Shown here in pieces: positions 1 through 64,000 of a DNA stretch of 64,000 nt. This stretch comes from Kineothrix alysoides. GTDB taxonomy: Bacteria > Bacillota > Clostridia > Lachnospirales > Lachnospiraceae. Location of the stretch: NCBI RefSeq assembly GCF_000732725.1, contig NZ_JPNB01000002.1, forward strand, positions 310,001 to 374,000. The letters are read 5' to 3'. Below the pieces are notes generated by a model. It worked only from the letters and a program-made list of their open reading frames with translations. It had not been told where the DNA came from and ran no database searches. Both the position numbers and the translations under genes were made by a program. How positions within the stretch are numbered: the first letter of the stretch is position 1; the number at the start of each line of letters is the position of its first letter.

Positions 1-324
1 ACCATGTACCTGATCCTTTGTATAATACGAAACAATCTGAGAATTGTTTCCCAATTCCTTTGCTTTTTCAGACAATGTGCTCATCGTCAAGTCAAAATAC
101 TTTCCGATTGCACTCATCGTTTCTGTAGCAGAGTCTTTGTAGTTATGCACAATCGTTGTCAAGGCCAGTCTGTACGATACCGTTCCCAGCAACATGATAA
201 ATCCCACCGGAATAATAAAGCCAATAATCAGATTTCTTAAGATTCCTCTGCGAAAGCTCTTTTCACAATTTACTTTGTCGTATTTTTTGCTCTTTCTTAC
301 ATTTTCTTTCTTCTCTTTTCTCAT
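1..324 (-). CDS. Methyl-accepting chemotaxis protein, N-terminal part (cut by window edge)
   Basis: The reading frame starts at an ATG at 324 and runs off the left edge, giving 108 residues. A very basic N-terminal stretch of about 20 residues is followed by one hydrophobic membrane segment (roughly residues 25-45). After it comes an extracytoplasmic start with an amphipathic pattern around YFDLTMSTLSEKAKELGNN. This basic tail, first membrane helix and sensor layout is that of clostridial chemoreceptors. A Shine-Dalgarno AAGGAG lies about ten bases upstream. The signalling domain is outside the window, so the family call is an inference from the N-terminus; a membrane sensor kinase is the main alternative. 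Its promoter region carries two LacI-type operators, suggesting sugar-linked control. Confidence 0.6.
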   Translation of the reverse strand, partial: MRKEKKENVRKSKKYDKVNCEKSFRRGILRNLIIGFIIPVGFIMLLGTVSYRLALTTIVHNYKDSATETMSAIGKYFDLTMSTLSEKAKELGNNSQIVSYYTKDQVHG

Positions 325-360
325 ATGCCTCTGTTAAACTCCTTCCCTTAACCCCAATAC

Positions 361-483
361 GTTTAACGTTAAACTTATTATTTTTTCATTTTTTCTTTTC
401 CTTTCAGAATAATCCCCGTAGAATCCCCATTATTCTATAGATTATTATACGAATAAAATATTTAATTAGGTTTAACGTTCAAC
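361..483 (-). promoter_or_regulatory. Promoter with paired LacI-family-type operators
   Basis: A perfect 14-bp palindrome GTTTAACGTTAAAC lies at 361-374 and a one-mismatch copy GTTTAACGTTCAAC at 470-483. Between them, on the minus strand, is a TATAAT -10 box at 444-449; the -35 region is weak and overlaps the upstream operator. The CG-centred palindrome is typical of LacI-family regulators. The two sites, 109 bp apart, flank the inferred transcription start and could support looping repression of the chemoreceptor gene. Confidence 0.6.
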
Positions 484-571
484 TTAAAACTATCATTCCC
501 TACCCGCTTTGTCAAGGAGAATCATTTGCATTTATATACTCCAAAAATTTTATTAGGATGATAGAGAGTTG

Positions 572-902
572 CTAAAACGTGTTGAAAAGATACGCAACCG
601 TAGTAACTCCAAACACAGCCAAAAACCAAATTGCAGCAAGAACTGCAAGAATTCTCAAAGATACTCGTCTTCCATGTACTTATCTGGATTGGTCCATATC
701 TTTTTCTTGGAATTTTATTTTTCTCCAAGTATTGATTTCCAAAACACGTTTCGAGAACGCAAAAAGGCTCCCCGTATTAGTATTTCTACTAATAACGAAG
801 TGCCTGATAACTTCTGCAATCCAGGGTTGTTCCTCACAATTGTTGCCGCTTAAATTTAATAAAAGTTTGCTTCGTGTGACTCCGCAAGAAATTTTCTGTT
901 TC
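572..902 (-). pseudogene. Decayed gene remnant, small membrane protein tail
   Basis: This stretch between the ABC cluster and the chemoreceptor holds no intact gene, but the minus strand carries protein-like pieces in three frames. An open frame without a start codon occupies 680-902, including LFAFSKRVLEINTWRKIKF. A short piece in a second frame contains WTNPDKYMEDEYL. A third-frame piece ends at 572 with a hydrophobic segment, RILAVLAAIWFLAVFGVTT. The hydrophobic end looks like a real transmembrane helix, which argues for a frameshifted relic rather than noise. The parent family is not recognised. A plus-strand open frame (579-905) also exists here and has a less protein-like composition. 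Confidence 0.3.
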
Positions 903-931
903 TAACATCTGTCTTCATGAATCTCCGAAAA

Positions 932-971
932 ATTCAGGCGGTTTTAAGATGGTTTTAAGGCTCTACTGAAT
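932..971 (-). terminator. Possible terminator of the ABC transporter cluster
   Basis: Six-base arms ATTCAG and CTGAAT (932-937 and 966-971) enclose a loop with a repeated TTAAAACC. On the minus strand the second arm is followed by TTTT. It lies just past the stop of the last ATPase gene. The stem is short, so this is a weak call. Confidence 0.3.
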
Positions 972-985
972 CAATCCATCTTCTC

Positions 986-1936
986 TTAATTAATTTCTCT
1001 TACTCTGCAGCAAGCTACATAATGGTTTTTTTCAATCTCTTCCAGCTTTTGAGGTTGTTTACAGTCCTTAATCGCGTAGGGACACCTCGCTAAAAATCTG
1101 CAGCCCTGCTCCGGATTAATCGGCGAGGTGATTTCTCCCTTTAGCTGAACCCGCTGCATGGGGTGATAAATATCTGTAGATGGAATAGCTGACAGCAAAG
1201 CTTGCGTATAAGGGTGAAGTGTATTTAGAAACAAATCTTCTGTGGATGCCTTCTCTACAAGCTGTCCCAGGTACATGACACAAATTGTATTGGAAATATG
1301 TCTTACTACAGAAAGATCATGCGTCACAAACATATATGCAATTCCTGTTTTTTCCTGCAGATCCATAAGTAAATTCAATACTTGCGCCTGAATCGAGACA
1401 TCTAATGCCGATACGGGTTCATCACAAACAATAAAATCCGGATTCAGCGCTAATGCCCTGGCGATACCCACTCTTTGACGACGGCCCCCATCTAATTCAT
1501 GGGGATAGGATTGTCTTAGCCTCTCATCTACACCCACTAATTCCATTAATCTATGCGTCTGATCTTTTAATTCAGCTTTTGTTTTGTAAAGTTTAGAATG
1601 TCTTAAGGGTTCCATAATCGTAGATTCGATACGAATTCTCGGATTAAGGCTTGAATATGGATCCTGAAATACAATCTGCATTTTCTCTCGTACCCGCCTT
1701 AATTCATTTCCCTTTGCATTTGTAATATCATTTCCATTTAATAAGATCTTACCACCCGTTGCATCCTGCAATCTTATCATGGTTCTTCCCAACGTGCTTT
1801 TTCCACATCCTGATTCTCCAACAACACCTAGCGTTTCGCCTTTTTCAATCTTGAAAGAAACATCGTCTACTGCGTGATTAAGCCCAGTTGGAACTTTAAA
1901 GTACTTTTTTAAATTTTGCACTTCAATTAATGACAT
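986..1936 (-). CDS. Oligopeptide/dipeptide ABC transporter ATP-binding protein (OppF/DppF type), altered signature motif
   Basis: This 316-residue cytoplasmic ATPase would energise the transporter with its partner encoded just upstream. Visible elements are Walker A GESGCGKST (residues 40-48), the Q-loop QDP near 91, Walker B IVCDEP near 172, the H-loop histidine in VTHDLS, and a C-terminal oligopeptide-transporter domain with paired cysteines (GCRFLARCP). The ABC signature, normally LSGGQ, reads LDGGR at 148-152, changing two conserved positions. The start ATG at 1936 overlaps the end of the preceding ATPase gene by ten bases, so the two are translationally coupled. Substrate cannot be told from the ATPase. 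Confidence 0.9.
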   Translation of the reverse strand: MSLIEVQNLKKYFKVPTGLNHAVDDVSFKIEKGETLGVVGESGCGKSTLGRTMIRLQDATGGKILLNGNDITNAKGNELRRVREKMQIVFQDPYSSLNPRIRIESTIMEPLRHSKLYKTKAELKDQTHRLMELVGVDERLRQSYPHELDGGRRQRVGIARALALNPDFIVCDEPVSALDVSIQAQVLNLLMDLQEKTGIAYMFVTHDLSVVRHISNTICVMYLGQLVEKASTEDLFLNTLHPYTQALLSAIPSTDIYHPMQRVQLKGEITSPINPEQGCRFLARCPYAIKDCKQPQKLEEIEKNHYVACCRVREIN

Positions 1937-2916
1937 GTTTTCTCCTCCTGTTTTAAGTTACAGCACCGGCAAAAATGTCCTTCCGCTATTTCAGCAAATG
2001 GGATTTCCTCTTTACTGCATTCCTCTGTAACAAAAGGACATCTTGGTGCAAAAGAGCATCCCATTGGCAGGCATGTGGGATCAGGCGGTGAACCGATTAT
2101 CGGGTTTAATCTTTTCTGTCCCTGTGTCATGCTTGGCAGTGAATTAAATAGTCCAATCGTATATGGGTGGGACGGCGATAAAAATAAATCTTTTTTTGTG
2201 GCATACTCAATGATCTTACCTGCATAAACAACCGCAACATTATCACTTGTTTCTGCAACAACACCAAGGTCATGCGTAATTAAAATCATTGATGTATTAT
2301 GCTTTACTCTTAAGGTTTTAATCAAATCCAAGACCTGTGCCTGAATCGTAACATCAAGCGCCGTGGTAGGTTCATCCGCTAATAACAATATAGGATTGCA
2401 CGCTAATGCCATCGCAATAACAACCCGCTGTTTCATACCTCCTGAAAACTCAAACGGATATTCCACATAACGTGCCTTAGGTATTCCAACTAATTCCAGC
2501 ATTTCCTCTGCTTTTTCTATTGCTTCTTCTTTCGTGTAATCATTATGCAAGAGCAAGCCCTCTGTAATCTGATCACCAACAGTCATTAAGGGATTTAATG
2601 CTGTCATCGGGTCTTGAAAAATCATTGCGATTTTTTCACCTTTGATTTTCAATTTCTTTGCATCCGGCATACTAATGAGCTCTTCTCCTTCAAGCCATAT
2701 CTCTCCCCCAATAAGTTTGGCAGGCGGGTTAGGAAGAATGCCCAAAATTGATTTGGCAATTGTTGTTTTTCCTGCTCCGGTTTCTCCGACAAGCGCTAAC
2801 GTTTCACCCTTGTTCATATCGAATGAAACTTTGTTTACTGCCTGAACTACTTTTTTGCCTGATGTATATACTACTTCCAGATCCCGTACGGATAGGATTT
2901 TTTTTTCATCATTCAT
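1927..2916 (-). CDS. Oligopeptide/dipeptide ABC transporter ATP-binding protein (OppD/DppD type)
   Basis: This 329-residue ATPase is the partner of the following gene. It has Walker A GETGAGKTT (44-52), the normal signature FSGGM followed by KQRVVIAMAL, Walker B LLLADEP, the D-loop TALD, and the C-terminal oligo_HPY region with GCSFAPRCP and a cysteine-rich end. Its signature is intact, unlike that of its partner, so one of the two composite ATP sites should be canonical. The gene sits 13 bases after the upstream permease gene, in the order SBP, permease, permease, ATPase, ATPase. Confidence 0.92.
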   Translation of the reverse strand: MNDEKKILSVRDLEVVYTSGKKVVQAVNKVSFDMNKGETLALVGETGAGKTTIAKSILGILPNPPAKLIGGEIWLEGEELISMPDAKKLKIKGEKIAMIFQDPMTALNPLMTVGDQITEGLLLHNDYTKEEAIEKAEEMLELVGIPKARYVEYPFEFSGGMKQRVVIAMALACNPILLLADEPTTALDVTIQAQVLDLIKTLRVKHNTSMILITHDLGVVAETSDNVAVVYAGKIIEYATKKDLFLSPSHPYTIGLFNSLPSMTQGQKRLNPIIGSPPDPTCLPMGCSFAPRCPFVTEECSKEEIPFAEIAEGHFCRCCNLKQEEKTCH

Positions 2917-2929
2917 TTTTTATTCCCTC

Positions 2930-3787
2930 TTACTTTCTTAATTTTGGATCCATTGCATCTCTCAACCCATCACCGATTAAATTAATCGCTAATACCGTTA
3001 ATGCAATAAATAATCCCGGGAACATAATTAAGTATGGATAGTTTAAAATATGAGTACGTGCATCAGCCAGCATTGCTCCCCATTCCGGAGTGGGCGGCTG
3101 AACGCCAAGTCCAATATACGAAAGCGCTGCTGCCATCGTAATAGTCATTCCGATTCCCATAGTTGCATCTACGATTACAGGAGAAATAACATTTGGCAAT
3201 AAATGACGAAACATAATACTGATCTTAGAACAATTAATTGATTCAGCAGCTTCGAGGTACTCCTTTGAACGTTCGGAAAGAATCTGTCCGCGAATCAGGC
3301 GTACACCAATTGGAACATTTCCAATTGAAAGTGCGAGTACTGTATTAAAGAAACCTGCTCCTAGCACAGCAGAAATTAAAATGCATAAAAGCATACTTGG
3401 CAATGATGACCAGATGTCCATGAAGCGCATGATTATCGTTTCGGCTTGTCCCCCTAAATAACCTGCTACGCTTCCAATAATTATTCCGATCACCGAACCT
3501 ACAACAGCTGCACATATACCCAGCGCCAATGAATACCGTCCTCCGTATAATAGCCGGCTGAACAGATCACGTCCCATTCCATCGGTGCCCATTATATGCT
3601 TCGCACTTGGTCCCTTAAACATATTTTTCAAATCCATTTCATTTAATCCATATGATGCTATAAATGGTGCGAATATACACGCTGAAACAATTATAACTAA
3701 TATTATAATTCCAACTTTTGCTCCTGGATTCGACCAGATTCTACTCATAGTCTCTGCAAAAAGAGAGGACCTTTTTTCTTTTCTCAT
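2930..3787 (-). CDS. ABC transporter permease (DppC/OppC type)
   Basis: This 285-residue inner-membrane permease has about six hydrophobic helices. An N-terminal cytoplasmic tail and first helix (VGIIILVIIVSACIFAPF) precede the OppC_N-like HIMGTDGMGRDLFSRLLYGGR motif, a hallmark of this subfamily. The cytoplasmic EAA-like loop lies near EYLEAAESINCSKISIMFRHLLPN, followed by the conserved GLGVQPPTPEWGAML. The start codon overlaps the stop of the upstream permease gene by one base, indicating translational coupling. It pairs with the DppB-type permease to form the translocation channel. Confidence 0.93.
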   Translation of the reverse strand: MRKEKRSSLFAETMSRIWSNPGAKVGIIILVIIVSACIFAPFIASYGLNEMDLKNMFKGPSAKHIMGTDGMGRDLFSRLLYGGRYSLALGICAAVVGSVIGIIIGSVAGYLGGQAETIIMRFMDIWSSLPSMLLCILISAVLGAGFFNTVLALSIGNVPIGVRLIRGQILSERSKEYLEAAESINCSKISIMFRHLLPNVISPVIVDATMGIGMTITMAAALSYIGLGVQPPTPEWGAMLADARTHILNYPYLIMFPGLFIALTVLAINLIGDGLRDAMDPKLRK

Positions 3788-4737
3788 TATTTCATCCTCC
3801 TTCTCGCATTAGAATACTGCGCTTTAATTCTAGGATCTACAAATGCATAAACAAGGTCGACCAACAACATTGAAAGTGCTGTAAATACTGCAAAAAACAG
3901 AACACATGCGCGGACTACCGGATAATCACGACTATTAATTGCCGTAAGCAAGTAAAGACCAACACCTGGAATTGAGAATACGCTTTCAATAACTGCCGAC
4001 CCGGCAACTACACGTGCAAACCCATTCCCTATTGACGTAATAATCGGCATTAGTGCATTAGGAAGCATATGTCCGTATATTACTCTGCCTTCCTTCTGCC
4101 CTTTTGCCCTTGCTGTTGTTATATAGTCCTCGCGAAAGACTCCTAAAATACTGGCACGTGTTTGCCTTGCGTTAACTGCTATACCACCAAGTGCACTACA
4201 AATTATCGGCATAATATAATATTGCGGTCCACCAATTCCATAGGATGGCAGCCACCCCAATTGCGATGAGAATAATAGAATCATTATTAACGCCACCCAA
4301 AAATCAGGGCATGAAATAAAAATCATTGCTATCCCCATGGTAAGCGAATCATACCATTTTCCTTCATGTGTTGCAGCAAAAATGCCCATTAATAATCCAA
4401 GGGTTAAATTCAATGCCATTGCTGATAAACCAATGATCAAGGTTCTTGGAAGTCTGATAACCAATTCATGCAAAACAGGTTTATCATATACCCACGATGT
4501 GCCTAAATCAAACTTAATAAATGTGTTGTACATAAATTCTCTTAACTGCCCAAAGTACGATTTGTCAAGTCCTAATAAATGACGTAAATTTGCCACATCT
4601 TCCGCCTTTGCATTTCCACCGGCAATAACAACTGCCGGATCCCCCGGTGTAAAATAAAGGATTGTAAAAATCACCAATGCAGTTCCAAATACGATCACCA
4701 TCATCCATAACAATCGCTTTAATATATATCTTCCCAT
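3787..4737 (-). CDS. ABC transporter permease (DppB/OppB type)
   Basis: The start is placed at the ATG at 4737, giving 316 residues. It has a GGAG six bases upstream, and the upstream extension to 4782 would run through a strong RNA hairpin. The protein begins MGRYILKRLLWMMVIVFG, the usual basic start and first helix of DppB, followed by the conserved FTPGDPAVVIAG. Further motifs are the HELVIRLPRTL region, the cytoplasmic loop REDYITTARAKGQKE with HMLPNALMPII, and a C-terminal end rich in hydrophobic helices. It forms the membrane channel with the next gene product. Confidence 0.92.
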   Translation of the reverse strand: MGRYILKRLLWMMVIVFGTALVIFTILYFTPGDPAVVIAGGNAKAEDVANLRHLLGLDKSYFGQLREFMYNTFIKFDLGTSWVYDKPVLHELVIRLPRTLIIGLSAMALNLTLGLLMGIFAATHEGKWYDSLTMGIAMIFISCPDFWVALIMILLFSSQLGWLPSYGIGGPQYYIMPIICSALGGIAVNARQTRASILGVFREDYITTARAKGQKEGRVIYGHMLPNALMPIITSIGNGFARVVAGSAVIESVFSIPGVGLYLLTAINSRDYPVVRACVLFFAVFTALSMLLVDLVYAFVDPRIKAQYSNARRRMK

Positions 4738-4765
4738 ACTTTTCTCCATTCCAATGGCATACCTT

Positions 4766-4819
4766 AAAATAGCAGTATCCAATTCTTCAGTATTATTAAA
4801 GACTGGATACTGTTATTTT
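4766..4819 (-). terminator. Intercistronic hairpin after the binding-protein gene
   Basis: Sixteen-base arms, with one mismatch, at 4766-4781 and 4804-4819 enclose a 22-base loop. The hairpin sits between the substrate-binding protein stop (4828) and the permease start (4737). Only a short T-run follows on the minus strand, so partial termination or protection of the upstream mRNA from 3' decay is more likely than full termination. Such elements commonly raise binding-protein levels over permeases. Confidence 0.65.
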
Positions 4820-4827
4820 ACATAAAG

Positions 4828-6504
4828 CTAATCAAGATAGTAGTCACATGAACCTGCCCGAAGAAATTCACTTTCACGATAAACCAGTGTTGCAAAATCC
4901 TCACTATACACTGAATTCGTAGCAGGTGAGCATAATGCATAGTAATAACCATTTTCTAAAATGTAATTGACGAAATCTGTTTCGTTTTCTTCAGTATGTC
5001 CGGCAAGTGATTTAACATTTAGCAATTTTTCCTGTAATGTATCATCTGCAATAAATGACATATTATATCCTGTTCCAAATTCAGTATTGTTCATAGGACG
5101 ATTCCACTCCCCGACCTGTGAACCTCCGCCAATCTGACTGATCAAAATATCCCATTTGGTATAGTCAAGCATATCAGTCTGTGCAAGAGCCGCTTCTTCT
5201 GCTACGATTTCTACATTAATACCTGCCTGTAATAATAAAGCCTGAATCATTGTCATCATCGTCTTTATTGTCTCATCACTAGGTGCGAGCAATGTTAACG
5301 TTTCGCCGTTATATCCGGACTTTGATAAATATTCTTTCGCTTTTTCAAGGTCGCAAGATGCCATATAATTATCCGGATTTTCTTCCCATGAAGAATAATA
5401 ATCACTAAAGAATGATGTGCCCAATGCTTTGGCTGCCACCGTATTTCCTGTCGCGGCAGAGATCGCTTCATTGTCAAGCGCATAATAAATCGCTTTTCTA
5501 AGGTTAACATCAGCGGTCAGTTTACCTTCATAATTGTTACACATCAGCATATACAGACCGCTGCCCTGCGTTACATAAACATCATTTCCTTCTGCATACT
5601 GACCACCCTCCGCAAAATCGGCAAGGTTTTCAGCAGGGATATATTCAGAGTACTGGATCTGTCCTGTGCTAAGCGCTATTACATGTTGGGATGTTTCTGC
5701 AATTATATTGTATTCTATCGTCTGAACATTAGCTAAATGTTCCGGATCACGTAATTCATCTTTTTGCCAATAATCATCATTAGCTTCCAATACACAACGA
5801 GAACCTGATACAAATTCTGAAACTTTATATGGCCCCGTTGCCACAGGTGCATCCGTAAAATTACCTTCTTCATATGCTTTTTGAGAAACAATACATGTTC
5901 TGCACCATGGCCATTCCAAAGCGCCAAGGGAATCAATGGGTGCTGTCCATGTAAATCGAACGGTATAATCATCCACTTTTTCTACACTTTTAAAACTGTC
6001 GAATTTAAATGCATTGCCTGAATCAACCAAAAGATTCAAAGAAAAAACTACGTCATCTGCTGTGATATGATTTCCCGCTGTATCATAAATGTAGTCATAT
6101 ATTTCTACATCCCAGTGAAGATCGTCAACTTCTGTATATCCTTTTGCTAATATCGGGATATACTCATTGTTTCTGAAATCAAAAAGTGGTTCATAGAAAT
6201 TATAGTAAATAAACAATTTACTATTATCACCATTCATGGATGTTGGTGCGAGATCCTTCGGATCACTGATCATGCCTATAGAAATTTTGTCGTACCGTTC
6301 ATCGCTTTCTGCTGTTGTTTTTCTTGAAGTATCTGCTGTCGGTGCAACATCCGCATCCGCCAGTGCCGCCGATTCAGATTCGGCTGCAGCGTCCTGTGCC
6401 TCTGTTTTTACTGCCTGATCACCTGCGGAACTTCCGCATCCTGTAACAAGTGAAGCCGTCATTGTTGCGCATAATAATAATGCCGCGATTTTTTTTCCTT
6501 TCAT
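4828..6504 (-). CDS. Extracellular solute-binding lipoprotein, family 5 (peptide/organic solute)
   Basis: This 558-residue lipoprotein captures substrate outside the cell. The signal peptide ends in a lipobox, LVTGC, with the lipidated cysteine at residue 23, followed by an acidic, alanine-rich linker. The mature part shows the family-5 pattern: early SIGMISDPKDLAPTS, a middle FTDAPVATGPYKVSEF segment, and late DLEKAKEYLSKSGYNGE. A perfect AAGGAGG lies seven to eight bases before the ATG. In this family substrates include peptides, nickel, opines, glycosides and aromatic conjugates. The hydrolase genes next to it suggest a non-peptide or conjugated substrate, which is an inference. Confidence 0.92.
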   Translation of the reverse strand: MKGKKIAALLLCATMTASLVTGCGSSAGDQAVKTEAQDAAAESESAALADADVAPTADTSRKTTAESDERYDKISIGMISDPKDLAPTSMNGDNSKLFIYYNFYEPLFDFRNNEYIPILAKGYTEVDDLHWDVEIYDYIYDTAGNHITADDVVFSLNLLVDSGNAFKFDSFKSVEKVDDYTVRFTWTAPIDSLGALEWPWCRTCIVSQKAYEEGNFTDAPVATGPYKVSEFVSGSRCVLEANDDYWQKDELRDPEHLANVQTIEYNIIAETSQHVIALSTGQIQYSEYIPAENLADFAEGGQYAEGNDVYVTQGSGLYMLMCNNYEGKLTADVNLRKAIYYALDNEAISAATGNTVAAKALGTSFFSDYYSSWEENPDNYMASCDLEKAKEYLSKSGYNGETLTLLAPSDETIKTMMTMIQALLLQAGINVEIVAEEAALAQTDMLDYTKWDILISQIGGGSQVGEWNRPMNNTEFGTGYNMSFIADDTLQEKLLNVKSLAGHTEENETDFVNYILENGYYYALCSPATNSVYSEDFATLVYRESEFLRAGSCDYYLD

Positions 6505-6548
6505 ATTACCCTCCTTTTGTATTTTACCCCATACGGGTTAAAATCCCA

Positions 6549-7331
6549 CTATAATAGATTCATTCCACCACTTAAATCAAGAAAAGTTCCTGTTGTGAAT
6601 CCAATTTCTTCGCTTGCGAGATAGCAAATAGCTTGTGCAAGATCTTCCGCTGTTCCCATTCTGCCTGCAGGCACATTTGTCAAAAATTTCGTTGTGTCTT
6701 TGATTGGCGGTAAATCCTTATCTCTTATACCTTCCGGTTTTATTCGTTCTATTGGTCCTTTAACTATACAGTTTACGTTGATACCTTCACCAGCCAGTCT
6801 CGCTGCACAATTTTTAGTTAATGATGCCACAGCACCTTTCGCTACAGCGTTTGAAAAGCTCTCAAGAATCCCCCCCTTAACTCCTTCTACGGTGGTCATA
6901 AATATTACCCTTGCCGCTCTGCTTTTTCGAAGGTATGGTAATCCGCTTTTTAAAAGTGTATAGCTCCCGCCCACCAAATGATCTATGCTCTTCAATAAAG
7001 TTTGTGTATCTACAGAATCAATGCTGTCTTCAACACCATCATCTCCGGTATTGCAGATAATGACATCAATGGAACCAAATGTATTATAAATGTCTTTAAA
7101 AATCTCTTCATCCGACTTAGGCGGTGTCTGACATTTGCCATCTTGTACAATCAGGCACTTCCCTTTATAATTCATTTCATTGATTTCATTCATTAACGCC
7201 TGTGCCTGTGCCATTTGATGTGTCAGCATAATAACATTCATTCCATATTTACAGAGTTCCCTGGCAGACATTATACCGTCTCCGCCCGTTGCTCCTGCAA
7301 AAACACAAGTTCTTCCTTCTAATGTTAACAT
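6549..7331 (-). CDS. SDR-family protein lacking the catalytic tyrosine
   Basis: The start is set at the ATG at 7331 (260 residues), preceded by AAAGGAGG; the upstream extension overlaps the previous gene and lacks such a site. It has a Rossmann N-terminus, LEGRTCVFAGATGGDGIM, where the usual TGxxxGIG is altered. CNTGDDG stands where NNAG is expected, and the C-terminal end is a typical SDR one (GRMGTAEDLAQAICYL, then TGTFLDLSGG). The active-site YxxxK is not present: the segment reads SFSNAVAKGAV, with asparagine four places before the lysine, and the catalytic serine region reads FMTTVEG. The protein may bind NAD(P) and use different chemistry, or have a non-dehydrogenase role. It lies between the binding protein and a hydrolase gene in one transcription unit. 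Confidence 0.8.
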   Translation of the reverse strand: MLTLEGRTCVFAGATGGDGIMSARELCKYGMNVIMLTHQMAQAQALMNEINEMNYKGKCLIVQDGKCQTPPKSDEEIFKDIYNTFGSIDVIICNTGDDGVEDSIDSVDTQTLLKSIDHLVGGSYTLLKSGLPYLRKSRAARVIFMTTVEGVKGGILESFSNAVAKGAVASLTKNCAARLAGEGINVNCIVKGPIERIKPEGIRDKDLPPIKDTTKFLTNVPAGRMGTAEDLAQAICYLASEEIGFTTGTFLDLSGGMNLL

Positions 7332-7363
7332 TATATTTATTTCCTCCTTTATGCGAAGTTCAT

Positions 7364-8650
7364 TCACATGAATCTTCTCATCCAAGTACCCATATAGTCA
7401 TATAGCACTTTCTCTGTATCTCCAAAACTTCCATGTTTTTTTTGCGCCAAATAATTTGGTGTAAACGTATGTCCTGCTCCATGAATAAACGCAATTGTTT
7501 TATCTCTCATTTGAGCATTTTCAAATATCATCTCAGCTGCAAGATATTCATAACTTCCCGTCAAGCCTATTGTTAAAAGCGGCACATTTATGTGCTTAAT
7601 ATTCGATATAGGAGATGCATAACAGGAATTCCAATCGATCCCGACAATATCATCTTCTTTTACTAAGAACTCATCCGTTGCATCAATTGCCTGAGAGCTC
7701 AAAAAACCTTTTACTGTAGTAGCATTAGCACCCATGTTATAAAATTTCGAAAAACAAAAATCTATTTCCGGCGTTCTTACACAATGAATGATTTCATTTG
7801 TCACCGTACCATCTCCGTGTAACAGATCATACGGTTTTTTAGTATGACTTAAGAAGTGCAAATCTTCCGGAATCAATCTGTTGTTCGGTTTTGGTTGATT
7901 GCCCGCAGTAATAATAAATGGCTCGTCGTCTGCATAATTTCCCTTGCCGGCATTAATTAACTCAAGTCTGTTTAATGCAAGCTTAATGAGACGTCTATTT
8001 CTATCTGCCTGCGCCTTAAAATATTTCTTAATAAATGCTTCCGTATAATGCGCCCCTTCCGGATCATAACCATTTGCAGGATTAAAGATATCCAATTCCG
8101 GGTCAAGCCTCATACCATTTCCCTCTTCAATGACCGCAGGATCCAGGCTTAATAATGTCATGACTCCATTTCCATAGTTTGCGTCGATCAGCATAATTCC
8201 ATCTGCCGGAATCAGCTCTTCCTGTATTGTAGTTGCATAAATTTTTTCATTGCCACGATAAATTTGAGCGCCGTTCTCAGCAATACTCTGGTAAGCTGTC
8301 ATCAGAGTTGCTCCTCCACTATGTCCCATTAAAATAACCTTTTTAACACCCGGGAGGCTCTTCAAAAAATTCATTGCTTTATTTAATGTTCTGAATTTAT
8401 TTTCTATTTCACCAAATTCAGAGTCACATGCCAATACTTGAAATCCCTGACTTGCAAGTTGCGGTCCCATATTTTGTGACATATAATTCTGGTCACAATG
8501 CATCAATAAAACCGCAATATTACTAAGTTCATTTTTCTTTTTCGCTGAGTAGTACATACCGAGTGCACCAAAGCCCATCTCAACAAGCTGCTCCTCCACA
8601 TCTTCTACAATGTCTCTATAATAAATCCCTTTTGAATTTAAACGATACAT
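7364..8650 (-). CDS. Alpha/beta hydrolase of unknown substrate
   Basis: The ATG at 8650 has GGAGG seven bases upstream and gives 428 residues. A nucleophile elbow GHSGG (109-113, serine 111) follows the strand KKVILM. A late FIHGAGHTFTP supplies a candidate catalytic histidine, preceded by a strand ending VPLLTIGLTGS. No signal peptide is seen, so it acts in the cytoplasm. The length exceeds a minimal hydrolase; the region between the elbow and the C-terminal strands is long enough for a cap domain. Its gene starts 13 bases after the amidohydrolase gene. Esterase, lactonase or C-C hydrolase activity are all possible and the sequence does not decide between them. Confidence 0.8.
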   Translation of the reverse strand: MYRLNSKGIYYRDIVEDVEEQLVEMGFGALGMYYSAKKKNELSNIAVLLMHCDQNYMSQNMGPQLASQGFQVLACDSEFGEIENKFRTLNKAMNFLKSLPGVKKVILMGHSGGATLMTAYQSIAENGAQIYRGNEKIYATTIQEELIPADGIMLIDANYGNGVMTLLSLDPAVIEEGNGMRLDPELDIFNPANGYDPEGAHYTEAFIKKYFKAQADRNRRLIKLALNRLELINAGKGNYADDEPFIITAGNQPKPNNRLIPEDLHFLSHTKKPYDLLHGDGTVTNEIIHCVRTPEIDFCFSKFYNMGANATTVKGFLSSQAIDATDEFLVKEDDIVGIDWNSCYASPISNIKHINVPLLTIGLTGSYEYLAAEMIFENAQMRDKTIAFIHGAGHTFTPNYLAQKKHGSFGDTEKVLYDYMGTWMRRFM

Positions 8651-8663
8651 TTTATCCCTCCTG

Positions 8664-9707
8664 TTATTCTTCAATTTTATAAAGTTTCTGGGCATTTTTC
8701 CCTAAGACTAGTCCCTTTTCAAATTCAGAAATGTCAAGGTTATTCACAAATTCAACTCCTCCCAGCAGCCATTCTCTGCGCACAGGATAAGATGTACCGA
8801 AGATCACATGATCTGCCCCCAGTATTTTTATTGCACATTCCAATTGTACCTTTCCCCATGGCTGTGCATGAGACATTTCGAAATATATGTTATTCTTAAA
8901 TTGTTCTTCAACTTTTTCGTTGTCAGTTTCAAATCGATTTACTGTTTCTGTCTTTGTCTTCTTTGGAAACAGCATATTGCTGATTGCAAAAAATCCGCCT
9001 CCGAGCATAGAATGCACAAACTTGATATTAGGATACTTCACAAAAAATCCGCTAAATAGTTCTCTGCTGATTGCAAGTCCCTGGTCTACACATCTGCCAT
9101 AGGAGCGTCTGACATTATTAAATTCATAAAAAGAATTATATTCCACGGGTACCGGTGTGTGGTGTATATACACTGTCATATCTAATTCATTTACTTTTTC
9201 AAAAAACAATCCGAACCTTTCATCATCCAAATAAACGTCCCCATAATGTGCCGACATTTGAAGGGCATTTATATGAAGCTTATCATGGCATCTTACAAGT
9301 TCATCTATGTTTTCCTGAGTCGGGTAGGGAGGAACAATGGCAAGCGGTATTAATCGTCCATTACTCTTTTTTGCATGTTCATACATTTTATCATTGAAAT
9401 AACGACTCATCGAAAGTCCCATCCATTCCTGGCAACAGGGAACTTTTAAAACTGCTTTTTCAACACCTGCAATATCTAGATCATTTAACTGATTTTCTAA
9501 TATATAATCATGTTGTGCGTAATTCAAATTTTGAAATCCTTTTGGCTTCTCTAAGACGATCTGCTTTAAACCATTTTTTTCTGCAATTTCTTCTGAATAA
9601 CCATACCATCCATATTCGCCCGGAATTTCATCTAAAAATTGTTTCATCAACTCTTCATCATCAAAAAGCTCTTCCGGAAACCAATACATATTTGCATCAA
9701 TAATCAT
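8664..9707 (-). CDS. Amidohydrolase-superfamily (ACMSD-like) protein with lost metal ligands
   Basis: This 347-residue protein has the fold signature of the amidohydrolase-2 family, which includes ACMSD and resorcylate decarboxylase. It shows an N-terminal IDANMYWFP segment, VYIHHTP around 179-185, FVHSMLGGGF around 231, and a C-terminal IFGTSYP followed by KNAQKLY. Metal-binding members have HxH at the N-terminus and Asp in FGTDYP. Here these positions are asparagine 6, tyrosine 8 and serine 306, so only the central histidines remain. The protein is therefore probably metal-free or binds metal differently. RBS TAGGAG precedes the ATG. It is co-oriented with the flanking hydrolases. Confidence 0.82.
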   Translation of the reverse strand: MIIDANMYWFPEELFDDEELMKQFLDEIPGEYGWYGYSEEIAEKNGLKQIVLEKPKGFQNLNYAQHDYILENQLNDLDIAGVEKAVLKVPCCQEWMGLSMSRYFNDKMYEHAKKSNGRLIPLAIVPPYPTQENIDELVRCHDKLHINALQMSAHYGDVYLDDERFGLFFEKVNELDMTVYIHHTPVPVEYNSFYEFNNVRRSYGRCVDQGLAISRELFSGFFVKYPNIKFVHSMLGGGFFAISNMLFPKKTKTETVNRFETDNEKVEEQFKNNIYFEMSHAQPWGKVQLECAIKILGADHVIFGTSYPVRREWLLGGVEFVNNLDISEFEKGLVLGKNAQKLYKIEE

Positions 9708-9720
9708 TTTTCTCTCCTAA

Positions 9721-9740
9721 CGTGCTTTTTATAGCGCACG
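9721..9740 (-). other. Small hairpin upstream of the amidohydrolase RBS
   Basis: CGTGC (9721-9725) and GCACG (9736-9740) form a five-base stem just upstream of the TAGGAG ribosome site. It could influence translation of the amidohydrolase gene; this is only a structural observation. The rest of the 250-bp gap (9741-9958) is AT-rich and may hold an internal promoter that I cannot pin down. Confidence 0.3.
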
Positions 9741-9912
9741 CACAGAAATGTATATTCGCATTATCATTTACCACTTTGTGATATTGTAATATGATAACTT
9801 GACGAATTATTTTCTTTACGCGTCTTGTAGCGCTTGTATATTTTAATAATTAATTCTATATTTCGAATTATACTTTATACATATTCCACAATCAAACCGC
9901 TTTAAACTATAT

Positions 9913-9933
9913 TTTATGCAGTATTCGCATAAA
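9913..9933 (-). terminator. Weak hairpin after the DUF2798 gene
   Basis: TTTATGC and GCATAAA (9913-9919, 9927-9933) form a seven-base stem with a seven-base loop, 25 bases past the DUF2798 stop. There is no clear T-run, so it may at most reduce read-through into the amidohydrolase gene. Confidence 0.3.
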
Positions 9934-9958
9934 TAAATTTTTGTGGAAAAATAAATAG

Positions 9959-10426
9959 CTATGAGATTTTCTTCTCCATAAAAATTGTCCGAAAAATCAG
10001 TCTTACAAGGGGTCCCACGTAGAAAACCTGTATGATCAAAGCAAATGGAAAATTTACCAGTAATTTTTGCAACCACAATATAATAATTTCTTTTACAAAT
10101 CCATGATGATAAAATGCTACTGATAATGTCATGATTGGCGCCATAATGCAAACAGTAAAACAAGCCATTGCCACCAATATGAAAATTGGTTTATCTACTC
10201 CGGGCGTAAACACTCTTGATGTCAATTTTCTTGCAAGTGGCCCTGCTATGTATTTTTGTGCAAAAAATGCTACGATCGCTTCAAACCACATTCCTTTTAT
10301 TGCATTAGCAAATGTTTCATAACTTAATCCAAATTCTAACGCCATATTGTAGCAGGTCATACAATAAACCATCGTAAATACCATAATAATTGTAAATATA
10401 AAATCCTGTGATTTTGTTTTTGGCAT
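9959..10426 (-). CDS. DUF2798-type membrane protein
   Basis: The start at 10426 has GGAGG five bases upstream and gives 155 residues beginning MPKTKSQDFIFT, the usual start of this family. Two similar halves each contain two hydrophobic helices: FTIIMVFTMVYCMTCYN and the GMWFEAIVAFFAQKYIAGPLA region, then FILVAMACFTVCIMAPIM and a C-terminal helix before FYVGPLVRLIF. It is a four-helix inner-membrane protein of unknown function, often seen next to LysR-regulated or transport genes. Its gene follows the esterase gene directly in the LysR-divergent operon. Confidence 0.75.
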   Translation of the reverse strand: MPKTKSQDFIFTIIMVFTMVYCMTCYNMALEFGLSYETFANAIKGMWFEAIVAFFAQKYIAGPLARKLTSRVFTPGVDKPIFILVAMACFTVCIMAPIMTLSVAFYHHGFVKEIIILWLQKLLVNFPFALIIQVFYVGPLVRLIFRTIFMEKKIS

Positions 10427-10468
10427 CTTTTCCTCCATAATAACCTTAATTTGATTTATTTTTTGCAT

Positions 10469-11365
10469 TTAACAATTATGTCTTTTTAAAAATTTCAGGG
10501 CCAGATCTGCCCAAATCGTGACATCCTCATTGATCAGTTCCTGATTACATGTAGAGTTCTCATTCGCCAGTGCAAGCCCATGAAATCCCTCTTCAAACAC
10601 GTGAATTTCATAAGGTATATGAAAAGCACTTAACCTTTCAGCAAATCTAAGCGATTGCTCTGCATAAACGAGTTCATCCTTTGATGTATGCCACAAAAAT
10701 GTTGGCGGTGTTTTTTCAGAAACATAATAGTATGGACTTGCTCTTTTATACTGCTCTTCAGTAGCATTAACTCCAACACCGGCTTCCAAAAACATTTCAA
10801 GAAAATCTTTTTTTTTCATCCCTATGCTTGGTGAGAAAGGATTGATCTCCGGTTCACTCATGCTTCTTTCTATTTGATATAAATAATCAAGCATAGGATA
10901 ACAAAGAACTACTGCATTCGGCCTTATCTTCTCAGGCTCAATACCTGGATCAACTTTGTTCAAAATCAAATTATCATTCCATTGAGTTGCAAGAGATGCA
11001 CAAATCTGCCCTCCCGCAGAAAAGCCTATTACAGTTATACTATCCTGATTTATTTTCCATTTTTCTGAATTTGTTCTAATGATCAACATTAGCTTTGCAA
11101 GATCTGTAACGGGCTCCGGGTAGCAGGCAAGCCCCGTAGCTTTCGTGATGTAATCAAGCGTAAAAACCTGATACCCTTTGCTAAGAAAATACATCGCCAC
11201 CGGCTGTTTCTCACGCTCAGTAATTCTCATAAACCCACCGCCTCCACATATTACAACAGCCGGATGCATCCTTCCCGAATCTACTTCAGCCGAATTATCA
11301 AGTAAATACATCGTATAACTCGCTCTGCGTTTATCATTCCAAACTTTTTTCTTTTCAACAATCAT
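10469..11365 (-). CDS. Alpha/beta hydrolase, acetylesterase/lipase-like
   Basis: This 298-residue cytoplasmic hydrolase resembles the small acetylesterases of gut Firmicutes. The oxyanion-hole loop is GGGGF (41-45) rather than the classic HGGG. The nucleophile motif GFSAGG contains serine 116, LWHTSKDELV supplies the acid, and FEEGFHGLAL the histidine. CYPEPVTDLAKLM before the elbow matches the DxxxA pattern of this group. It is the first gene of the operon divergent from LysR, with RBS GGAGGG before the ATG at 11365. Removal of acetyl or other short acyl groups is the likely activity; the substrate is unknown. Confidence 0.82.
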   Translation of the reverse strand: MIVEKKKVWNDKRRASYTMYLLDNSAEVDSGRMHPAVVICGGGGFMRITEREKQPVAMYFLSKGYQVFTLDYITKATGLACYPEPVTDLAKLMLIIRTNSEKWKINQDSITVIGFSAGGQICASLATQWNDNLILNKVDPGIEPEKIRPNAVVLCYPMLDYLYQIERSMSEPEINPFSPSIGMKKKDFLEMFLEAGVGVNATEEQYKRASPYYYVSEKTPPTFLWHTSKDELVYAEQSLRFAERLSAFHIPYEIHVFEEGFHGLALANENSTCNQELINEDVTIWADLALKFLKRHNC

Positions 11366-11414
11366 TTTACCCTCCGAATAGATATCCCACGTTATCAGGA
11401 TTCCTGTTATGTTG

Positions 11415-11443
11415 ATTTTAATTTACTTATTGTTGACAATCAA
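11415..11443 (-). promoter_or_regulatory. Promoter of the esterase-led operon
   Basis: On the minus strand a -35 TTGATT (11438-11443) and a -10 TAAAAT (11415-11420) are separated by 17 bases, with a predicted start near 11408. The -35 box abuts the -35 of the divergent LysR promoter. Confidence 0.65.
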
Positions 11444-11461
11444 TTCATCTTCGCCTACAAT
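11433..11461 (+). promoter_or_regulatory. Promoter of the LysR gene
   Basis: A consensus -35 TTGACA (11433-11438) and a -10 TACAAT (11456-11461) are separated by 17 bases. The predicted start near 11468 lies inside the LysR box, which would give autorepression. Confidence 0.75.
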
Positions 11462-11482
11462 TTATCCATAATCAGCATAAAT
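11460..11482. promoter_or_regulatory. LysR-type operator (T-N11-A box)
   Basis: A perfect inverted repeat ATTTAT-N11-ATAAAT contains the LysR T-N11-A motif. Its centre lies about 63 bases upstream of the predicted start of the divergent operon, the classic activation position. Confidence 0.7.
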
Positions 11483-11519
11483 GATTTTAGTGTTTTAAAA
11501 AATTAGCGTGGAGGTATTT

Positions 11520-12395
11520 ATGGATCTTGACTATATCAAGGATTTTGTTATTTTAGCTGAGGTCGGAAACTATTTGGAAGCCGCAGATCAACTATTCATT
11601 TCACAATCTTCTTTAACACGGCATATACAACAATTAGAAAAAGACCTTGGTGTAACACTTTTCGATAGAACCACACGCAAGGTTTCATTAAATCGATACG
11701 GACAATTGTTTCTTCCTTACGCAAATAAAATGGTTCAGATCCGATATGAATATGAAACAGCGTTTTACAATGAACTAAAGAATATAAATAGTAACTTGAA
11801 TATTGGTTCTATCCCTTCAATGGTTCAATACAATATTACCGATTTATTGATTAAATTTAAAAACAAGAATACTAGTTTTAGTTTAAATGTGATTGAAGCA
11901 GAAACGCACGAGTTAAAAGAAATGCTTCGAAATAATAAATGTGATTTAGCATTTATACGTGAAACAGATTATTCAGATAACGAATTTGTACGCATCCCTT
12001 ATTCCATTGATTCGATGGTCGCGGTTCTTCCATTAGACCATCCTTTGTCAAAATCAGACAGCATAGCTTTGGAACAATTGAAGAACGAAAAATTTATTCT
12101 TTTACCTGAACATTCACTCATGTATGATCTATGCGTCAGTGAATGTAAAAAAGCCGGATTTGAACCTGAAATTGTATTTACAGGTCATAGAGGTGAGAAC
12201 TTAATTGATATGGTCAGCAAAGGAGCAGGCTGCGCATTATTAATGAAACGTCCGGCGGTATTTTTATCAAATGCCAATACCGTTTTAGTCGATATCTATC
12301 CGCAGGTCTGTACAAAAATCAGCCTTTGCTATAAAAAAAATCATGAGCTTTCAATTGCCGCCCGGCATTTTATCAATTGTCTGACCGCAATGTAA
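11520..12395 (+). CDS. LysR-family transcriptional regulator
   Basis: The start is taken at the ATG at 11520, five bases after GGAGG; a GTG at 11508 overlaps that site. The 291-residue protein has an N-terminal winged helix-turn-helix (residues 1-60; EVGNYLEAADQLFISQSSLTRHIQQLEKDLG is split here by the recognition helix) followed by the two-lobed effector-binding domain with LNIGSIPSM, CDLAFIRE and MVSKGAGCALL. It is transcribed divergently from the esterase-to-ABC cluster with shared promoter elements, so it almost certainly controls that cluster in response to the transported compound or a product. The effector is unknown. Confidence 0.93.
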   Translation: MDLDYIKDFVILAEVGNYLEAADQLFISQSSLTRHIQQLEKDLGVTLFDRTTRKVSLNRYGQLFLPYANKMVQIRYEYETAFYNELKNINSNLNIGSIPSMVQYNITDLLIKFKNKNTSFSLNVIEAETHELKEMLRNNKCDLAFIRETDYSDNEFVRIPYSIDSMVAVLPLDHPLSKSDSIALEQLKNEKFILLPEHSLMYDLCVSECKKAGFEPEIVFTGHRGENLIDMVSKGAGCALLMKRPAVFLSNANTVLVDIYPQVCTKISLCYKKNHELSIAARHFINCLTAM

Positions 12396-12465
12396 AGCTT
12401 TTCGTGTATTTTGGGCTTTTCTGATACTTATCAAGTCCAACTGCTGCAAGATTTGTACTGAGTAC

Positions 12466-12510
12466 AAAATAAAGCTGCCGGGAAGTTTTGCCTCCTGACA
12501 GCTTTATTTT
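12466..12510. terminator. Bidirectional terminator between LysR and the amidase
   Basis: Twelve-base arms at 12466-12477 and 12499-12510 (AAAATAAAGCTG and its complement) give A and T runs on both sides. It lies between two convergent genes and should stop both transcripts. Confidence 0.85.
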
Positions 12511-12547
12511 TAATTATATCAGATTTTTCCTATTCTCAAAATAATTA

Positions 12548-13648
12548 TTATCGAAAATATTCATCAACTCCATTTGCAATGCCTTCTGCAATCAAATACT
12601 GGTACTCATCCGTTGCCATTTTCTGGTCCTCATCCGGATTAGTCATATAGCCCATTTCTACAATAGTAACCGGCACCAAACTCCAATTAATCCCACTCAT
12701 TGTATCCGTTTCCCATACAGATTCTTTTTTACACCCTGTACTATCTACCATTGCATCAAGTATGCATGTAGAAAGTTTTTTGCTTTGATCGTAAAGCGAT
12801 ACATAAGGGCTATTAGCTGTTTGGCAAATCGTCATTGCTCCATTTACGCTTGAATTCTCAGATCCATTCGCATGAATTCGAATTAATATCTCAGCACCGG
12901 CATCATATGCCATTTGTGCTCTTTCTGAATTACTGATATTTACGTCATTCGTTTCTCGTATCATATATACGTCATAACCTTTATTTATCAGTTCTTCTTT
13001 TAGCTTGAGCGCTACTTCCAAATTTAGCTCATATTCTGCCAGTCCAGTAGATACTCCGCTAGTACCGCCGGATACTTTCGCTTTCATCTCGCCGGAGCCC
13101 GGTCCGATAGGTTCTTTTTCACTATTCCCTTTACTCTGATGACCTGCATCTATTGCAATTAAGTGTCCTCCCGTAATGGAAGGTGCCGTCTTCTCATGCA
13201 AATACTCGGCTTTGGCATAATATTCATTTCCATCCAGCAATACCCGGCTCCAGCCATCTTCTATATCTTCCATTTTTCCTAATGCAGTGCCGCGGGGTAC
13301 TGTTTTATAAATATTCTCTCCTATCGACGGACTTGTCCTTATGTTAATACTATCCGTTGTATATACCTGTATTACCTCGACTTCTGTCGTCTCTTCAGTT
13401 AAATTAGAATCTCCTGCCGTTCCTTCCGAAGTATTTTCTTCGGATTGGATTATCTCTTTCGATGGTATTGTTTCTTCAGATTGCATTGTTTCTTCGGATG
13501 GTATTGTTCCTTTAATAATTTGATCCGTTTGGTCTGCTTCTTCGGATACTCCTATCTCACTATCAACACCAGCATTTTTATCGACCGTACAGCCTGTGCA
13601 CAAAACGGTACATAGGCTGATTGCCACTATAAATATAATATTTTTCAT
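12548..13648 (-). CDS. SH3b-domain N-acetylmuramoyl-L-alanine amidase, lipoprotein
   Basis: This 366-residue enzyme cleaves the bond between muramic acid and the stem peptide. It has a signal peptide with lipobox LCTGC (cysteine 20), a Glu/Ser/Thr linker with a degenerate [12 protein letters not shown] repeat (about 49-85), an SH3b wall-binding domain (about 92-150) and an Amidase_3 domain (162-366). The zinc and catalytic residues are present: His in DAGH (170), Glu in LAEYELN, His in RIHANG, and Glu in [12 protein letters not shown]. It is the last gene of a co-oriented group whose other three members are zinc-ribbon membrane proteins, suggesting a joint envelope role. Confidence 0.92.
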
Positions 13649-13669
13649 CTACCTAATCCTTACTTTAAA

Positions 13670-14470
13670 TTACAGCCCCAAAAGGCTGCCCCAGACACCC
13701 AATGAAGACATTGCGTCGTCCAGCAACTTCTGAACTATACTCTTTCCTACCAGTACTAATAAAGTAATACAAACAAGGTGTACTCCTATTACAATCCAAA
13801 GATTAATATTCTTATTTCCCTTGGCTACTACATTCATTGCCTCGATACTTGTAAGTATCCATGCCAAGTACACCCCCAAAAGCAAAAGAGCCGCTACTGG
13901 AGGTGAAATCAGTCCCATGATAAAACATGCTGCAAATATAATACTTCCGGGGACTGTCGCGGTTCCAAATACGCCTAACGAATTTAAGAAAGATGCATCG
14001 CTATCACTCTTCTTTCCAAGTAAACTACCCACAAATGCAAATATTATCAAAGGCACTGCTACGGCTATTACAAAGTAAAAAGCAATTCCCACACGACCAC
14101 CAGATTCAAGCAAATCGCCAAGTAATGGAATATTTATCGTTGTACCTAAAAACAAAAGTAATAAATGTACTACTCCAATGATAATTCCAGGTATGTATCT
14201 ATTCTGTGCCGAAATATCTTCCATTGCTGTATAAGGATTTTTAATTGCATTAATAAATACATTCTTCGCCTCATTGGCATGAGCTTTTGCCATTTCCACC
14301 TGAGGATTAGGCTTCTGAGAATCCATCTGGGGTTGTCCCTGATATCCTCCCTGTTGTTGTTCATTAGCAGATACCTGTTGCTGATTTACCACATTATCCT
14401 GTGATATCTCCTTGCAATTACAAGTTACTCCTTCATTAAGTTGTTTTCCACAGTACTTACAAAATGCCAT
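13670..14470 (-). CDS. Zinc-ribbon multi-pass membrane protein (Yip1-like region)
   Basis: The ATG at 14470 follows GGAGGG and gives 266 residues. The N-terminus is a short zinc ribbon, CKYCGK followed by CNC, then a glutamine-rich linker (QQQVSANEQQQGGYQGQPQ). An amphipathic segment precedes five or so hydrophobic helices, starting YIPGIIIGVVHLLLLFLG. The layout of ribbon, Q-linker and a five-helix bundle is common in uncharacterised Firmicutes membrane proteins with Yip1-like domains. No enzyme motif is visible. It lies between a zinc-ribbon sensor-like gene and the amidase gene, in the same orientation. Confidence 0.7.
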   Translation of the reverse strand: MAFCKYCGKQLNEGVTCNCKEISQDNVVNQQQVSANEQQQGGYQGQPQMDSQKPNPQVEMAKAHANEAKNVFINAIKNPYTAMEDISAQNRYIPGIIIGVVHLLLLFLGTTINIPLLGDLLESGGRVGIAFYFVIAVAVPLIIFAFVGSLLGKKSDSDASFLNSLGVFGTATVPGSIIFAACFIMGLISPPVAALLLLGVYLAWILTSIEAMNVVAKGNKNINLWIVIGVHLVCITLLVLVGKSIVQKLLDDAMSSLGVWGSLLGL

Positions 14471-14490
14471 CTTTTTTCCCTCCATCATAT

Positions 14491-15840
14491 TTACTCCAGT
14501 ATTTTCCACTGTCCATCTACTAATTCAAGTACAAAACTTCCATATGCTTCATCTGATCTGTCTGAGAAAGGTTCCTTTGTTTCCTTTTCTGTCCACCAGT
14601 CTCTATTAATTCTATAACCATCTATACTATAATTTACATCAGCATTCACAGCAATTGTCAAATTACCATCATCAGTCTGCCCCTTGTAATTGTAGCTATA
14701 TGTAATAGACTTGATATTCATCTTCGTCACTTTTTCATTATTGTTCAGTAAATTTGCTGCATTTTCATAATTATAACTTCCTTCATAATTTTCTGAAATA
14801 ATGTGTTTTACTGATTCTACAAATTGATCATAACTATTTCCCTCTATCAGAGAATTTTCATAATATTTTTCCAAGAATTCTGTACATATCGGTTCCACTG
14901 TTTCTAGTATGTTACTCTCTAACAGCATATTATCCGCATAGTATGTATTGTTATAAGGGGTCACATCTATACTATCTGCATATTCCGCTCTATATGGAGC
15001 ACTAACCCTGATTTCGTATTTGCCTTCAAACATTTGAGGAAGTATATATTTTAATCTTCTTCCTTCTTTCTGAGGATCGGAATCAAGTTCATTCAAATCT
15101 ATGCCTGCAATAGTAGCCTTTGCGTCAAAAGGGATATAAACCGCAAAATTATCTACTACATTATCACTGGGTGAAACTTTCCATTCATCAAAAATCAGCC
15201 ATTTCTTTTCCTGCTGCTTCACTACACTTATATTTTCTGTACTCGTTCCGCTCTTCCCCTTGACTACGAATTCACAAGTGAAATCTTTTACGATATCTTT
15301 ATCTCCACCGAATAAATCACTCCCTGCTTCAACAGTATAGTTTGTAATATCTCTTACTTTAGTACTTTGCATTGTATTTGCAAATAATTCTGCTGTCATT
15401 AATGGAGAATCCGGTAAATCCATCATTTCATAAAGCTGTTCCCAATCTCCTGCTGCCTCTGCTTTAAAGTAATTATCTGCCGCTGTTTCCGGACTATATT
15501 GTTTCTCACCTACTTTGTAAAATACCACTGCTAATATTACAAGCAAGATAATCTCAGCAATAAATACTTTCTTTCCCTTTTCCATCGGTGCTTTATAAAC
15601 CGGCGGCCGTGTCACATATGGCTGCGCAATATTAGGTTGTTCCATATTGATTTGAGTCACCGGATTATATGCTGCTTCTGATTCTGCATTATTCCCTATG
15701 TCCGGATGAACCTCTGATTCAATAGCTGCATCTATTTTTACTTCATTTTTTTCTCTTTCGTCATGCTCTATCTTTGCTCCACAATTCTCACAATACAGAG
15801 AGTTATCGTCAATTTTTGTTCCACACTTTTCACAAAACAT
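14491..15840 (-). CDS. Zinc-ribbon, single-pass protein with large extracellular part (YvbJ/TcaA-like layout)
   Basis: This 449-residue protein starts with a double-CxxC ribbon (MFCEKCGTKIDDNSLYCENC), an acidic linker, and one membrane helix (IAEIILLVILAVVFYKVG, about 95-112). A long extracellular region follows, starting with an NTF2-like segment (DNYFKAEAAGDWEQLYEMM). It then has a beta-rich middle containing VYIPFDAKATIAGIDL, and a second segment near the C-terminus ending ELVDGQWKILE. The same order is found in YvbJ of Bacillus and TcaA of Staphylococcus, proteins linked to wall stress and glycopeptide response. The function here is inferred from layout only. RBS GGGGGA precedes the ATG. 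Confidence 0.7.
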   Translation of the reverse strand: MFCEKCGTKIDDNSLYCENCGAKIEHDEREKNEVKIDAAIESEVHPDIGNNAESEAAYNPVTQINMEQPNIAQPYVTRPPVYKAPMEKGKKVFIAEIILLVILAVVFYKVGEKQYSPETAADNYFKAEAAGDWEQLYEMMDLPDSPLMTAELFANTMQSTKVRDITNYTVEAGSDLFGGDKDIVKDFTCEFVVKGKSGTSTENISVVKQQEKKWLIFDEWKVSPSDNVVDNFAVYIPFDAKATIAGIDLNELDSDPQKEGRRLKYILPQMFEGKYEIRVSAPYRAEYADSIDVTPYNNTYYADNMLLESNILETVEPICTEFLEKYYENSLIEGNSYDQFVESVKHIISENYEGSYNYENAANLLNNNEKVTKMNIKSITYSYNYKGQTDDGNLTIAVNADVNYSIDGYRINRDWWTEKETKEPFSDRSDEAYGSFVLELVDGQWKILE

Positions 15841-15850
15841 ATTTATCCCC

Positions 15851-16540
15851 CTAATACCCCATCTCTTTTTCTATCTTCGAAATTAGATTTTTATTGTATA
15901 ATTCATACTCGTTGAATACACTATCTCCCAAGCTGTCAAATTCTTTTACTGAGTACTTTGGAGCATACCATGATTTCTCGTTGAAATACTCCTGTAGCTG
16001 CTCATCTGAAAATTCTCTTCCAAGGCGAGCATAAATTTCATTTCTGGCATATCTAATATTCTCTTTAGACAAGGCGCGAATCTCGTCTTCCTCTAAAAAG
16101 CGTGAATTGCTATCCTGAAAAATGAATTCTGTATCTGCCTCTCCACTGATTTCATTTTCCATCTGTTCTGTGTTTGAATTGGTGTTTACGCCCAATACAA
16201 CATTTACTTCTTTCACAAAATCTGCTATTACTTCCTTTCCAATAGTTGTTTCCGCCTTATTTGCGGTGCCGGAACCTTGTTCATACGCAGTAAATTTTAC
16301 CTCTGTAAGCAAAATAATCCCTACTGTCGCTAATAAAAACACTGCTATCAAGATTCCAGCTATAATATTTACTAAAGGATTCCATTTTTTCTGATCAGGG
16401 ATTTGAAAATTTACCGGTGACTTGTCAGACGATGCTTGATGTGTATAAGAAGTAGCCTCTATTGGTTGTCCGGAATAACCACAACGTGGGCACGGTTGAT
16501 TATTTGATTCTATAATGGTTCCACATTTTTCACAATACAT
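15851..16540 (-). CDS. Zinc-ribbon membrane protein with C-terminal YARHG domain
   Basis: This 229-residue protein has the ribbon CEKCG...CPRCG at the N-terminus, a cytoplasmic linker, one membrane helix (IIAGILIAVFLLATVGIILL, about 60-80) and an extracellular C-terminus. The last 70 residues contain NIRYARNEIYARLGREF and YFNEKSWYAPKY, the YARHG domain found in exported proteins of bacteria. It is the first gene of the four-gene ribbon/amidase set and is separated by ten bases from the next. The function of YARHG is not established; peptidoglycan or ligand binding outside the membrane is plausible. Confidence 0.78.
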   Translation of the reverse strand: MYCEKCGTIIESNNQPCPRCGYSGQPIEATSYTHQASSDKSPVNFQIPDQKKWNPLVNIIAGILIAVFLLATVGIILLTEVKFTAYEQGSGTANKAETTIGKEVIADFVKEVNVVLGVNTNSNTEQMENEISGEADTEFIFQDSNSRFLEEDEIRALSKENIRYARNEIYARLGREFSDEQLQEYFNEKSWYAPKYSVKEFDSLGDSVFNEYELYNKNLISKIEKEMGY

Positions 16541-16617
16541 TTCTTTTCCCCCTTTTTGTATTATTATACAGCCTATTATTCTAAAAATCTACAATAACAG
16601 ACATTTTTTCACTTTAA

Positions 16618-16679
16618 ATAAAGGATTGTCCGAATTACTTCTATTGCTATTTCGCTCATCGACAATAGGAATCCTTTAT
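16618..16679. repeat. Inverted repeat in the gap between the ribbon operon and the esterase gene
   Basis: ATAAAGGAT (16618-16626) pairs with ATCCTTTAT (16671-16679), and the following TGTC/GACA adds bases. The loop is long. It may be a transcription boundary element for the minus-strand esterase transcript. The remaining gap shows no gene. Confidence 0.4.
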
Positions 16680-16781
16680 CTTTCTTGCTTTATGCAGGAG
16701 ATTTTTTCATTACTATTTTATTGGTACTTTTCTCCACGAAGGAGTCTTTTGTTCTTCTGAAAGAAGCATTTATCGAAGTTG

Positions 16782-16806
16782 CAAATACAAAAGTCAGCTT
16801 TGTATT
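16782..16806 (-). terminator. Hairpin at the end of the esterase-like gene
   Basis: Nine-base perfect arms AAATACAAA and TTTGTATTT with a seven-base loop lie directly after the stop codon. Only AT pairs and no strong T-run follow, so it may work together with the downstream inverted repeat. Confidence 0.45.
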
Positions 16807-16807
16807 T

Positions 16808-18082
16808 TCATTCCAGCATTGTTGATGGTGATGCTGCCCGCACATAAATCAATGCGTTATAGCTTTTCAGCGGGGATAGGCGCTGTGTATAACCTTTCTC
16901 TGACAATGAATGTATGTCAGAAAAATACTCCCCTATGGAACTCATTGACTGCGGTCTTTCCAAATAAGCGAAAAGAGTATTATCCTGCGCAGCGGCATCC
17001 AAATCGAGAAATAGGGAAGCCTTCTCTGATTGCGCCAGCAAAACAGCCAGGCGGCCGTCGCCTTTATTTTCTATGCTAAACTCTCGTCGTTCGCCGCTGC
17101 TGTCCGGTGCAAGAAAACGACTGGAACCAAACTCCGTACCTACCGCATAATAGGTTTCTCCAAACCGTTCATTCAAAATCTGTCCCATTGATTTTTTCGT
17201 TCCGACAGTAGCCGTGCTTTTTCCGATATGTCCGTTATGCCCGGTAATGAAAATTCCTTCGGCACCAAAATATTTCATCTCATATTCATAAATCCACGCT
17301 ACGTGTTCTGCCATATAACCATCTCTGAGTGTTCCATAATTGTTAGCTGTGCGCAAGCGGGTATTTTGCAGCAAACAAGCAGAAAGAGCCCGGCACATGT
17401 CATATTCTTTTTCGCCAATCTCCGCAACTATAGTGTCCTTTTGCGATTCCAATTTACCATCAAGCACTTCCAACTGTGGGATTGCTTTTTCTACGGTAGA
17501 TTTGTCAAGATCAAACATGGTATCATCTGAAATACCAGAAAGGACGTCTTCATACTCTACTGCGAGTTTTGGAAGTACTTGCCCCAAGAGAACAACCAAT
17601 TCTTCCTTGTTATTATCGTATCGCTGCATATCATATCCATAAAACCTAATTTGATCTTTCTCTTGTTTCCCCGTATTATATTCCCGCATCCAATCAAGCA
17701 ATGCTGTCATTTCTTCTGTTCTGTAAATTGCAAAACCAATTTCAGCTGCAGCTTCGGCTGCACTGCCATCGCCGGTTCGGATATACTGATTTACCTTTTG
17801 GCAGCCGCCGAAATCACCTTCTAAGGCAAAAGCCCGTATATCGCTTTGCTCCACAAGTTGGCGAAACACCTCAAGTTTCAGCACCGTGAAATCCTTGTTA
17901 CCGTGGGTTGCTTCTCCCAGGGAAATAATGCCACTATTAGGTAATTCTGCCTCCTCCACATCGATGATATAAGGTTGCAGCAATGTATAATCAGGGGTGT
18001 TGCTTTCTTTGCCGCATCCCGTAAACGTGCCAATAAGAAGAATAGAGAATACCACAGTAACAAGTCGTTCTATAATTTTCAT
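16808..18082 (-). CDS. Erythromycin-esterase-family lipoprotein
   Basis: From the ATG at 18082 the protein has 424 residues. It begins with a lipoprotein signal (FTGC, cysteine 23), so it is exported and anchored, unlike the cytoplasmic EreA/EreB enzymes. Family motifs are present: GEATHG (56-61), ALEGD (glutamate 88), IRFYGYDMQRYD and GHNGHIGK near the middle, which supply the histidine and glutamate residues used for ester hydrolysis. The gene lies five bases after a DUF2812 gene in a PadR-led operon. Macrolide resistance is possible, but this family has many members with other ester substrates, so that link is only an inference. Confidence 0.83.
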   Translation of the reverse strand: MKIIERLVTVVFSILLIGTFTGCGKESNTPDYTLLQPYIIDVEEAELPNSGIISLGEATHGNKDFTVLKLEVFRQLVEQSDIRAFALEGDFGGCQKVNQYIRTGDGSAAEAAAEIGFAIYRTEEMTALLDWMREYNTGKQEKDQIRFYGYDMQRYDNNKEELVVLLGQVLPKLAVEYEDVLSGISDDTMFDLDKSTVEKAIPQLEVLDGKLESQKDTIVAEIGEKEYDMCRALSACLLQNTRLRTANNYGTLRDGYMAEHVAWIYEYEMKYFGAEGIFITGHNGHIGKSTATVGTKKSMGQILNERFGETYYAVGTEFGSSRFLAPDSSGERREFSIENKGDGRLAVLLAQSEKASLFLDLDAAAQDNTLFAYLERPQSMSSIGEYFSDIHSLSEKGYTQRLSPLKSYNALIYVRAASPSTMLE

Positions 18083-18086
18083 GTTC

Positions 18087-18716
18087 TCACCCTCTTTCCA
18101 ATTTCGTTTTTTTACCCTCGATGTAAGAGCGTACAACGAAGTACAAACAAAGGCCGAGTACTACGATTTCAAACAGTCCCGCGAAACCTCTCCCAAGTGC
18201 AAAAGGTGTTTCAAAGAGGAACGCTCTCCAAAAACTCGAACCGGTCATTTCCCAAAGGCCGGGGGTGTAATAGAGTTCCTTCGGCCGAAAAATTGTGGTA
18301 GGATCATCTGCATTATTAAAAATATTGACTGCAAACAAGGAAGTATATACCACAAATAAAGAGAGCCAAAATGCACACAAGCGATGATATCGTCCAGCTT
18401 TGCTTGCATTATCTGAGAAAATATCTTCGGGAGCATCTGCCTTTATGGGTGCAAAGTATTGCCATCCCGAGTATTTGGTCCCATAGATATGACTCCAGCC
18501 GTTATCGCTAAAAAGCTGGATATATTCCCTAAAATCATCCTTTTTATTAAACTGTCGAAAATCAATACGGATATTGTCTGAGGGATTCGGTTCGTCTTTT
18601 TCAAAAATATAGTTTCCCCAAAAGGTGCGTCCCATAAAACACCAGCCTTCGGCCGCCAGTTCATTCAGCCAGGCTTCTTCCTTTTCAAATCGAAAGAACA
18701 TTCGATATTTTTTCAT
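18087..18716 (-). CDS. DUF2812 membrane protein
   Basis: This 209-residue protein starts with a soluble domain typical of DUF2812 (KKYRMFFRFEKEEAWLNELAAEG, split in the motif EEAWLNELA), continues with FIFEKDEP-like and WSHIYGTKYSGWQYFAP segments, and ends with two hydrophobic helices (FWLSLFVVYTSLFAV and GLFEIVVLGLCLYFVV). Such proteins are very often encoded directly after a PadR regulator, as here; the two genes overlap by four bases (ATGA). They are thought to be membrane partners in PadR-controlled stress operons, but no activity is known. Confidence 0.8.
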   Translation of the reverse strand: MKKYRMFFRFEKEEAWLNELAAEGWCFMGRTFWGNYIFEKDEPNPSDNIRIDFRQFNKKDDFREYIQLFSDNGWSHIYGTKYSGWQYFAPIKADAPEDIFSDNASKAGRYHRLCAFWLSLFVVYTSLFAVNIFNNADDPTTIFRPKELYYTPGLWEMTGSSFWRAFLFETPFALGRGFAGLFEIVVLGLCLYFVVRSYIEGKKTKLERG

Positions 18717-19036
18717 ACTTTTATCCCCTCACTTTCCGCGGCGCAGATCATCTGATTTAAGCGCCGGATATCAAGTGCTAATATCTCTTTGCCATAGTCG
18801 GTAATCTGATATATTTTTCGCCGTGGATCATCACTTGGCATAGCTGTAATAAGTTTTTGCTTCGATAGGTTTTCCAATGCTCCATACATTGTTCCCGCTG
18901 CAATGCGCACCTCGCCGCCACTCAAGTCTTCCACCGTCTGCATGATTTGATATCCATGCCCCGGCGTTCGCAGGGCTAACAGTATATAAAAGGTAGTCTC
19001 TGTCAAAGGGAGAAGTTTATTTCGTTTTATTATCAT
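18713..19036 (-). CDS. PadR-family transcriptional regulator
   Basis: This 107-residue protein is the short PadR type. Its winged-helix core contains TTFYILLALRTPGHGYQIMQ, then AAGTMYGALENLSKQKLI and DDPRRKIYQITDYGKEIL, all diagnostic. It would act as a dimeric repressor that controls its own operon (PadR, DUF2812, esterase lipoprotein). Repeated ATACAGT half-sites overlap its promoter. RBS GGAG lies seven bases before the ATG. Confidence 0.92.
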   Translation of the reverse strand: MIIKRNKLLPLTETTFYILLALRTPGHGYQIMQTVEDLSGGEVRIAAGTMYGALENLSKQKLITAMPSDDPRRKIYQITDYGKEILALDIRRLNQMICAAESEGIKV

Positions 19037-19053
19037 ATAATCGCTCCAATCAT

Positions 19054-19118
19054 ATACAGTTTCAATATATAGTTCAACTGTATAATTACACTGTATATCT
19101 TTTCTTATATATTGTCAA
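19054..19118 (-). promoter_or_regulatory. PadR operon promoter with candidate operator
   Basis: On the minus strand TTGACA (19113-19118) and TACAGT (19090-19095) are 17 bases apart. The heptamer ATACAGT occurs on the minus strand at 19090-19096 and 19077-19083, and inverted at 19054-19060. The first copy overlaps the -10 box and the others cover the start and early leader, as expected for a repressor site. Confidence 0.6.
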
Positions 19119-19141
19119 GGGTATATTTAGAATACAAAACT

Positions 19142-19195
19142 ACAAAGCGCAGAGACGTATGAAATTGCTACGTTTCATACGTTTCTGCGCTTTGT
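19142..19195. terminator. Long near-perfect hairpin (23-bp arms)
   Basis: Arms at 19142-19164 and 19173-19195, with one mismatch and an eight-base loop, form a GC-containing stem much longer than a normal terminator. On the minus strand it follows the membrane-protein gene at 19273 and is trailed by a T-rich stretch, so it probably terminates that transcript before the PadR promoter. Confidence 0.7.
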
Positions 19196-19272
19196 GGCTA
19201 TAACATCCGGCTCGTTTTTTATTGTATCAGGAGTCTGGCTAATCCCTTATCTCCTTTGACAGCAGGAAGATA

Positions 19273-19959
19273 TTACACATACCAGATGAGAGCAGATAAG
19301 AAAAATGCAGTCAGGCCTACATTGAAGCCGGCTCCATTCAAATAAGGCCTTCCAAGCTTAAACTTTGCACTCAGCAGTCCTGCCATAGGACTTACGATCA
19401 GAGGTGTAAGCAAGCCGAATAGCGGTGAGAATGAGGTTTTTCCCAGTAAAATTAAAGAAGTATACAGAATCCAGCCCAAAGCCGTGATCCCAATGGCCGC
19501 CCACCATGTAATATCCATAAAGCGTACATATTCGTTGACCAATTCCTCACAAGATTTGCTCATAGGCCGCCCTTCCCGATAATCCTTATAAAGGCCCTTA
19601 GATAATGTTCCCACGTAATAAAAAGCGACATGCGCCACCGGCGAAATAGAAAAACCTAGTCCCAGTAGTGCAACAGCTGCGGCAGTCCACAGAGAAGGAC
19701 TTGCCAGCTTGTAAAGAGCAAAAACAGAGGTTACCATAAGAGGAATAGAAAAGTTAGCAATTAACGCGCCAAAACGCAAACGCGGGACGGAACCCGAAAG
19801 CATCAGAATCGTTGTTTTTTTATTTTTAATGTTTGTGTTTTTCAGAAATTCATTATATTTTTCTTCCTCAAGATCAAAACCAACCAAAAAGATATCTCCA
19901 ATCAGCCAGCATATTGCACTGATAAGACCCGCAATCAACGAAACTAATATCCAATCCAT
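19273..19959 (-). CDS. Multi-pass membrane protein of unknown function
   Basis: This 228-residue protein has about six hydrophobic helices, starting with LVSLIAGLISAICWLIGDIFLVG and ending with VGLTAFFLSALIWYV. Between them are loops with conserved-looking GSVPRLRFG, ISPVAHVAFYYVGTLSKG and KFKLGRPYLNGAGFN. The pattern resembles a Lachnospiraceae family catalogued as DUF6796; that name is from memory and unverified. Its start codon overlaps the stop of the NrdI-like gene by one base, so the two are likely co-translated. Confidence 0.65.
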   Translation of the reverse strand: MDWILVSLIAGLISAICWLIGDIFLVGFDLEEEKYNEFLKNTNIKNKKTTILMLSGSVPRLRFGALIANFSIPLMVTSVFALYKLASPSLWTAAAVALLGLGFSISPVAHVAFYYVGTLSKGLYKDYREGRPMSKSCEELVNEYVRFMDITWWAAIGITALGWILYTSLILLGKTSFSPLFGLLTPLIVSPMAGLLSAKFKLGRPYLNGAGFNVGLTAFFLSALIWYV

Positions 19960-20324
19960 TACATATCTCCTTTCACCGACTCCAGCTCTTGAAGAAATTC
20001 CACTACAACTTGTACATCGGTGTCTATTCCTTCGCCTTCTATGTTCCGTATTACAGGCACACGATAGTGTCTTTCAATTTTAGGTCCCGCGGCACAATAG
20101 AATCTTCCAAAACGCTTGTTACCGTTAATGACAACACCTCTGACAAGTGCACTGTACTGCTTCAAAAATCTCTGTGTGGGCTTAGGAATCAGACCCAGCC
20201 CTTCATTTCTCGTAATCAAAATACACGGCCCCAAAAGCGGCTCGGAAACAGGCTGCACCGAATACGGCAACTTTTCGGCAAACTTTTTCCCCAAGCCTGT
20301 TTTACTGTCATAAATTATTCGCAT
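19959..20324 (-). CDS. NrdI-like flavodoxin-fold protein
   Basis: This 121-residue protein has a flavodoxin start, MRIIYDSKTGLGKKFAEKL, with a phosphate-binding loop, followed by ILITRNEGLGLIPKPTQRFL and the NrdI-type core LVRGVVINGNKRFGRFYCAAG and YRVPVIRNIEGEG. NrdI reduces the manganese cofactor assembly system of class Ib ribonucleotide reductase, but no nrdE or nrdF lies nearby. The substitution of the usual PTYGGG by RNEGLG is unusual. It may be a stand-alone flavodoxin; a paired role with the overlapping membrane protein is possible. Confidence 0.6.
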   Translation of the reverse strand: MRIIYDSKTGLGKKFAEKLPYSVQPVSEPLLGPCILITRNEGLGLIPKPTQRFLKQYSALVRGVVINGNKRFGRFYCAAGPKIERHYRVPVIRNIEGEGIDTDVQVVVEFLQELESVKGDM

Positions 20325-20378
20325 TATAATACCTCTTAATAAATGTAATGGTTACAGTTAATTACCTTATAATAATAG

Positions 20379-20984
20379 TCAGCGAACGGCGGTCAGACAC
20401 ATCCATCCTTTTTCATTGTGATATAATTCCACCTTTTGATAGCCCGTACGCAAAAGATGCTCCTTCAAATCCTCTCCCCTATGTACAGTCATTCCCTCTA
20501 TCCGATCCGTCCATGTAGTATCAAGTGGATCATCCGCCTCGCAGCAGATTAACAACTCACCCCCCGCTTTTAACACGCGCCTGATCTCTTTAAAAGCAGC
20601 GTCCAAATCCGGCCAAAAGTAGATGGTTTCAAAAGCAGTCACATAATCGAGAGTCTGAGCGGGATAAGGCAAATCTGCAGCATCCCCTTGATGGATTTCA
20701 CATCGCTTTCCAAGATGAGCAGCGTTGGTCTTTTGACTGAAAGCAATGCTTTCTGCCGAATAATCCAAGCCGTCCACGATACTTTCAGGTACATCTTTAA
20801 GCATTTTGGCAATATTTGCTCCGCCTCCGCAGCCCACATCCAATATATGAGAACCTGTGCGCAACGCCAGATGCGAAAGCCCCCATGCAGCCAATTTCTC
20901 ATGCCCGGTGTTCATACCTTTTAATATCATTCTGCCAAAAATCCCTTCCGGCTTTCTTGTATTTTGAATAATTCGATTAAACAT
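20379..20984 (-). CDS. SAM-dependent class I methyltransferase
   Basis: This 201-residue enzyme has motif I ILDVGCGGGANIAK (about 47-60), the acidic strand-2 end VDGLDYSAESIAF, GDAADLPYPAQTLD, and post-motif FKEIRRVLKAGGELL. These are the hallmarks of the methyltransferase-11 group, to which ubiquinone/menaquinone methylases and antibiotic or small-molecule methylases belong. Its substrate cannot be read from sequence. A strong promoter with an operator-like palindrome over the start site precedes it, pointing to ligand-controlled expression. Confidence 0.85.
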   Translation of the reverse strand: MFNRIIQNTRKPEGIFGRMILKGMNTGHEKLAAWGLSHLALRTGSHILDVGCGGGANIAKMLKDVPESIVDGLDYSAESIAFSQKTNAAHLGKRCEIHQGDAADLPYPAQTLDYVTAFETIYFWPDLDAAFKEIRRVLKAGGELLICCEADDPLDTTWTDRIEGMTVHRGEDLKEHLLRTGYQKVELYHNEKGWMCLTAVR

Positions 20985-21005
20985 ATTTTCATCTCCTCAA
21001 AGTTG

Positions 21006-21051
21006 GTTAGTTGTCGCTAACTATTATACCACCAATACTTATCCATGTAAA
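21006..21051 (-). promoter_or_regulatory. Methyltransferase promoter with operator palindrome
   Basis: TTTACA (21046-21051) and TATAAT (21023-21028) are 17 bases apart on the minus strand. Directly downstream, over the start site, is GTTAG-N6-CTAAC (21006-21021), as is typical of TetR-type repression. No TetR gene is in view. Confidence 0.65.
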
Positions 21052-21067
21052 TCATAGAAAAGGAACA

Positions 21068-21174
21068 TAGATATCATAATCTACTCTTTCTAATCAAAAG
21101 TGAAGAAAGTACCATAAGAATCCTCTCCTTTTGTTGTACTCCTACTCCTTATTCTCCGATATCTGTAGATTCGG
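21068..21174 (-). pseudogene. Internally deleted relic of a tnpV element
   Basis: The segment 21068-21135 resembles the edge sequence at 29899-29965 (shared ATCATAATCT, CTCTTT and CCTCTCCTTT blocks). The segment 21138-21174 matches the tnpV coding sequence at 30266-30306, including the 20-base TTCTCCGATATCTGTAGATT. The part in between is missing. This is a remnant of the same Tn4451-type element as at 30 kb. Confidence 0.6.
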
Positions 21175-21328
21175 CAATGCCTTTGCCGATTTTAGCACTT
21201 CACGAAAGTATGTGCAGACCGATTGGAAGAAGCCTTGCTATGATAAACTTTGGCGGCTCAACATCAAAATCTAACAGACTTTCACCGTCTATGGCAGGCA
21301 ATAATTTAATTTCTTGCAGTTGGAACAC
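21175..21328 (-). pseudogene. Relic of a mobile-element AAA ATPase (primase/RepA type)
   Basis: From a GTG at 21328 with an AAGGA upstream, the minus strand encodes LPAIDGESLLDFDVEPPKFI then ARLLPIGLHILS, a TGA at 21200-21202, and in the same frame SAKIGKGIA. Mobile-element AAA ATPases have LLPEGLHILAGxPKxGKSW here, so the TGA falls just before the Walker A. The frame then runs into the tnpV relic. It is a truncated, nonsense-bearing remnant. Confidence 0.5.
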
Positions 21329-21357
21329 TCCTTGAAAATTTGATTGTATATAAAAAT

Positions 21358-21386
21358 CCCTAAACGGGACGTCTTGCCGTTTAGGG
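21358..21386 (-). terminator. Intrinsic terminator of the PPOX gene
   Basis: Ten-base arms CCCTAAACGG and CCGTTTAGGG flank a nine-base loop, and ATTTTTAT follows on the minus strand. The hairpin lies about 120 bases past the stop at 21507. Confidence 0.8.
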
Positions 21387-21506
21387 GGGATTATGCGTGC
21401 TTATTTAGTTTTGATCGATAATCTTAGTTATTGCTGATTGCCATTACTACCAGGATTGTAGAATTTAATGCTTATAACGCCGGGTTATCAATGCTCAAAT
21501 TCTGTC

Positions 21507-21980
21507 TTAATCGCAATATTTATTGATAAAATCCATGTGATATAGTTTTTCCCAATGGTTTATATTTAAAATTCCCTTTGTGAGGTGAATTGCTAAAAAA
21601 ACACAATTTTCATCCTTTTCATTATTGGCCATGTCGTACCAATCGGAAAACGCTTTGCGAAGCTTGTTTCTTATTTCAGCATTTTGGGGGGCAAGCACCC
21701 AACCAAGATTTTCACCTACACCACAAGCAGTAAACATCTCATGACAAGCCGCAATCGAAACTTCCGAGTTTTGTGCAATTTCCTGCATTTTGTTTGATTT
21801 TCCATATGTAACAGCATAAAATGTACCATCTTCATAATAAGCATCCACAACTCGAACGTTAGGGCAAGGTTTTCCGTCGGCACTCGACTCAAGCGCAATT
21901 GTCGCCAGCGAGATATTGTTATCCTTGCCGTTGCCGAATTTCTCCTCCATTAATTTTAATCCCTCTTCATACATACTCAT
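21507..21980 (-). CDS. Pyridoxamine 5'-phosphate oxidase-like FMN-binding protein
   Basis: This 157-residue protein has the split-barrel PPOX fold: ISLATIALESSADGKPCPNVRVVDAYY at the start, GTFYAVTYGKSNKMQEIAQN, and EVSIAACHEMFTACG, where the fold binds flavin. Proteins of this size in gut Clostridia are small flavin-dependent oxidoreductases rather than true PdxH. RBS AGGAGG lies before the ATG, inside an AT-rich leader. It stands alone between a mobile-element relic and a regulator gene, so no partner can be proposed. Confidence 0.8.
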   Translation of the reverse strand: MSMYEEGLKLMEEKFGNGKDNNISLATIALESSADGKPCPNVRVVDAYYEDGTFYAVTYGKSNKMQEIAQNSEVSIAACHEMFTACGVGENLGWVLAPQNAEIRNKLRKAFSDWYDMANNEKDENCVFLAIHLTKGILNINHWEKLYHMDFINKYCD

Positions 21981-21995
21981 TTATTTTTCCTCCTA

Positions 21996-22034
21996 ATTAA
22001 TTTATTAATTTATTAATTTTATTAATTTATTAAC
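21996..22034. repeat. AT tandem repeat
   Basis: Several near-identical TTATTAATT units stand between the AraC stop and the PPOX ribosome site. Slippage-prone; the position suggests a leader or spacer effect only. Confidence 0.6.
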
Positions 22035-22038
22035 TTTA

Positions 22039-22947
22039 TCATTTTTCCCGTTTCTTAAACGGAATCCACAGCTCTACATAAGCGATACCGGACGTTCTTT
22101 GATAATACATCTCGGGAAAAAATCCATCGGCAATCAAGTCGTGTTCTTTCAGCCAAAATCTAGTATATTTCATCGCTTTTCCCATACCAATCATCATCTG
22201 TCCGTTATTCTCTGCCTCAAAGCCACAGACTACATATTCTCGTACAGGCAGTTCCCAATTGGCAAAGTTATGGCTTTCCTTATCTTTCTCGACTTCTGCA
22301 CCAATAAAATAACTCGAATAACCGTCGGGGGCATCGCCGTGATAAGAAACACCGATCAAACGTCCTTTGGAAATATGCGGAATATCAGGAAGTTCCCTGA
22401 AAAATCTGTCCCAAATCTCACTAACCGTATCGACACCGGTTCTTTCGCCAACCATTTTACCATATTTGAATGGGTAATATCCTATCACACCAAGAAAACG
22501 AATCGGCTCATCAAGAAATCTGCGGTTCATTTCCAGAACCAAGCCTTCACTAATCAGCGGCACGCCCTCATCTATTATGATGTAGCCAAGCAGTAAATCA
22601 GGTTTGTCAAAATTCTGTAAGCTAACAGGTTTATCTCGGTACTGCGATGGGGTAATGCCATATGTTTCCTTAAAAGCTCGCGTAAACGTTTCGTGACTGC
22701 CAAAACCGTATTCCATTGCAATATCGATAATATTTTTTTTCTTATCACGCAACGGAACGACAGCTCTTGCCAATCGACGCAACTTAATATAATCTCGGAC
22801 CGATGTTTTTACCAGTCGTGTAAATAATCGCTGATAATAAAACAGTGAAAGTGAGGCAATTTCTGCCAGTTCTTCGATTTGCATTTCCTCGCCAATATGC
22901 TTCTCGATGTGGTTCAGCGTTTTCTGTATGGCTTCCCATGCATGCAT
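22039..22947 (-). CDS. AraC-family regulator with GyrI-like effector domain
   Basis: The ATG at 22947 follows GAGGA at about eight bases and gives 302 residues; longer frames upstream lack such a site. The first 100 residues are a double helix-turn-helix DNA-binding domain (IEELAEIASLSLFYYQRLFTR and IIDIAMEYGFGSHETFTRAF). The rest is a GyrI-like small-molecule domain (about 120-300) with IRFLGVIGYYPF, GYSSYFIGAEVE and AYVELWIPFKKR. Regulators with this layout sense hydrophobic or cationic drugs (Rob/SoxS-like). A PPOX gene follows in the same direction, a possible target. Confidence 0.9.
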   Translation of the reverse strand: MHAWEAIQKTLNHIEKHIGEEMQIEELAEIASLSLFYYQRLFTRLVKTSVRDYIKLRRLARAVVPLRDKKKNIIDIAMEYGFGSHETFTRAFKETYGITPSQYRDKPVSLQNFDKPDLLLGYIIIDEGVPLISEGLVLEMNRRFLDEPIRFLGVIGYYPFKYGKMVGERTGVDTVSEIWDRFFRELPDIPHISKGRLIGVSYHGDAPDGYSSYFIGAEVEKDKESHNFANWELPVREYVVCGFEAENNGQMMIGMGKAMKYTRFWLKEHDLIADGFFPEMYYQRTSGIAYVELWIPFKKREK

Positions 22948-23095
22948 ATAATTTTCCTCTCTACAAAAATAGTATACCACGGACGAAAAACAAATGCTTG
23001 ACCGTGTCTGCTCTTTTTGGGCAGAAAAAGATTTTACGGAGGCAGTAGTGGCGTGGAAAACAAATAAGCTTATTATCATCCACTTATCGTAGTAT

Positions 23096-23497
23096 TTACA
23101 TTTTTTTCTCAATAGAATGTATTAATGAAATATCCGCCGGAAGCCATTCCACAGAATCCAAGTCTTCTTTTATCAGCCACTTTGCTGCATCATGTTCTTT
23201 AAGCACTAAATCACCAGCGATTATCTCTGCCCAAAAACAATCCATCGAGAGATGAAATTTAGGATAATCATATTCTATCGTATCAATCAAGTCTCCTACT
23301 GATATCTCTGTATCTAGTTCTTCCTTTATTTCTCTTTTTAGAGCCTCATGAGGCGTTTCCCCCTCTTCAATCTTGCCACCCGGAAATTCCCAGCCACCTT
23401 TGAATTCTCCATAACCACGCTGTGTAGCAAAAATTATTGGTTCTCCCTTTTCATTAGCAGATTTAATCACTGCAGCCACTACTCTAACTATTTTCAT
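23096..23497 (-). CDS. NUDIX hydrolase (MutT/8-oxo-dGTP-diphosphatase type)
   Basis: This 133-residue enzyme has a complete Nudix box: GGKIEEGETPHEALKREI followed by KEEL, with the metal-binding glutamates. The rest matches the short MutT class (IIFATQRGYGEFKGGWEFPGG). It would hydrolyse an oxidised or unusual nucleoside triphosphate. It overlaps the DUF3427 gene by four bases and is the last gene of the helicase/HNH/MazG operon, fitting a defence cluster that also alters nucleotides. Confidence 0.92.
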   Translation of the reverse strand: MKIVRVVAAVIKSANEKGEPIIFATQRGYGEFKGGWEFPGGKIEEGETPHEALKREIKEELDTEISVGDLIDTIEYDYPKFHLSMDCFWAEIIAGDLVLKEHDAAKWLIKEDLDSVEWLPADISLIHSIEKKM

Positions 23498-24528
23498 CCT
23501 GCCTTCACTTTCTCTTTCTTAATCTTACTCTGCAAATAACGTAACAAATCTTCTCTAACTGTATGATGCATCTTCATCTGGAATTTCACTATATCACGTT
23601 CTTTTCCGTTATTATCTTTCTTACGAGCTGGCTCTACTTCTATTACGTTAAACTGTCCCATATAATAGAAATAGGCTTCTGCATCACTTTTCTTGACAAA
23701 AAGATGTTTTCGTGGTGCTGTCAATACATCCGCAACATAGGAACTATCAATTCCTCGTCCCATCTGAGAATCCCATCTAAAAATCATATTATCTTCAAAA
23801 GCATCTGCATAATCAGGCTTCCCATCTACATAATTCTTATCATCAGAGCTTTCTTCTTTATGATAAGTCACAAAAATAAATACATCGTCATCTATTCGCT
23901 TCATTCCATACATTGTTGATGATAGATCCTTACCACAATTCATCAAAAGACTCACATCACGTCTGGAATATTTTTCATACAAAACAAATGGAATATTCTC
24001 AACTTGGTTAATGGAATACTTTTCCCTATATCTTTTAAGTCCTACTTCAATAATATCATTGATCTGTTTGTTAAACTCAATATGCTGAAGACGTTCCGCA
24101 AAACTCTTAAGCCTTTGTAATGTTCTCTTTTCATCGTAATCTATAATGTCAATATGACAATACTTTTTGTACTCATCTTCTTTGCTTACAAATTTTCCCT
24201 TCAGAACTTCTATCGCATTTTCAAAAGACATCAGGTCAACCTCATAACCGTATACCTCTTGAAACTCTTGTTTCATCTGGTCTACATAGATTACTTCACT
24301 ATTTAAAAAATGCTTTAATATTTCAAGCTCATATGGCCTTGATCCGCTAAGAATTGTCTTTGATAGATATTCTAAGGTAACCAGTTCCTGCTTCGTTACC
24401 TTTCCCATATATATTTCCTTCTCTACAGACTCCAAGAAACTTTGGTAGGTTTTATATTCCCGGATAATTACAAGTGGATCTATTTCTCCATTTTCATAAA
24501 AGTCGAAAAGATAAGGCACTCTGCCCAA
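23494..24528 (-). pseudogene. C-terminal DUF3427 part of a split PLD-helicase protein
   Basis: This 344-codon frame begins right after the TGA that ends the helicase gene, in the same reading frame, and could start at a TTG at 24528. There is no ribosome site before it. Its content is the DUF3427 domain usually fused to PLD-helicases: LGRVPYLFDFYENG at the start, LLMNCGKDLSSTMYGMKRID and VTYHKEESSDD in the middle, and FQMKMHHTVREDLLRYLQSK at the end. The stop is a single codon between continuous homologous parts, so this is a nonsense mutation or a stop that is read through. It may still be made as a separate polypeptide. Confidence 0.85.
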
Positions 24529-26505
24529 TCAATTTTTCAGAGAAATATAGCTTTCTTTGATAATCGATTTCATCCCCTTAATCTTATCAATGGACGAAAA
24601 AATCTTATCTTTAGAAATCTCATCGAAATGAATCGTAGAAGCTCCAGGAATTGTACTATTACCACTAATAACATATTTACGAATGGTGTCTGGATTATAA
24701 GAACGATCTCCTGATAAAGCAATTGGTATCATAAAATTATTATTGTAATTACCAATAAAATCCAAAATTACAACATATTCTTTTCCCTCCGCTTTTCTAA
24801 GACCTCTTCCTAACTGCTGAATAAATACAATTGGTGACTGCGTAGGGCGAAGCATAATTACCTGATTGACCTCAACAATATCTACACCTTCATTCAAAAT
24901 TTCAACAGAAAAAATAAAATCCAATGGTTCTATCTTATCACAAACTTTATCTTCATCCATTGCTAATCTTTCAAATGCTTCTTGGCGTTCGCCCTCCGAA
25001 GCATTGCCATTCAGCGCAATTGTTCTATATAATTTCCCAGTTGCCGGATTCATAATGTGATTAAATTTTTCAGAAAGTCTTTCAGATTCATCTATCCGGC
25101 TACAGAATATTAAACCCTTTACTCTATCTCCACTATACCCGTAATAATTCGATTGGTCGATAATATGCCGTACACGTTCATCACCGGTTATCTTGTTAAA
25201 ATCTCTTTCTGAAATATTCTTTGCTTTCATCTGCTTATCACTTATCATTGAAATATCGCTGATTCCAAAATAATGGAATGGGCAAAGCATATTTTCTTCC
25301 ATAGCTTGCTGAAGACGGATCTCATATGCAATCTGATAATTGAAAATTTCGTAGATATTTTTACTCTCAATATTATCATCTCTCTTATCAGGTGTTGCCG
25401 TCATACCAAGCCAAAGCTTGGGTTTAAAATAATTCATTACCTTCTGATAAGTATCTGCAGATGTATGATGAGCTTCATCCAAAATAATACAATCAAATTC
25501 TTCCGAAGCATATTCTAATAAATACTCATCTCTATTTAATGTTTGAACTGTTGCAAACACATAATCACAATCGTATTCATGATATCCTGCCCCAACTAAT
25601 CCCATCGATACTGACTTTGCAAATACCTTTTCGTAGGATTTCTTTGTCTGACGTGCAAGCTGTCCTCTATGAACTAAAAACAACACCCTCTTAAAGCCAA
25701 GCTCACGCATGGCAAAGGCTGAAGCATAAGTTTTACCTGTTCCCGTTGCTGAAATCAGAAGAGCTTTTTTCTCACCAGACTCTAATATTTTTCTTAGATT
25801 TGTAATAAATCCAACCTGCATACTGTTTGGTTTTAATCGATATTTTTCAATAGATGTAATCTCATCTAACTTTGCAATCTCACGCTGACGCTTGATCGTT
25901 TTGTATTGTTCTAAATAAACCTCATAAAATTCATCAAATCCCAGTGCATACCTAGATTTCCAAAGTTCTTTAAATTCCGCAATAATCTCCTGTGCCATCT
26001 CTCCCTGCTCAGTCGATACTAGTTTTGTATTCCACTCCCGATTACTTGTCAATGCTGCACTTGTAATATTAGAACTACCGATTATAATCCGATAGATTTC
26101 TTCCTTCTTAAAAATGTATCCCTTAGTATGAAAACCTTCATCAGCAGCTTCTACATCGTACATCTTAAGCGTAATATTCTTTAGCCTATTTAATTTTTCT
26201 AATGCTTTAGGCTCACTAAAATTCAAATAATTAGTAGTGAGAATCTCTCCATGAATGTTTTTCTTCTCAAGTACCCTAAGAGTCTGAAGCAAAGGTGTAA
26301 TTCCGCTCATTGTAATAAATGCCACACTGATCTGGAACTGATTGCATGCCAAAAGCTCATCCTCAATGGATGAGAGTACTTTCTTTCCTTCTCTATGATT
26401 GTTTGAAACAAACTGTGGCTTGTAAGCCAGATTAGACGAAAATGTTCCATCTATGTATGCCGTTTCAAAACCATTCCTTATTTCAGCTAATTTTTCATTT
26501 GTCAT
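24529..26505 (-). CDS. PLD-like nuclease / DEAH superfamily-2 helicase, N-terminal part
   Basis: This 658-residue protein has a phospholipase-D-type nuclease domain with HTK (126-128) and GSSN (143-146), then a superfamily-2 helicase core: Walker A ATGTGKT (253-259), DEAH (343-346), GMTATPDK, and QLGRGLRKAEGK. In the usual protein a DUF3427 domain follows in one chain of about 1000 residues; here a TGA at 24529-24531 ends it. PLD-helicases of this type are found in defence islands and act on foreign DNA. It follows an HNH nuclease gene, and GGGGA precedes the ATG. The split may inactivate it, but the enzymatic domains are intact. Confidence 0.9.
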   Translation of the reverse strand: MTNEKLAEIRNGFETAYIDGTFSSNLAYKPQFVSNNHREGKKVLSSIEDELLACNQFQISVAFITMSGITPLLQTLRVLEKKNIHGEILTTNYLNFSEPKALEKLNRLKNITLKMYDVEAADEGFHTKGYIFKKEEIYRIIIGSSNITSAALTSNREWNTKLVSTEQGEMAQEIIAEFKELWKSRYALGFDEFYEVYLEQYKTIKRQREIAKLDEITSIEKYRLKPNSMQVGFITNLRKILESGEKKALLISATGTGKTYASAFAMRELGFKRVLFLVHRGQLARQTKKSYEKVFAKSVSMGLVGAGYHEYDCDYVFATVQTLNRDEYLLEYASEEFDCIILDEAHHTSADTYQKVMNYFKPKLWLGMTATPDKRDDNIESKNIYEIFNYQIAYEIRLQQAMEENMLCPFHYFGISDISMISDKQMKAKNISERDFNKITGDERVRHIIDQSNYYGYSGDRVKGLIFCSRIDESERLSEKFNHIMNPATGKLYRTIALNGNASEGERQEAFERLAMDEDKVCDKIEPLDFIFSVEILNEGVDIVEVNQVIMLRPTQSPIVFIQQLGRGLRKAEGKEYVVILDFIGNYNNNFMIPIALSGDRSYNPDTIRKYVISGNSTIPGASTIHFDEISKDKIFSSIDKIKGMKSIIKESYISLKN

Positions 26506-26520
26506 GTATCTAGTCCCCTT

Positions 26521-27690
26521 TTACCAAATCTGGTACCCTTGTCTTCTTGCCGAATCATAGACCGGCTGCATGTTTTTTTCTAGTATATTATAAAATTCCT
26601 CTTCTGAATTTCCTTTTCTATAGAGCTCCTGATTTGCCCATATGGAATGCAGATTGTCTCGATAGCAAGCCTCGTACTTCCTTCTGAACTCTGGCTTTCT
26701 GTCATCATGAATCATGCCATACAGAATAAACTGGTTACCTGCGAATCGTTTGAAAAACGGATCCCATTTTGGAAGTTTATTACTTTTTGATGAATTTAGT
26801 GAGGAATCCATCGGCATTAAATTCCATAGTTCATCATTCATTACAAAAGACCACGGAATAAAATGATCCACGTCATAATTACCTTTAACAATAGGCAAAT
26901 TTTCAAATACATCTACGATAGGCCGATTGTCCAAAACTACTTCCCACAGTTTTCTTACGTTGTTTAGTTTGCGCATCTTTTCATCCATTGGCGCAAGTTT
27001 ATAAACAAGTCCCGGAACTTCAGGATTATTATTTTGAAGCCACTTAACTTTTTCATACTGAATCCATCCAAGAATTGAAACCGTATGATCTTGTATCATC
27101 TTTATCCAGAATTCATTAAAATAGACTTCTTTCTTAAGCTTACTTCCTGTACCAAGTGTATATGGCAATAATGTCACCTGATTGACTCTTTCAATATAGG
27201 CAACCATTCTACGAGCACTCTCCCAATCTGCACGTTCCTCACATTTATCAAAAAATCCTGCAAGTGCTCTATACGGAACCATATTGGTAAGTTGTTCCTT
27301 ATAAGTTTTTAGTTCTTTATCATACTCTTTAATCTTATTCTTTATTTCAACTTTTGATGCATTTCCCGGAAGCCCACTTAATTCCTGTAAAGTTAGAACA
27401 GCTCTTTCCAATCCATCTTTGACCTGACCATCTATTATACCACTGAGATGAATATGGAATTCTAAAACTGAATACCATGCATTGGCAATCATTTCATCAA
27501 TAATCTCATTAAAGTTGGTCTCTTTTATATCTTCAGAAATAAGAGAAACGACTGCTTCAAGCCAATAAAATTTATAACAGTATGACGGATTCTTCATCAT
27601 ATGAGAGAATGCTTCTATATCAAGGCTGTTATAATATTTGCCATCCATATTTAATTGATATCCAATTTTCTCAGTATCAAGTTGAGCCAT
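26521..27690 (-). CDS. HNH-endonuclease-domain protein
   Basis: This 389-residue protein is mostly helical. Its C-terminal part has a recognisable HNH motif, VDHFIPWSFVMNDELWNLMP, followed by the asparagine-rich NSSKSNKLP where the HNH helix is completed. The N-terminal 250 residues match no domain I can name. The start at 27690 overlaps the methyltransferase stop by 40 bases and has AGGGGTG before it. Together with the helicase it looks like the effector module of a restriction-type defence cluster. The active-site His/Asn set is intact. Confidence 0.85.
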   Translation of the reverse strand: MAQLDTEKIGYQLNMDGKYYNSLDIEAFSHMMKNPSYCYKFYWLEAVVSLISEDIKETNFNEIIDEMIANAWYSVLEFHIHLSGIIDGQVKDGLERAVLTLQELSGLPGNASKVEIKNKIKEYDKELKTYKEQLTNMVPYRALAGFFDKCEERADWESARRMVAYIERVNQVTLLPYTLGTGSKLKKEVYFNEFWIKMIQDHTVSILGWIQYEKVKWLQNNNPEVPGLVYKLAPMDEKMRKLNNVRKLWEVVLDNRPIVDVFENLPIVKGNYDVDHFIPWSFVMNDELWNLMPMDSSLNSSKSNKLPKWDPFFKRFAGNQFILYGMIHDDRKPEFRRKYEACYRDNLHSIWANQELYRKGNSEEEFYNILEKNMQPVYDSARRQGYQIW

Positions 27691-28247
27691 TTATCTTCAC
27701 CCCTGCCTGGTCTTGCATCTGCTGTCATCCATTGTTTTTCTATATCAATACCTTCTAAGTCCACAACATATTCTTGAAAAGATTCTTCTGTAAAATCACT
27801 AAAAAATCTTCCGTTTCTCACTCCTTCAAAATTCCCATATTTAAAAGATGTATAAATAATGCCATTTCTTTTTAACGCCTTAATCATTTTCCTAAACACA
27901 TCCGTAAGCTCAGATTTTGAAAGATGTAATATGGATGAACACGCCCATATTCCATCATATTTCTCTTTCTCATTCAATTCTTGAAACAGCATATATTTAA
28001 CTTTTATTCCAGAAAATCCACTTGCAATTTTACAAAGTTCTTCTGACCCATCAATAGCGTCAACCTTGTAGCCCTTGTCTATGAAATACTTTGTATCTCT
28101 ACCAGAACCACAACCAAAATCAAGAATCATTCCATCAGTCGGTAAAAACTCAAGAAACTGATCCTGCATATCCGAAAATATCACATCTACGGTGTTATTC
28201 ACAAATTCATTTGCTTTGCTGTTGTAATACTGAAGAGTTTTATCCAT
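27651..28247 (-). CDS. SAM-dependent methyltransferase in the defence operon
   Basis: This 198-residue class I methyltransferase has motif I ILDFGCGSGRDTKYF (about 41-55), the strand-2 acid in VDAIDGSEELC, DGIWACSSILHL and a post-motif MIKALKRNGIIYTSFKYG. It resembles the small-molecule (TehB-like) group, not DNA methylases: no DNA-recognition domain or NPPY is present. Enzymes of this group are commonly found beside PLD-helicase/HNH/MazG genes. A role in modifying a small molecule or nucleotide is possible. It overlaps the HNH gene. Confidence 0.85.
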   Translation of the reverse strand: MDKTLQYYNSKANEFVNNTVDVIFSDMQDQFLEFLPTDGMILDFGCGSGRDTKYFIDKGYKVDAIDGSEELCKIASGFSGIKVKYMLFQELNEKEKYDGIWACSSILHLSKSELTDVFRKMIKALKRNGIIYTSFKYGNFEGVRNGRFFSDFTEESFQEYVVDLEGIDIEKQWMTADARPGRGEDKWLNLILRKLDIN

Positions 28248-28253
28248 ACTCCA

Positions 28254-28546
28254 TCACCTTCTAAACTGATCGTATTTTTCTTTACTATCCTTAGAAATAT
28301 CTACGGGATACTTCTCATTGTTTCTATTAACCTTCTTCTGAACAATTTTATCAAGGTCTAATCCACAGGCATCTGCCATAAGCATACAATAATTCACAGC
28401 ATCCGCAAGTTCTTCTTTTATCTTGTCCATTTTCCCTATACAGTTCACATCTTCACCACTCCATTGGAAGACTTCCAGTAATTCAGCTACTTCTAGTTTC
28501 GATCATCACGAAATTATATTATCTGTTTTATTGTTTCATCTGTCAT
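28254..28546 (-). pseudogene. MazG-like nucleotide pyrophosphohydrolase, decayed
   Basis: A start ATG at 28546 with AAAGGAG opens a frame MTDETIKQII, then TAA, then FRDDRN, then TAG. In the family this leads to a W-x-QFH-P stretch, which is missing. The frame resumes with LEVAELLEVFQWSGEDV, then KIKEELADAVNYCMLMADAC and the C-terminal YPVDISKDSKEKYDQF, the diagnostic MazG/RS21-C6 end. So the gene has a nonsense codon (probably CAA to TAA) plus an internal deletion. The last 64 codons form an open frame but lack half of the fold. It was the first gene of the defence operon. Confidence 0.8.
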
Positions 28547-28783
28547 AATTCATAACTCCTTTGTGATACTGCAAGAAGTGCTTCTCAAGAAATGTGCCAC
28601 TTTTCTGCTGTAGTAACATATTCCATATTAAACATCCACAAAAGCTGCAATATGTACTTTTTTAGTATATTATTATATACGAACATTTTCAACAAATTTC
28701 AAGTATTTCTGATCTATCACAAAAATGTGTTTTTAAATTCCACTCATTTCCTAATAGAATTTATTTTCGCACAGTTATTATTT

Positions 28784-29016
28784 ATGCTTTCACTCTTTCA
28801 GGATATAAAAATAGGTGAACATTTACTGAACTTAAGAGAGAAATTCAGTTATTCTCAATCAGAATTAGTAACTAAACTACACCTTATGGGCAGTAATATG
28901 TCAGCAGTACCTATTCCAAGATAGAAACTGATATACGCATAAGTAACTTCCTTGCCTCGAAGCAGATATATAATGTAGATTTTTCAGAATTTTTTGTTGG
29001 TTTATTGCTTGATTAG
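28784..29016 (+). pseudogene. Frameshifted XRE-family regulator
   Basis: The plus strand encodes IGEHLLNLREKFSYSQSELV and TKLHLMGSNMS, then the frame breaks. In the next frame STYSKIETDIR and SNFLASKQIYNVDFSEFFV follow to a TAG at 29014-29016. The usual protein reads ...MSRSTYSKIETG..., so one base is lost at the junction near 28902-28906. An HTH regulator divergent from a MazG/helicase operon is a common defence layout; here it is dead unless rescued by frameshifting. 28547-28783 shows only promoter-like AT-rich sequence. Confidence 0.8.
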
Positions 29017-29049
29017 AAAATGTTATTTTAATATTTCTTGAAAATGTAA

Positions 29050-29079
29050 GAGCACCATGAGATTTTTCTCATGATGCTC
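29050..29079 (-). terminator. Hairpin after hepT, related to the one at 30649
   Basis: Thirteen-base arms with one mismatch (29050-29062, 29067-29079) and a TTTT loop sit 14 bases past the hepT stop. The outer part TCTCATGATGCTCC recurs nearly unchanged at 30671-30684 in the same orientation. Confidence 0.65.
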
Positions 29080-29092
29080 CAATAAATATTCT

Positions 29093-29506
29093 TTAACGCT
29101 CCTGATCTTCCTCCAAGTCATCTTCCCGCTCCGGAAGCACTTCCTCCTGCATCATAACCCGACACCTTTGAATATTTTCTTCACAAAAAGCGAATAGCTG
29201 TGGAATATCGGAAATTGTTGTGTCCCATACCTTATCAATGTCCACCGCTCCATAGTTATGTGCGAAAAGATTCCGCATACCCTTGATGGCTGGCCAGTAC
29301 ATTCTTTCTTTTGTGCTATCCCTGAACTCCTCCGTCAAGTGCCCCGTCAGTTCTCCTATCTGAAGCAGACTCATGCATACCGAATTGCGATAGTCCATAT
29401 CTGTTTCAAATACCGCCTTTTCATTTCCAAACCTCTGCATTGTATTACCGATATCAATACAGTAATCTCTTATATGTTCTAGAATATCAATATTCCTGTT
29501 TCTCAT
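29093..29506 (-). CDS. hepT: HepT-like toxin (HEPN domain, DUF86)
   Basis: This 137-residue HEPN protein has the R-x(4-6)-H RNase motif, RNLFAHNYG, near residue 81. The body fits HepT: RNIDILEHIRDYCIDIG at the start and SVCMSLLQIGELTGHL in the middle. HEPN toxins cut or are cut off by AMPylation from their partner. The gene overlaps the end of mntA by 20 bases, so translation is coupled. A glutamate- and aspartate-rich C-terminal tail (about 115-137) extends beyond the core. The toxin catalytic residues are intact. Confidence 0.92.
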   Translation of the reverse strand: MRNRNIDILEHIRDYCIDIGNTMQRFGNEKAVFETDMDYRNSVCMSLLQIGELTGHLTEEFRDSTKERMYWPAIKGMRNLFAHNYGAVDIDKVWDTTISDIPQLFAFCEENIQRCRVMMQEEVLPEREDDLEEDQER

Positions 29507-29819
29507 ATATCAGCTTTTCTTCCTCCTCAATATTGGAACGGAACCTACTTACTCTATGCACATTTGCTTTATGGCTCAGCGCCTCTGTCGTCACCAAATC
29601 CACTGGCTTTTTCAATGCGCTTGTCAATTCATCGTACAGCCTGCCCAAGCCAAACATTCCCTTTATCTGTCCGCCTTCAATCCGCAAATCTATATCGCTC
29701 TCTTCGGATGCATCTCCACGGGCGTAAGAACCGAACAGCCATGCACGATTCACATCATATGCTTTTAAGATTGGTCCAACGATACCGCTTATTTCATGCT
29801 CTGCATAAATCTTGTTCAT
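29487..29819 (-). CDS. mntA: MntA-like antitoxin nucleotidyltransferase
   Basis: The ATG at 29819 follows an AGGTGGG and gives 110 residues. The minimal nucleotidyltransferase motif, GSYARGDASEESDIDLRI (GS-x10-D-x-D), is present, with LYDELTSALKKPVDLVT after it. In the type VII system MntA transfers AMP groups to HepT and thereby inactivates it. The order antitoxin-toxin with overlap is the usual one. It sits immediately left of a tnpV gene within the hairpin-bracketed segment, so it may have moved with it. Confidence 0.9.
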   Translation of the reverse strand: MNKIYAEHEISGIVGPILKAYDVNRAWLFGSYARGDASEESDIDLRIEGGQIKGMFGLGRLYDELTSALKKPVDLVTTEALSHKANVHRVSRFRSNIEEEEKLIYEKQEY

Positions 29820-29988
29820 CTTCTTCCCACCTTTCTTTATCATCCTTTTTCACCTTTATTATAGCATTCCCCCTTTCTTGTTTCAATTACATTCAACATA
29901 GAATCATAATCTGCTCTTTTTAAATTAAAAGCGGAAAAATACTTTTAAGAAGCCTCTCCTTTGGGTGCTCTATACGCTTTACCGCTTT

Positions 29989-30366
29989 TTATCGGAATTG
30001 ATGCGACACTTCATGCAGAATAATTTCTTCTGCCTGCATGGTTATCATCTTCATATGTGCTGCTCTCTCCAATATACTCTCTGCTTTCGGCATCGGCTGT
30101 ATACGCAGGAGATCTTGTATCAGCTTTTCTTTCTTTTCTTCTGCTTCCTCTTCCACCTTGTAGATTGTTTCGTTGATTTTACCTTGTGCAATCAGTTCCG
30201 ACAGCCTATGAGGATAATACTCCAGCATATAATCCTTCCATCCTTTCCCAAACACTCCGATACTCCTTTGATCGTATTCCTTATTCTCCGATATCTGTAG
30301 ATTCGGATATAACATCCCGTCTTTTCCTTTCATATATTCCATTTTTATCAGTGGTTCTCTACTCAT
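29989..30366 (-). CDS. tnpV: TnpV, transposon-associated protein (Tn4451 family)
   Basis: From an ATG at 30366 (AAGGAG upstream) the 125-residue protein contains LYPNLQISENKEYDQRSIGV, KDYMLEYYPHRLSELIAQG and the helical VEEEAEEKKEKLIQDLLR, the well-known TnpV sequence. In Tn4451-type elements TnpV is an excisionase-like protein; the TnpX recombinase is not here, so this is a solitary remnant or cargo of a once larger element. The 29844-29988 segment downstream is the element edge, echoed in decayed form near 21.1 kb. Confidence 0.85.
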   Translation of the reverse strand: MSREPLIKMEYMKGKDGMLYPNLQISENKEYDQRSIGVFGKGWKDYMLEYYPHRLSELIAQGKINETIYKVEEEAEEKKEKLIQDLLRIQPMPKAESILERAAHMKMITMQAEEIILHEVSHQFR

Positions 30367-30435
30367 ATTTATGGCTCCTTTTCTTCTAAGTCCGCACATC
30401 TTACCGTCTTTTTCTCCATATAATTTTTTGGTTTT

Positions 30436-30636
30436 TCAAAAAGATAAATCTTGCCAGATTTCATGCGGGTTTACAAGTTCCTTACTCCCATTCCATTTGT
30501 TTTGACCATAACAAAAGGACACTTCCCTTTCAGGAAATGTCCATAAAGTACCACTTATCAAAGCAACTGCCATACTATTAAGAATCTTCGATTCCTTTCG
30601 GTATACTAGTGAAAACCTATAACCCTTACTTTCCAC
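30436..30636 (-). CDS. Small hypothetical ORF
   Basis: A GTG-started frame of 66 codons (ISGTLWTFPEREVSFCYGQ is the most protein-like part) with no ribosome site. It lies between tnpV and the right hairpin. I do not recognise it; it could be a degraded fragment or not be a gene. Confidence 0.25.
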   Translation of the reverse strand: MESKGYRFSLVYRKESKILNSMAVALISGTLWTFPEREVSFCYGQNKWNGSKELVNPHEIWQDLSF

Positions 30637-30648
30637 TAATATCCCGTA

Positions 30649-30678
30649 TTATGAGAAGCATAAAACTTCTTCTCATAA
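30649..30678. repeat. Right hairpin of the mntA-hepT-tnpV segment
   Basis: Ten-base arms TTATGAGAAG and CTTCTCATAA with a ten-base loop, followed by TGCTCCAA as in the left hairpin at 29050. The two hairpins bracket about 1.6 kb of accessory genes. Confidence 0.5.
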
Positions 30679-30852
30679 TGCTCCAAACTTTCAGTTTGTC
30701 GCTGACTTATCAGGTGAAATCAAATGTCTGCTTTGCAGCCGCTTGATTTCCTTCCGATAAGTCATATTATCACGTATGATGCGTTGCAAATTTGTTGCAA
30801 AAATGTTGTAAAATACAATCAGAAAGTCCTCAAACCCTTGATTTTACTGACT
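30679..30852. other. Gap between the accessory segment and lysS
   Basis: No clear gene. A 24-codon minus-strand frame (MTYRKEIKRLQSRHL...) and a direct repeat GTTGCAAATTTGTTGCAA near 30784 are visible. This could be a junction of an integrated element, but I see no matching copy elsewhere in the window. Confidence 0.3.
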
Positions 30853-32355
30853 TTATTTGTCCAATGTTTTCATCGTCGGGAACAACAAAACATCCCTAAT
30901 CGCCGGCGAATCCGTAAGCAGCATAACCATGCGGTCAATACCGAATCCGATTCCGCCTGTAGGCGGCATTCCGACTTCGAGGGCGTTCAGGAAGTCCTCG
31001 TCGATACTGTTCGCTTCTTCATCTCCCTGAGCTATCAGCTCTTCCTGCGCGATAAAGCGCTCACGCTGATCGATAGGGTCGTTCAGCTCAGAATATGCAT
31101 TTGCCATCTCGCGGCAGGTAATGAACAGCTCAAAACGCTCCGTATATTCCGGCTTGTCCGGCTTTTTCTTGGTGAGCGGCGATATTTCTATCGGATGATC
31201 CATAACGAAAGTAGGCTGTACCAGATGCTCTTCTACGAAGTCCTCGAAGAACAAGCTTAAAATATCGCCCTTTTTATGTCTCTTCTCATAGTGAACGCCC
31301 TTTTCATCCGCTATCTTCCGGGCTTCCTCCGTGGTCTCTATCTGATCAAAGTCGATACCTGTATATTTCTTCACAGCATCCACCATCGTAATTCTTTCAA
31401 ACGGCTTGCCTAAATCGATTTCCACATCGCCGTACTGTATCTTCGTCGTTCCAAGAACCTCTTTCGCCACATGGCGGTATAGATTCTCACTCAGATCCAT
31501 CATTCCGTTATAATCGGTATATGCCTGATACAGCTCCATCAATGTAAATTCGGGATTGTGTCTTGTATCAAGGCCCTCGTTGCGGAATACCCTTCCAATT
31601 TCATACACTCTTTCCATTCCGCCGACAATCAGCCTCTTTAAATAAAGTTCCAAGGAGATTCTAAGCTTCACTTCTTCATCCAGCGCATTGTAATGGGTTT
31701 CAAAAGGTCTGGCAGCCGCACCGCCTGCATTAGCCACGAGCATAGGTGTCTCTACTTCAAGAAAGCCCTGGCTGTCCAAATAGCGGCGAATGGAGCTGAT
31801 AATCTGAGACCTCTTTACGAAGGTATTTTTTACGTCCTCGTTCATGATGAGGTCCGTATATCTTTGACGGTAACGGATATCCGTATTTACAAGTCCGTGA
31901 TATTTTTCCGGGAGTATCTGAAGACTCTTGGAAAGTAACGTAATTTTGGCCGCATGTATGGATATTTCTCCTGTTTTGGTTTTGAAAACCTCACCCTCTA
32001 TACCGACAATATCGCCCACATCATATTTCTTGAAATCCGCATAAGGCTCTTCCCCGATGCTGTCTCTGGCTACATATGACTGGATATTGCCTTGTAAATC
32101 CTGCACATTGCAAAACGAAGCTTTTCCCATAACTCGTTTGGACATAATGCGTCCTGCTATGAATACTATCTTGCCTTCCAATGCATCGAAATTATTTTTC
32201 ACCTCAAGGCTATGATGGGTCACATCATATTTCATGATCTGGAAAGGATCCTTTCCGCTTTCCTGCAACACCGCAAGCTTCTCTCTTCTTACCTTCAATA
32301 GCTGGTTAATATCCTGTTCCTGCTGCTGTCCTTGTACGTTCTGTGTTTCTTCCAC
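30853..32355 (-). CDS. lysS: Lysyl-tRNA synthetase, class II
   Basis: The start is put at a GTG at 32355, eight bases after AGGAG; a GTG at 32364 is too close to that site. The protein of 500 residues charges tRNA-Lys. It shows an N-terminal OB-fold ([20 protein letters not shown]), class II motif 2 region ([21 protein letters not shown]) and motif 3 at the end ([17 protein letters not shown]). Gene greA lies 48 bases upstream in the same direction, the usual Clostridia arrangement. The first 25 residues are a glutamine-rich extension. Confidence 0.97.
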
Positions 32356-32403
32356 TACCGACACTCCTTTTCTCCCGACTTTCCCTGTCAGCCCCTACAT
32401 TTT

Positions 32404-32889
32404 TTAATTGCTGGAGCGCTGAATCTCGAGCACTTTATATTTCAATACGCCGACCTGCGTTTCTACGCTGACTAATGCCCCTGCCTTTGCACCGATCAAT
32501 GCCTTCCCTACCGGCGATTCGTTAGATATTTTCCCCTTAAGGCTGTTCGCCTCGGTGGAACCTACGATTTTATATTCCAATTCTTCTTTATATTCCATAT
32601 CCATAATCCTTACTTTACAGCCGATGTTAATCTTATCCAGATCCACTTCGTCTTCTACTACAACCTCGGCATTTTTCAAGATTTTTTCCAATTCTTCGAT
32701 TCTGGCTTCGATATCGCGCTGCTCGTCTTTCGCCGCATCGTATTCCGCATTTTCCGATAAATCGCCCTGTTCTCTGGCTTCCTTAATTTTCTGCGCTACT
32801 TCTTGTCTTTTAACTACTTTTAAATCATGAAGCTCATCTTCATATTTTTTGAGACCTTCATAAGTCAAAATATTCTTCTTCTCTTCCAT
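32404..32889 (-). CDS. greA: Transcription elongation factor GreA
   Basis: This 161-residue factor rescues backtracked RNA polymerase by stimulating transcript cleavage. It has an N-terminal coiled coil with the tip residues in AREQGDLSENAEYDAAKDEQ, and a C-terminal FKBP-like domain (SPVGKALIGAKAGALVSVETQ). Length is normal. AGGGTG precedes the ATG. Its leader contains four 20-bp tandem repeats. Confidence 0.97.
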   Translation of the reverse strand: MEEKKNILTYEGLKKYEDELHDLKVVKRQEVAQKIKEAREQGDLSENAEYDAAKDEQRDIEARIEELEKILKNAEVVVEDEVDLDKINIGCKVRIMDMEYKEELEYKIVGSTEANSLKGKISNESPVGKALIGAKAGALVSVETQVGVLKYKVLEIQRSSN

Positions 32890-32910
32890 TTTGGGTCACC
32901 CTTCCTACGA

Positions 32911-32988
32911 GTGTTCTTTACTCGTTACGAGCTTTCTTTACTCGTTATGAATGTTTTTTACTCGTTACGAATGTTCTTTACTCGTTTT
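32911..32988. repeat. 20-bp tandem repeat in the greA leader
   Basis: Four head-to-tail units with exact 20-base spacing, each with the core TTTACTCGTTA or a close variant (TTCTTTACTCGTTACGA is the fullest form). The array lies between the unknown gene's stop and the greA ATG. No spacers, so not a CRISPR array. Confidence 0.85.
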
Positions 32989-32998
32989 CCACCAATTT

Positions 32999-33817
32999 TT
33001 ACTTATTCTCTGCCTGAATATGGGTCTGATTAACTCTAGTATTGTACCCATTTTTTGCGAGAGTGTCAAGGAATTTCACTGTTGACAGATACCTTACATC
33101 CTTTCGCTTCGTCTCCAGCACCCTCCGCTTTTCGTTCTCCGACCAAAAGTCAATGTATGATGCTTCTTCAGGAATAGCGGCATAGGGAGGAACATATCGT
33201 CGCCTTCCATCCAGAATCACCGTCTTTTTGTTCTTGCCGAGGCGTTTTTCCAGCTTGTTTACGTAAGCTGCGGGGATTCCGTATTCCTCATATACATAAT
33301 CCGTAAAATCCATGTACATCTCCGGCCGGTCGGTAACTACCGTAAAATGATTGATACGGGGCAGATATTTTTGCAGCAATACAGCGAAGATATTTTTCTG
33401 CTCCTCCATCGCATCGATTCTCTGAAAGGAGCCCTCCTCGCCAAACTCGTCGTCCGCCGCATTCCATCCAATCAGGAACAGATACTCCCAGCATAAATTT
33501 TGCTTCACAACCTTATGGAGTAAAATTTCCGGCGGAAGCTTTTCTTTTATTTCCAACAGGCTGCTTAAATCCGGCTGCAAATAATAATCCCAAGCCTCCG
33601 TTTGCTCCAACTGCGCACTCAATACTTCGAGGAGCCTTTGCTTATCCCAAGGCTGTCCTCCTCCGTAGAATTCCGGCACCTTGTAAAATAAAAGTTCGTA
33701 CTCCTCTCCCATATCTATATTTACGCAAGACATCCGGAAGGTGTTCCAGAAATGCTTCTTCGCATTCTGTCCTCTTTCCAAATGGAAATACACGATTGTC
33801 TTCCTATCCGATTCCAT
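32999..33817 (-). CDS. Uncharacterised protein between dusB and greA
   Basis: The ATG at 33817 gives 272 residues; a TTG further upstream at 33832 is less likely. The protein is rich in aromatic residues (YELLFYKVPEFYGGGQPWDK, WEYLFLIGWNAADDEFGEEG) and ends with IDFWSENEKRRVLETKRKD. No signal peptide or membrane helix is visible. I recognise no domain. Its position between two core genes suggests it is a conserved lineage-specific gene, and the soluble, mixed alpha/beta composition suggests a cytoplasmic protein. Confidence 0.6.
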   Translation of the reverse strand: MESDRKTIVYFHLERGQNAKKHFWNTFRMSCVNIDMGEEYELLFYKVPEFYGGGQPWDKQRLLEVLSAQLEQTEAWDYYLQPDLSSLLEIKEKLPPEILLHKVVKQNLCWEYLFLIGWNAADDEFGEEGSFQRIDAMEEQKNIFAVLLQKYLPRINHFTVVTDRPEMYMDFTDYVYEEYGIPAAYVNKLEKRLGKNKKTVILDGRRRYVPPYAAIPEEASYIDFWSENEKRRVLETKRKDVRYLSTVKFLDTLAKNGYNTRVNQTHIQAENK

Positions 33818-33982
33818 ATCTGTCCCAGTCAAACGCCCTTACTAAATTCTCATCGCGGCGTTTCATGCTTTTAAACAGCATATGAGAGCCAACTTACCCT
33901 TATTACATTTGTCGGTGAATTGTTACTGTTCACAGCTTTACCGTTCATAATTTCCCATCATAGCTAAAGCGTGCTTTTCCGG

Positions 33983-34960
33983 TTACATAAAAATGGCCTC
34001 TACGCCTTTCATCAGATCGTCGAAAGTTTCCATCTCATTCACCTTCTGTCTGAATCTCGCAGCATAGGGAAATCCGGTGACATACCAGGCAACGTGCTTG
34101 CGCATCTCACGGATGCCTATATATTCTCCCTTGTATTTAAGCTGAAGCTTTGCATGGCGTAAAATCATTTCCTTTACCTGTGCAGCCTCAGGAGAAGCAA
34201 TCTTCTCTCCGGTTTGCAAATACGTCTTAATTTCCCTGAAAATCCAAGGATTTCCTCTGACTGCACGACCTACCATCACACCATCGCAGCCTGTTTGCTC
34301 CATCAATCTCGCAGCCGATTCTCCGTCAGTCACATCGCCGTTTCCGATGACTGGAATGCGGACACTTTCCTTTACCTTAGCGATAATATCCCAATCTGCC
34401 TTTCCCGCATAATATTGCTCTCTCGTCCGTCCGTGCACCGTTACCGCTGCGGCTCCTGCCGCCTCCGCTGCCTTGGCGATTTCCACCGCATTCACATGCT
34501 CCTCGTCAAAGCCTTTTCTTATTTTTACGGTAACCGGCTTTTTAATTGCTTTTACCGTCTCCGCTACGATTTTTTCTACCAGTGACGAGTCTTTCATGAG
34601 AGCCGAGCCCTCACCGTTATTTACAATCTTAGGCATCGGACATCCCATATTGATGTCCAGCACGGCAAACGGCCGCTCCTCGATTCGTTTCGCCATTTCG
34701 CTTATAATGTACGGATCGGAACCGAAAAGCTGTAAGGAAACGGGACGCTCCTCCGGGTGGATTGCAAGAAGCTCCTCCGTATTCTTATTATTATACATAA
34801 TCGCTTTGGCACTGACCATTTCCATACATATGAGCCCGGCTCCCTGTTCCTTGCATAGCAATCGAAACGGCAGGTCGGTAACGCCTGCCATGGGAGCTAA
34901 TATGATATTATTTTCCAGTATGGCATCTCCTATCCGCAGGGGTCTTAATTTACTTTCCAT
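33983..34960 (-). CDS. dusB: tRNA-dihydrouridine synthase (DusB type)
   Basis: This 325-residue flavoenzyme reduces uridine to dihydrouridine in tRNA. The TIM-barrel start has NNIILAPMAGVTDLPFR; the catalytic cysteine lies in INMGCPMPKI (residue 107); FMN-phosphate contacts are VIGNGDVTDGESA and GVMVGRAVRGNPWIF. The helical tRNA-binding C-terminus is present. Length is standard. It follows coaX by 47 bases. Confidence 0.95.
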   Translation of the reverse strand: MESKLRPLRIGDAILENNIILAPMAGVTDLPFRLLCKEQGAGLICMEMVSAKAIMYNNKNTEELLAIHPEERPVSLQLFGSDPYIISEMAKRIEERPFAVLDINMGCPMPKIVNNGEGSALMKDSSLVEKIVAETVKAIKKPVTVKIRKGFDEEHVNAVEIAKAAEAAGAAAVTVHGRTREQYYAGKADWDIIAKVKESVRIPVIGNGDVTDGESAARLMEQTGCDGVMVGRAVRGNPWIFREIKTYLQTGEKIASPEAAQVKEMILRHAKLQLKYKGEYIGIREMRKHVAWYVTGFPYAARFRQKVNEMETFDDLMKGVEAIFM

Positions 34961-35007
34961 TTTTATACCCCATGTCCGCTTTGCCGGTAAGATGCCCTTC
35001 CTTTAAC

Positions 35008-35778
35008 CTACTTCCTGTTCTTATCATAGATTATCCTCAGTCCGTCCAAAGTAAGCGTGCTGCAGTAAATATCGATGCTCTCCGCCTCCTCTGAGATCAA
35101 CCGGCCAAGCCCTCCTGTCGCCACCGTTTTCAAGTTATCAAATCCGCTTTCCTTCTTGACCTGACCCACGATATATTCCGTCTGTCCGATTTGCCCGTAT
35201 ACCAGTCCGGCCTGCATACTGGATATGGTTTCCTGCGCCAGAATGGACTTGGGCTTTTTAATTTCTACCTCGGGCAGCTTTGCCGTATGCTCCCACAAGG
35301 CTTTCGCACTGATACGAATACCCGGCGCCGTGATTCCCGCCGCAAAACAGCCATCCTCCGTCACGAGGTCGTAGGTGGTTGCCGTACCGAAGTCCACCAC
35401 AAGCACCGGCCCGCCGTAAATTTCATATGCCGCTACCGCATCCACAATCCGGTCCGGTCCTATTTCCCGCGGATTCTCGGTAATGATCTTGATTCCGGTC
35501 TTCACTCCCGGGCCCACGATAACCGGTACTGTTCCCAGATATCTGGATACTCCGCCAATCAGCGCGTGCATGATATTGGGAACGACACTGGCTATGATCG
35601 TTCCCTCCAAATCTTCTTTGCCTATATTGTTAATTCTAAGAAGCTCCGTGATGCTCATGCCATATTCATCCGAAGTACGCTCCATCCTCGTGGTCATGCG
35701 GAAAGTAGTCGCAAGCTCCTTACCGTTATATACTCCAAAAGTTATATTCGTGTTTCCTGCGTCAATTACAAGTATCAT
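35008..35778 (-). CDS. coaX: Type III pantothenate kinase
   Basis: From the ATG at 35778 (GGAGG upstream) the protein has 256 residues and does the first step of CoA synthesis. It has the ASKHA-fold phosphate loops [28 protein letters not shown] and [13 protein letters not shown], and a late TGGLGRLI. The type III enzyme is not feedback-inhibited by CoA, as is known for this family. It overlaps the preceding gene by 17 bases and is close to birA, a common clostridial pairing. Confidence 0.96.
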
Positions 35779-36136
35779 GTTTCTTTCCTCCATAGTCTTC
35801 TTCCAAATCGGGCTTCTCATGCAGAACAAAAATACGGTAGTACAGACTTAACGATTCGAATAACTCCTGCCTGCTGCCTCTTATCTTACTCACCATCAGC
35901 CCGCTGCTTATCTCATCATACAGAAAGTCGTCGTCTGCAAAATTCGTTTCCAGAGAAACCGTGCCGTCCTCTTCGAATACCACCGTGAAAATCCCTCCTA
36001 CCTCTTCGGTAAAAAGCACACAGATAATATGCAGCTCATCCTTGATAGACTGGGGAATCCCATCAAACCTATCGTTAAAATAATATTTCTGCTCATAAGA
36101 ATTTGCACCGCATAAAACAATTCTATTCTCTTCCAT
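35762..36136 (-). CDS. Small conserved protein upstream of coaX (DUF6145-like)
   Basis: The ATG at 36136 gives 124 residues; a GTG at 36160 is an alternative, since the AGGAG lies 14 bases before the ATG. Visible features are [13 protein letters not shown] at the start, [22 protein letters not shown] and [24 protein letters not shown] at the end. No cofactor or metal motif is seen. The family name is from memory and unverified. Overlap with coaX indicates coupled translation. Confidence 0.6.
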
Positions 36137-36186
36137 TTCTATAAAATGTGCTCCTTTCACAGACTATTTCCCGATACCGCCGGACA

Positions 36187-37167
36187 TTATACATACCCGT
36201 ACAAGCCTCTTACCGATACCTCTCCGGCATATACCTTTACGATTCCCCCGCTTTCCTTCTCTACCAGCAGTTCGCCCGACGAATCGATTCCCCTGGCAAT
36301 TCCTTCGAATTCCCCTTCAGGGTCCAACACACGCACTTGTTTGTCCACATTCACCAGATGCTTCATATATTCCGTCCTAATCCCCGTCAAATCCTTGGTC
36401 TGCAAAAATACCTCGTAATTATATTCAAAGCGCTTCAAGACGTTTTGCAAAAGTTCGGCCCGGGGCCACTGCGTCCTGCTCTCCAGAAACAGCGACGTTG
36501 CCGTTTTGCTTATTTCCTCCGGAAACTGTTCCAGATTCACATTGATGCCCGCACCGATGACTACATACTGGATATAACCCGGCTCCACATTCATTTCTGT
36601 CAGTATTCCGCAAATCTTCTTGCCGTTTACTACAATATCGTTAGGCCATTTGATTCCTACTGTCAACCCGCAGAAGGCTTCCACCGCCTGCGCCACAGAA
36701 AGTGCCATGACGAGCGTAAGGCCCGATGCCTTGTCCGGAGCAAAATCGGGCCGGAGCAAAAGGGTAAAATAAATATCCTTTCCCGCAGGAGACTGCCATA
36801 CTCTCCCCCGCCTTCCTCTTCCAGCATTCTGCTTATCCGCGACCGCCACCGTCCCATGGGGGGCACCTTCCTCCGCAAGACGCTTTGCATCGATATTCGT
36901 AGAGCCGGTTTCTTCGTAGAAATAAAGCGTATTTCCCGCCCACTGATTATGGATGCGGCTCTTTAATTCGCTTAAGGTAAGCACATCCGGATTGGCCTTA
37001 AGCTTATAGCCCTTATTCTGGACCGCCTCTATCACATAGCCCTCTTCCTTCAGTTGCTTCATTACCTTCCAGACTGCTGTCCTCGACACGCCAAATCGGT
37101 TGCAAAGCTCCTGCCCGGAAACGTAATTCTCACTTTCTCTAAGGAGCGTCAAAATCTCTGTCTTCAT
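36187..37167 (-). CDS. birA: Bifunctional biotin ligase / biotin operon repressor
   Basis: This 326-residue protein attaches biotin to carboxylases and, with its N-terminal winged helix (GQELCNRFGVSRTAVWKVMKQ, about 17-37), represses biotin genes. The catalytic core carries the GRGRRGR loop (near 116), KWPNDIVVNGKKICGIL and the C-terminal SH3-like domain (LDPEGEFEGIARGIDSSGE). It follows argF with only two bases between them. Because the HTH domain is present, biotin-responsive repression elsewhere in the genome is expected. Confidence 0.96.
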   Translation of the reverse strand: MKTEILTLLRESENYVSGQELCNRFGVSRTAVWKVMKQLKEEGYVIEAVQNKGYKLKANPDVLTLSELKSRIHNQWAGNTLYFYEETGSTNIDAKRLAEEGAPHGTVAVADKQNAGRGRRGRVWQSPAGKDIYFTLLLRPDFAPDKASGLTLVMALSVAQAVEAFCGLTVGIKWPNDIVVNGKKICGILTEMNVEPGYIQYVVIGAGINVNLEQFPEEISKTATSLFLESRTQWPRAELLQNVLKRFEYNYEVFLQTKDLTGIRTEYMKHLVNVDKQVRVLDPEGEFEGIARGIDSSGELLVEKESGGIVKVYAGEVSVRGLYGYV

Positions 37168-37169
37168 AC

Positions 37170-38165
37170 TTATTCCATAACCCCAATCGTTGCCGCCATT
37201 ACCGCTTTAATTGTATGCATGCGGTTTTCCGCCTCCTGAAATACGATAGAAGCCGCAGACTCGAATACTTCATCCGTCACTTCCATTTCCGTAATGCCGA
37301 ATTTCTCTCCCATTTCCTTCCCGATTGCCGTCTTCAAATCGTGGAAAGCAGGCAGGCAATGCATGAATATCGCTTTCTCCCCTGCATTCTTCATTACCTT
37401 ACTGTTTACCTGGTAGGGTGAAAGCTCCTCGATACGCTCTGTCCAAACCTCCGCAGGCTCTCCCATGGAAACCCATACGTCCGTGTAGATGACATCCGCA
37501 TTCTTTGTTCCTTCCTCCACGTTTTCCGTCAGTTCAATCGTAGCACCGGTCTCCGCCGCTATCCTTTGGCATTCCTCCACCAGCGCCTTCTCAGGAAAAT
37601 ACTTCTTGGCCGTACATGCCGTAAAATGCATCCCCATCTTCGCGCAGGCTACCATTAGGGAATTTCCCATATTGTAACGGGCATCACCCATATAAGTCAA
37701 TTTGATGCCCTTCAAATATCCGAAGTGCTCTCTGATCGTCAATAGGTCCGCCAGCATCTGCGTAGGATGAAATTCGTTGGTCAGACCGTTCCACACAGGA
37801 ACTCCCGCATATTTCGCTAATTCCTCCACGATTTCCTGACCGTATCCGCGATACTCAATGCCCTCATACATGCTTCCAAGCACTCTCGCCGTATCTGCAA
37901 TACTCTCCTTCTTTCCTATCTGAGAGCCTACCGGATCGAGGTAAGTAGTTCCCATACCAAGATCATGGGCCGCCACTTCAAACGCACATCTCGTTCTCGT
38001 GCTCGTCTTTTCAAAAATAAGCGCCACATTCTTTCCCGTATGCCATTGGGTCAAAACTCCTTTTTTCTTCTTATCCTTTAAGTCTGCCGATAAATCGAGT
38101 AAATATGTAATCTCCTCCGGCGTAAAATCCAATAGCTTCAAAAAATGACGTCCCTTCAAATCCAT
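37170..38165 (-). CDS. argF: Ornithine carbamoyltransferase
   Basis: The ATG at 38165 follows AGGAAG and gives 331 residues. The enzyme makes citrulline from ornithine and carbamoyl phosphate. Carbamoyl-phosphate site STRTR, the [12 protein letters not shown] loop, the ornithine-loop VWVSMGEP and the HCLPAFHD motif with the catalytic cysteine are all visible. It could be biosynthetic (argF) or catabolic (arcB); no arcA or arcC is nearby, so argF is preferred. Confidence 0.95.
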
Positions 38166-38238
38166 GTGCGCTTCCTGCCTTTCCTGAATGTACCGAACGA
38201 GCATCTTTTCCCGTTCTAATATTTACAGCGTTATGAAA

Positions 38239-38274
38239 TTCCGGCAGCCGGAAACTTTCTTCCAACTACCGGAA
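38239..38274 (-). terminator. Stem-loop region after the SPFH gene
   Basis: TTCCGG-CAG-CCGGAA (38239-38253) is a compact hairpin, and a further CCGGAA at 38269-38274 lets an alternative pairing form. It lies between the SPFH stop and argF, but no T-run follows, so attenuation rather than full termination is possible. Confidence 0.4.
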
Positions 38275-38290
38275 TCAATAAGCTTTATTT

Positions 38291-39220
38291 TTATTTGCTA
38301 ACGTTACTATCTGTAGCGATTTCCTTAATGGAGGAAACCAGACCTGCCACTCCCTGAATCTCGGAAGGAATGATAATCTTGGTTGCTTTGCCATCCGCTG
38401 CTTTCACAAATGCTTCAAGGCTCTTAAGCGTAAGAACTGCCTGATCTGCACCTGCTTCACGTATCATTCGGATACCGTCTGCCGTCGCCTTCTGTACCGT
38501 AAGAATCGCCTCTGCCTCACCTTCTGCCTCACGGATCATCTTCATCTTCTCTGCTTCTGCACCAAGGATTGCGGACTGCTTATGAGCCTCTGCTTCCAGA
38601 ATCACTGATTCCTTCTGGCCTTCCGCTACGAGAATCGTGGACTTCTTCTCGCCTTCCGCTCTCAGAATAGACTCGCGGCGTTCACGTTCTGCCTTCATCT
38701 GCTTCTCCATGGCATCCTGAATAGCCGCCGGAGGAACAATATTCTTGAGCTCCACACGGTTTACCTTGATTCCCCACGGGTCAGTGGCTGAATCGAGAGT
38801 TGCTCTCATCTTCGTATTAACGATTTCTCTGGAAGTGAGCGTCTGGTCCAACTCCATATCACCGATGATATTACGCAGTGTTGTCGCCGCCAGATTTTCG
38901 ATAGCCATAATCGGATTCTCCACTCCGTATGCGTATAGCTTCGGATCTGTGATCTGGAAAAATACTACCGTATCGATACGCATCGTTACGTTATCCTTTG
39001 TAATAACCGGCTGAGGCGCGAAATCTGCTACCTGCTCCTTCAAGTTTACCTTCTTCGCTACTTTATCAACAAACGGCACTTTAAAGTGAAGTCCTACCGA
39101 CCACGTACTCTGATAAGCGCCGAGCCTTTCCAAAACAATCGCATTTGCCTGCGGCACGATCTTGATGCAAGATACCAAAACTAAAATAAGTATGACCAGA
39201 ACAATAGCTAATGTTATCAT
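38291..39220 (-). CDS. SPFH/stomatin-type membrane protein (QmcA-like)
   Basis: From the ATG at 39220 (AGAGGAG upstream) the protein has 309 residues. One N-terminal membrane helix (MITLAIVLVILILVLVSC) is followed by the SPFH band domain (VLERLGAYQSTWSVGLHFKVPF, split here, and TLRNIIGDMELDQTLTSREIV). A long charged alpha-helix is rich in A and E repeats (KKSTILVAEGQKESVILEAE). Such proteins oligomerise and organise membrane regions. It is paired with the NfeD-like gene immediately upstream, the classical partner. Confidence 0.93.
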   Translation of the reverse strand: MITLAIVLVILILVLVSCIKIVPQANAIVLERLGAYQSTWSVGLHFKVPFVDKVAKKVNLKEQVADFAPQPVITKDNVTMRIDTVVFFQITDPKLYAYGVENPIMAIENLAATTLRNIIGDMELDQTLTSREIVNTKMRATLDSATDPWGIKVNRVELKNIVPPAAIQDAMEKQMKAERERRESILRAEGEKKSTILVAEGQKESVILEAEAHKQSAILGAEAEKMKMIREAEGEAEAILTVQKATADGIRMIREAGADQAVLTLKSLEAFVKAADGKATKIIIPSEIQGVAGLVSSIKEIATDSNVSK

Positions 39221-39221
39221 A

Positions 39222-39665
39222 TTAATTCTCCTCTTTTTTCTCCTCAACAATGAGTTTCACTCCGTTAATAGCAACTATGTTCACTACGCTTCCGGCTGCC
39301 AGCTTCACATTATCTTCCGACATCCGAGCGGACCATTCCAGTCCGTTAACAGTCACTTGCCCGATTCCCTGCAGATTATCAATCTCGCTGGTAACAATTG
39401 CCTGTCTACCCACAAGGCTCTCCGCATTCGTCTTCACCCTGTCCTTGTTGAAGTACCTTACCGCTAAAGGTCTTGTAAAATAAAGAAGCACAAGAGATAC
39501 CGCCAAAAAAAGAACTATCTGCAAAGCCACCGGAGCTCCGAAAACCGCAGCGATTACCGCCACAAGAGCACCCCCCGCAAACCAGATAGTGGTAAGTCCC
39601 ATGGTGCCTATTTCAATTACTATAAACAAAACCAATGCAATAAGCCATAAAATAGTGTAGTTCAT
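39222..39665 (-). CDS. NfeD-like membrane protein
   Basis: The ATG at 39665 gives 147 residues: three to four hydrophobic helices (ILWLIALVLFIVIEIGTMGL to ALQIVLFLAVSLVLLYF) and a C-terminal OB-fold (SLVGRQAIVTSEIDNLQGIG, VNGLEWSARMSEDN). This is the short NfeD1b form that works with SPFH proteins. Its stop lies one base from the start of the SPFH gene. Confidence 0.9.
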   Translation of the reverse strand: MNYTILWLIALVLFIVIEIGTMGLTTIWFAGGALVAVIAAVFGAPVALQIVLFLAVSLVLLYFTRPLAVRYFNKDRVKTNAESLVGRQAIVTSEIDNLQGIGQVTVNGLEWSARMSEDNVKLAAGSVVNIVAINGVKLIVEEKKEEN

Positions 39666-39739
39666 AATCAGTCTCCCTTCCATGACTTTCTTATATCTTA
39701 CTATATTTCGGCACTTTATTCAATATTACATTTACACAG

Positions 39740-39855
39740 AACAAAAGTGTGCTTCACTCATTTTTGCAGCCAAGCATCCTGGCAGCACAGCTTTTGTTCC
39801 GCGCGCATGGCTGCGCATTTATTTTTTATGTAATAGATGCACTTTCCTATTACAT
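39740..39855. repeat. Dispersed hairpin repeat, copy 1
   Basis: The core starts AACAAAAGTGTGCTTC, contains GCAGCACAGCTTTTGTTCC, and ends GCTGCGCATTT. AACAAAAG...CTTTTGTT are inverted, and the next TGTGCT/AGCACA extend the stem. A T-rich tail to 39855 includes TTATGTAATAGATGCAC. Tandem with copy 2. Confidence 0.75.
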
Positions 39856-39975
39856 AAAAAGTGTACTTCGCTCACTTTTGCAGCCAAGCACTTTGGCAGC
39901 GCAGCTTTTGTTCCGTGCGTGTGGATGCACATTTATTTTTTATGTAACATTATGTAATAAGTGCACTTTCCTATT
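39856..39975. repeat. Dispersed hairpin repeat, copy 2
   Basis: About 80 percent like copy 1 by eye, in the same orientation and directly adjacent (GTGTACTTCGCTC, GCAGCGCAGCTTTTGTTCC, GGATGCACATTT). The tail repeats ATTTTTTATGTAA and GTGCACTTTCCTATT. The pair is a tandem duplication. Confidence 0.75.
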
Positions 39976-39983
39976 TATAAAAA

Positions 39984-40018
39984 AAGGTTTTGTGCATATT
40001 GTGCATGCACAAAACCTT
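39984..40018 (-). terminator. Intrinsic terminator of the SleB-like gene
   Basis: Thirteen-base perfect arms (AAGGTTTTGTGCA and complement) flank a nine-base loop, followed on the minus strand by TTTTTTTAT. It lies 19 bases past the stop. Confidence 0.9.
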
Positions 40019-40037
40019 ATCTTCAAAAAATTATTGC

Positions 40038-41192
40038 TTACCAGAATACATGGTCTCCTATTACGATTCCGTCATGGACGCCGGCCCTCTTGAAATGGGT
40101 TGCTGTTCCTACATTGGTCGCTCCGCCTATCGCTTCCTGAGCTGCCTTTATGCAGCTATCCGGAATATTTCCTCCATAAACCTTCGCTACCTTTCCGTTA
40201 AGTGCCGGAGTAAACTGGCCCGAAGCGTAAATGACGCCCGTAATGGAATTGGGATATGCCCCGCTCCTTACACGGTTCATGACTACAGCTCCCACTGCCA
40301 GATGTCCTTCGTAGCCCTGATTTCCTGCTTCACAATAAATCAAAGCGGCAAGAAGTCTTGTATCATCCGCACCCACCACAACAGCTCCCTGATCAGCCGT
40401 AAGCTTCGCTTTGGCTTCCGCCTCCGCTTTTTCCCGCGCCTTAATCGCGGTAACGGTCTCTCCTTCGTCAATGTGGAAGTCCAGGTTCACGAATTCAGAT
40501 GAAACATAGCCTATTTCATTGCCGTATGCCACGCTGATCCAGTCATTGTCCATCACCTGAATCACATCCAGTTCATCGTCCTGTGCCATCACCACATATA
40601 TACCCGCCTCGGTGTTAGGTGCCTTGCGCACCCGTAACGCATCCGTCTCTATGGTCACGATAAGATTGCCTACCTCTCCCGCCATTTTCTCGGCATCATT
40701 GCCAAAGAGGAGATATTCATCGTTAGCCCAGCCTACCAAAGAACCTGACTGCAATTTCGTCCATCCATCCCTGCGCTCCAAAATCTTGCCGCCGCAGTCC
40801 TTGTATAACAAGCCTACCTTTTCCGCATCTTCGCCGGCCTCTGCCCGCACATTCAACGCGTTTTGTACATCTGCCATAACGAGATCCGATTCCGGTTCCT
40901 TTTGTGCGGCAGGTTCCGTCTTCTGTTCCTGAACTGTAATATCGGGCACGGTCTCTTTTGCAACAGCACTATTAGCAGATACCTGTACCGAGTTCTCCGA
41001 TACACTGCTTTCACCTCTGGCTTCCGTGCTGGGATCCAGAATCTTAGCCACTCCTACGGTAAGCGAATCCAAATATTCTTTGCTGCCCGTAGTGTTTTCA
41101 CCGGCTGCCGCCTTGATATCCATGGACATCACCATAACAAGCGCCAACACAATACCTGACAGTCTATAAAACAGCTTTATGCTTCTTGACAT
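40038..41192 (-). CDS. Cell wall hydrolase with SH3b domains (SleB type)
   Basis: From the ATG at 41192 (GGAGGG upstream) the protein has 384 residues. A signal peptide (LFYRLSGIVLALVMVMSM) is followed by a low-complexity linker and two SH3b-like domains (ALNVRAEAGEDAEKVGLLY and DALRVRKAPNTEAGIYVV). A helical KAREKAEAEAKAKL linker leads to a C-terminal hydrolase-2/SleB domain with ALIYCEAGNQGYEGHLAVG, AVVMNRVRSGAYPNSI and a VYGGNIPDSC segment. SleB enzymes are lytic transglycosylases used in spore germination or wall turnover. The E in CEAGNQ is the expected catalytic residue. Confidence 0.9.
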   Translation of the reverse strand: MSRSIKLFYRLSGIVLALVMVMSMDIKAAAGENTTGSKEYLDSLTVGVAKILDPSTEARGESSVSENSVQVSANSAVAKETVPDITVQEQKTEPAAQKEPESDLVMADVQNALNVRAEAGEDAEKVGLLYKDCGGKILERRDGWTKLQSGSLVGWANDEYLLFGNDAEKMAGEVGNLIVTIETDALRVRKAPNTEAGIYVVMAQDDELDVIQVMDNDWISVAYGNEIGYVSSEFVNLDFHIDEGETVTAIKAREKAEAEAKAKLTADQGAVVVGADDTRLLAALIYCEAGNQGYEGHLAVGAVVMNRVRSGAYPNSITGVIYASGQFTPALNGKVAKVYGGNIPDSCIKAAQEAIGGATNVGTATHFKRAGVHDGIVIGDHVFW

Positions 41193-41369
41193 TTCATTCC
41201 CTCCAAGTTTATGCTCCATGCAAACACTTCCTGCTAAGAACACTTACTCTACTGCTATCATATGTAATTATTACAAATTTGTTAATTTTATTACGCGAAT
41301 AATAATAACAAATGAAGCAGTCATTGTCAAGTTTACGCTGTTTTTCCTGATTTTATACACTTGTCATGT

Positions 41370-41390
41370 AAAAATTATGTGATAATTTTT
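41370..41390 (-). terminator. AT-only hairpin after proC
   Basis: AAAAATTAT-GTG-ATAATTTTT, 28 bases after the proC stop. Weak stem but A/T-runs on both sides. Confidence 0.35.
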
Positions 41391-41418
41391 CCTTATTTCT
41401 CCATATATGTTACAAATT

Positions 41419-42213
41419 TTATAACTTTTTCGACTTCTCCACGCAAGCGCTCAAAGCCTCCATCACCGCCGAACGCATTCCTTTTTCTTCCAGCACTCTG
41501 ACTCCCTCGATCGTGGTGCCCCCGGGAGAACATACCATGTCCTTTAATTCTCCCGGATGTATTCCGGTCTCCAATACCATTTTTGCGCTTCCAAGCACCG
41601 CCTGGGAAGCGAATTCATAGGCTTGTTTCCGCGGCATTCCTGCCGCCACCGCCGCATCCGCCATAGCTTCTATAAACATAAATACATAAGCAGGAGAACT
41701 GCCCGAAACTGCTCCTGCCGCGTCCATCAGCCTCTCCGGAATAGAGATCGCCTTGCCAAAGCTTCCCATTAGCTTTAAGCAGAACTCCTCATCCTCACAC
41801 TTCACCGAGGAATTGACACATACCGCCGTACAGCCCTCTCCCACCAGCGCCGGGGTATTGGGCATGCAGCGAATGAGCTTTACGGGCTTTTTAAACTCCT
41901 TCTCTATCCACTCCATGGTCTTTCCCGCCGCAATGCTGATGACCAGCTTATCTTCCGTTATTTCATCCCGTATTTCCTCTATTACTTCGGGGAAAAAAAT
42001 GGGTTTTACCGCAAGAATAAGTACATCTGCTCCCGCCGCTGTCTCTTTATTGCTTCCCGCCGTGCGGATGCCGAATTCCTTGCGCATCTTCTCCATCGTT
42101 GTCTCTGTTTTAGCCGTGCCGACGATTTGTTCCTGCGTCACGATATTTTGTTTCAGCATACCGCCTATGATGGCCTTCGCCATATTTCCAAGTCCAATAA
42201 ATCCTATTTGCAT
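41419..42213 (-). CDS. proC: Pyrroline-5-carboxylate reductase
   Basis: This 264-residue enzyme makes proline with NAD(P)H. It has the Rossmann start MQIGFIGLGNMAKAIIGGML, VLILAVKP, the substrate motif RCMPNTPALVGEG, and the C-terminal signature GSGPAYVF-like SGSSPAYVFMFIEAMADAA and SPGGTTIEGVRVLEE. The GSSPAY substitution of Ser for Gly is minor. It is 17 bases after the SpoU methyltransferase gene and shares its transcript. Confidence 0.96.
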   Translation of the reverse strand: MQIGFIGLGNMAKAIIGGMLKQNIVTQEQIVGTAKTETTMEKMRKEFGIRTAGSNKETAAGADVLILAVKPIFFPEVIEEIRDEITEDKLVISIAAGKTMEWIEKEFKKPVKLIRCMPNTPALVGEGCTAVCVNSSVKCEDEEFCLKLMGSFGKAISIPERLMDAAGAVSGSSPAYVFMFIEAMADAAVAAGMPRKQAYEFASQAVLGSAKMVLETGIHPGELKDMVCSPGGTTIEGVRVLEEKGMRSAVMEALSACVEKSKKL

Positions 42214-42230
42214 TTCTCATCCCTCCGTTT

Positions 42231-43010
42231 TTAATTTTCCCGCTGTCTTGCCGCTTCATATATAAGCAGCGAAGCGGAAACTGCGGCATTCAGTGACTCT
42301 ACCTGCCCTTTCATAGGAATCTTTATATAATTGTCCGCCGCCTCAGACAGTTCCTCCGACAGCCCGTTTCCTTCGTTCCCAATTAAAAAGGCCGTGCCTC
42401 CCGTATAATCGCACCGGGAGTAGCTCTTCTCTCCCTTTAAATGTGCTGCGTATACCTTGATTCCGTCCTTTTGCAGCGCCTTTACTGTCTGCACGATATC
42501 ATCTGCATAAAAAAATGGCACACGATATATGGATCCCATGGTGGAACGTATTGTCTTCGGATTATATATGTCCACCGTATCCTTGCTCATAATCACGCCG
42601 CTCACCCCTGCTCCCTCTCCGGTACGAAGGATGGTTCCCAGATTGCCGGGGTCCTGAAGTCCCTCTACAATGAGAAAAAGCGGCACCTCTTGACCTTCCA
42701 GCATGTCCTTCAACGAGTAGTGAGACTGCCCTAGTACACATAAGATTCCCTGTGGAGTCTGGGTGTCCGATATCTTAGAAAAAACTTCCTCGGATACTGT
42801 TTCATATCCGCACTGCTTCAGTTTTTGCTCTATCTGTGAAACTTTGTGGAAGCCCTCCGACACATAGACCTCCAGAACACTCTCTAAAGGTGCCTCCAGA
42901 AACATTTTAATACCCTCTGCGATGAAGATGCCCTCTTTTCTTCTCAGTCCAGCCTTTTTATTCAACTGTACAATGCTTTTCACTTTTTTGTTGGTTACGC
43001 TCGTTATCAT
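42231..43010 (-). CDS. SpoU/TrmH-family 2'-O-RNA methyltransferase
   Basis: The ATG at 43010 has a GGTGG six bases upstream and gives 259 residues. It has an N-terminal L30-like RNA-binding region (KAGLRRKEGIFIAEGIKMFLE) and the SPOUT knotted fold: LFLIVEGLQDPGNLGTILRT, GGTAFLIGNEGNGLSEEL and IPMKGQVESLNAAVSASLL, where the methyl donor binds. The target, rRNA or tRNA, is not evident. An upstream hairpin and ATG at 43070 belong to the pfkA end. Confidence 0.93.
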   Translation of the reverse strand: MITSVTNKKVKSIVQLNKKAGLRRKEGIFIAEGIKMFLEAPLESVLEVYVSEGFHKVSQIEQKLKQCGYETVSEEVFSKISDTQTPQGILCVLGQSHYSLKDMLEGQEVPLFLIVEGLQDPGNLGTILRTGEGAGVSGVIMSKDTVDIYNPKTIRSTMGSIYRVPFFYADDIVQTVKALQKDGIKVYAAHLKGEKSYSRCDYTGGTAFLIGNEGNGLSEELSEAADNYIKIPMKGQVESLNAAVSASLLIYEAARQREN

Positions 43011-43038
43011 ACTTTCCACCGTCTGCATATTTACAATA

Positions 43039-43068
43039 GGCGGACCAGCACTTCCATGCGAGTCCGCC
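43039..43068 (-). terminator. Hairpin after pfkA
   Basis: GGCGGAC and GTCCGCC (43039-43045, 43062-43068) form a GC-rich seven-base stem 34 bases past the pfkA stop. The T-run is weak, so partial read-through into the SpoU gene is likely. Confidence 0.5.
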
Positions 43069-43101
43069 ATAAAAACATGTTTATCGTTACTATTAAGCCT
43101 T

Positions 43102-44076
43102 TTACATCGATAGCGCCCTGCTCACCTCATATTGGTAATCCGGTATTCCCTTCTGCATCGCAAGTGCCTCTTCGATATCGAAATCACGGAACTCGCCCTT
43201 CTGATAGCCTACCACACGGTTGCTCTTACCCTCACAAAGGATATCTGCCGCATAGGAACCCATAATAGACGCATAAAAACGATCTTTGCAGGTGGGGCTT
43301 CCGCCTCTTTGCATGTAACCTAAAATGGTTGCCCTGGTCTCGATACCGGTAGCCGCCTCTATTCTTCTCGCCATGGAGGTGGAATGACCGATTCCCTCCG
43401 CATTGATAATGATATGATGGGTCTTTCCGCGCTTTCTGTTATTGATAATATTGTTGATGATTCTCTGCTCGTTGTAATCGTATTTCTCAGGAAGAAGAAT
43501 ATCCTCCGCGCCATTAGCCACACCGCACCAAAGAGCGATATAACCTGCGTTTCTGCCCATTACCTCAATAATGCTGCAGCGTTCATGGGAAGAAGACGTA
43601 TCGCGCACCTTATCGATGGCCTGCATCGCTGTATTCACTGCGGTATCGAAGCCGATCGTATAGTCGGTGCAGGTGATATCCAAGTCGATCGTTCCCGGAA
43701 TCCCAATGGTGTTGATTCCCTTTCTGGCCAAATCCTGCGCACCACGGTAGGAGCCGTCCCCGCCTATGACCACGAGTCCGTCTATTCCGTGCTTTCTACA
43801 AATCTGTGCACCTTTCTCCTGCCCTTCCTGAGTCTTAAATTCCACACAGCGCGCTGTTCCGAGGATGGTACCTCCCCTTTGTATAATATCTGAGACACTG
43901 TTTCTCTCCAAATCTATAATCTCTTCGTTTAAAAGTCCTTGATAACCTTTTTTTATCCCCTTTACCTTTACCCCGTTGGCTATCGACTTTCTTACTACCG
44001 CACGAATCGCCGCATTCATTCCCGGCGCATCTCCTCCGCTTGTCAATATTCCAATCGTTTTTATCTCTTTTGCCAT
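43102..44076 (-). CDS. pfkA: 6-phosphofructokinase, ATP-dependent
   Basis: This 324-residue enzyme phosphorylates fructose 6-phosphate. ATP-type features are GGDGS (105-109) and a glycine in IPGTID; the PPi type would have Asp/Lys there. Further motifs are LTSGGDAPGMNAAIR, IEVMGRNAGYIAL and LGYMQRGGSPTCKDR. The active-site motif usually written TIDND reads TIDLD (129-133), the catalytic aspartate 131 being present and the next residue leucine. Length is standard. A sigma-A promoter with a spacer palindrome precedes it. Confidence 0.95.
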   Translation of the reverse strand: MAKEIKTIGILTSGGDAPGMNAAIRAVVRKSIANGVKVKGIKKGYQGLLNEEIIDLERNSVSDIIQRGGTILGTARCVEFKTQEGQEKGAQICRKHGIDGLVVIGGDGSYRGAQDLARKGINTIGIPGTIDLDITCTDYTIGFDTAVNTAMQAIDKVRDTSSSHERCSIIEVMGRNAGYIALWCGVANGAEDILLPEKYDYNEQRIINNIINNRKRGKTHHIIINAEGIGHSTSMARRIEAATGIETRATILGYMQRGGSPTCKDRFYASIMGSYAADILCEGKSNRVVGYQKGEFRDFDIEEALAMQKGIPDYQYEVSRALSM

Positions 44077-44133
44077 TTTTACACCTCTTCCATCCGTTTA
44101 CCCAGATGCTTTGATAGATAATTAACCTACTAC

Positions 44134-44162
44134 ATTCTACCTTGTTTCGAAACCGTTTTCAA
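44134..44162 (-). promoter_or_regulatory. pfkA promoter with a palindrome in the spacer
   Basis: TTGAAA (44157-44162) and TAGAAT (44134-44139) are 17 bases apart on the minus strand. A perfect 10-base palindrome GTTTCGAAAC (44144-44153) fills most of the spacer, a good place for a repressor. Confidence 0.65.
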
Positions 44163-44196
44163 TATATTTTCTTCGTGTTTTTAGCCTTGTACAAAA

Positions 44197-47100
44197 TTAC
44201 GTCACTTTTATGTTGTCTTTACCATACAAAGTTTCCAGCTTTTCCACCAGCTCCCTATCCGCATTCACACTTTTGTTTGCGGGCAGGTTTTTTACCGCTT
44301 TCGGATTCTCCACGTAAATACATACCGCATCCTTGCCGTCCGAAGCCGCCAGAATCTCCAAAAGCCCCTGCTCCGCCTGGTCATAGTTTTCTTTGGTGGC
44401 AAACTTGATCCAAAGCTTTTTCGTTATTTCATCGAAACCGGTAATTCTCTCGCAGATCAGCTTCCCGTCCTTGTCTTCCTCAACGGAAACCCTTCCTTTG
44501 ATAAAGACTTTGTTATCCTCCATGAGCTTATTGGAATTCTTCTCATAGTCCTTGGGAAATACAATCACTTCTACCGTTCCTACCAAGTCTTCCACCTGCA
44601 AAAAGGCCATCACTTTATCATTCTTTGTATATTTTATTTTTTTATCCGCGATAATGCCGCCGATGGTAACGGACTCGCCGTCCTTAGCCTCAGTCTCGCC
44701 GCTTTCTTCATCCAGAAGAAAATCTGCCGTCGTATTGGTCGTATTCTTCTTCCATACGTCCTCGTATTCCTCCAGCGGATGTCCGCTGACGTAGATGCCC
44801 AGCACTTCTTTTTCGAATGCGAGGCGCATTTCCTTGGAATATTCCCCTACATCCGGCATTTTTATTTCGTAATCCTCTTTTTCCTCCTCGGATACGATAT
44901 CGAAGAGAGAAATCTGTCCCGCCATGTTATTCTTCTTGTCCTGATGCAGATGGTCCATGACTTGTACGTATACGTTCATAAACTGTTTTCTCGTGCCGCC
45001 GAGATCATCCAGCGCTCCCGATTTAATAAAGTTTTCCACGGTTCGCTTGTTCATATCCTTATCTGCCATACGGACGATAAAATCGTTCAAGTTCGTATAG
45101 GGACCGCGATCCTCCCTTTCCTTTACTACCGCGTCGATCACCGGGCGCCCTACACCTTTGATTGCCGTAAGGGCATATCGTATGGAACCCCCGCTTACGG
45201 AAAATCCGGCTTCTCCCGCATTGATATTGGGTGGCAGGATAGCGATTCCCATGCTCCTGCAGGTCATAATGTATTCCGAAACCTTGCTGGAAAAGTCTAT
45301 GACGGAGGTAAGAAGAGCCGCCATGAATTCCACGGGATAATAATATTTTAAATAGGCTGTCTGATAGGAAACCACCGCATAGCACGCCGCATGAGACTTA
45401 TTAAAAGCATACTTGGCAAAGTCCATCATATCCTCATATATTTTGCTCGCCGTCTTTTCGTCTATGCCGTTAGCCACACAGCCCGGAACGCCTTCCTCTT
45501 CGTTTCCGTAGATAAAGGTACTGCGCTCCTTTTCCATTACGGACTGCTTCTTCTTGCTCATGGCACGTCTTACCAAATCGCTTCTGCCAAGGGTGTAACC
45601 ACCCAAATCACGCACAATCTGCATAACCTGCTCCTGATAAACGATGCAGCCGTAAGTTGGATTAAGTATAGGCTCTAACTGAGGGCAGGAATAGGTAATG
45701 GCATGATGGTTATTCTTTCCTTGTATATATTTGGGAATAAAATCCATAGGACCTGGACGATACAAGGAGATTCCCGCTATGATATCCTCCAGATTCTGGG
45801 GCTTTAGCTCCTTCATAAAGCTTTTCATACCGCCGCTTTCCAACTGGAATATTCCGTCGGTACGGCCGGTTCCGATGGAGAAAAGCACCGCTTTATCGTC
45901 ATAATCGATCTCGTTCATATCCAGCTTGATATTGTGCCCCTTCTCAATCAGGCGTACCGCATTCTGGAGGACCGTAAGAGTGCGCAGTCCCAGAAAGTCC
46001 ATTTTCAGCAATCCCAGTTCCTCGATGGTGGTCATGGGAAACTGTGTGGTGATGGAACCGTCACTCCCTCTGGAAAGGGGAACGAATTCCTCTGCAGGCA
46101 TGCTGCAGATAACCACTCCCGCCGCATGCATGGAGGTATGTCTGGGCAGACCCTCCAGACGCTTACACATATCGATAAGATAATGCACCTGTTCATCCTG
46201 CTCGTAAAGCTTTCTGAATTCCGGATTGACGCTAAGCGCCCTTTCAATGGTAATATTCAGCTCATTGGGTATCATTTTGGCAATCGTATCCACATAAGCA
46301 TAAGGCAAGTCCATAACCCTTCCTACGTCGCGGATAACACCCTTCGCCGCCATGGTACCGAAAGTGACGATCTGCACCACCTTGTCCGTACCGTATTTAC
46401 GTCCCACGTAATCGATGACCTCCTGCCTTCTTTCGAAGCAGAAATCGATATCGATATCCGGCATGGATATTCTCTCCGGATTCAGGAAACGTTCAAACAG
46501 CAGGTTATATTTTATCGGGTCGATATCCGTAATCTTCAGGCAATAAGCAACGATACTTCCCGCCGCTGAACCTCGCCCCGGACCGACTATGATATCGTTC
46601 ATCTTGGCATAATTAATGAAATCCCATACGATAAGGAAATAATCCACATATCCCATGGAGCGGATAACGCCCAGCTCGTAATCCAGGCGCTCTTTAAGCT
46701 CTTCACTGACTTCTCCATAGCGCTCGTTCAGGCCGTCATAACATAATTTATTTAAATAGGTTAGGGAATCGTAACCTTCAGGCACTTCGAAACGGGGCAG
46801 CTTGGTCACTCCGAATTCGATATCCACATGGCAGCGGTCTGCGATTCTCTGGGTATTTTCCACCGCCTCCCACGCATAGGAGAACAACCCCTTCATTTCT
46901 TCCTCGCTCTTAACATAATATTGTCCGCCTTCGTAACGCATGCGGTCTTCGTCGGCCAGCTTCTTGGCCGTCTGTATACATAACAAAATGTCGTGGGGCT
47001 TCACGTCTTCCGCATAGGTATAATGCACGTCATTGGTAGCAACGAGGGGGATGTCCAGCTCCTTGCTCATTTGCAAAAGAGCAGCATTTACCGTCTTCTG

Positions 47101-47646
47101 CTCCGGTATTCCATGATCCTGCAATTCCAGAAAATAATTGCCCTTGCCAAAGCATTCCTCGTATTTGCGAGCCGCTTTTCTGGCTTCCTCCGGCAGGCCC
47201 TTGGATATATTTCTCTGCACTTCACCGGCAAGGCAGGCGGAAAGAGCTATGATTCCTTCGTGAAATTCCCTCAGCACTTCCATATCCACGCGGGGCCTGT
47301 AGTAATAGCCCTCGGTAAAACCGCGGCTGACAATTTTCATGAGGTTGGCATAGCCTGTGTTGTTCTCTGCAAGGAGTACGAGATGGTAGTATCTGTCTTC
47401 GCCTCCGGTAATCTCTTTATCGAAACGGGAACCCGGTGCTACATATACTTCGCAGCCCAAAACGGGATTGATTCCTGCAGCTTTCGCTTCTTTGTAGAAG
47501 TCGATGACACCGTACATAACGCCGTGATCAGTGATTGCAGCGCTGTCCATGCCGAGTTCCTTGACGCGCTTTACGTATTCTTTTATTTTATTGGAACCGT
47601 CCAAAAGGCTGTATTCCGTGTGGACATGTAAATGAGTGAATGCCAT
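44197..47646 (-). CDS. dnaE: DNA polymerase III alpha subunit (DnaE)
   Basis: This 1149-residue replicative polymerase has the PHP domain at the start (FTHLHVHTEYSLLDG) and the catalytic palm with PDIDIDFCFERRQ (three acidic residues). FGTMAAKGVIRDVGRV lies in the fingers, SYQTAYLKYYYPVEFMAALL follows, a helix-hairpin-helix region lies near AIKGVGRPVIDAVV, and an OB-fold is near the end (ESVTIGGIIADKKIKYTK). It has no exonuclease insert, so it is the DnaE and not the PolC form. AAGGAG precedes the ATG. A dispersed repeat lies in its upstream region. Confidence 0.96.
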   Translation of the reverse strand: MAFTHLHVHTEYSLLDGSNKIKEYVKRVKELGMDSAAITDHGVMYGVIDFYKEAKAAGINPVLGCEVYVAPGSRFDKEITGGEDRYYHLVLLAENNTGYANLMKIVSRGFTEGYYYRPRVDMEVLREFHEGIIALSACLAGEVQRNISKGLPEEARKAARKYEECFGKGNYFLELQDHGIPEQKTVNAALLQMSKELDIPLVATNDVHYTYAEDVKPHDILLCIQTAKKLADEDRMRYEGGQYYVKSEEEMKGLFSYAWEAVENTQRIADRCHVDIEFGVTKLPRFEVPEGYDSLTYLNKLCYDGLNERYGEVSEELKERLDYELGVIRSMGYVDYFLIVWDFINYAKMNDIIVGPGRGSAAGSIVAYCLKITDIDPIKYNLLFERFLNPERISMPDIDIDFCFERRQEVIDYVGRKYGTDKVVQIVTFGTMAAKGVIRDVGRVMDLPYAYVDTIAKMIPNELNITIERALSVNPEFRKLYEQDEQVHYLIDMCKRLEGLPRHTSMHAAGVVICSMPAEEFVPLSRGSDGSITTQFPMTTIEELGLLKMDFLGLRTLTVLQNAVRLIEKGHNIKLDMNEIDYDDKAVLFSIGTGRTDGIFQLESGGMKSFMKELKPQNLEDIIAGISLYRPGPMDFIPKYIQGKNNHHAITYSCPQLEPILNPTYGCIVYQEQVMQIVRDLGGYTLGRSDLVRRAMSKKKQSVMEKERSTFIYGNEEEGVPGCVANGIDEKTASKIYEDMMDFAKYAFNKSHAACYAVVSYQTAYLKYYYPVEFMAALLTSVIDFSSKVSEYIMTCRSMGIAILPPNINAGEAGFSVSGGSIRYALTAIKGVGRPVIDAVVKEREDRGPYTNLNDFIVRMADKDMNKRTVENFIKSGALDDLGGTRKQFMNVYVQVMDHLHQDKKNNMAGQISLFDIVSEEEKEDYEIKMPDVGEYSKEMRLAFEKEVLGIYVSGHPLEEYEDVWKKNTTNTTADFLLDEESGETEAKDGESVTIGGIIADKKIKYTKNDKVMAFLQVEDLVGTVEVIVFPKDYEKNSNKLMEDNKVFIKGRVSVEEDKDGKLICERITGFDEITKKLWIKFATKENYDQAEQGLLEILAASDGKDAVCIYVENPKAVKNLPANKSVNADRELVEKLETLYGKDNIKVT

Positions 47647-47690
47647 GAGGGATGCTCCTTAATCCTTTATTCATATGTGAAAATGTTGAG

Positions 47691-47770
47691 AACAAAAGTG
47701 TGCTTCGCATATTCTCGCGACCAAATACTTCAGCAGCACAGCTTTTGTTCCGCGCGCGTAGCTGCGCATC
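47691..47770. repeat. Dispersed hairpin repeat, copy 3
   Basis: AACAAAAGTGTGCTTCGC starts the copy, GCAGCACAGCTTTTGTTCC follows, and GTAGCTGCGCATCTATC ends it. It matches copies at 39740 and 39856, 8 kb away, in the same orientation. It lacks the long T-rich tail. Sits between the dnaE start and the glmS end. Confidence 0.75.
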
Positions 47771-47858
47771 TATCTTACTTTATTATTGTACCATAGATGG
47801 TTTGATGGAGCATCTAAAAATTAAAGAAAAGAAAGCGTTGCATTGATTTCAGATACAC

Positions 47859-47919
47859 AAAACCTGACGGAGGTTTTTATAATTTCCTGTTCCATCGTCC
47901 GGTTAAATGGCGGACGATG
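47859..47919 (-). terminator. Two hairpins downstream of glmS
   Basis: CATCGTCCG and CGGACGATG (47893-47901, 47911-47919) form a nine-base stem 27 bases past the stop. A second hairpin, AAAACCT with AGGTTTT (47859-47865, 47871-47877), follows with TTTTGTGT on the minus strand. Confidence 0.7.
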
Positions 47920-47945
47920 AATCTTCCCAGCTTTTCTTAAATCAA

Positions 47946-49769
47946 TTATTCTACGGTTACCACTTTCGCCAGATTCCTCGGTTTGTCTACGTCCAGACCT
48001 TTGTCCAGAGAGACGTAATAAGCGAGGAGCTGCAGGGCTGCTGAGGCCGGCATTACCATGAATTCATCACGTATGGCAGGGAGCTTGAAGACGCCTCCCC
48101 ATGAGGTCTCTTTGTCCAAAGAGTAGGTCTCTTTCATGAAAAGGATGACTTCCGCTCCCCTGGATTGGACTTCCCTGATGTTGGAAAATTCCTTGGACTG
48201 GACTTTATCCTGCGTCACTACGGCAACTACCGGGGTGTCCTCGGTAATCAGGGCAATAGTACCGTGTTTGAGTTCACCCGACGCATAGGCTTCTGAGTGA
48301 ATATAGGATATTTCTTTCAACTTCAAGGAACCTTCTAAAAGAATGGAGTGGTCCAGACCTCTTCCTATCATGAATACGTCCTTGGCATTTAAAATACCTC
48401 TGGCAATGTAGTGGATTTCTTCTCGTCTGTCCAGTACCTGCCCTATAACCTGAGGTACGCGAAGAAGCTCGTTTGCAAACTCTCCGGCCTGGTCGGTATC
48501 GAAGATTCCCCGCACGTAAGCCATGCGCCCTGTAATCAGATAGAGAACGGCCAGCTGTGTCGTATATGCCTTAGTGCTCGCTACTGCGATTTCCGGCCCC
48601 GCATTGGTATAGATAACGTACTCACTTTCACGGGCAATGGAGGCTCCTCTTACATTTACGATGGATAGAGTCTTTGCACCGTTTCTCTTAGCATATTTTA
48701 ATGCCTTGAGGGTGTCGATGGTCTCTCCTGATTGGGAAATGGCGATTACCAGCGTTTTTTCATCCACAACGGTATCCGTGTACATGAATTCGCTGGCAAG
48801 CTCTACGTCGATGTGCATCCGCACGAGAGACTGCATCAACGCCTTTCCTACCAGACCTGCATGCATTGCCGTCCCGCAGGCTATTACACAGACACGGTCA
48901 CAATCTTTGAATAAACTGTCGGGTATTTCATCCTCTGTAAAGTCCGGGATTCCGTCTTTGATTCTGGGCTCTATGGTTTCTGCGATTACCTCGGGCTGCT
49001 CCATGATTTCCTTTTCCATATAGAAGGGATAGCCCCCCTTGCTGCTCCTGTTGGTGTCCCAGCTTATCGTCAGCCATTCCGGTTCTGCGGGCTCTCCTGA
49101 TAGATCATAAAGCTCTGCACCGTCCGCTTTCAGCGTCAGTATATGACCTTCGGGCAGCACAAAATAATCCTTGGAGTATTGCCCCAAGACCGTCACGTCA
49201 GAAGCCAGCATAGTACCGCCTTCCATCTTAGCGACTACAATGGGACTAACATTTCTGACCGCAAAAATAAGACCCGGCATATCTTCGAACATAATTCCGA
49301 GCGCAAAGGTTCCTTTGAGCTTCAAAACAGTTTTCTGAATGGCCAAATATGGGTCTCCTGTGTAAAAATGGGAAAGTACCGCCGCTACTACCTCGCTGTC
49401 CGTCTGAGAATGAAGCTTGTCGTATAAATCGTACTTTCTGATCAGATCACGGTAATTTTCAATGATTCCATTGTGAATTACCGTTACCTTTTCGTACTTG
49501 TGGGGGTGTGCATTCTCATCACTCACTCCGCCATGGGTTGCCCATCTGGTGTGACCGATACCACAGTTGCCTTCTATCGTCTCGTTTTCGCACAGATTCC
49601 TTAAATCTTTTACTCTTCCCGCACATTTATAAATCTGTGTCTGCTTCGATCCGTCTTCGCATACTGCGATACCTGCACTGTCATAGCCTCTGTATTCCAA
49701 CGTTTCCAAGGCATCAAGCATAATATCCTTCGCCGCATTTTTACCTGTATAGCCAATAATTCCACACAT
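47946..49769 (-). CDS. glmS: Glutamine-fructose-6-phosphate aminotransferase
   Basis: This 607-residue enzyme makes glucosamine 6-phosphate, the entry to amino-sugar and wall synthesis. An N-terminal glutaminase with catalytic Cys2 (MCGIIGYTG), YRGYDSAG and HTRWATHG is followed by two SIS sugar-binding domains (CGTAMHAGLVG, ISQSGETIDTL, IGRGLDHSI). The end is a conserved LAKVVTVE. RBS GAGGAAAA precedes the ATG. Its long leader contains a glmS ribozyme, which cuts the mRNA in response to the product. Confidence 0.98.
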   Translation of the reverse strand: MCGIIGYTGKNAAKDIMLDALETLEYRGYDSAGIAVCEDGSKQTQIYKCAGRVKDLRNLCENETIEGNCGIGHTRWATHGGVSDENAHPHKYEKVTVIHNGIIENYRDLIRKYDLYDKLHSQTDSEVVAAVLSHFYTGDPYLAIQKTVLKLKGTFALGIMFEDMPGLIFAVRNVSPIVVAKMEGGTMLASDVTVLGQYSKDYFVLPEGHILTLKADGAELYDLSGEPAEPEWLTISWDTNRSSKGGYPFYMEKEIMEQPEVIAETIEPRIKDGIPDFTEDEIPDSLFKDCDRVCVIACGTAMHAGLVGKALMQSLVRMHIDVELASEFMYTDTVVDEKTLVIAISQSGETIDTLKALKYAKRNGAKTLSIVNVRGASIARESEYVIYTNAGPEIAVASTKAYTTQLAVLYLITGRMAYVRGIFDTDQAGEFANELLRVPQVIGQVLDRREEIHYIARGILNAKDVFMIGRGLDHSILLEGSLKLKEISYIHSEAYASGELKHGTIALITEDTPVVAVVTQDKVQSKEFSNIREVQSRGAEVILFMKETYSLDKETSWGGVFKLPAIRDEFMVMPASAALQLLAYYVSLDKGLDVDKPRNLAKVVTVE

Positions 49770-49869
49770 AAATTTTCCTCATCTTTCTCTATTCATAATT
49801 CTTATTTTCAATAATGAATCAATAATTATTCATTTATTTTTATATTATCAGGCAAACCATACTTTTATA

Positions 49870-50026
49870 TGGCCGCCCCTCCGTTATACCGTCTTTGTTT
49901 TGCAGTTGCCCGCATATTTGCCGGTATATCTCGCACCGGAGGAGTACGGGAAGGTATCCGCCGAAATTTCGATAACCTTCCTCCCTCGTTAACCTGCCTT
50001 TTCGCTCAGGACAGGTGCATGGCGCT
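49870..50026 (-). ncRNA. glmS ribozyme (glucosamine-6-phosphate-dependent)
   Basis: On the minus strand the cleavage region AGCGCC (50026-50021) is followed by the P2 arms (CACCTGTCC and GGCAGGT), then TTAACGAGG, TTATCGA, and ATTTCGGCGGATACCTTCC, the conserved core. The order and the invariant bases match the known class; cleavage would fall between 50026 and 50025. It lies about 100 bases upstream of the glmS start. In this class, product binding triggers cleavage and loss of the mRNA. Confidence 0.93.
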
Positions 50027-50169
50027 AGATGGGAAAATATAGGAAATTATTGTATACTTAGCAAGCCTTTTGGGGCTTTCCAAGTATTATTACCGATACA
50101 CATCAGGTTTGTGTATCTGAAATAAATGCAATCGTCTATTCAATTTTCAAGGTACTGACTACTTGTGGG

Positions 50170-50198
50170 ATTATATCATACTTCTTTTTTTCTGTAAA
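50170..50198 (-). promoter_or_regulatory. glmS promoter
   Basis: TTTACA (50193-50198) and TATAAT (50170-50175) with a 17-base spacer, a strong sigma-A promoter. The start near 50163 gives a leader of about 400 bases. Early leader bases (TACCTTGAAAATTGAATA) resemble clostridial rRNA leader or spacer sequence. Confidence 0.8.
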
Positions 50199-50257
50199 CT
50201 TTTTGTCGCAGCGCTTTTTGTTACATCACTTTTTGTCGCAATACTTTTTTATCGCGG
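50199..50257. repeat. 15-bp tandem repeat upstream of the glmS promoter
   Basis: Four units of 15 bases begin CTTTTTGTCGCAGCG, CTTTTTGTTACATCA, CTTTTTGTCGCAATA, CTTTTTTATCGCGG. On the minus strand each is an A-tract. They end exactly at the -35 box. The rest, 50258-50400, shows no gene. Confidence 0.75.
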
Positions 50258-50400
50258 CTCTGTCCTGTTATTTGGTTACAATTCAGCCCTTGGCTAAACT
50301 GCAGCATGTATGCACACCAAACATGATAAAACCGTACTTTGCTCTGCTGCAAATTTTCCTGTAAGTTTTTTCTTTTTATATATCTTATTATTACTTAGAG

Positions 50401-50449
50401 AAAATGTGCCGGCACAGAAACGTCAGTGTTTCCATGTCGGCACATTTTT
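50401..50449. terminator. Terminator of metK
   Basis: AAAATGTGCCG and CGGCACATTTT are the outer arms, and inner GAAAC/GTTTC extends the stem. T or A runs flank both ends. It lies about 70 bases after the metK stop. Confidence 0.85.
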
Positions 50450-50516
50450 AATTATATATAATTCTTGAATACATATTCTTTAAATATACAGCCTTTATAT
50501 AAGGCTTCCGCTTATA

Positions 50517-51719
50517 TTATAAATATTTCCTGAGTATATCCACCTTGTCCAGCTTTTCCCAGGGCAAATCCAGGTCGTTGCGGCCAAAGTGTCCGTAAGC
50601 GGCGGTCTGCTTGTAGATCGGACGGCGAAGATCCAGCATTTTGATAATACCAGCCGGACGCAGGTCGAAGTTTTCGCGGACGATCTCTATCAGCTTCTCG
50701 TCTTCAATTTTTCCTGTTCCGAAAGTATCTATCATGATAGAGGTAGGCTGCGCTACGCCGATGGCATAAGAAAGTTGAATCTCACACTTTTCGGCAATGC
50801 CGGCTGCCACGATGTTTTTCGCTACGTAACGGGCTGCGTAAGCTGCCGAACGGTCCACCTTGGTGCAGTCCTTGCCCGAGAAAGCGCCGCCGCCGTGACG
50901 GGCATAACCGCCATAGGTGTCAACGATGATCTTACGTCCCGTAAGTCCAGCGTCTCCGTGAGGTCCGCCGATAACGAAACGGCCGGTAGGATTGATAAAG
51001 AATTTCGTATCCGCATCGATCAATTCCTTCGGGAGAATTACATCGAATACATATTTCCTGATATCTTCGTGAATCTGCTCCTGAGTTACTTCCTCGTCAT
51101 GCTGTGTAGAAAGTACTACAGCTTCCAGACGCAGAGGCTTTCCGTTCTTGTCATATTCTACAGAAACCTGGCTCTTTCCGTCGGGTCTTAAATACTTTAA
51201 AGTTCCGTCCTTGCGCACCTTGGTAAGCTGAAGAGCCAGCTTGTGAGCGAGGGAGATGGAATAAGGCATATATTCCTCTGTCTCGTTCGTTGCATAACCG
51301 AACATCATGCCCTGATCACCGGCGCCGATGGCTTCGATCTGTGCATCGGTCATCTTGTTTTCAGCCGCTTCCTGCTGCTTCGCTTCAAACGCCTTGTCCA
51401 CGCCCATTGCGATATCAGAGGACTGCTCGTCGATAGCTACCAATACCGCACAGGTATTGCCGTCGAAACCGTATTCCGATTTCGTATAGCCGATTTCCTT
51501 AATTGCCTCACGAGCTATTTTCTGTATATCCACGTATGCGTTCGTTGTAATTTCTCCTGTTACCAGTACAAAGCCGGTGCAGGTCGCTACTTCGCAGGCA
51601 ACACGGCTCATAGGGTCTTTTTCCATTAGCGCATCTAGTACAGAGTCGGAAATGGCATCGCAAACTTTGTCAGGATGTCCTTCTGTCACGGATTCTGATG
51701 TGAATAAAAACTTTTCCAT
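50517..51719 (-). CDS. metK: S-adenosylmethionine synthetase
   Basis: This 400-residue enzyme makes SAM from methionine and ATP. It shows the start [35 protein letters not shown] (signature 1), [19 protein letters not shown] (signature 2), and a C-terminal end with [17 protein letters not shown] riboswitch and terminator lie upstream, so high SAM stops transcription. RBS GGAGG precedes the ATG. Confidence 0.98.
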
Positions 51720-51845
51720 TTTAATTCCTCCTTATGATGTAGGTTGTTAATAAAACTGCTTCCTAATTACAGCGCGCCGGAGCAATTCACAAAACGTATT
51801 GCTCGTCGCCTTATATTATGGGAAAAAGTTCCAATAATATAAAAT

Positions 51846-52004
51846 GTCCGCTTACAAGAAGCGGACTCGATAATCGATAATCAAATCCTCTTATCGTTCG
51901 AACTGCCGTATTACGGCAAATTACTCGCTCAGGTAGGCACCTTCCTCGATAGGGGTTGCCGTGGCTTCATAGGTCCTATGTACCTCCACCACTCTGAATA
52001 AGAG
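51846..52004 (-). promoter_or_regulatory. SAM-I (S-box) riboswitch with terminator
   Basis: On the minus strand P1 strands CTCTTATT (52004-51997) and ATAAGAG (51894-51888) close an aptamer with GTGGAGGTAC, ATGAAGCCACGGCAACC and GAAGGTGCCTACCTG, the conserved S-box core. An intrinsic terminator, GTCCGCTT-loop-AAGCGGAC followed by ATTTT (51866-51846), comes next. SAM binding favours the terminator. Confidence 0.94.
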
Positions 52005-52039
52005 ACTCTTTACAATATGGAATTTTCATATCTGCTTTT

Positions 52040-52068
52040 AAAATACAATAGTTTTATTATTTTGTCAA
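52040..52068 (-). promoter_or_regulatory. metK promoter
   Basis: TTGACA (52063-52068) and TATTTT (52040-52045) with a 17-base spacer on the minus strand, just upstream of the riboswitch. Confidence 0.75.
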
Positions 52069-52174
52069 TGTATTTTATTGACAATATTCGTCAAAAATCC
52101 TATAATTCTTATAACATTCGTTAAATTATAATAAATGTTATCGGGGTAAAATATTATATTTCGGAGGGAGAAAC

Positions 52175-53251
52175 ATGAGGAGAGTAAACACATCGGCGCT
52201 AATACCGGGTATGGTAACGGGTGAGGATGTCTTCAACTACAACAATCACCTAATTCTGCCGAAGGGGTTGATTCTGACAGATAAAGCGATTACAAAGTTA
52301 GAATTCTACTCCATCATCAATGTGAGGATTGAGGACGAGGTCATAGAGACCCCGGAGACTCAGGTCAAAGAGGACACCTCCTATTCAGAGCGCCTGAAGC
52401 TATCTCCTGAATTCCAGCATTTTCAAGAGGACTTCACAAAAGAAACAGAGCATTTTAAGGATGTCATAGATAATTTCGTAGGTGATAGCGGCGAGCTGGA
52501 TGCAGACCAGTTGGTGGAACACGCTTTATCTTTGCTTTCTTCTGAGAATAAATATGTCAACGTATTCGATATGCTTCACAGCATGCGTCAGTTAGACGAC
52601 GCAACCTATGTACACTGCATGAACGTAGGTTTGATTTGTAATATTTTTGCCCATTGGCTGCGTATGGACGAAGAAGAAATCCGGACCGCTACGCTAAGCG
52701 GTCTTTTACACGATATCGGCAAAATTAAAATGCCGGAAAAAATTCTCAAGAAGCCCGGAAAGCTTACCGCCTGGGAGTTTGGTGTAGTTAAGACGCATCC
52801 CAAAGAATCCTACAAAATGCTGGAAAATCATCCGCTAAATATCCATATTAAGAACGCTGCATTAATGCATCACGAGCGCTGTGACGGTTCAGGCTATCCT
52901 TTGGGACTTACCTCCGACAGCATCGATCCTTACGCCAAAATGGTAGCTATTGCCGACGTATACGATGCTATGACAAGCGCCCGGGTTTACCGCGGTCCGC
53001 TGTGTCCCTTTAAAGTAATCGAGACCTTCGAGAACGAGGGATTCCAAAAGTACGACTCGAAATACATTCTCCCATTCCTGGAAAATATCGTGGACACTTA
53101 TCTTTTGCATGACGTCCGGCTTACTAACGGAGAATCGGGAAAAATTGTATATATCAATCCGCATAAGCTGTCCAAACCCACCATTAAGGTCGGAGATAAA
53201 TATATTAACCTTTCGCAAGAGCCGCATTTATTTATCGATGCGATATTATAG
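52175..53251 (+). CDS. HD-GYP domain protein, c-di-GMP phosphodiesterase
   Basis: This 358-residue protein degrades cyclic di-GMP. It has an N-terminal regulatory region without a clear receiver or PAS motif (about 1-125), then an HD domain: HCMNVG, LLHDIGK (His179, Asp180), MPEKILKKPGKLTAWE, and the GYP motif HHERCDGSGYP (232-242), followed by IADVYDAMTSARVYR. All metal-binding residues appear intact. It is transcribed divergently from metK and has GGAGGG before the ATG. A short C-terminal beta-like tail (IVYINPHKLSKPTIKVGDKY) resembles a PilZ-like appendix. Confidence 0.92.
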   Translation: MRRVNTSALIPGMVTGEDVFNYNNHLILPKGLILTDKAITKLEFYSIINVRIEDEVIETPETQVKEDTSYSERLKLSPEFQHFQEDFTKETEHFKDVIDNFVGDSGELDADQLVEHALSLLSSENKYVNVFDMLHSMRQLDDATYVHCMNVGLICNIFAHWLRMDEEEIRTATLSGLLHDIGKIKMPEKILKKPGKLTAWEFGVVKTHPKESYKMLENHPLNIHIKNAALMHHERCDGSGYPLGLTSDSIDPYAKMVAIADVYDAMTSARVYRGPLCPFKVIETFENEGFQKYDSKYILPFLENIVDTYLLHDVRLTNGESGKIVYINPHKLSKPTIKVGDKYINLSQEPHLFIDAIL

Positions 53252-53270
53252 AAAACAAGTGACAACGCCT

Positions 53271-53309
53271 AAAAAGACACAGAAGCATTCCTGCTCATGT
53301 GTCTTTTTT
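53271..53309. terminator. Bidirectional terminator between HD-GYP and murA
   Basis: AAAAAGACACA and TGTGTCTTTTTT (11-base stem, 16-base loop) lie between convergent stops. Confidence 0.9.
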
Positions 53310-53340
53310 ATCGTTTTATCATTTCCTCCGCCTGATGGCC

Positions 53341-54633
53341 TCAGCCTACTTTCAGTTTGAACTTCTGCAATTCGCGCTCCGTATTCACCTTATCTATCTG
53401 AGCGCCGAGAGCCTTAAGTTTCAAATGAAAATCCTCATATCCCCGTTCAATGAATCTAATATCGTCCACCACGGTAACTCCTTCCGCCGCAAGCCCTGCC
53501 AGCACAAGTGACGCACCTGCACGCAAGTCCGGAGCAGAGATGCTCGCTCCTGTGTAGCGCTCTACACCATCGATAATGGCAGTATTGCCTTCCACCTTGA
53601 TATTCGCTCCCATTCTGGTAAGTTCATCCACATATTTAAAACGATTTTCAAATATGCTCTCCGTTACGATGCTCGTCCCTGCGGAAAGTCCAAGAGCAAC
53701 TACAATCTGAGGCTGCATATCCGTAGGAAATCCGGGATAAGGAAGGGTCTTCACATGGGTATGGGTCAATGCCTTTGCAGATACTACTCGCACCGCATCG
53801 TCCGATTCCTCCACCTCACAGCCGATTTCCAACAACTTAGAGCTGATAGATTCCAAATGCTTCGGGATGACATTCTTCACAGTAACATCCCCTCTGGTAA
53901 CCGCCGCTGCGAACATAAACGTTCCTGCCTCTATCTGATCCGGAATAATGGTATATTCGCTGCCATGAAGCTTCGGAACTCCTTTAATTCGTATCACATC
54001 GGTACCGGCACCCTTGACGTCAGCTCCCATACTATTCAAAAAGTTCGCCAAGTCGACCACATGTGGTTCCTTCGCAGCATTCTCAATCGTCGTCTTTCCT
54101 TCCGCCATAACGGCCGCCATCATAACATTAATCGTAGCGCCCACTGAAACCACGTCCAAATAAATGTTGCTTCCGCGAAGATCTTCCGCATCGGTAATAA
54201 TGAGGCCGTGCTCAATCCTGACATCGGCGCCCAGAGCGCGAAAGCCTTTGATATGCTGGTCTATCGGCCTTAAACCGATATTGCAGCCGCCCGGCAGCGC
54301 CACCTCCGCCTTTTTATATTTTCCAAGCAAGGCTCCCAGCAAATAGTAGGAAGCCCTGATTTTTTTAATAAAATCATCCTCGATAACAAGATTGTGAATG
54401 TGGGATGCATTTATTTTTACCGTATGTCTGTCTATTCTGTTTACAATGACTCCGATACTTTCCATCGCCTGAATCAGCACATTCGTATCACGAACGTCAG
54501 GCACATTTTCTATTACTACAGTCTCGTCCGTCATAATAGCTGCCGCCAAAATAGCAAGCGCCGCATTCTTAGCACCGCCTATTTCCACTTCGCCCACTAA
54601 CGGATTTCCACCCTTTATTGCATACTGTTCCAT
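53341..54633 (-). CDS. murA: UDP-N-acetylglucosamine 1-carboxyvinyltransferase
   Basis: This 430-residue enzyme does the first committed step of peptidoglycan synthesis with PEP. The fosfomycin-target cysteine is Cys117 in LPGGCNIGLRPID. Other motifs are GGAKNAALAILAA, LGADVRIEHG and GFPTDMQPQIVVALGL. Cys rather than Asp at the target site predicts fosfomycin sensitivity in this protein. Confidence 0.97.
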   Translation of the reverse strand: MEQYAIKGGNPLVGEVEIGGAKNAALAILAAAIMTDETVVIENVPDVRDTNVLIQAMESIGVIVNRIDRHTVKINASHIHNLVIEDDFIKKIRASYYLLGALLGKYKKAEVALPGGCNIGLRPIDQHIKGFRALGADVRIEHGLIITDAEDLRGSNIYLDVVSVGATINVMMAAVMAEGKTTIENAAKEPHVVDLANFLNSMGADVKGAGTDVIRIKGVPKLHGSEYTIIPDQIEAGTFMFAAAVTRGDVTVKNVIPKHLESISSKLLEIGCEVEESDDAVRVVSAKALTHTHVKTLPYPGFPTDMQPQIVVALGLSAGTSIVTESIFENRFKYVDELTRMGANIKVEGNTAIIDGVERYTGASISAPDLRAGASLVLAGLAAEGVTVVDDIRFIERGYEDFHLKLKALGAQIDKVNTERELQKFKLKVG

Positions 54634-54766
54634 GGTGTACCCTCTATTTAATCCCTAATTTCTATTTAAAACTTCGCCGCACCTGCTTAGGGCAGCAAAA
54701 GTTAACCATCAATCTTATCTTTATGATTATACCATAAATTGCCCATTTGTAAATGGTGCATTATTT

Positions 54767-56359
54767 TTAATTCAGATACTTCAAAGGGTTCACCTGACTG
54801 CCGCCAATCAATATCTCAAAATGAACATGAGGCCCTGAGCTGACTCCTGTATTGCCGCTAAGGGCAATCTTCTGTCCCTGCGATACCGTCTGTCCTACAG
54901 AAACGAGAACTTTACTCAAGTGTCCATATCTGGTCTGCCTTCCATCCGCATGATTGATATACACCACATACCCGTAACCGCTTCCCCATCCAGCCTTCGC
55001 AACCGTTCCCGCGGAGGAGGCCATAACTGCGGTTCCTACCGGAGTCGCCCAGTCTATCCCCTTATGATAGGTGCTAGCTCCCTTGGTCGGTCTGCTTCTG
55101 GCTCCGAAGCCGGAGGAAAGACGTCCGCCGGAAATCGGTTTGATATAAGTAGGAGGTATCTTCGTTCCTCGTTCCACGATTTTGGGTATCGCCTGATAGG
55201 TAACCTCTTCCTTTACGATTTCCCTGGCCGTCTCCGCATTGTTTCTGTAGGAAACAAGCGCCACCACCTTTCGGTGTCCCGCCGACGGCTCCTGCTTGGT
55301 CACGCTCTCCGTAGTATACCAGTTGTCGTTATCCACGTATATTATCTCCGCTTCGTAATCCTCTTCATAGTACACCTCCTCCTGTCGTTCTACCGACAAT
55401 TCCGGCTCCGGCACCGTTACGATGATTTCATCTCCTACCCGGATGGTAGAGGTCTCGCTTTCGATCGTATCGTTCATCTCGATGAGCTTCTCTATCGTCA
55501 GATTATTTTCCGACGCGATTTTCGACAAAGTGTCTCCCGATACTACTTCATATATCTGATTCTTCTCCTGATCCTTGGTAACCTCTTCGATGGCCTGCTC
55601 AAGAGGCATCAATTCATCCTCTGAAAGATAGGATTCCACCACCTCCACCGAATCCGCGAACTCTAACGACATAAGCCCCAGCTCATAATCGGAAAAATCC
55701 TTCTCACCCGCAGGTTCTACCGCATCGAAGATTTCATCCAGCCTTTCATAAATTCCAACGGAGGCAAGTACCTCCTGCTCCGCCTTTTCCTCCTGCTGCT
55801 GTTCCTTGGAAACCACACTGGTAGTCAAAACATTCAGTTCCCTCGAACAATCCAGTATGAGATCCACATAATACTGATCTTCAGAATCATATTTATCGAT
55901 AGAAGCTTGCAATAGCTGCAGTACCTCTTCTTTGCTGGCAAGGTTGACAGTATATTCGTTTATCTTTACCGTATAGGAACGGTGCAGCGTCTTTTTAATA
56001 TTGTTTCCCAGAACATGCTCCATATTATCCACAAGAACGGACTTATCATCGATATGTCCCCAGAGCACCTCTTCTCCCGAAAGCTCCAGATCGCTGTCAA
56101 TCAAAACCAGCTCTTCACCATCGCCTGCAAGCGCCTTTCTCGCCTCCTTCAAAGCTTCCTCCGCCACCGAGCGATCACCGACTTTTCCTACATCCGTTCC
56201 GTTCAAAAACACTGTAAACATATTATCTCCCGTACTTTCGATTTTAGTATAGGAGGGCATAAAAAATATGCTGGCAATAACAGCCAACACAGCTATTTTA
56301 ATGGAACGTATTTGTAATCTCTTATAATATTTCGTAATTTTTTTCATAGCGATAACCAT
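54767..56359 (-). CDS. M23 peptidase with LysM and G5 domains, membrane-anchored
   Basis: The 530-residue protein has one membrane helix near the start (IAVLAVIASIFFM, about 22-34) and a long extracellular region. A LysM domain contains YEVVSGDTLSKIASENNL, followed by WYTTESVTK and the G5-like VTYQAIPKIVERGTKIPP. It ends in the M23 zinc peptidase domain with YHKGIDWATPVGT and GPHVHFEI. The metal-binding His and Asp residues are present, so it should be an active peptidoglycan endopeptidase. An ATG at 56347 is an alternative start, four codons in. Confidence 0.92.
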   Translation of the reverse strand: MVIAMKKITKYYKRLQIRSIKIAVLAVIASIFFMPSYTKIESTGDNMFTVFLNGTDVGKVGDRSVAEEALKEARKALAGDGEELVLIDSDLELSGEEVLWGHIDDKSVLVDNMEHVLGNNIKKTLHRSYTVKINEYTVNLASKEEVLQLLQASIDKYDSEDQYYVDLILDCSRELNVLTTSVVSKEQQQEEKAEQEVLASVGIYERLDEIFDAVEPAGEKDFSDYELGLMSLEFADSVEVVESYLSEDELMPLEQAIEEVTKDQEKNQIYEVVSGDTLSKIASENNLTIEKLIEMNDTIESETSTIRVGDEIIVTVPEPELSVERQEEVYYEEDYEAEIIYVDNDNWYTTESVTKQEPSAGHRKVVALVSYRNNAETAREIVKEEVTYQAIPKIVERGTKIPPTYIKPISGGRLSSGFGARSRPTKGASTYHKGIDWATPVGTAVMASSAGTVAKAGWGSGYGYVVYINHADGRQTRYGHLSKVLVSVGQTVSQGQKIALSGNTGVSSGPHVHFEILIGGSQVNPLKYLN

Positions 56360-56559
56360 GACCCTTTCAAAATGCGTCGGCTTTGCGCTTTATATAAAAT
56401 TTATAACAAAGTATTTTCGTAATAAAATCGTAACATTTTTATTTTATCAGCATTTATTTTAGTTGTAAAGGAAATGTTAAATTATTGCTAATGTCAAAAT
56501 GTGAAAACAATGCTAAAATAGTTGTTGCAAGATACTAAAAAATTATGGGAGGCTCCGGC

Positions 56560-57792
56560 ATGAATAAGGAAAATAAAGAAAAAACTATCTTTCATATCGA
56601 TGTGAATTCTGCTTACCTTAGCTGGAGCGCCTTGAAAAAATTGGAAGAAGGAGATACACAGGACTTAAGGGAAATTCCCTCTATCATCGGAGGAGATATG
56701 GAACGCCGCCGGGGAGTCGTGTTAGCAAAATCAATACCGGCCAAGACTTACCATGTAAAGACCGGGGAGCCCATCGTAAGCGCGCTGCGAAAATGTCCCC
56801 ATCTTACAATCGCCCCGCCGGACCACGGACTTTACCACCGTAAATCTCAGGAACTTATGGCCTTCTTATACGATATCTGTCCTGACTTAGAGCAGGTCAG
56901 CGTGGACGAATGCTATATGGACTATACCCCCATAGCAGGCAAATATGCCTCTCCTGCGGAAGCCGCCTGCATCATAAAGGATCATGTTTACGAGAAATTC
57001 GGCTATACCGTAAATGTAGGAATATCCAACAGAAAGGTACTCGCAAAAATGGCCTCCGACTTCAAGAAGCCGAACCTGGTTCATACTCTGTATGCCGATG
57101 AAATCCAAGAAAAGCTTTGGCCCCTTCCAGTCTCTTCCTTATATATGTGCGGCCGCTCCAGCGCCGAAACACTGCGTAAGCTGGAGATCCTTACCATCGG
57201 TGATCTCGCCAGGGCGGATACCTTAATATTATCGGCCCATTTAAAAAGTCACGGCATCTTACTGTGGGAATATGCCAACGGAATCGACAGCTCTGTAGTA
57301 ATCTCAGAACAGATAAATGCAAAAGGTATCGGCAACTCCACCACATTAAGAGAAGACGTCAGTACAAAGGAAGAAGCCTGCAAAGTCCTTTTAAGCCTTT
57401 CCGAAACGGTAGCCGGCAGACTTAGGAAATCCGCACAGCTAGCCGGCATGGTGAGCACCGAGCTGAAATATAATACCTTCCAGAGCGTGTCCCACCAGAC
57501 CACTCTGCTCTCCCCAACTTGTACTACAGATGTTATTTACAAAACTGCCTGCTCTCTTTTTGACGAAATCTGGAACGGAACCCCCCTCCGGCTTCTGGGC
57601 ATAAGGACATCCAAACTGGTTTCCGACGAGGAACCTGTTCAATTAAGCCTGTTCGATATTCAGGAAGAGATATCGGGCGAATCAACTTCCAAAAAACAGG
57701 AAAAACTGGACATAGCGCTGGATTCCATCCGAAAGAAATTCGGACCGGATTCCGTTATAAGGGGAAGTCTTTTTCATGACGATAATTTATGA
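56560..57792 (+). CDS. dinB: DNA polymerase IV (Y family)
   Basis: The ATG at 56560 follows GGGAGG and gives 410 residues. The catalytic acids lie in HIDVNSAYLSW and SVDECYMDYT. The thumb and little-finger parts carry VGISNRKVLAKMASDFKKPN and GIGNSTTLREDV. A clamp-binding QLSLFD lies near residue 370. It would make short error-prone patches past lesions. It is monocistronic and convergent to the flavin reductase; no LexA box is evident. Confidence 0.93.
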   Translation: MNKENKEKTIFHIDVNSAYLSWSALKKLEEGDTQDLREIPSIIGGDMERRRGVVLAKSIPAKTYHVKTGEPIVSALRKCPHLTIAPPDHGLYHRKSQELMAFLYDICPDLEQVSVDECYMDYTPIAGKYASPAEAACIIKDHVYEKFGYTVNVGISNRKVLAKMASDFKKPNLVHTLYADEIQEKLWPLPVSSLYMCGRSSAETLRKLEILTIGDLARADTLILSAHLKSHGILLWEYANGIDSSVVISEQINAKGIGNSTTLREDVSTKEEACKVLLSLSETVAGRLRKSAQLAGMVSTELKYNTFQSVSHQTTLLSPTCTTDVIYKTACSLFDEIWNGTPLRLLGIRTSKLVSDEEPVQLSLFDIQEEISGESTSKKQEKLDIALDSIRKKFGPDSVIRGSLFHDDNL

Positions 57793-57817
57793 GCTCTTTT
57801 CTACTCACACAAAAGTA

Positions 57818-57853
57818 CCTTCGCGGCAACGTTCAAAGACGCGGCCGTGAAGG
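57818..57853 (+). terminator. Terminator of dinB
   Basis: CCTTCGCGGC and GCCGTGAAGG, one mismatch, followed by CTTTTTATTT on the plus strand. Confidence 0.9.
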
Positions 57854-57878
57854 CTTTTTATTTAATAGTAAAGTACCA

Positions 57879-58442
57879 TTACTTCTTTTTCACACTATAC
57901 CCAAAGGTCCCTATTTGCTTCCCAAGGGACATATAAGCGCCATGAGAATAAACAATAGGCAACGCCGCTTCGAAATGGAATTTATTCTTCTCATCCATAA
58001 ATTCCTCATCCGCATGCACAGCCACCACTTGCGCGATAAACATATCATGAGTGCCCAGCTTCTTGATTTCCTTCACCACACACTCAATATTCACCGGACT
58101 TTCCACCAGCAAAGGTGCCCTTACGACATCAGCAGGTGCTGCTGTCAGCCCCAGTTCTTTAAACTTATCTATGTTACTTCCACTTCTTACTCCGCAGTAA
58201 TCTGTAGCATAAGTCAACTTTTCCGTGGTCAGATTGATCACAAATTCTCCGGTCTCTTCTATCATATGATAGGAGTACCTCTCCGGCCGCACCGATATAG
58301 ATACCATTGGCGGATCGCTGCAAACAGTTCCTGCCCACGCTACCGTAAATATATTCTTCTCTCCGTTCTTATCCGCCACACTCACCATCACCACAGGAAG
58401 GGGATAAAGCATATTTCCCGGCTTCCAGCTCTGTTTTCCCAT
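57879..58442 (-). CDS. Flavin reductase-like protein (DIM6/NTAB family)
   Basis: From an ATG at 58442, with GGGGG upstream, the protein has 187 residues. It starts GNMLYPLPVVMVSVADK, and shows NIFTVAWAGTVCSDPPMVSIS and FVINLTTEKL, the FMN-binding split-barrel flavin reductase pattern. It could supply reduced flavin or reduce a small substrate. It starts one base after the coiled-coil gene ends, so the two are co-transcribed; that partner has no flavin link. Confidence 0.88.
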   Translation of the reverse strand: MGKQSWKPGNMLYPLPVVMVSVADKNGEKNIFTVAWAGTVCSDPPMVSISVRPERYSYHMIEETGEFVINLTTEKLTYATDYCGVRSGSNIDKFKELGLTAAPADVVRAPLLVESPVNIECVVKEIKKLGTHDMFIAQVVAVHADEEFMDEKNKFHFEAALPIVYSHGAYMSLGKQIGTFGYSVKKK

Positions 58443-58443
58443 A

Positions 58444-59058
58444 TTAGAAAACCCCCAGTATATGAGCAATCAAAAGTCCCATGTTGGCCAGTGAAACCAC
58501 AAGGGTAATGACTCCAATAGCCAAAGCACTCTTATCCATTTTCTTATTCGTATTAACAGCCTTCATCTCGCTATCCATAAGAACTTTCGTCTGCTTCTCC
58601 AGCTCCTCTACGACCACTGCTTGTACATTCCGGTATACTTTGACATTTTCTTTATGTACAAAATCGTCGGACTCTTTAAAAAGCTCCTCCAACTTCGCCA
58701 TATTCGCGGCTGCCGTCTCCTTTATCTCCGTTAATGATGTCTCCTCAGCAGCCTTCTCCTCTTCGCCCTTCGCAGCCTGAATCTTGGCAATGCATTCTTC
58801 CGTCAGCATTTTCAATCTAAGGCTGTTCTCATTGAAGAGCTTATTAAGCTGCTCTATACTATTCCCTAGCAGCTCCTTGATTTTCTGCTCATTCTCGATA
58901 TTTTTCAGATTCAGTTTCCGCATCTCCTTCATACAGGCATCGTATTCCTCTACCTGTGCCTCAAGCTTTTCTATCTGCGCGGCATCTGCAGCAGAGTTCG
59001 CGCGTATCGCCTCCTGCGAACTCAATTTTTGAGCTATTTTATCCATAAAATTGTCCAT
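58444..59058 (-). CDS. Coiled-coil membrane protein of unknown function
   Basis: The ATG at 59058 follows GGAGG and gives 204 residues. Residues 20-165 are a near-continuous charged helix (EKLEAQVEEYDACMKEMRK, KIKELLGNSIEQLNKLF). A C-terminal hydrophobic segment (ALAIGVITLVVSLANMGLLI) should anchor it in the membrane with the helix in the cytoplasm. No known domain. Such tail-anchored coiled-coil proteins can act as scaffolds. Confidence 0.7.
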   Translation of the reverse strand: MDNFMDKIAQKLSSQEAIRANSAADAAQIEKLEAQVEEYDACMKEMRKLNLKNIENEQKIKELLGNSIEQLNKLFNENSLRLKMLTEECIAKIQAAKGEEEKAAEETSLTEIKETAAANMAKLEELFKESDDFVHKENVKVYRNVQAVVVEELEKQTKVLMDSEMKAVNTNKKMDKSALAIGVITLVVSLANMGLLIAHILGVF

Positions 59059-59301
59059 CCATTTTCCTCCAAACATGGTCTGTTTACCGTTCCCCGACTG
59101 TTTTTTCTTCCCGTATTTTCTGCTTAATATCTTATCATTTTTCGTTTTTATTTACAACCGTTCCAAACTTTTTGTGCAATTTGTTATAATTTATTTGTAT
59201 ATCTTTTTTAGTTTTGTAAATATTAACGTTCTTTTTACATGTCGTTCATAGTTTGTTCATAAATAATTGCTATACTAATCACATAACAGACGAGAGAGAC
59301 C

Positions 59302-59370
59302 GTAATGTTTTTCATTACACATATAGATAAATTTTTTCATAATAGCCCAGATGCCGAAAGGTGTCTGGGC
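59302..59370 (+). ncRNA. Candidate structured RNA (hairpins with a GAAA tetraloop)
   Basis: On the plus strand GTAATG-TTTTT-CATTAC is followed by GCCCAGATGCC-GAAA-GGTGTCTGGGC (59345-59370). The second hairpin pairs completely with two GU pairs on the plus strand only; on the minus strand it is mismatched. This strand bias and the tetraloop argue for an expressed RNA. It fits no class I know, and there is no plus-strand gene downstream. Confidence 0.35.
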
Positions 59371-59415
59371 ACTCCTCATTTTAGGACAAACATAAATGAA
59401 GAACATGAACTTACA

Positions 59416-59443
59416 AAACGGCATAGCCGAAGCCACGCCGTTT
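59416..59443 (-). terminator. Terminator of the alarmone synthetase gene
   Basis: AAACGGC and GCCGTTT arms, with an inner C(TTCG)G tetraloop, followed by TTTTGT on the minus strand, 48 bases past the stop. Confidence 0.7.
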
Positions 59444-59491
59444 CATATAATACTTTCATATTTGATTTTTCTCGTTTTTCACGTTATGCAT

Positions 59492-60145
59492 TTAGCGCTC
59501 ATCACAATCATCTTCCTGGCTCAAGCTCTGTACCTTCTCATTGAGCAGAAGCATTCTTGCATCCAATTCGGAAACCATCTTGGCACATTCTATCAATTCA
59601 TCCTTAATGTTGACCGGCGCGTTTCCTTCGAACTTGTAATGAATCTTGTGCTCCAGACTGGCCCAGAAGTCCATGGCTACCGTACGTATCTGAATCTCGA
59701 CCTTCGTATCTACGATACGGTCTGAAAGATATACAGGAACAGTTACGAGCATATGGTAACTCTTGTACCCGCTGAGCTTCGGCGCAGTGATATAATCCTT
59801 CACCGAAATAATCTTAATATCGCTCTGGTGACTTATCATATCCGCTATCTCATAAATATCGGAAGTAAAGGAACAGATAACTCTTATTCCCGCAATATCG
59901 TTTACATACTTTACCATATTCTCAATAGTGGATTCATAGCCGTTCTTTTTCAGTTTCTTGACGATGCTCTCCGATGTCTTTATTCTGAATTTGATGTGCT
60001 CGATCGGATTGTATCTATGTACGTGCTGAAATTCATCGTTCAATATTTCCAGCTTAGTGGATATTTGTTTCAACGCCGAGTTGTAAATTAATATAACCTC
60101 TTTCCAATTATCCACATCGCTGTCTCGTTCTACTCTAAGTTCCAT
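59492..60145 (-). CDS. Small alarmone synthetase (RelQ/YjbM type)
   Basis: This 217-residue protein has only the RelA/SpoT synthetase domain: IKFRIKTSESIVKKLKKNG, NDIAGIRVICSF, GYKSYHMLVTVPV, and VEIQIRTVAMDFWASLEHK. No hydrolase domain, TGS or ACT domain exists, so it makes (p)ppGpp without degrading it. RelQ enzymes are often tetrameric and respond to wall stress. Confidence 0.93.
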   Translation of the reverse strand: MELRVERDSDVDNWKEVILIYNSALKQISTKLEILNDEFQHVHRYNPIEHIKFRIKTSESIVKKLKKNGYESTIENMVKYVNDIAGIRVICSFTSDIYEIADMISHQSDIKIISVKDYITAPKLSGYKSYHMLVTVPVYLSDRIVDTKVEIQIRTVAMDFWASLEHKIHYKFEGNAPVNIKDELIECAKMVSELDARMLLLNEKVQSLSQEDDCDER

Positions 60146-60690
60146 TTATTTTCCGCCTTACTTAATTTATCCTATTTCCATCTTGACAGGAAATATTTTA
60201 CCAAGAACATTATACCATATTTTTATCCAAATGTGCATATTTCACAAAAACTTTATTTTTTTTTAATCTTTATTGTATATTTATACTCGGTATTGTGTTC
60301 CTGCCTTTGACTCACACCATATATTCATATGCCGAAAAAAATGAAATATTCCTATTTCCTCCATTGTGGCATTGGCAATATTTCTGCTCTTTGTCTCGCC
60401 TACTTTCTTCCAATAATTACAAACGGTATAAATACACTTCTTAAAATAACTATCGACGTTATGGAACTGAGCCTCTTGTGCATTACCTGTTGCTTTTCTG
60501 CTTTTTTCTTTCACATAACCCCTGTTCACATTAACAGCTATTGGTATCACATATCAATCATAAAATTTCTGTAGCTACTGCCCTATTATTTTCCAATTCA
60601 CTTTTAACACAATGTTTCACTATATTTCTTCGCCAATAATATGATATTATAATTATCTACCATTACTCTTACGAAAGGAAGTTTTATAAC
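60146..60690. other. AT-rich gap, no supported gene
   Basis: Two overlapping open frames on opposite strands (60281-60550 minus, 60329-60574 plus) lack ribosome sites and protein-like composition. A TATTATAAT near the right end may be the -10 of the next gene. I see nothing else. Confidence 0.5.
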
Positions 60691-60957
60691 ATGTTTCGAC
60701 TATGGGCAAAAATATTCAAGGACAATAGACAACTGCGGGACACCGTCATATGCGATGACAGCCAAGACTCGAGGACGCATAAGATATTTCATGCGATGGA
60801 TGAAATCGTTTATCAGTTCGACTTAGGTAAACCTATCTGGCTGGATTCCACCGTTCAGGAATTCAAACGCCACGATAAAGTGCGATTCACTCAAGATAAT
60901 TTTATCGAAACTATCGATTTCGACTACCTTGAAATTCACGTAATAGAAGAGGATTAG
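60691..60957 (+). CDS. Small conserved protein of unknown function (88 residues)
   Basis: The protein starts MFRLWAKIFKDNRQLRDTVI and contains DSQDSRTHKIFHAMDEIVYQFDLGKPIWLD, split here as THKIFHAMDEI and PIWLD, ending in FDYLEIHVIEED. A good RBS, AAAGGAAG, precedes it. I recall near-identical small proteins across Lachnospiraceae, without a known function; this is unverified. No membrane helix or metal motif. It is probably a cytoplasmic, acidic-tailed protein. Confidence 0.7.
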   Translation: MFRLWAKIFKDNRQLRDTVICDDSQDSRTHKIFHAMDEIVYQFDLGKPIWLDSTVQEFKRHDKVRFTQDNFIETIDFDYLEIHVIEED

Positions 60958-61094
60958 TTTTTTTATTTTATCTGCATATTTTTATTGACATTCCACACAA
61001 TAAGTTGTAGTATCTAATCATGCTTTATGTAGTTTTCATTACTACATGTTACATTTTTAAACACCGCATCTTTTTGTGTGAGGAGGTAGATATA

Positions 61095-61745
61095 ATGCAA
61101 ATAACAATTCGTGAGCCGGGTAGCGCAATTACCCATTTTATTGGAATGATGATGGCGGTTTTTGCCGCTGTCCCTCTATTGATAAAAGCCGCTACAGCTT
61201 CGGGCAGTGCCGCTTTTACAGCAATGGCCGTATTTATGCTGAGCATGATTCTTCTATACGGGGCCAGCGCCACCTATCATTCGCTGACGGTGTCTGATAA
61301 GGTTTTGAGGATATTCCGCAAGATAGACCATATGATGATATTCGTGCTTATCGCAGGCTCCTATACCCCTGTATGCCTGATTGTACTTGGAGGTCCGCTC
61401 GGCTATACGCTGCTTGCAGTAGTATGGGGAATCGCCCTTTTCGGCATTCTCATTAAAGCACTGTGGATTACATGTCCGAAGTGGTTTTCTTCCACGATTT
61501 ACATCGCTATGGGCTGGGTTTGTCTCTGGGTATTCGGACCACTGTGGAACACTCTGCCTAAGAGTGCTTTCCTCTGGCTGCTGGCAGGAGGTGTCATCTA
61601 TACGGTGGGCGGCGTTATATACGCACTGAAGCTTCCCATTTTCAATGCGAAGCACGCATATTTCGGCTCACATGAGATTTTTCATTTGTTCGTTATGGGC
61701 GGGAGCATTTGTCATTTTATCTTTATGTATCGTTATGTTTTATAA
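61095..61745 (+). CDS. Hemolysin III family membrane protein (PAQR)
   Basis: The ATG at 61095 follows GAGGAGG and gives 216 residues with seven hydrophobic helices. PAQR zinc-binding residues are visible: SATYHSL in helix 2, KIDHMMIFVLIAGSYTP, and SHEIFHLFVMGGSICH in the last helix. Bacterial members are called hemolysin III, but lytic activity is not established; a lipid or ceramidase-like hydrolysis is known for relatives. Confidence 0.92.
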   Translation: MQITIREPGSAITHFIGMMMAVFAAVPLLIKAATASGSAAFTAMAVFMLSMILLYGASATYHSLTVSDKVLRIFRKIDHMMIFVLIAGSYTPVCLIVLGGPLGYTLLAVVWGIALFGILIKALWITCPKWFSSTIYIAMGWVCLWVFGPLWNTLPKSAFLWLLAGGVIYTVGGVIYALKLPIFNAKHAYFGSHEIFHLFVMGGSICHFIFMYRYVL

Positions 61746-61782
61746 AATGCTTTTCCATATACAATAATTGGGCCAAAAAAAC

Positions 61783-61814
61783 GAGCGGTGTATGCCGGAA
61801 CAGCTACATCGCTC
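61783..61814. terminator. Bidirectional terminator between hlyIII and galE
   Basis: GAGCGGTGTA and TACATCGCTC form a ten-base stem with one mismatch; A-run before and T-run after serve both convergent genes. Confidence 0.9.
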
Positions 61815-61838
61815 ATTTTTTATTTTTTTTATTTTTGT

Positions 61839-62855
61839 TTATTCTTCGTATCCGCCAGGATTATTACTCTGCCATCTCCATGAATCTGCACACATTTCTT
61901 TGATTCCATACTGTGCCTCCCAGCCCAGTTCCTTTTTCGCCTTGCCTGCATCCGAATAGCAGGTTGCGATGTCCCCGGGACGTCTGTCCTTGATGACATA
62001 GGGAATCTTCACTCCCGTAGCTTCTTCGAAATTCTTCACAAGATCAAGCACACTGTAACCTACTCCTGTCCCCAGATTGTAAATGCTAAGTCCGGCTTTT
62101 TCCTCTATCTTCTTAAGGGCCTTTACATGGCCTGCTGCCAAATCCACTACGTGGATATAATCTCTTACGCCGGTTCCGTCGGGAGTGTCGTAATCATTGC
62201 CGAATACGCCCAGCTCTTTCAGCTTACCTACTGCCACCTGCGTAATGTAGGGCATCAGGTTGTTAGGGATACCGTTAGGATTTTCACCGATAGTACCGCT
62301 CTTATGAGCTCCGATAGGATTGAAATAACGAAGGATGATAACATTCCACTGCGGGTCGGCCTTCTGCATATCCGTCAATACCTGCTCCAGCATGGATTTG
62401 GTCCATCCGTAGGGGTTAGTGCACTGTCCCTTCGGGCATTCCTCCGTAATGGGAATGATGGCCGGATCGCCGTATACGGTTGCAGAGGAGGAGAAAATGA
62501 TGTTCTTCACTCCGTGCTTTCTCATCACATCCACCAAGGTAAGCGTTCCTGCAATATTATTCTCATAGTATTCCCACGGCTTCGCTACGGATTCCCCTAC
62601 CGCCTTCAGTCCTGCGAAATGAATACAGGAATCGATTTTTTCTTTTTCAAATACGAGGTTTAACGCCTCTCTGTCCAAAATATCCGCTTTATAAAAAGGC
62701 ACCTTCTTGCCGGTAATCTTTTCCACCCGTTGTAATGACTTCTCGCTGGAATTGCTCAGATTATCCAAAACCACTACATCATAACCCGCACCCTGCAATT
62801 CTATTACCGTATGGCTTCCGATATAACCGGCGCCTCCTGTGACTAATACTGCCAT
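61839..62855 (-). CDS. galE: UDP-glucose 4-epimerase
   Basis: This 338-residue enzyme interconverts UDP-glucose and UDP-galactose. It has the NAD-binding start [20 protein letters not shown], the catalytic [11 protein letters not shown] and YGWTK (YxxxK), and [16 protein letters not shown] with [10 protein letters not shown]. Length is normal. It may also accept GlcNAc forms. The next gene to the right encodes a UDP-sugar pyrophosphorylase on the same strand, so the two act in one nucleotide-sugar branch. Confidence 0.97.
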
Positions 62856-62978
62856 TTTCTTACCTCCTGCCTAATTAAATACTGTTTCTTACTGTCTTGT
62901 TTCTTATCCTTAAGTTTACTCCCATACCATTTTTTTTCAATATGGCAATGTTACTAATGGCTGTCAAAATGTTAAATA

Positions 62979-64000
62979 CTATAAAATAATTCCATTTTCC
63001 TTGCACAGCTCTCTGGCCGTATCTACAGAATCCACACCCATGGCGTTCTTAATAGGAGCAAATTCTTTGTTTCTTTCCACCTCATAAGAAAGGCAATTGT
63101 CCACCTGATGAATCATATCAAGCACCAAGGTTTCATATTTATAACCGTTGGGTTTATCCGGCAAAACCGTGTTTCCCTCTTTGTCTATATAGGGTATCTT
63201 CTTCTCCACCACATGAAGGGGAAGCTTGCTCTCCTCTATGGCTTCCAGATCCCTTTCCCGGAAAAGGTAGTTCAAGATAACGCCAAAATTGTAGGCAGGT
63301 TCTCCTCGTTCGTCTTTTTCTTCCTTCATCGCTTCGGTAAGCTCATAATACTCCACGATAGAGGGCTTTCCATCCTCAAGACACAAGGTACCGACACGCT
63401 CGTCCGGCGTCTTTTTCTTCACCACCTTGGCTCCCGAAACACATCCGTTAGCAATTACGGCACCTACAAAGCAGGGGTCCGCAATACGCTGGAGCACATT
63501 GTCCACCGCAAATACATTCAGCCATTCGATGCCATCTTTTTTCACAATATCCACCAGTCCCCATTTGTTCATAGAGGTAAACCAACCGCCATTTCCGTTG
63601 GGAGAGGTGGAAATTCTTCCTATTTCTTCCATGTATGCCTTGCCTTCGTAATCCGAGGCAGGTACCATTTCCTGTCTGAAAAACGTCACAAAATCTTTAT
63701 TATAGCCGAAGTATTCCTTCTCCTCAAAAAACTCCATGGTAACCTCATGGTTCTTATCGCTGGTCATGATAAACAGATGAATCCACGTCCTCGCCGCCTT
63801 CACTACATCCAAAAGATTCTCAATGATTCTCTGAAAAATATAAACCGGGCGGGTAATTCCTATATCGAACATTCCCTTGGGGGAGTCAGAACCCAACCGC
63901 GTTCCCATTCCTCCTGCCAAAAGCACCGCCGCGACCTTCCCCTTCTTAATTTCCTCAAGACCGATGGCCGTATAACTTTCTCTCTTTTCATCGATCTGCG
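62979..64000 (-). CDS. UDP-sugar pyrophosphorylase (UDPGP/AGX1-like), N-terminus cut by window edge
   Basis: The frame runs off the right edge; 340 residues are visible. It has the nucleotidyltransferase motif VLLAGGMGTRLGSDSPKGMF, with a lysine-containing PKG, then YNKDFVTFFRQEMVP, the central NVFAVDNVLQRIADP with its catalytic DN, and EYYELTEAM, as in eukaryote-type UDP-HexNAc and UDPGP pyrophosphorylases. Substrate (GlcNAc-1-P, GalNAc-1-P or Glc-1-P) is undecided. The adjacent galE supports a UDP-Glc or UDP-Gal/HexNAc role. Confidence 0.88.
   Translation of the reverse strand, partial: QIDEKRESYTAIGLEEIKKGKVAAVLLAGGMGTRLGSDSPKGMFDIGITRPVYIFQRIIENLLDVVKAARTWIHLFIMTSDKNHEVTMEFFEEKEYFGYNKDFVTFFRQEMVPASDYEGKAYMEEIGRISTSPNGNGGWFTSMNKWGLVDIVKKDGIEWLNVFAVDNVLQRIADPCFVGAVIANGCVSGAKVVKKKTPDERVGTLCLEDGKPSIVEYYELTEAMKEEKDERGEPAYNFGVILNYLFRERDLEAIEESKLPLHVVEKKIPYIDKEGNTVLPDKPNGYKYETLVLDMIHQVDNCLSYEVERNKEFAPIKNAMGVDSVDTARELCKENGIIL

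Follow-up and report, generated by a model that had tools for sequence, protein, structure and literature searches.

The window analysed here, a 64,000-nucleotide stretch of Kineothrix alysoides contig NZ_JPNB01000002.1, holds at 8664-9707 on the minus strand a gene for a 347-residue Amidohydro_2 protein, a predicted TIM barrel of the ACMSD/LigW type without the canonical metal-ligand set. The open reading frame (9707-8664, minus strand) starts with ATG behind a good Shine-Dalgarno sequence, TAGGAGAG, and has no internal stops. Before it lie genes for a BD-FAE / lp_1002 arylesterase-like hydrolase (10469-11365) and a DUF2798 membrane protein (9959-10468); after it come an alpha/beta-hydrolase-like protein (7364-8650), a short-chain dehydrogenase/reductase (SDR; 6549-7385), an extracellular solute-binding protein of family 5 (SBP_bac_5; 4828-6504) and an Opp-type ABC transporter of two permeases and two ATPases (986-4782), the last named by sequence inspection. 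All of these genes, from 11365 down to 986, are on the minus strand with mostly short gaps, and a divergent LysR gene, the probable operon regulator, lies alongside (11508-12395, plus strand). The genes are thus arranged as one operon would be, placing the focal gene in a putative operon with the SDR, the hydrolases and the Opp transporter. The alpha/beta-hydrolase-like gene is listed as an open reading frame of 7364-8695 that overlaps the focal gene; the ATG at 8650 behind AGGAGGG is probably the real start of a shorter, non-overlapping protein.

The focal protein matches the Pfam Amidohydro_2 family (PF04909) with 58.1 bits, above the curated cut-off of 26.4. Its best solved sequence matches are 5-carboxyvanillate decarboxylase, gamma-resorcylate decarboxylase (gamma-RSD) and ACMSD, and profile alignment to LigW, LigW2 and gamma-RSD gives a best match of 112 bits at an identity of only about 20%. 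Among the nearest solved relatives whose reactions are known, decarboxylases predominate; hydratases and C-C hydrolases stand lower among the matches listed. The first-pass annotation had proposed structure prediction and alignment to ACMSD and resorcylate decarboxylase, and an AlphaFold2 model built with 43 input sequences (pLDDT 93.5, pTM 0.92) indeed has the ACMSD-type fold. It aligns over its full length with LigW, ACMSD and gamma-RSD at Z 32-34 (297-318 residues aligned), e.g. with LigW at Z 34.3 over 309 residues and with human ACMSD at Z 33.4 over 318 residues. As modelled, the focal protein is a member of the ACMSD/LigW branch of the amidohydrolase superfamily, a TIM barrel from end to end.

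Three metal-ligand positions had been singled out in the first-pass annotation as replaced, and all three replacements are borne out by the codons, read from the raw sequence on the minus strand, and by the alignment register. N6 (AAT, 9690-9692) stands at the site of ligand 1, His or Glu in relatives, and Y8 (TAT, 9684-9686) at that of ligand 2, His in relatives; the strand-1 pair is therefore N-x-Y in the focal protein and N-x-H in a sister branch, and the [H/E]xH of ACMSD, LigW and gamma-RSD is absent. At the end of strand 8 the family motif FGTDYP reads FGTSYP, with S306 (TCT, 8790-8792) in place of the Asp ligand that ACMSD, LigW and gamma-RSD carry in xxDYP. In a MAFFT alignment with 25 distant relatives, N6 and Y8 fall in the [H/E]xH columns, H182 takes the column of the strand-5 His and S306 that of the Asp; HMM alignment to LigW, LigW2 and gamma-RSD gives the same columns for S306 and H182. 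Structural alignment matches the first residue of the model to position 1 in human ACMSD, 4 in P. fluorescens ACMSD, 3 in gamma-RSD and 14 in LigW2, and these pairings set N6 and Y8 on the known first ligand pair of those enzymes. Most of the distant relatives in the MAFFT alignment carry an intact ligand set, with variation at ligand 1 (E, H, Q, even F).

That the central histidines persist, as also annotated at first, is correct in part. The strand-5 metal-ligand His of ACMSD, LigW and gamma-RSD is present as H182, followed by H183 in place of the family's Pro (codons 9159-9164, minus strand). The strand-6 catalytic His ([A/G]H.G in the same enzymes), on the other hand, is not kept in place: its column is occupied by the conserved M234, and an invariant His is found two residues earlier at 232 (H232-S233-M234, 9006-9014, minus strand). 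A further His, H154 (9246-9248, minus strand), lies at the end of strand 4 and is invariant in the scanned clade.

The same replacements extend well beyond the window. The window's own genome has a single clade copy together with distant relatives, and a search of 299 genomes of its family found five close homologues in three other genomes; they are 56-76% identical, and each has N6, Y8 and S306. A scan in which every species was represented by a single genome yielded 93 relatives, of which 80 were kept; the set of 86 sequences, in which a few loci are counted twice, once per search, spans Bacillota, Actinomycetota, Chloroflexota, Spirochaetota and Acidobacteriota at 41-76% identity. Asn occupies position 6 in 85 of 86 and position 8 is Tyr in 43 and His in 42, counts that are partly conditioned by the scan, since one of its two seed patterns contained N and Y; the H branch was reached through the other pattern, its 42 members being recovered despite His at position 8. 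Unseeded searches also return relatives with N6 and S306, and unseeded tblastn matched plasmids of Enterococcus raffinosus (56%) and Thioclava (45%) that carry the ligand replacements. Ser is found at 306 in 85 of 85 sequences, and in the set of 86 H182 is kept in 84, H183 and H232 in 85 each and H154 in all. Fixed or nearly so are H182, H232, H154, H183, H280, a basic residue (K/R) at 88, R200, R201 and R205. Positions that are at least 90% conserved are modestly concentrated at the C-terminal ends of the strands (29/81 versus 56/266, odds ratio 2.1, p 0.012). Close homologues with an HxH at a shifted position were looked for and none was found; all have NxY or NxH except one divergent CxD.

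Position 8 divides the clade into a Y branch, which includes the window and is mostly from gut or anaerobic bacteria, and an H branch. The clade is remote from other sampled relatives, the window protein scoring 593 bits within it and about 106 for the next best. In a tree of 45 clade members and 23 distant relatives the two groups are separated by a branch with SH-aLRT 100, although the long outgroup branches make its exact sister group unsure. The earliest-branching members, from a Dehalococcoidia genome (L041) and from Thioclava (L115, a sequence without its first Met), are both N-x-H, which suggests that the ancestor of the clade already had Asn-6 and Ser-306 and that Tyr-8 arose later, in the window's branch. 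Ligands 1 (His/Glu to Asn) and 4 (Asp to Ser) are replaced clade-wide, the early-branching members included, and the second His is replaced by Tyr in the window's branch. Ligand loss in Amidohydro_2 is uncommon, yet it is found outside this clade as well: in a sample of 30 other Amidohydro_2 loci of Bacillota, most have HxH and Asp by a rough classification from pattern, and the novelty of the clade is tempered by two other degenerate lineages there. L116 (DFRVR) and L134 (DFRFR with ASAHP) in this sample have likewise lost ligands, and L119 and L141 too have altered ligand motifs.

Parts of the window's gene neighbourhood recur in the Y branch. By counts that, as for the H branch, rest on tblastn, a LysR gene such as that of the window is near 21 of 39 Y-branch genes, and the alpha/beta-hydrolase-like protein and the SDR are each found in 8 of 39 loci; the Opp transporter families recur as well. 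Across the branch the gene is accompanied by a transporter, either Opp-type ABC or beta-glucoside PTS, and by LysR, esterases, SDR, MatE and metallo-beta-lactamase-fold proteins. Two related families with weak Ceramidase_alk similarity (L023:1691-2953, L029:11640-12812, L114:13052-15477) are steady partners, often followed by a beta-glucoside PTS (Enterococcus, Clostridium neonatale); a relationship of these to DUF3500 was considered and rejected, the families being unrelated by profile comparison. A phloroglucinol pathway as in C. scatologenes was also rejected for the window: its ring-opening enzyme, a Mn-dependent "cyclase" family protein (PMC10470551), has a different fold, and the window SDR falls below every NCBIfam cut-off.

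H-branch genes are found in aromatic-catabolism clusters. Within 10 kb at 42 loci there are DUF3500 in 30, an FAD monooxygenase of the PhzS/salicylate hydroxylase kind in 28, an FAH-family hydrolase in 28, dienelactone hydrolase (DLH) in 24 and an HpaD-type extradiol dioxygenase in 14, and a SnoaL-like protein and a RidA protein are also regularly near. The fullest gene set is that of the Thioclava plasmid, where the FAD monooxygenase directly precedes the focal homologue, the FAH-family hydrolase directly follows it, and HpaH and HpaI homologues are additionally present. Pyrogallol hydroxytransferase-like Mo enzymes (large-subunit relatives) occur in two loci. This context points to catabolism of polyhydroxylated aromatics by the putative H-branch enzymes, with the step left unfixed. 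A DUF3500 protein of Aspergillus nidulans has been proposed to convert 1,2,3,5-tetrahydroxybenzene to 5-hydroxydienelactone (PMC12388069), and it is possible that the DUF3500 H-branch loci are a bacterial counterpart of that fungal pathway; these clustered DUF3500 genes are bacterial, whereas a 2026 fungal database paper describes the 1,2,3,5-tetrahydroxybenzene pathway as one that seems confined to fungi (PMC13094099). Loci such as L065, L064, L073 and L115 combine DUF3500, FAD monooxygenase, dienelactone hydrolase, FAH-family hydrolase and HpaD. A 384-residue protein family with no Pfam or PDB matches (L050:6239-7390, relatives in L041 and L071) adjoins a seven-bladed lactonase-like propeller and lies near the focal homologue in three phyla. 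No enzymes are common to the Y- and H-branch neighbourhoods, which share only regulators and transporters, and because the contexts differ, transfer of function between the branches is weak.

On balance the clade is probably an undescribed monophyletic subfamily of ACMSD/LigW relatives that no longer have the canonical mononuclear metal site and are nonetheless working catabolic enzymes; of the two roles first suggested for the focal protein, metal-free enzyme or binding protein, the former is the likeliest reading, the metal-free state being one that we infer. No reported activity for any clade member was found in the literature. N6, Y/H8, K/R88, H154, H182, H183, R200, R201, R205, H232, H280 and S306 would suit acid binding and general acid-base catalysis. 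An acidic substrate would be bound in the pocket via Arg/Lys, and histidines would provide acid-base catalysis, with Asn and Ser supplying hydrogen bonds at the former place of the metal. The chemistry would be that of C-C bonds, with non-oxidative decarboxylation, or a related cleavage of the retro-aldol or hydrolytic type, as the likeliest reaction; decarboxylation is the first guess as the commonest reaction of the nearest solved relatives, among which C-C hydrolysis and hydration occur too. Judging from gene context, the H branch may act on an acid that arises in the catabolism of polyhydroxylated aromatics, either before the ring is opened or afterwards. In the anaerobic Y branch of the window the substrate may be an acid derived from an imported compound (an ester, a glycoside or something peptide-like) that is processed together with the esterase, SDR and Opp transporter under LysR control. 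More speculative, and offered tentatively, is the view that across the whole lineage the metal site became a metal-free acid-base site of His, Asn and Ser. Such a site would serve polyphenol catabolism through a decarboxylation or C-C cleavage that is new: soil bacteria would use it in aerobic pathways of the tetrahydroxybenzene type, and gut anaerobes with the further His-to-Tyr change.

The conserved histidines can also be read as a rearranged site that still holds a catalytic divalent metal, H182 acting with H232, H154, H183, H280 or E277 (and H8 in the H branch), in which case the clade would be ordinary metal-dependent amidohydrolases with unusual ligands. This is a real possibility, if the less probable one: six histidines are near-invariant, several of them at strand ends, H182 is at a true ligand position, and ligand 1 varies in the family, where E, H, Q and even F occur. 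However, the whole clade is without ligands 1 and 4 and half of it also without ligand 2, Asn, Ser and Tyr make poor substitutes, and the register of H232 differs from that of the family's strand-6 His.

A non-catalytic pseudoenzyme, i.e. a binding or sensing protein or partner subunit that uses the old barrel as a ligand pocket, appears unlikely. The canonical catalytic residues are lost, and CRMP/DRP and inactive dihydroorotase partners are precedents in the wider superfamily, but an intact paralogue alongside the clade genes is absent from the neighbour lists and the active face has many fixed polar or charged residues. The "binding protein" of the first-pass annotation is less likely, since the barrel strands carry the replaced positions and other invariants at their C-terminal ends, and the genes lie inside catabolic operons. 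That this is a decaying pseudogene, merely unusual-looking, is barely conceivable even with three ligand sites altered in one gene, as the frame is intact with a ribosome-binding site, identical changes occur in relatives across phyla, and dN from the focal gene to five near relatives is 0.16-0.25 with synonymous sites saturated. The conservation of N6 and S306 at the counts given above led to its rejection, and the earlier judgement that the changes are not random decay is strongly supported.

The reading as metal-free catabolic enzymes has several consequences. Annotation pipelines label clade members "amidohydrolase family protein", a name that presupposes a metal site; a clade that is conserved over several phyla without one would show that the fold keeps working after ligand loss, and its NxH to NxY change would be a natural series for studying the ligand change. 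The clade would also point to an unassigned step in bacterial breakdown of polyhydroxylated aromatics.

Several known systems bear comparison with the clade. CRMP/DRP and the inactive dihydroorotase homologues are non-catalytic superfamily members without metal ligands, and thus share ligand loss with the clade; they belong, however, to a different branch, and a partner role is not indicated here. LigI, the 2-pyrone-4,6-dicarboxylate lactonase (cog3618), is an amidohydrolase-superfamily enzyme that acts independently of divalent metal on an aromatic-derived acid and is thus a precedent for metal-independent work in the superfamily. LigI is of another subfamily and retains histidines at the ligand positions, unlike the clade, which does not retain the full set; it is absent among the sequence matches and the 50 fold matches listed, though it may yet be kin. 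ACMSD shares the fold (Z 33), with its N-terminal strand in register so that its HxH is opposite N6-M7-Y8, but its HxH and Asp zinc ligands are missing here and no kynurenine-pathway genes were noted nearby. LigW/LigW2 and gamma-RSD have the same full-length fold (Z 32-34) and the kept strand-5 His, and the H branch lies beside aromatic catabolism genes; they differ in that their E-x-H and Asp ligands are N-x-Y/H and Ser in the clade, and in that the column of their strand-6 catalytic His is Met, with a His two residues earlier.
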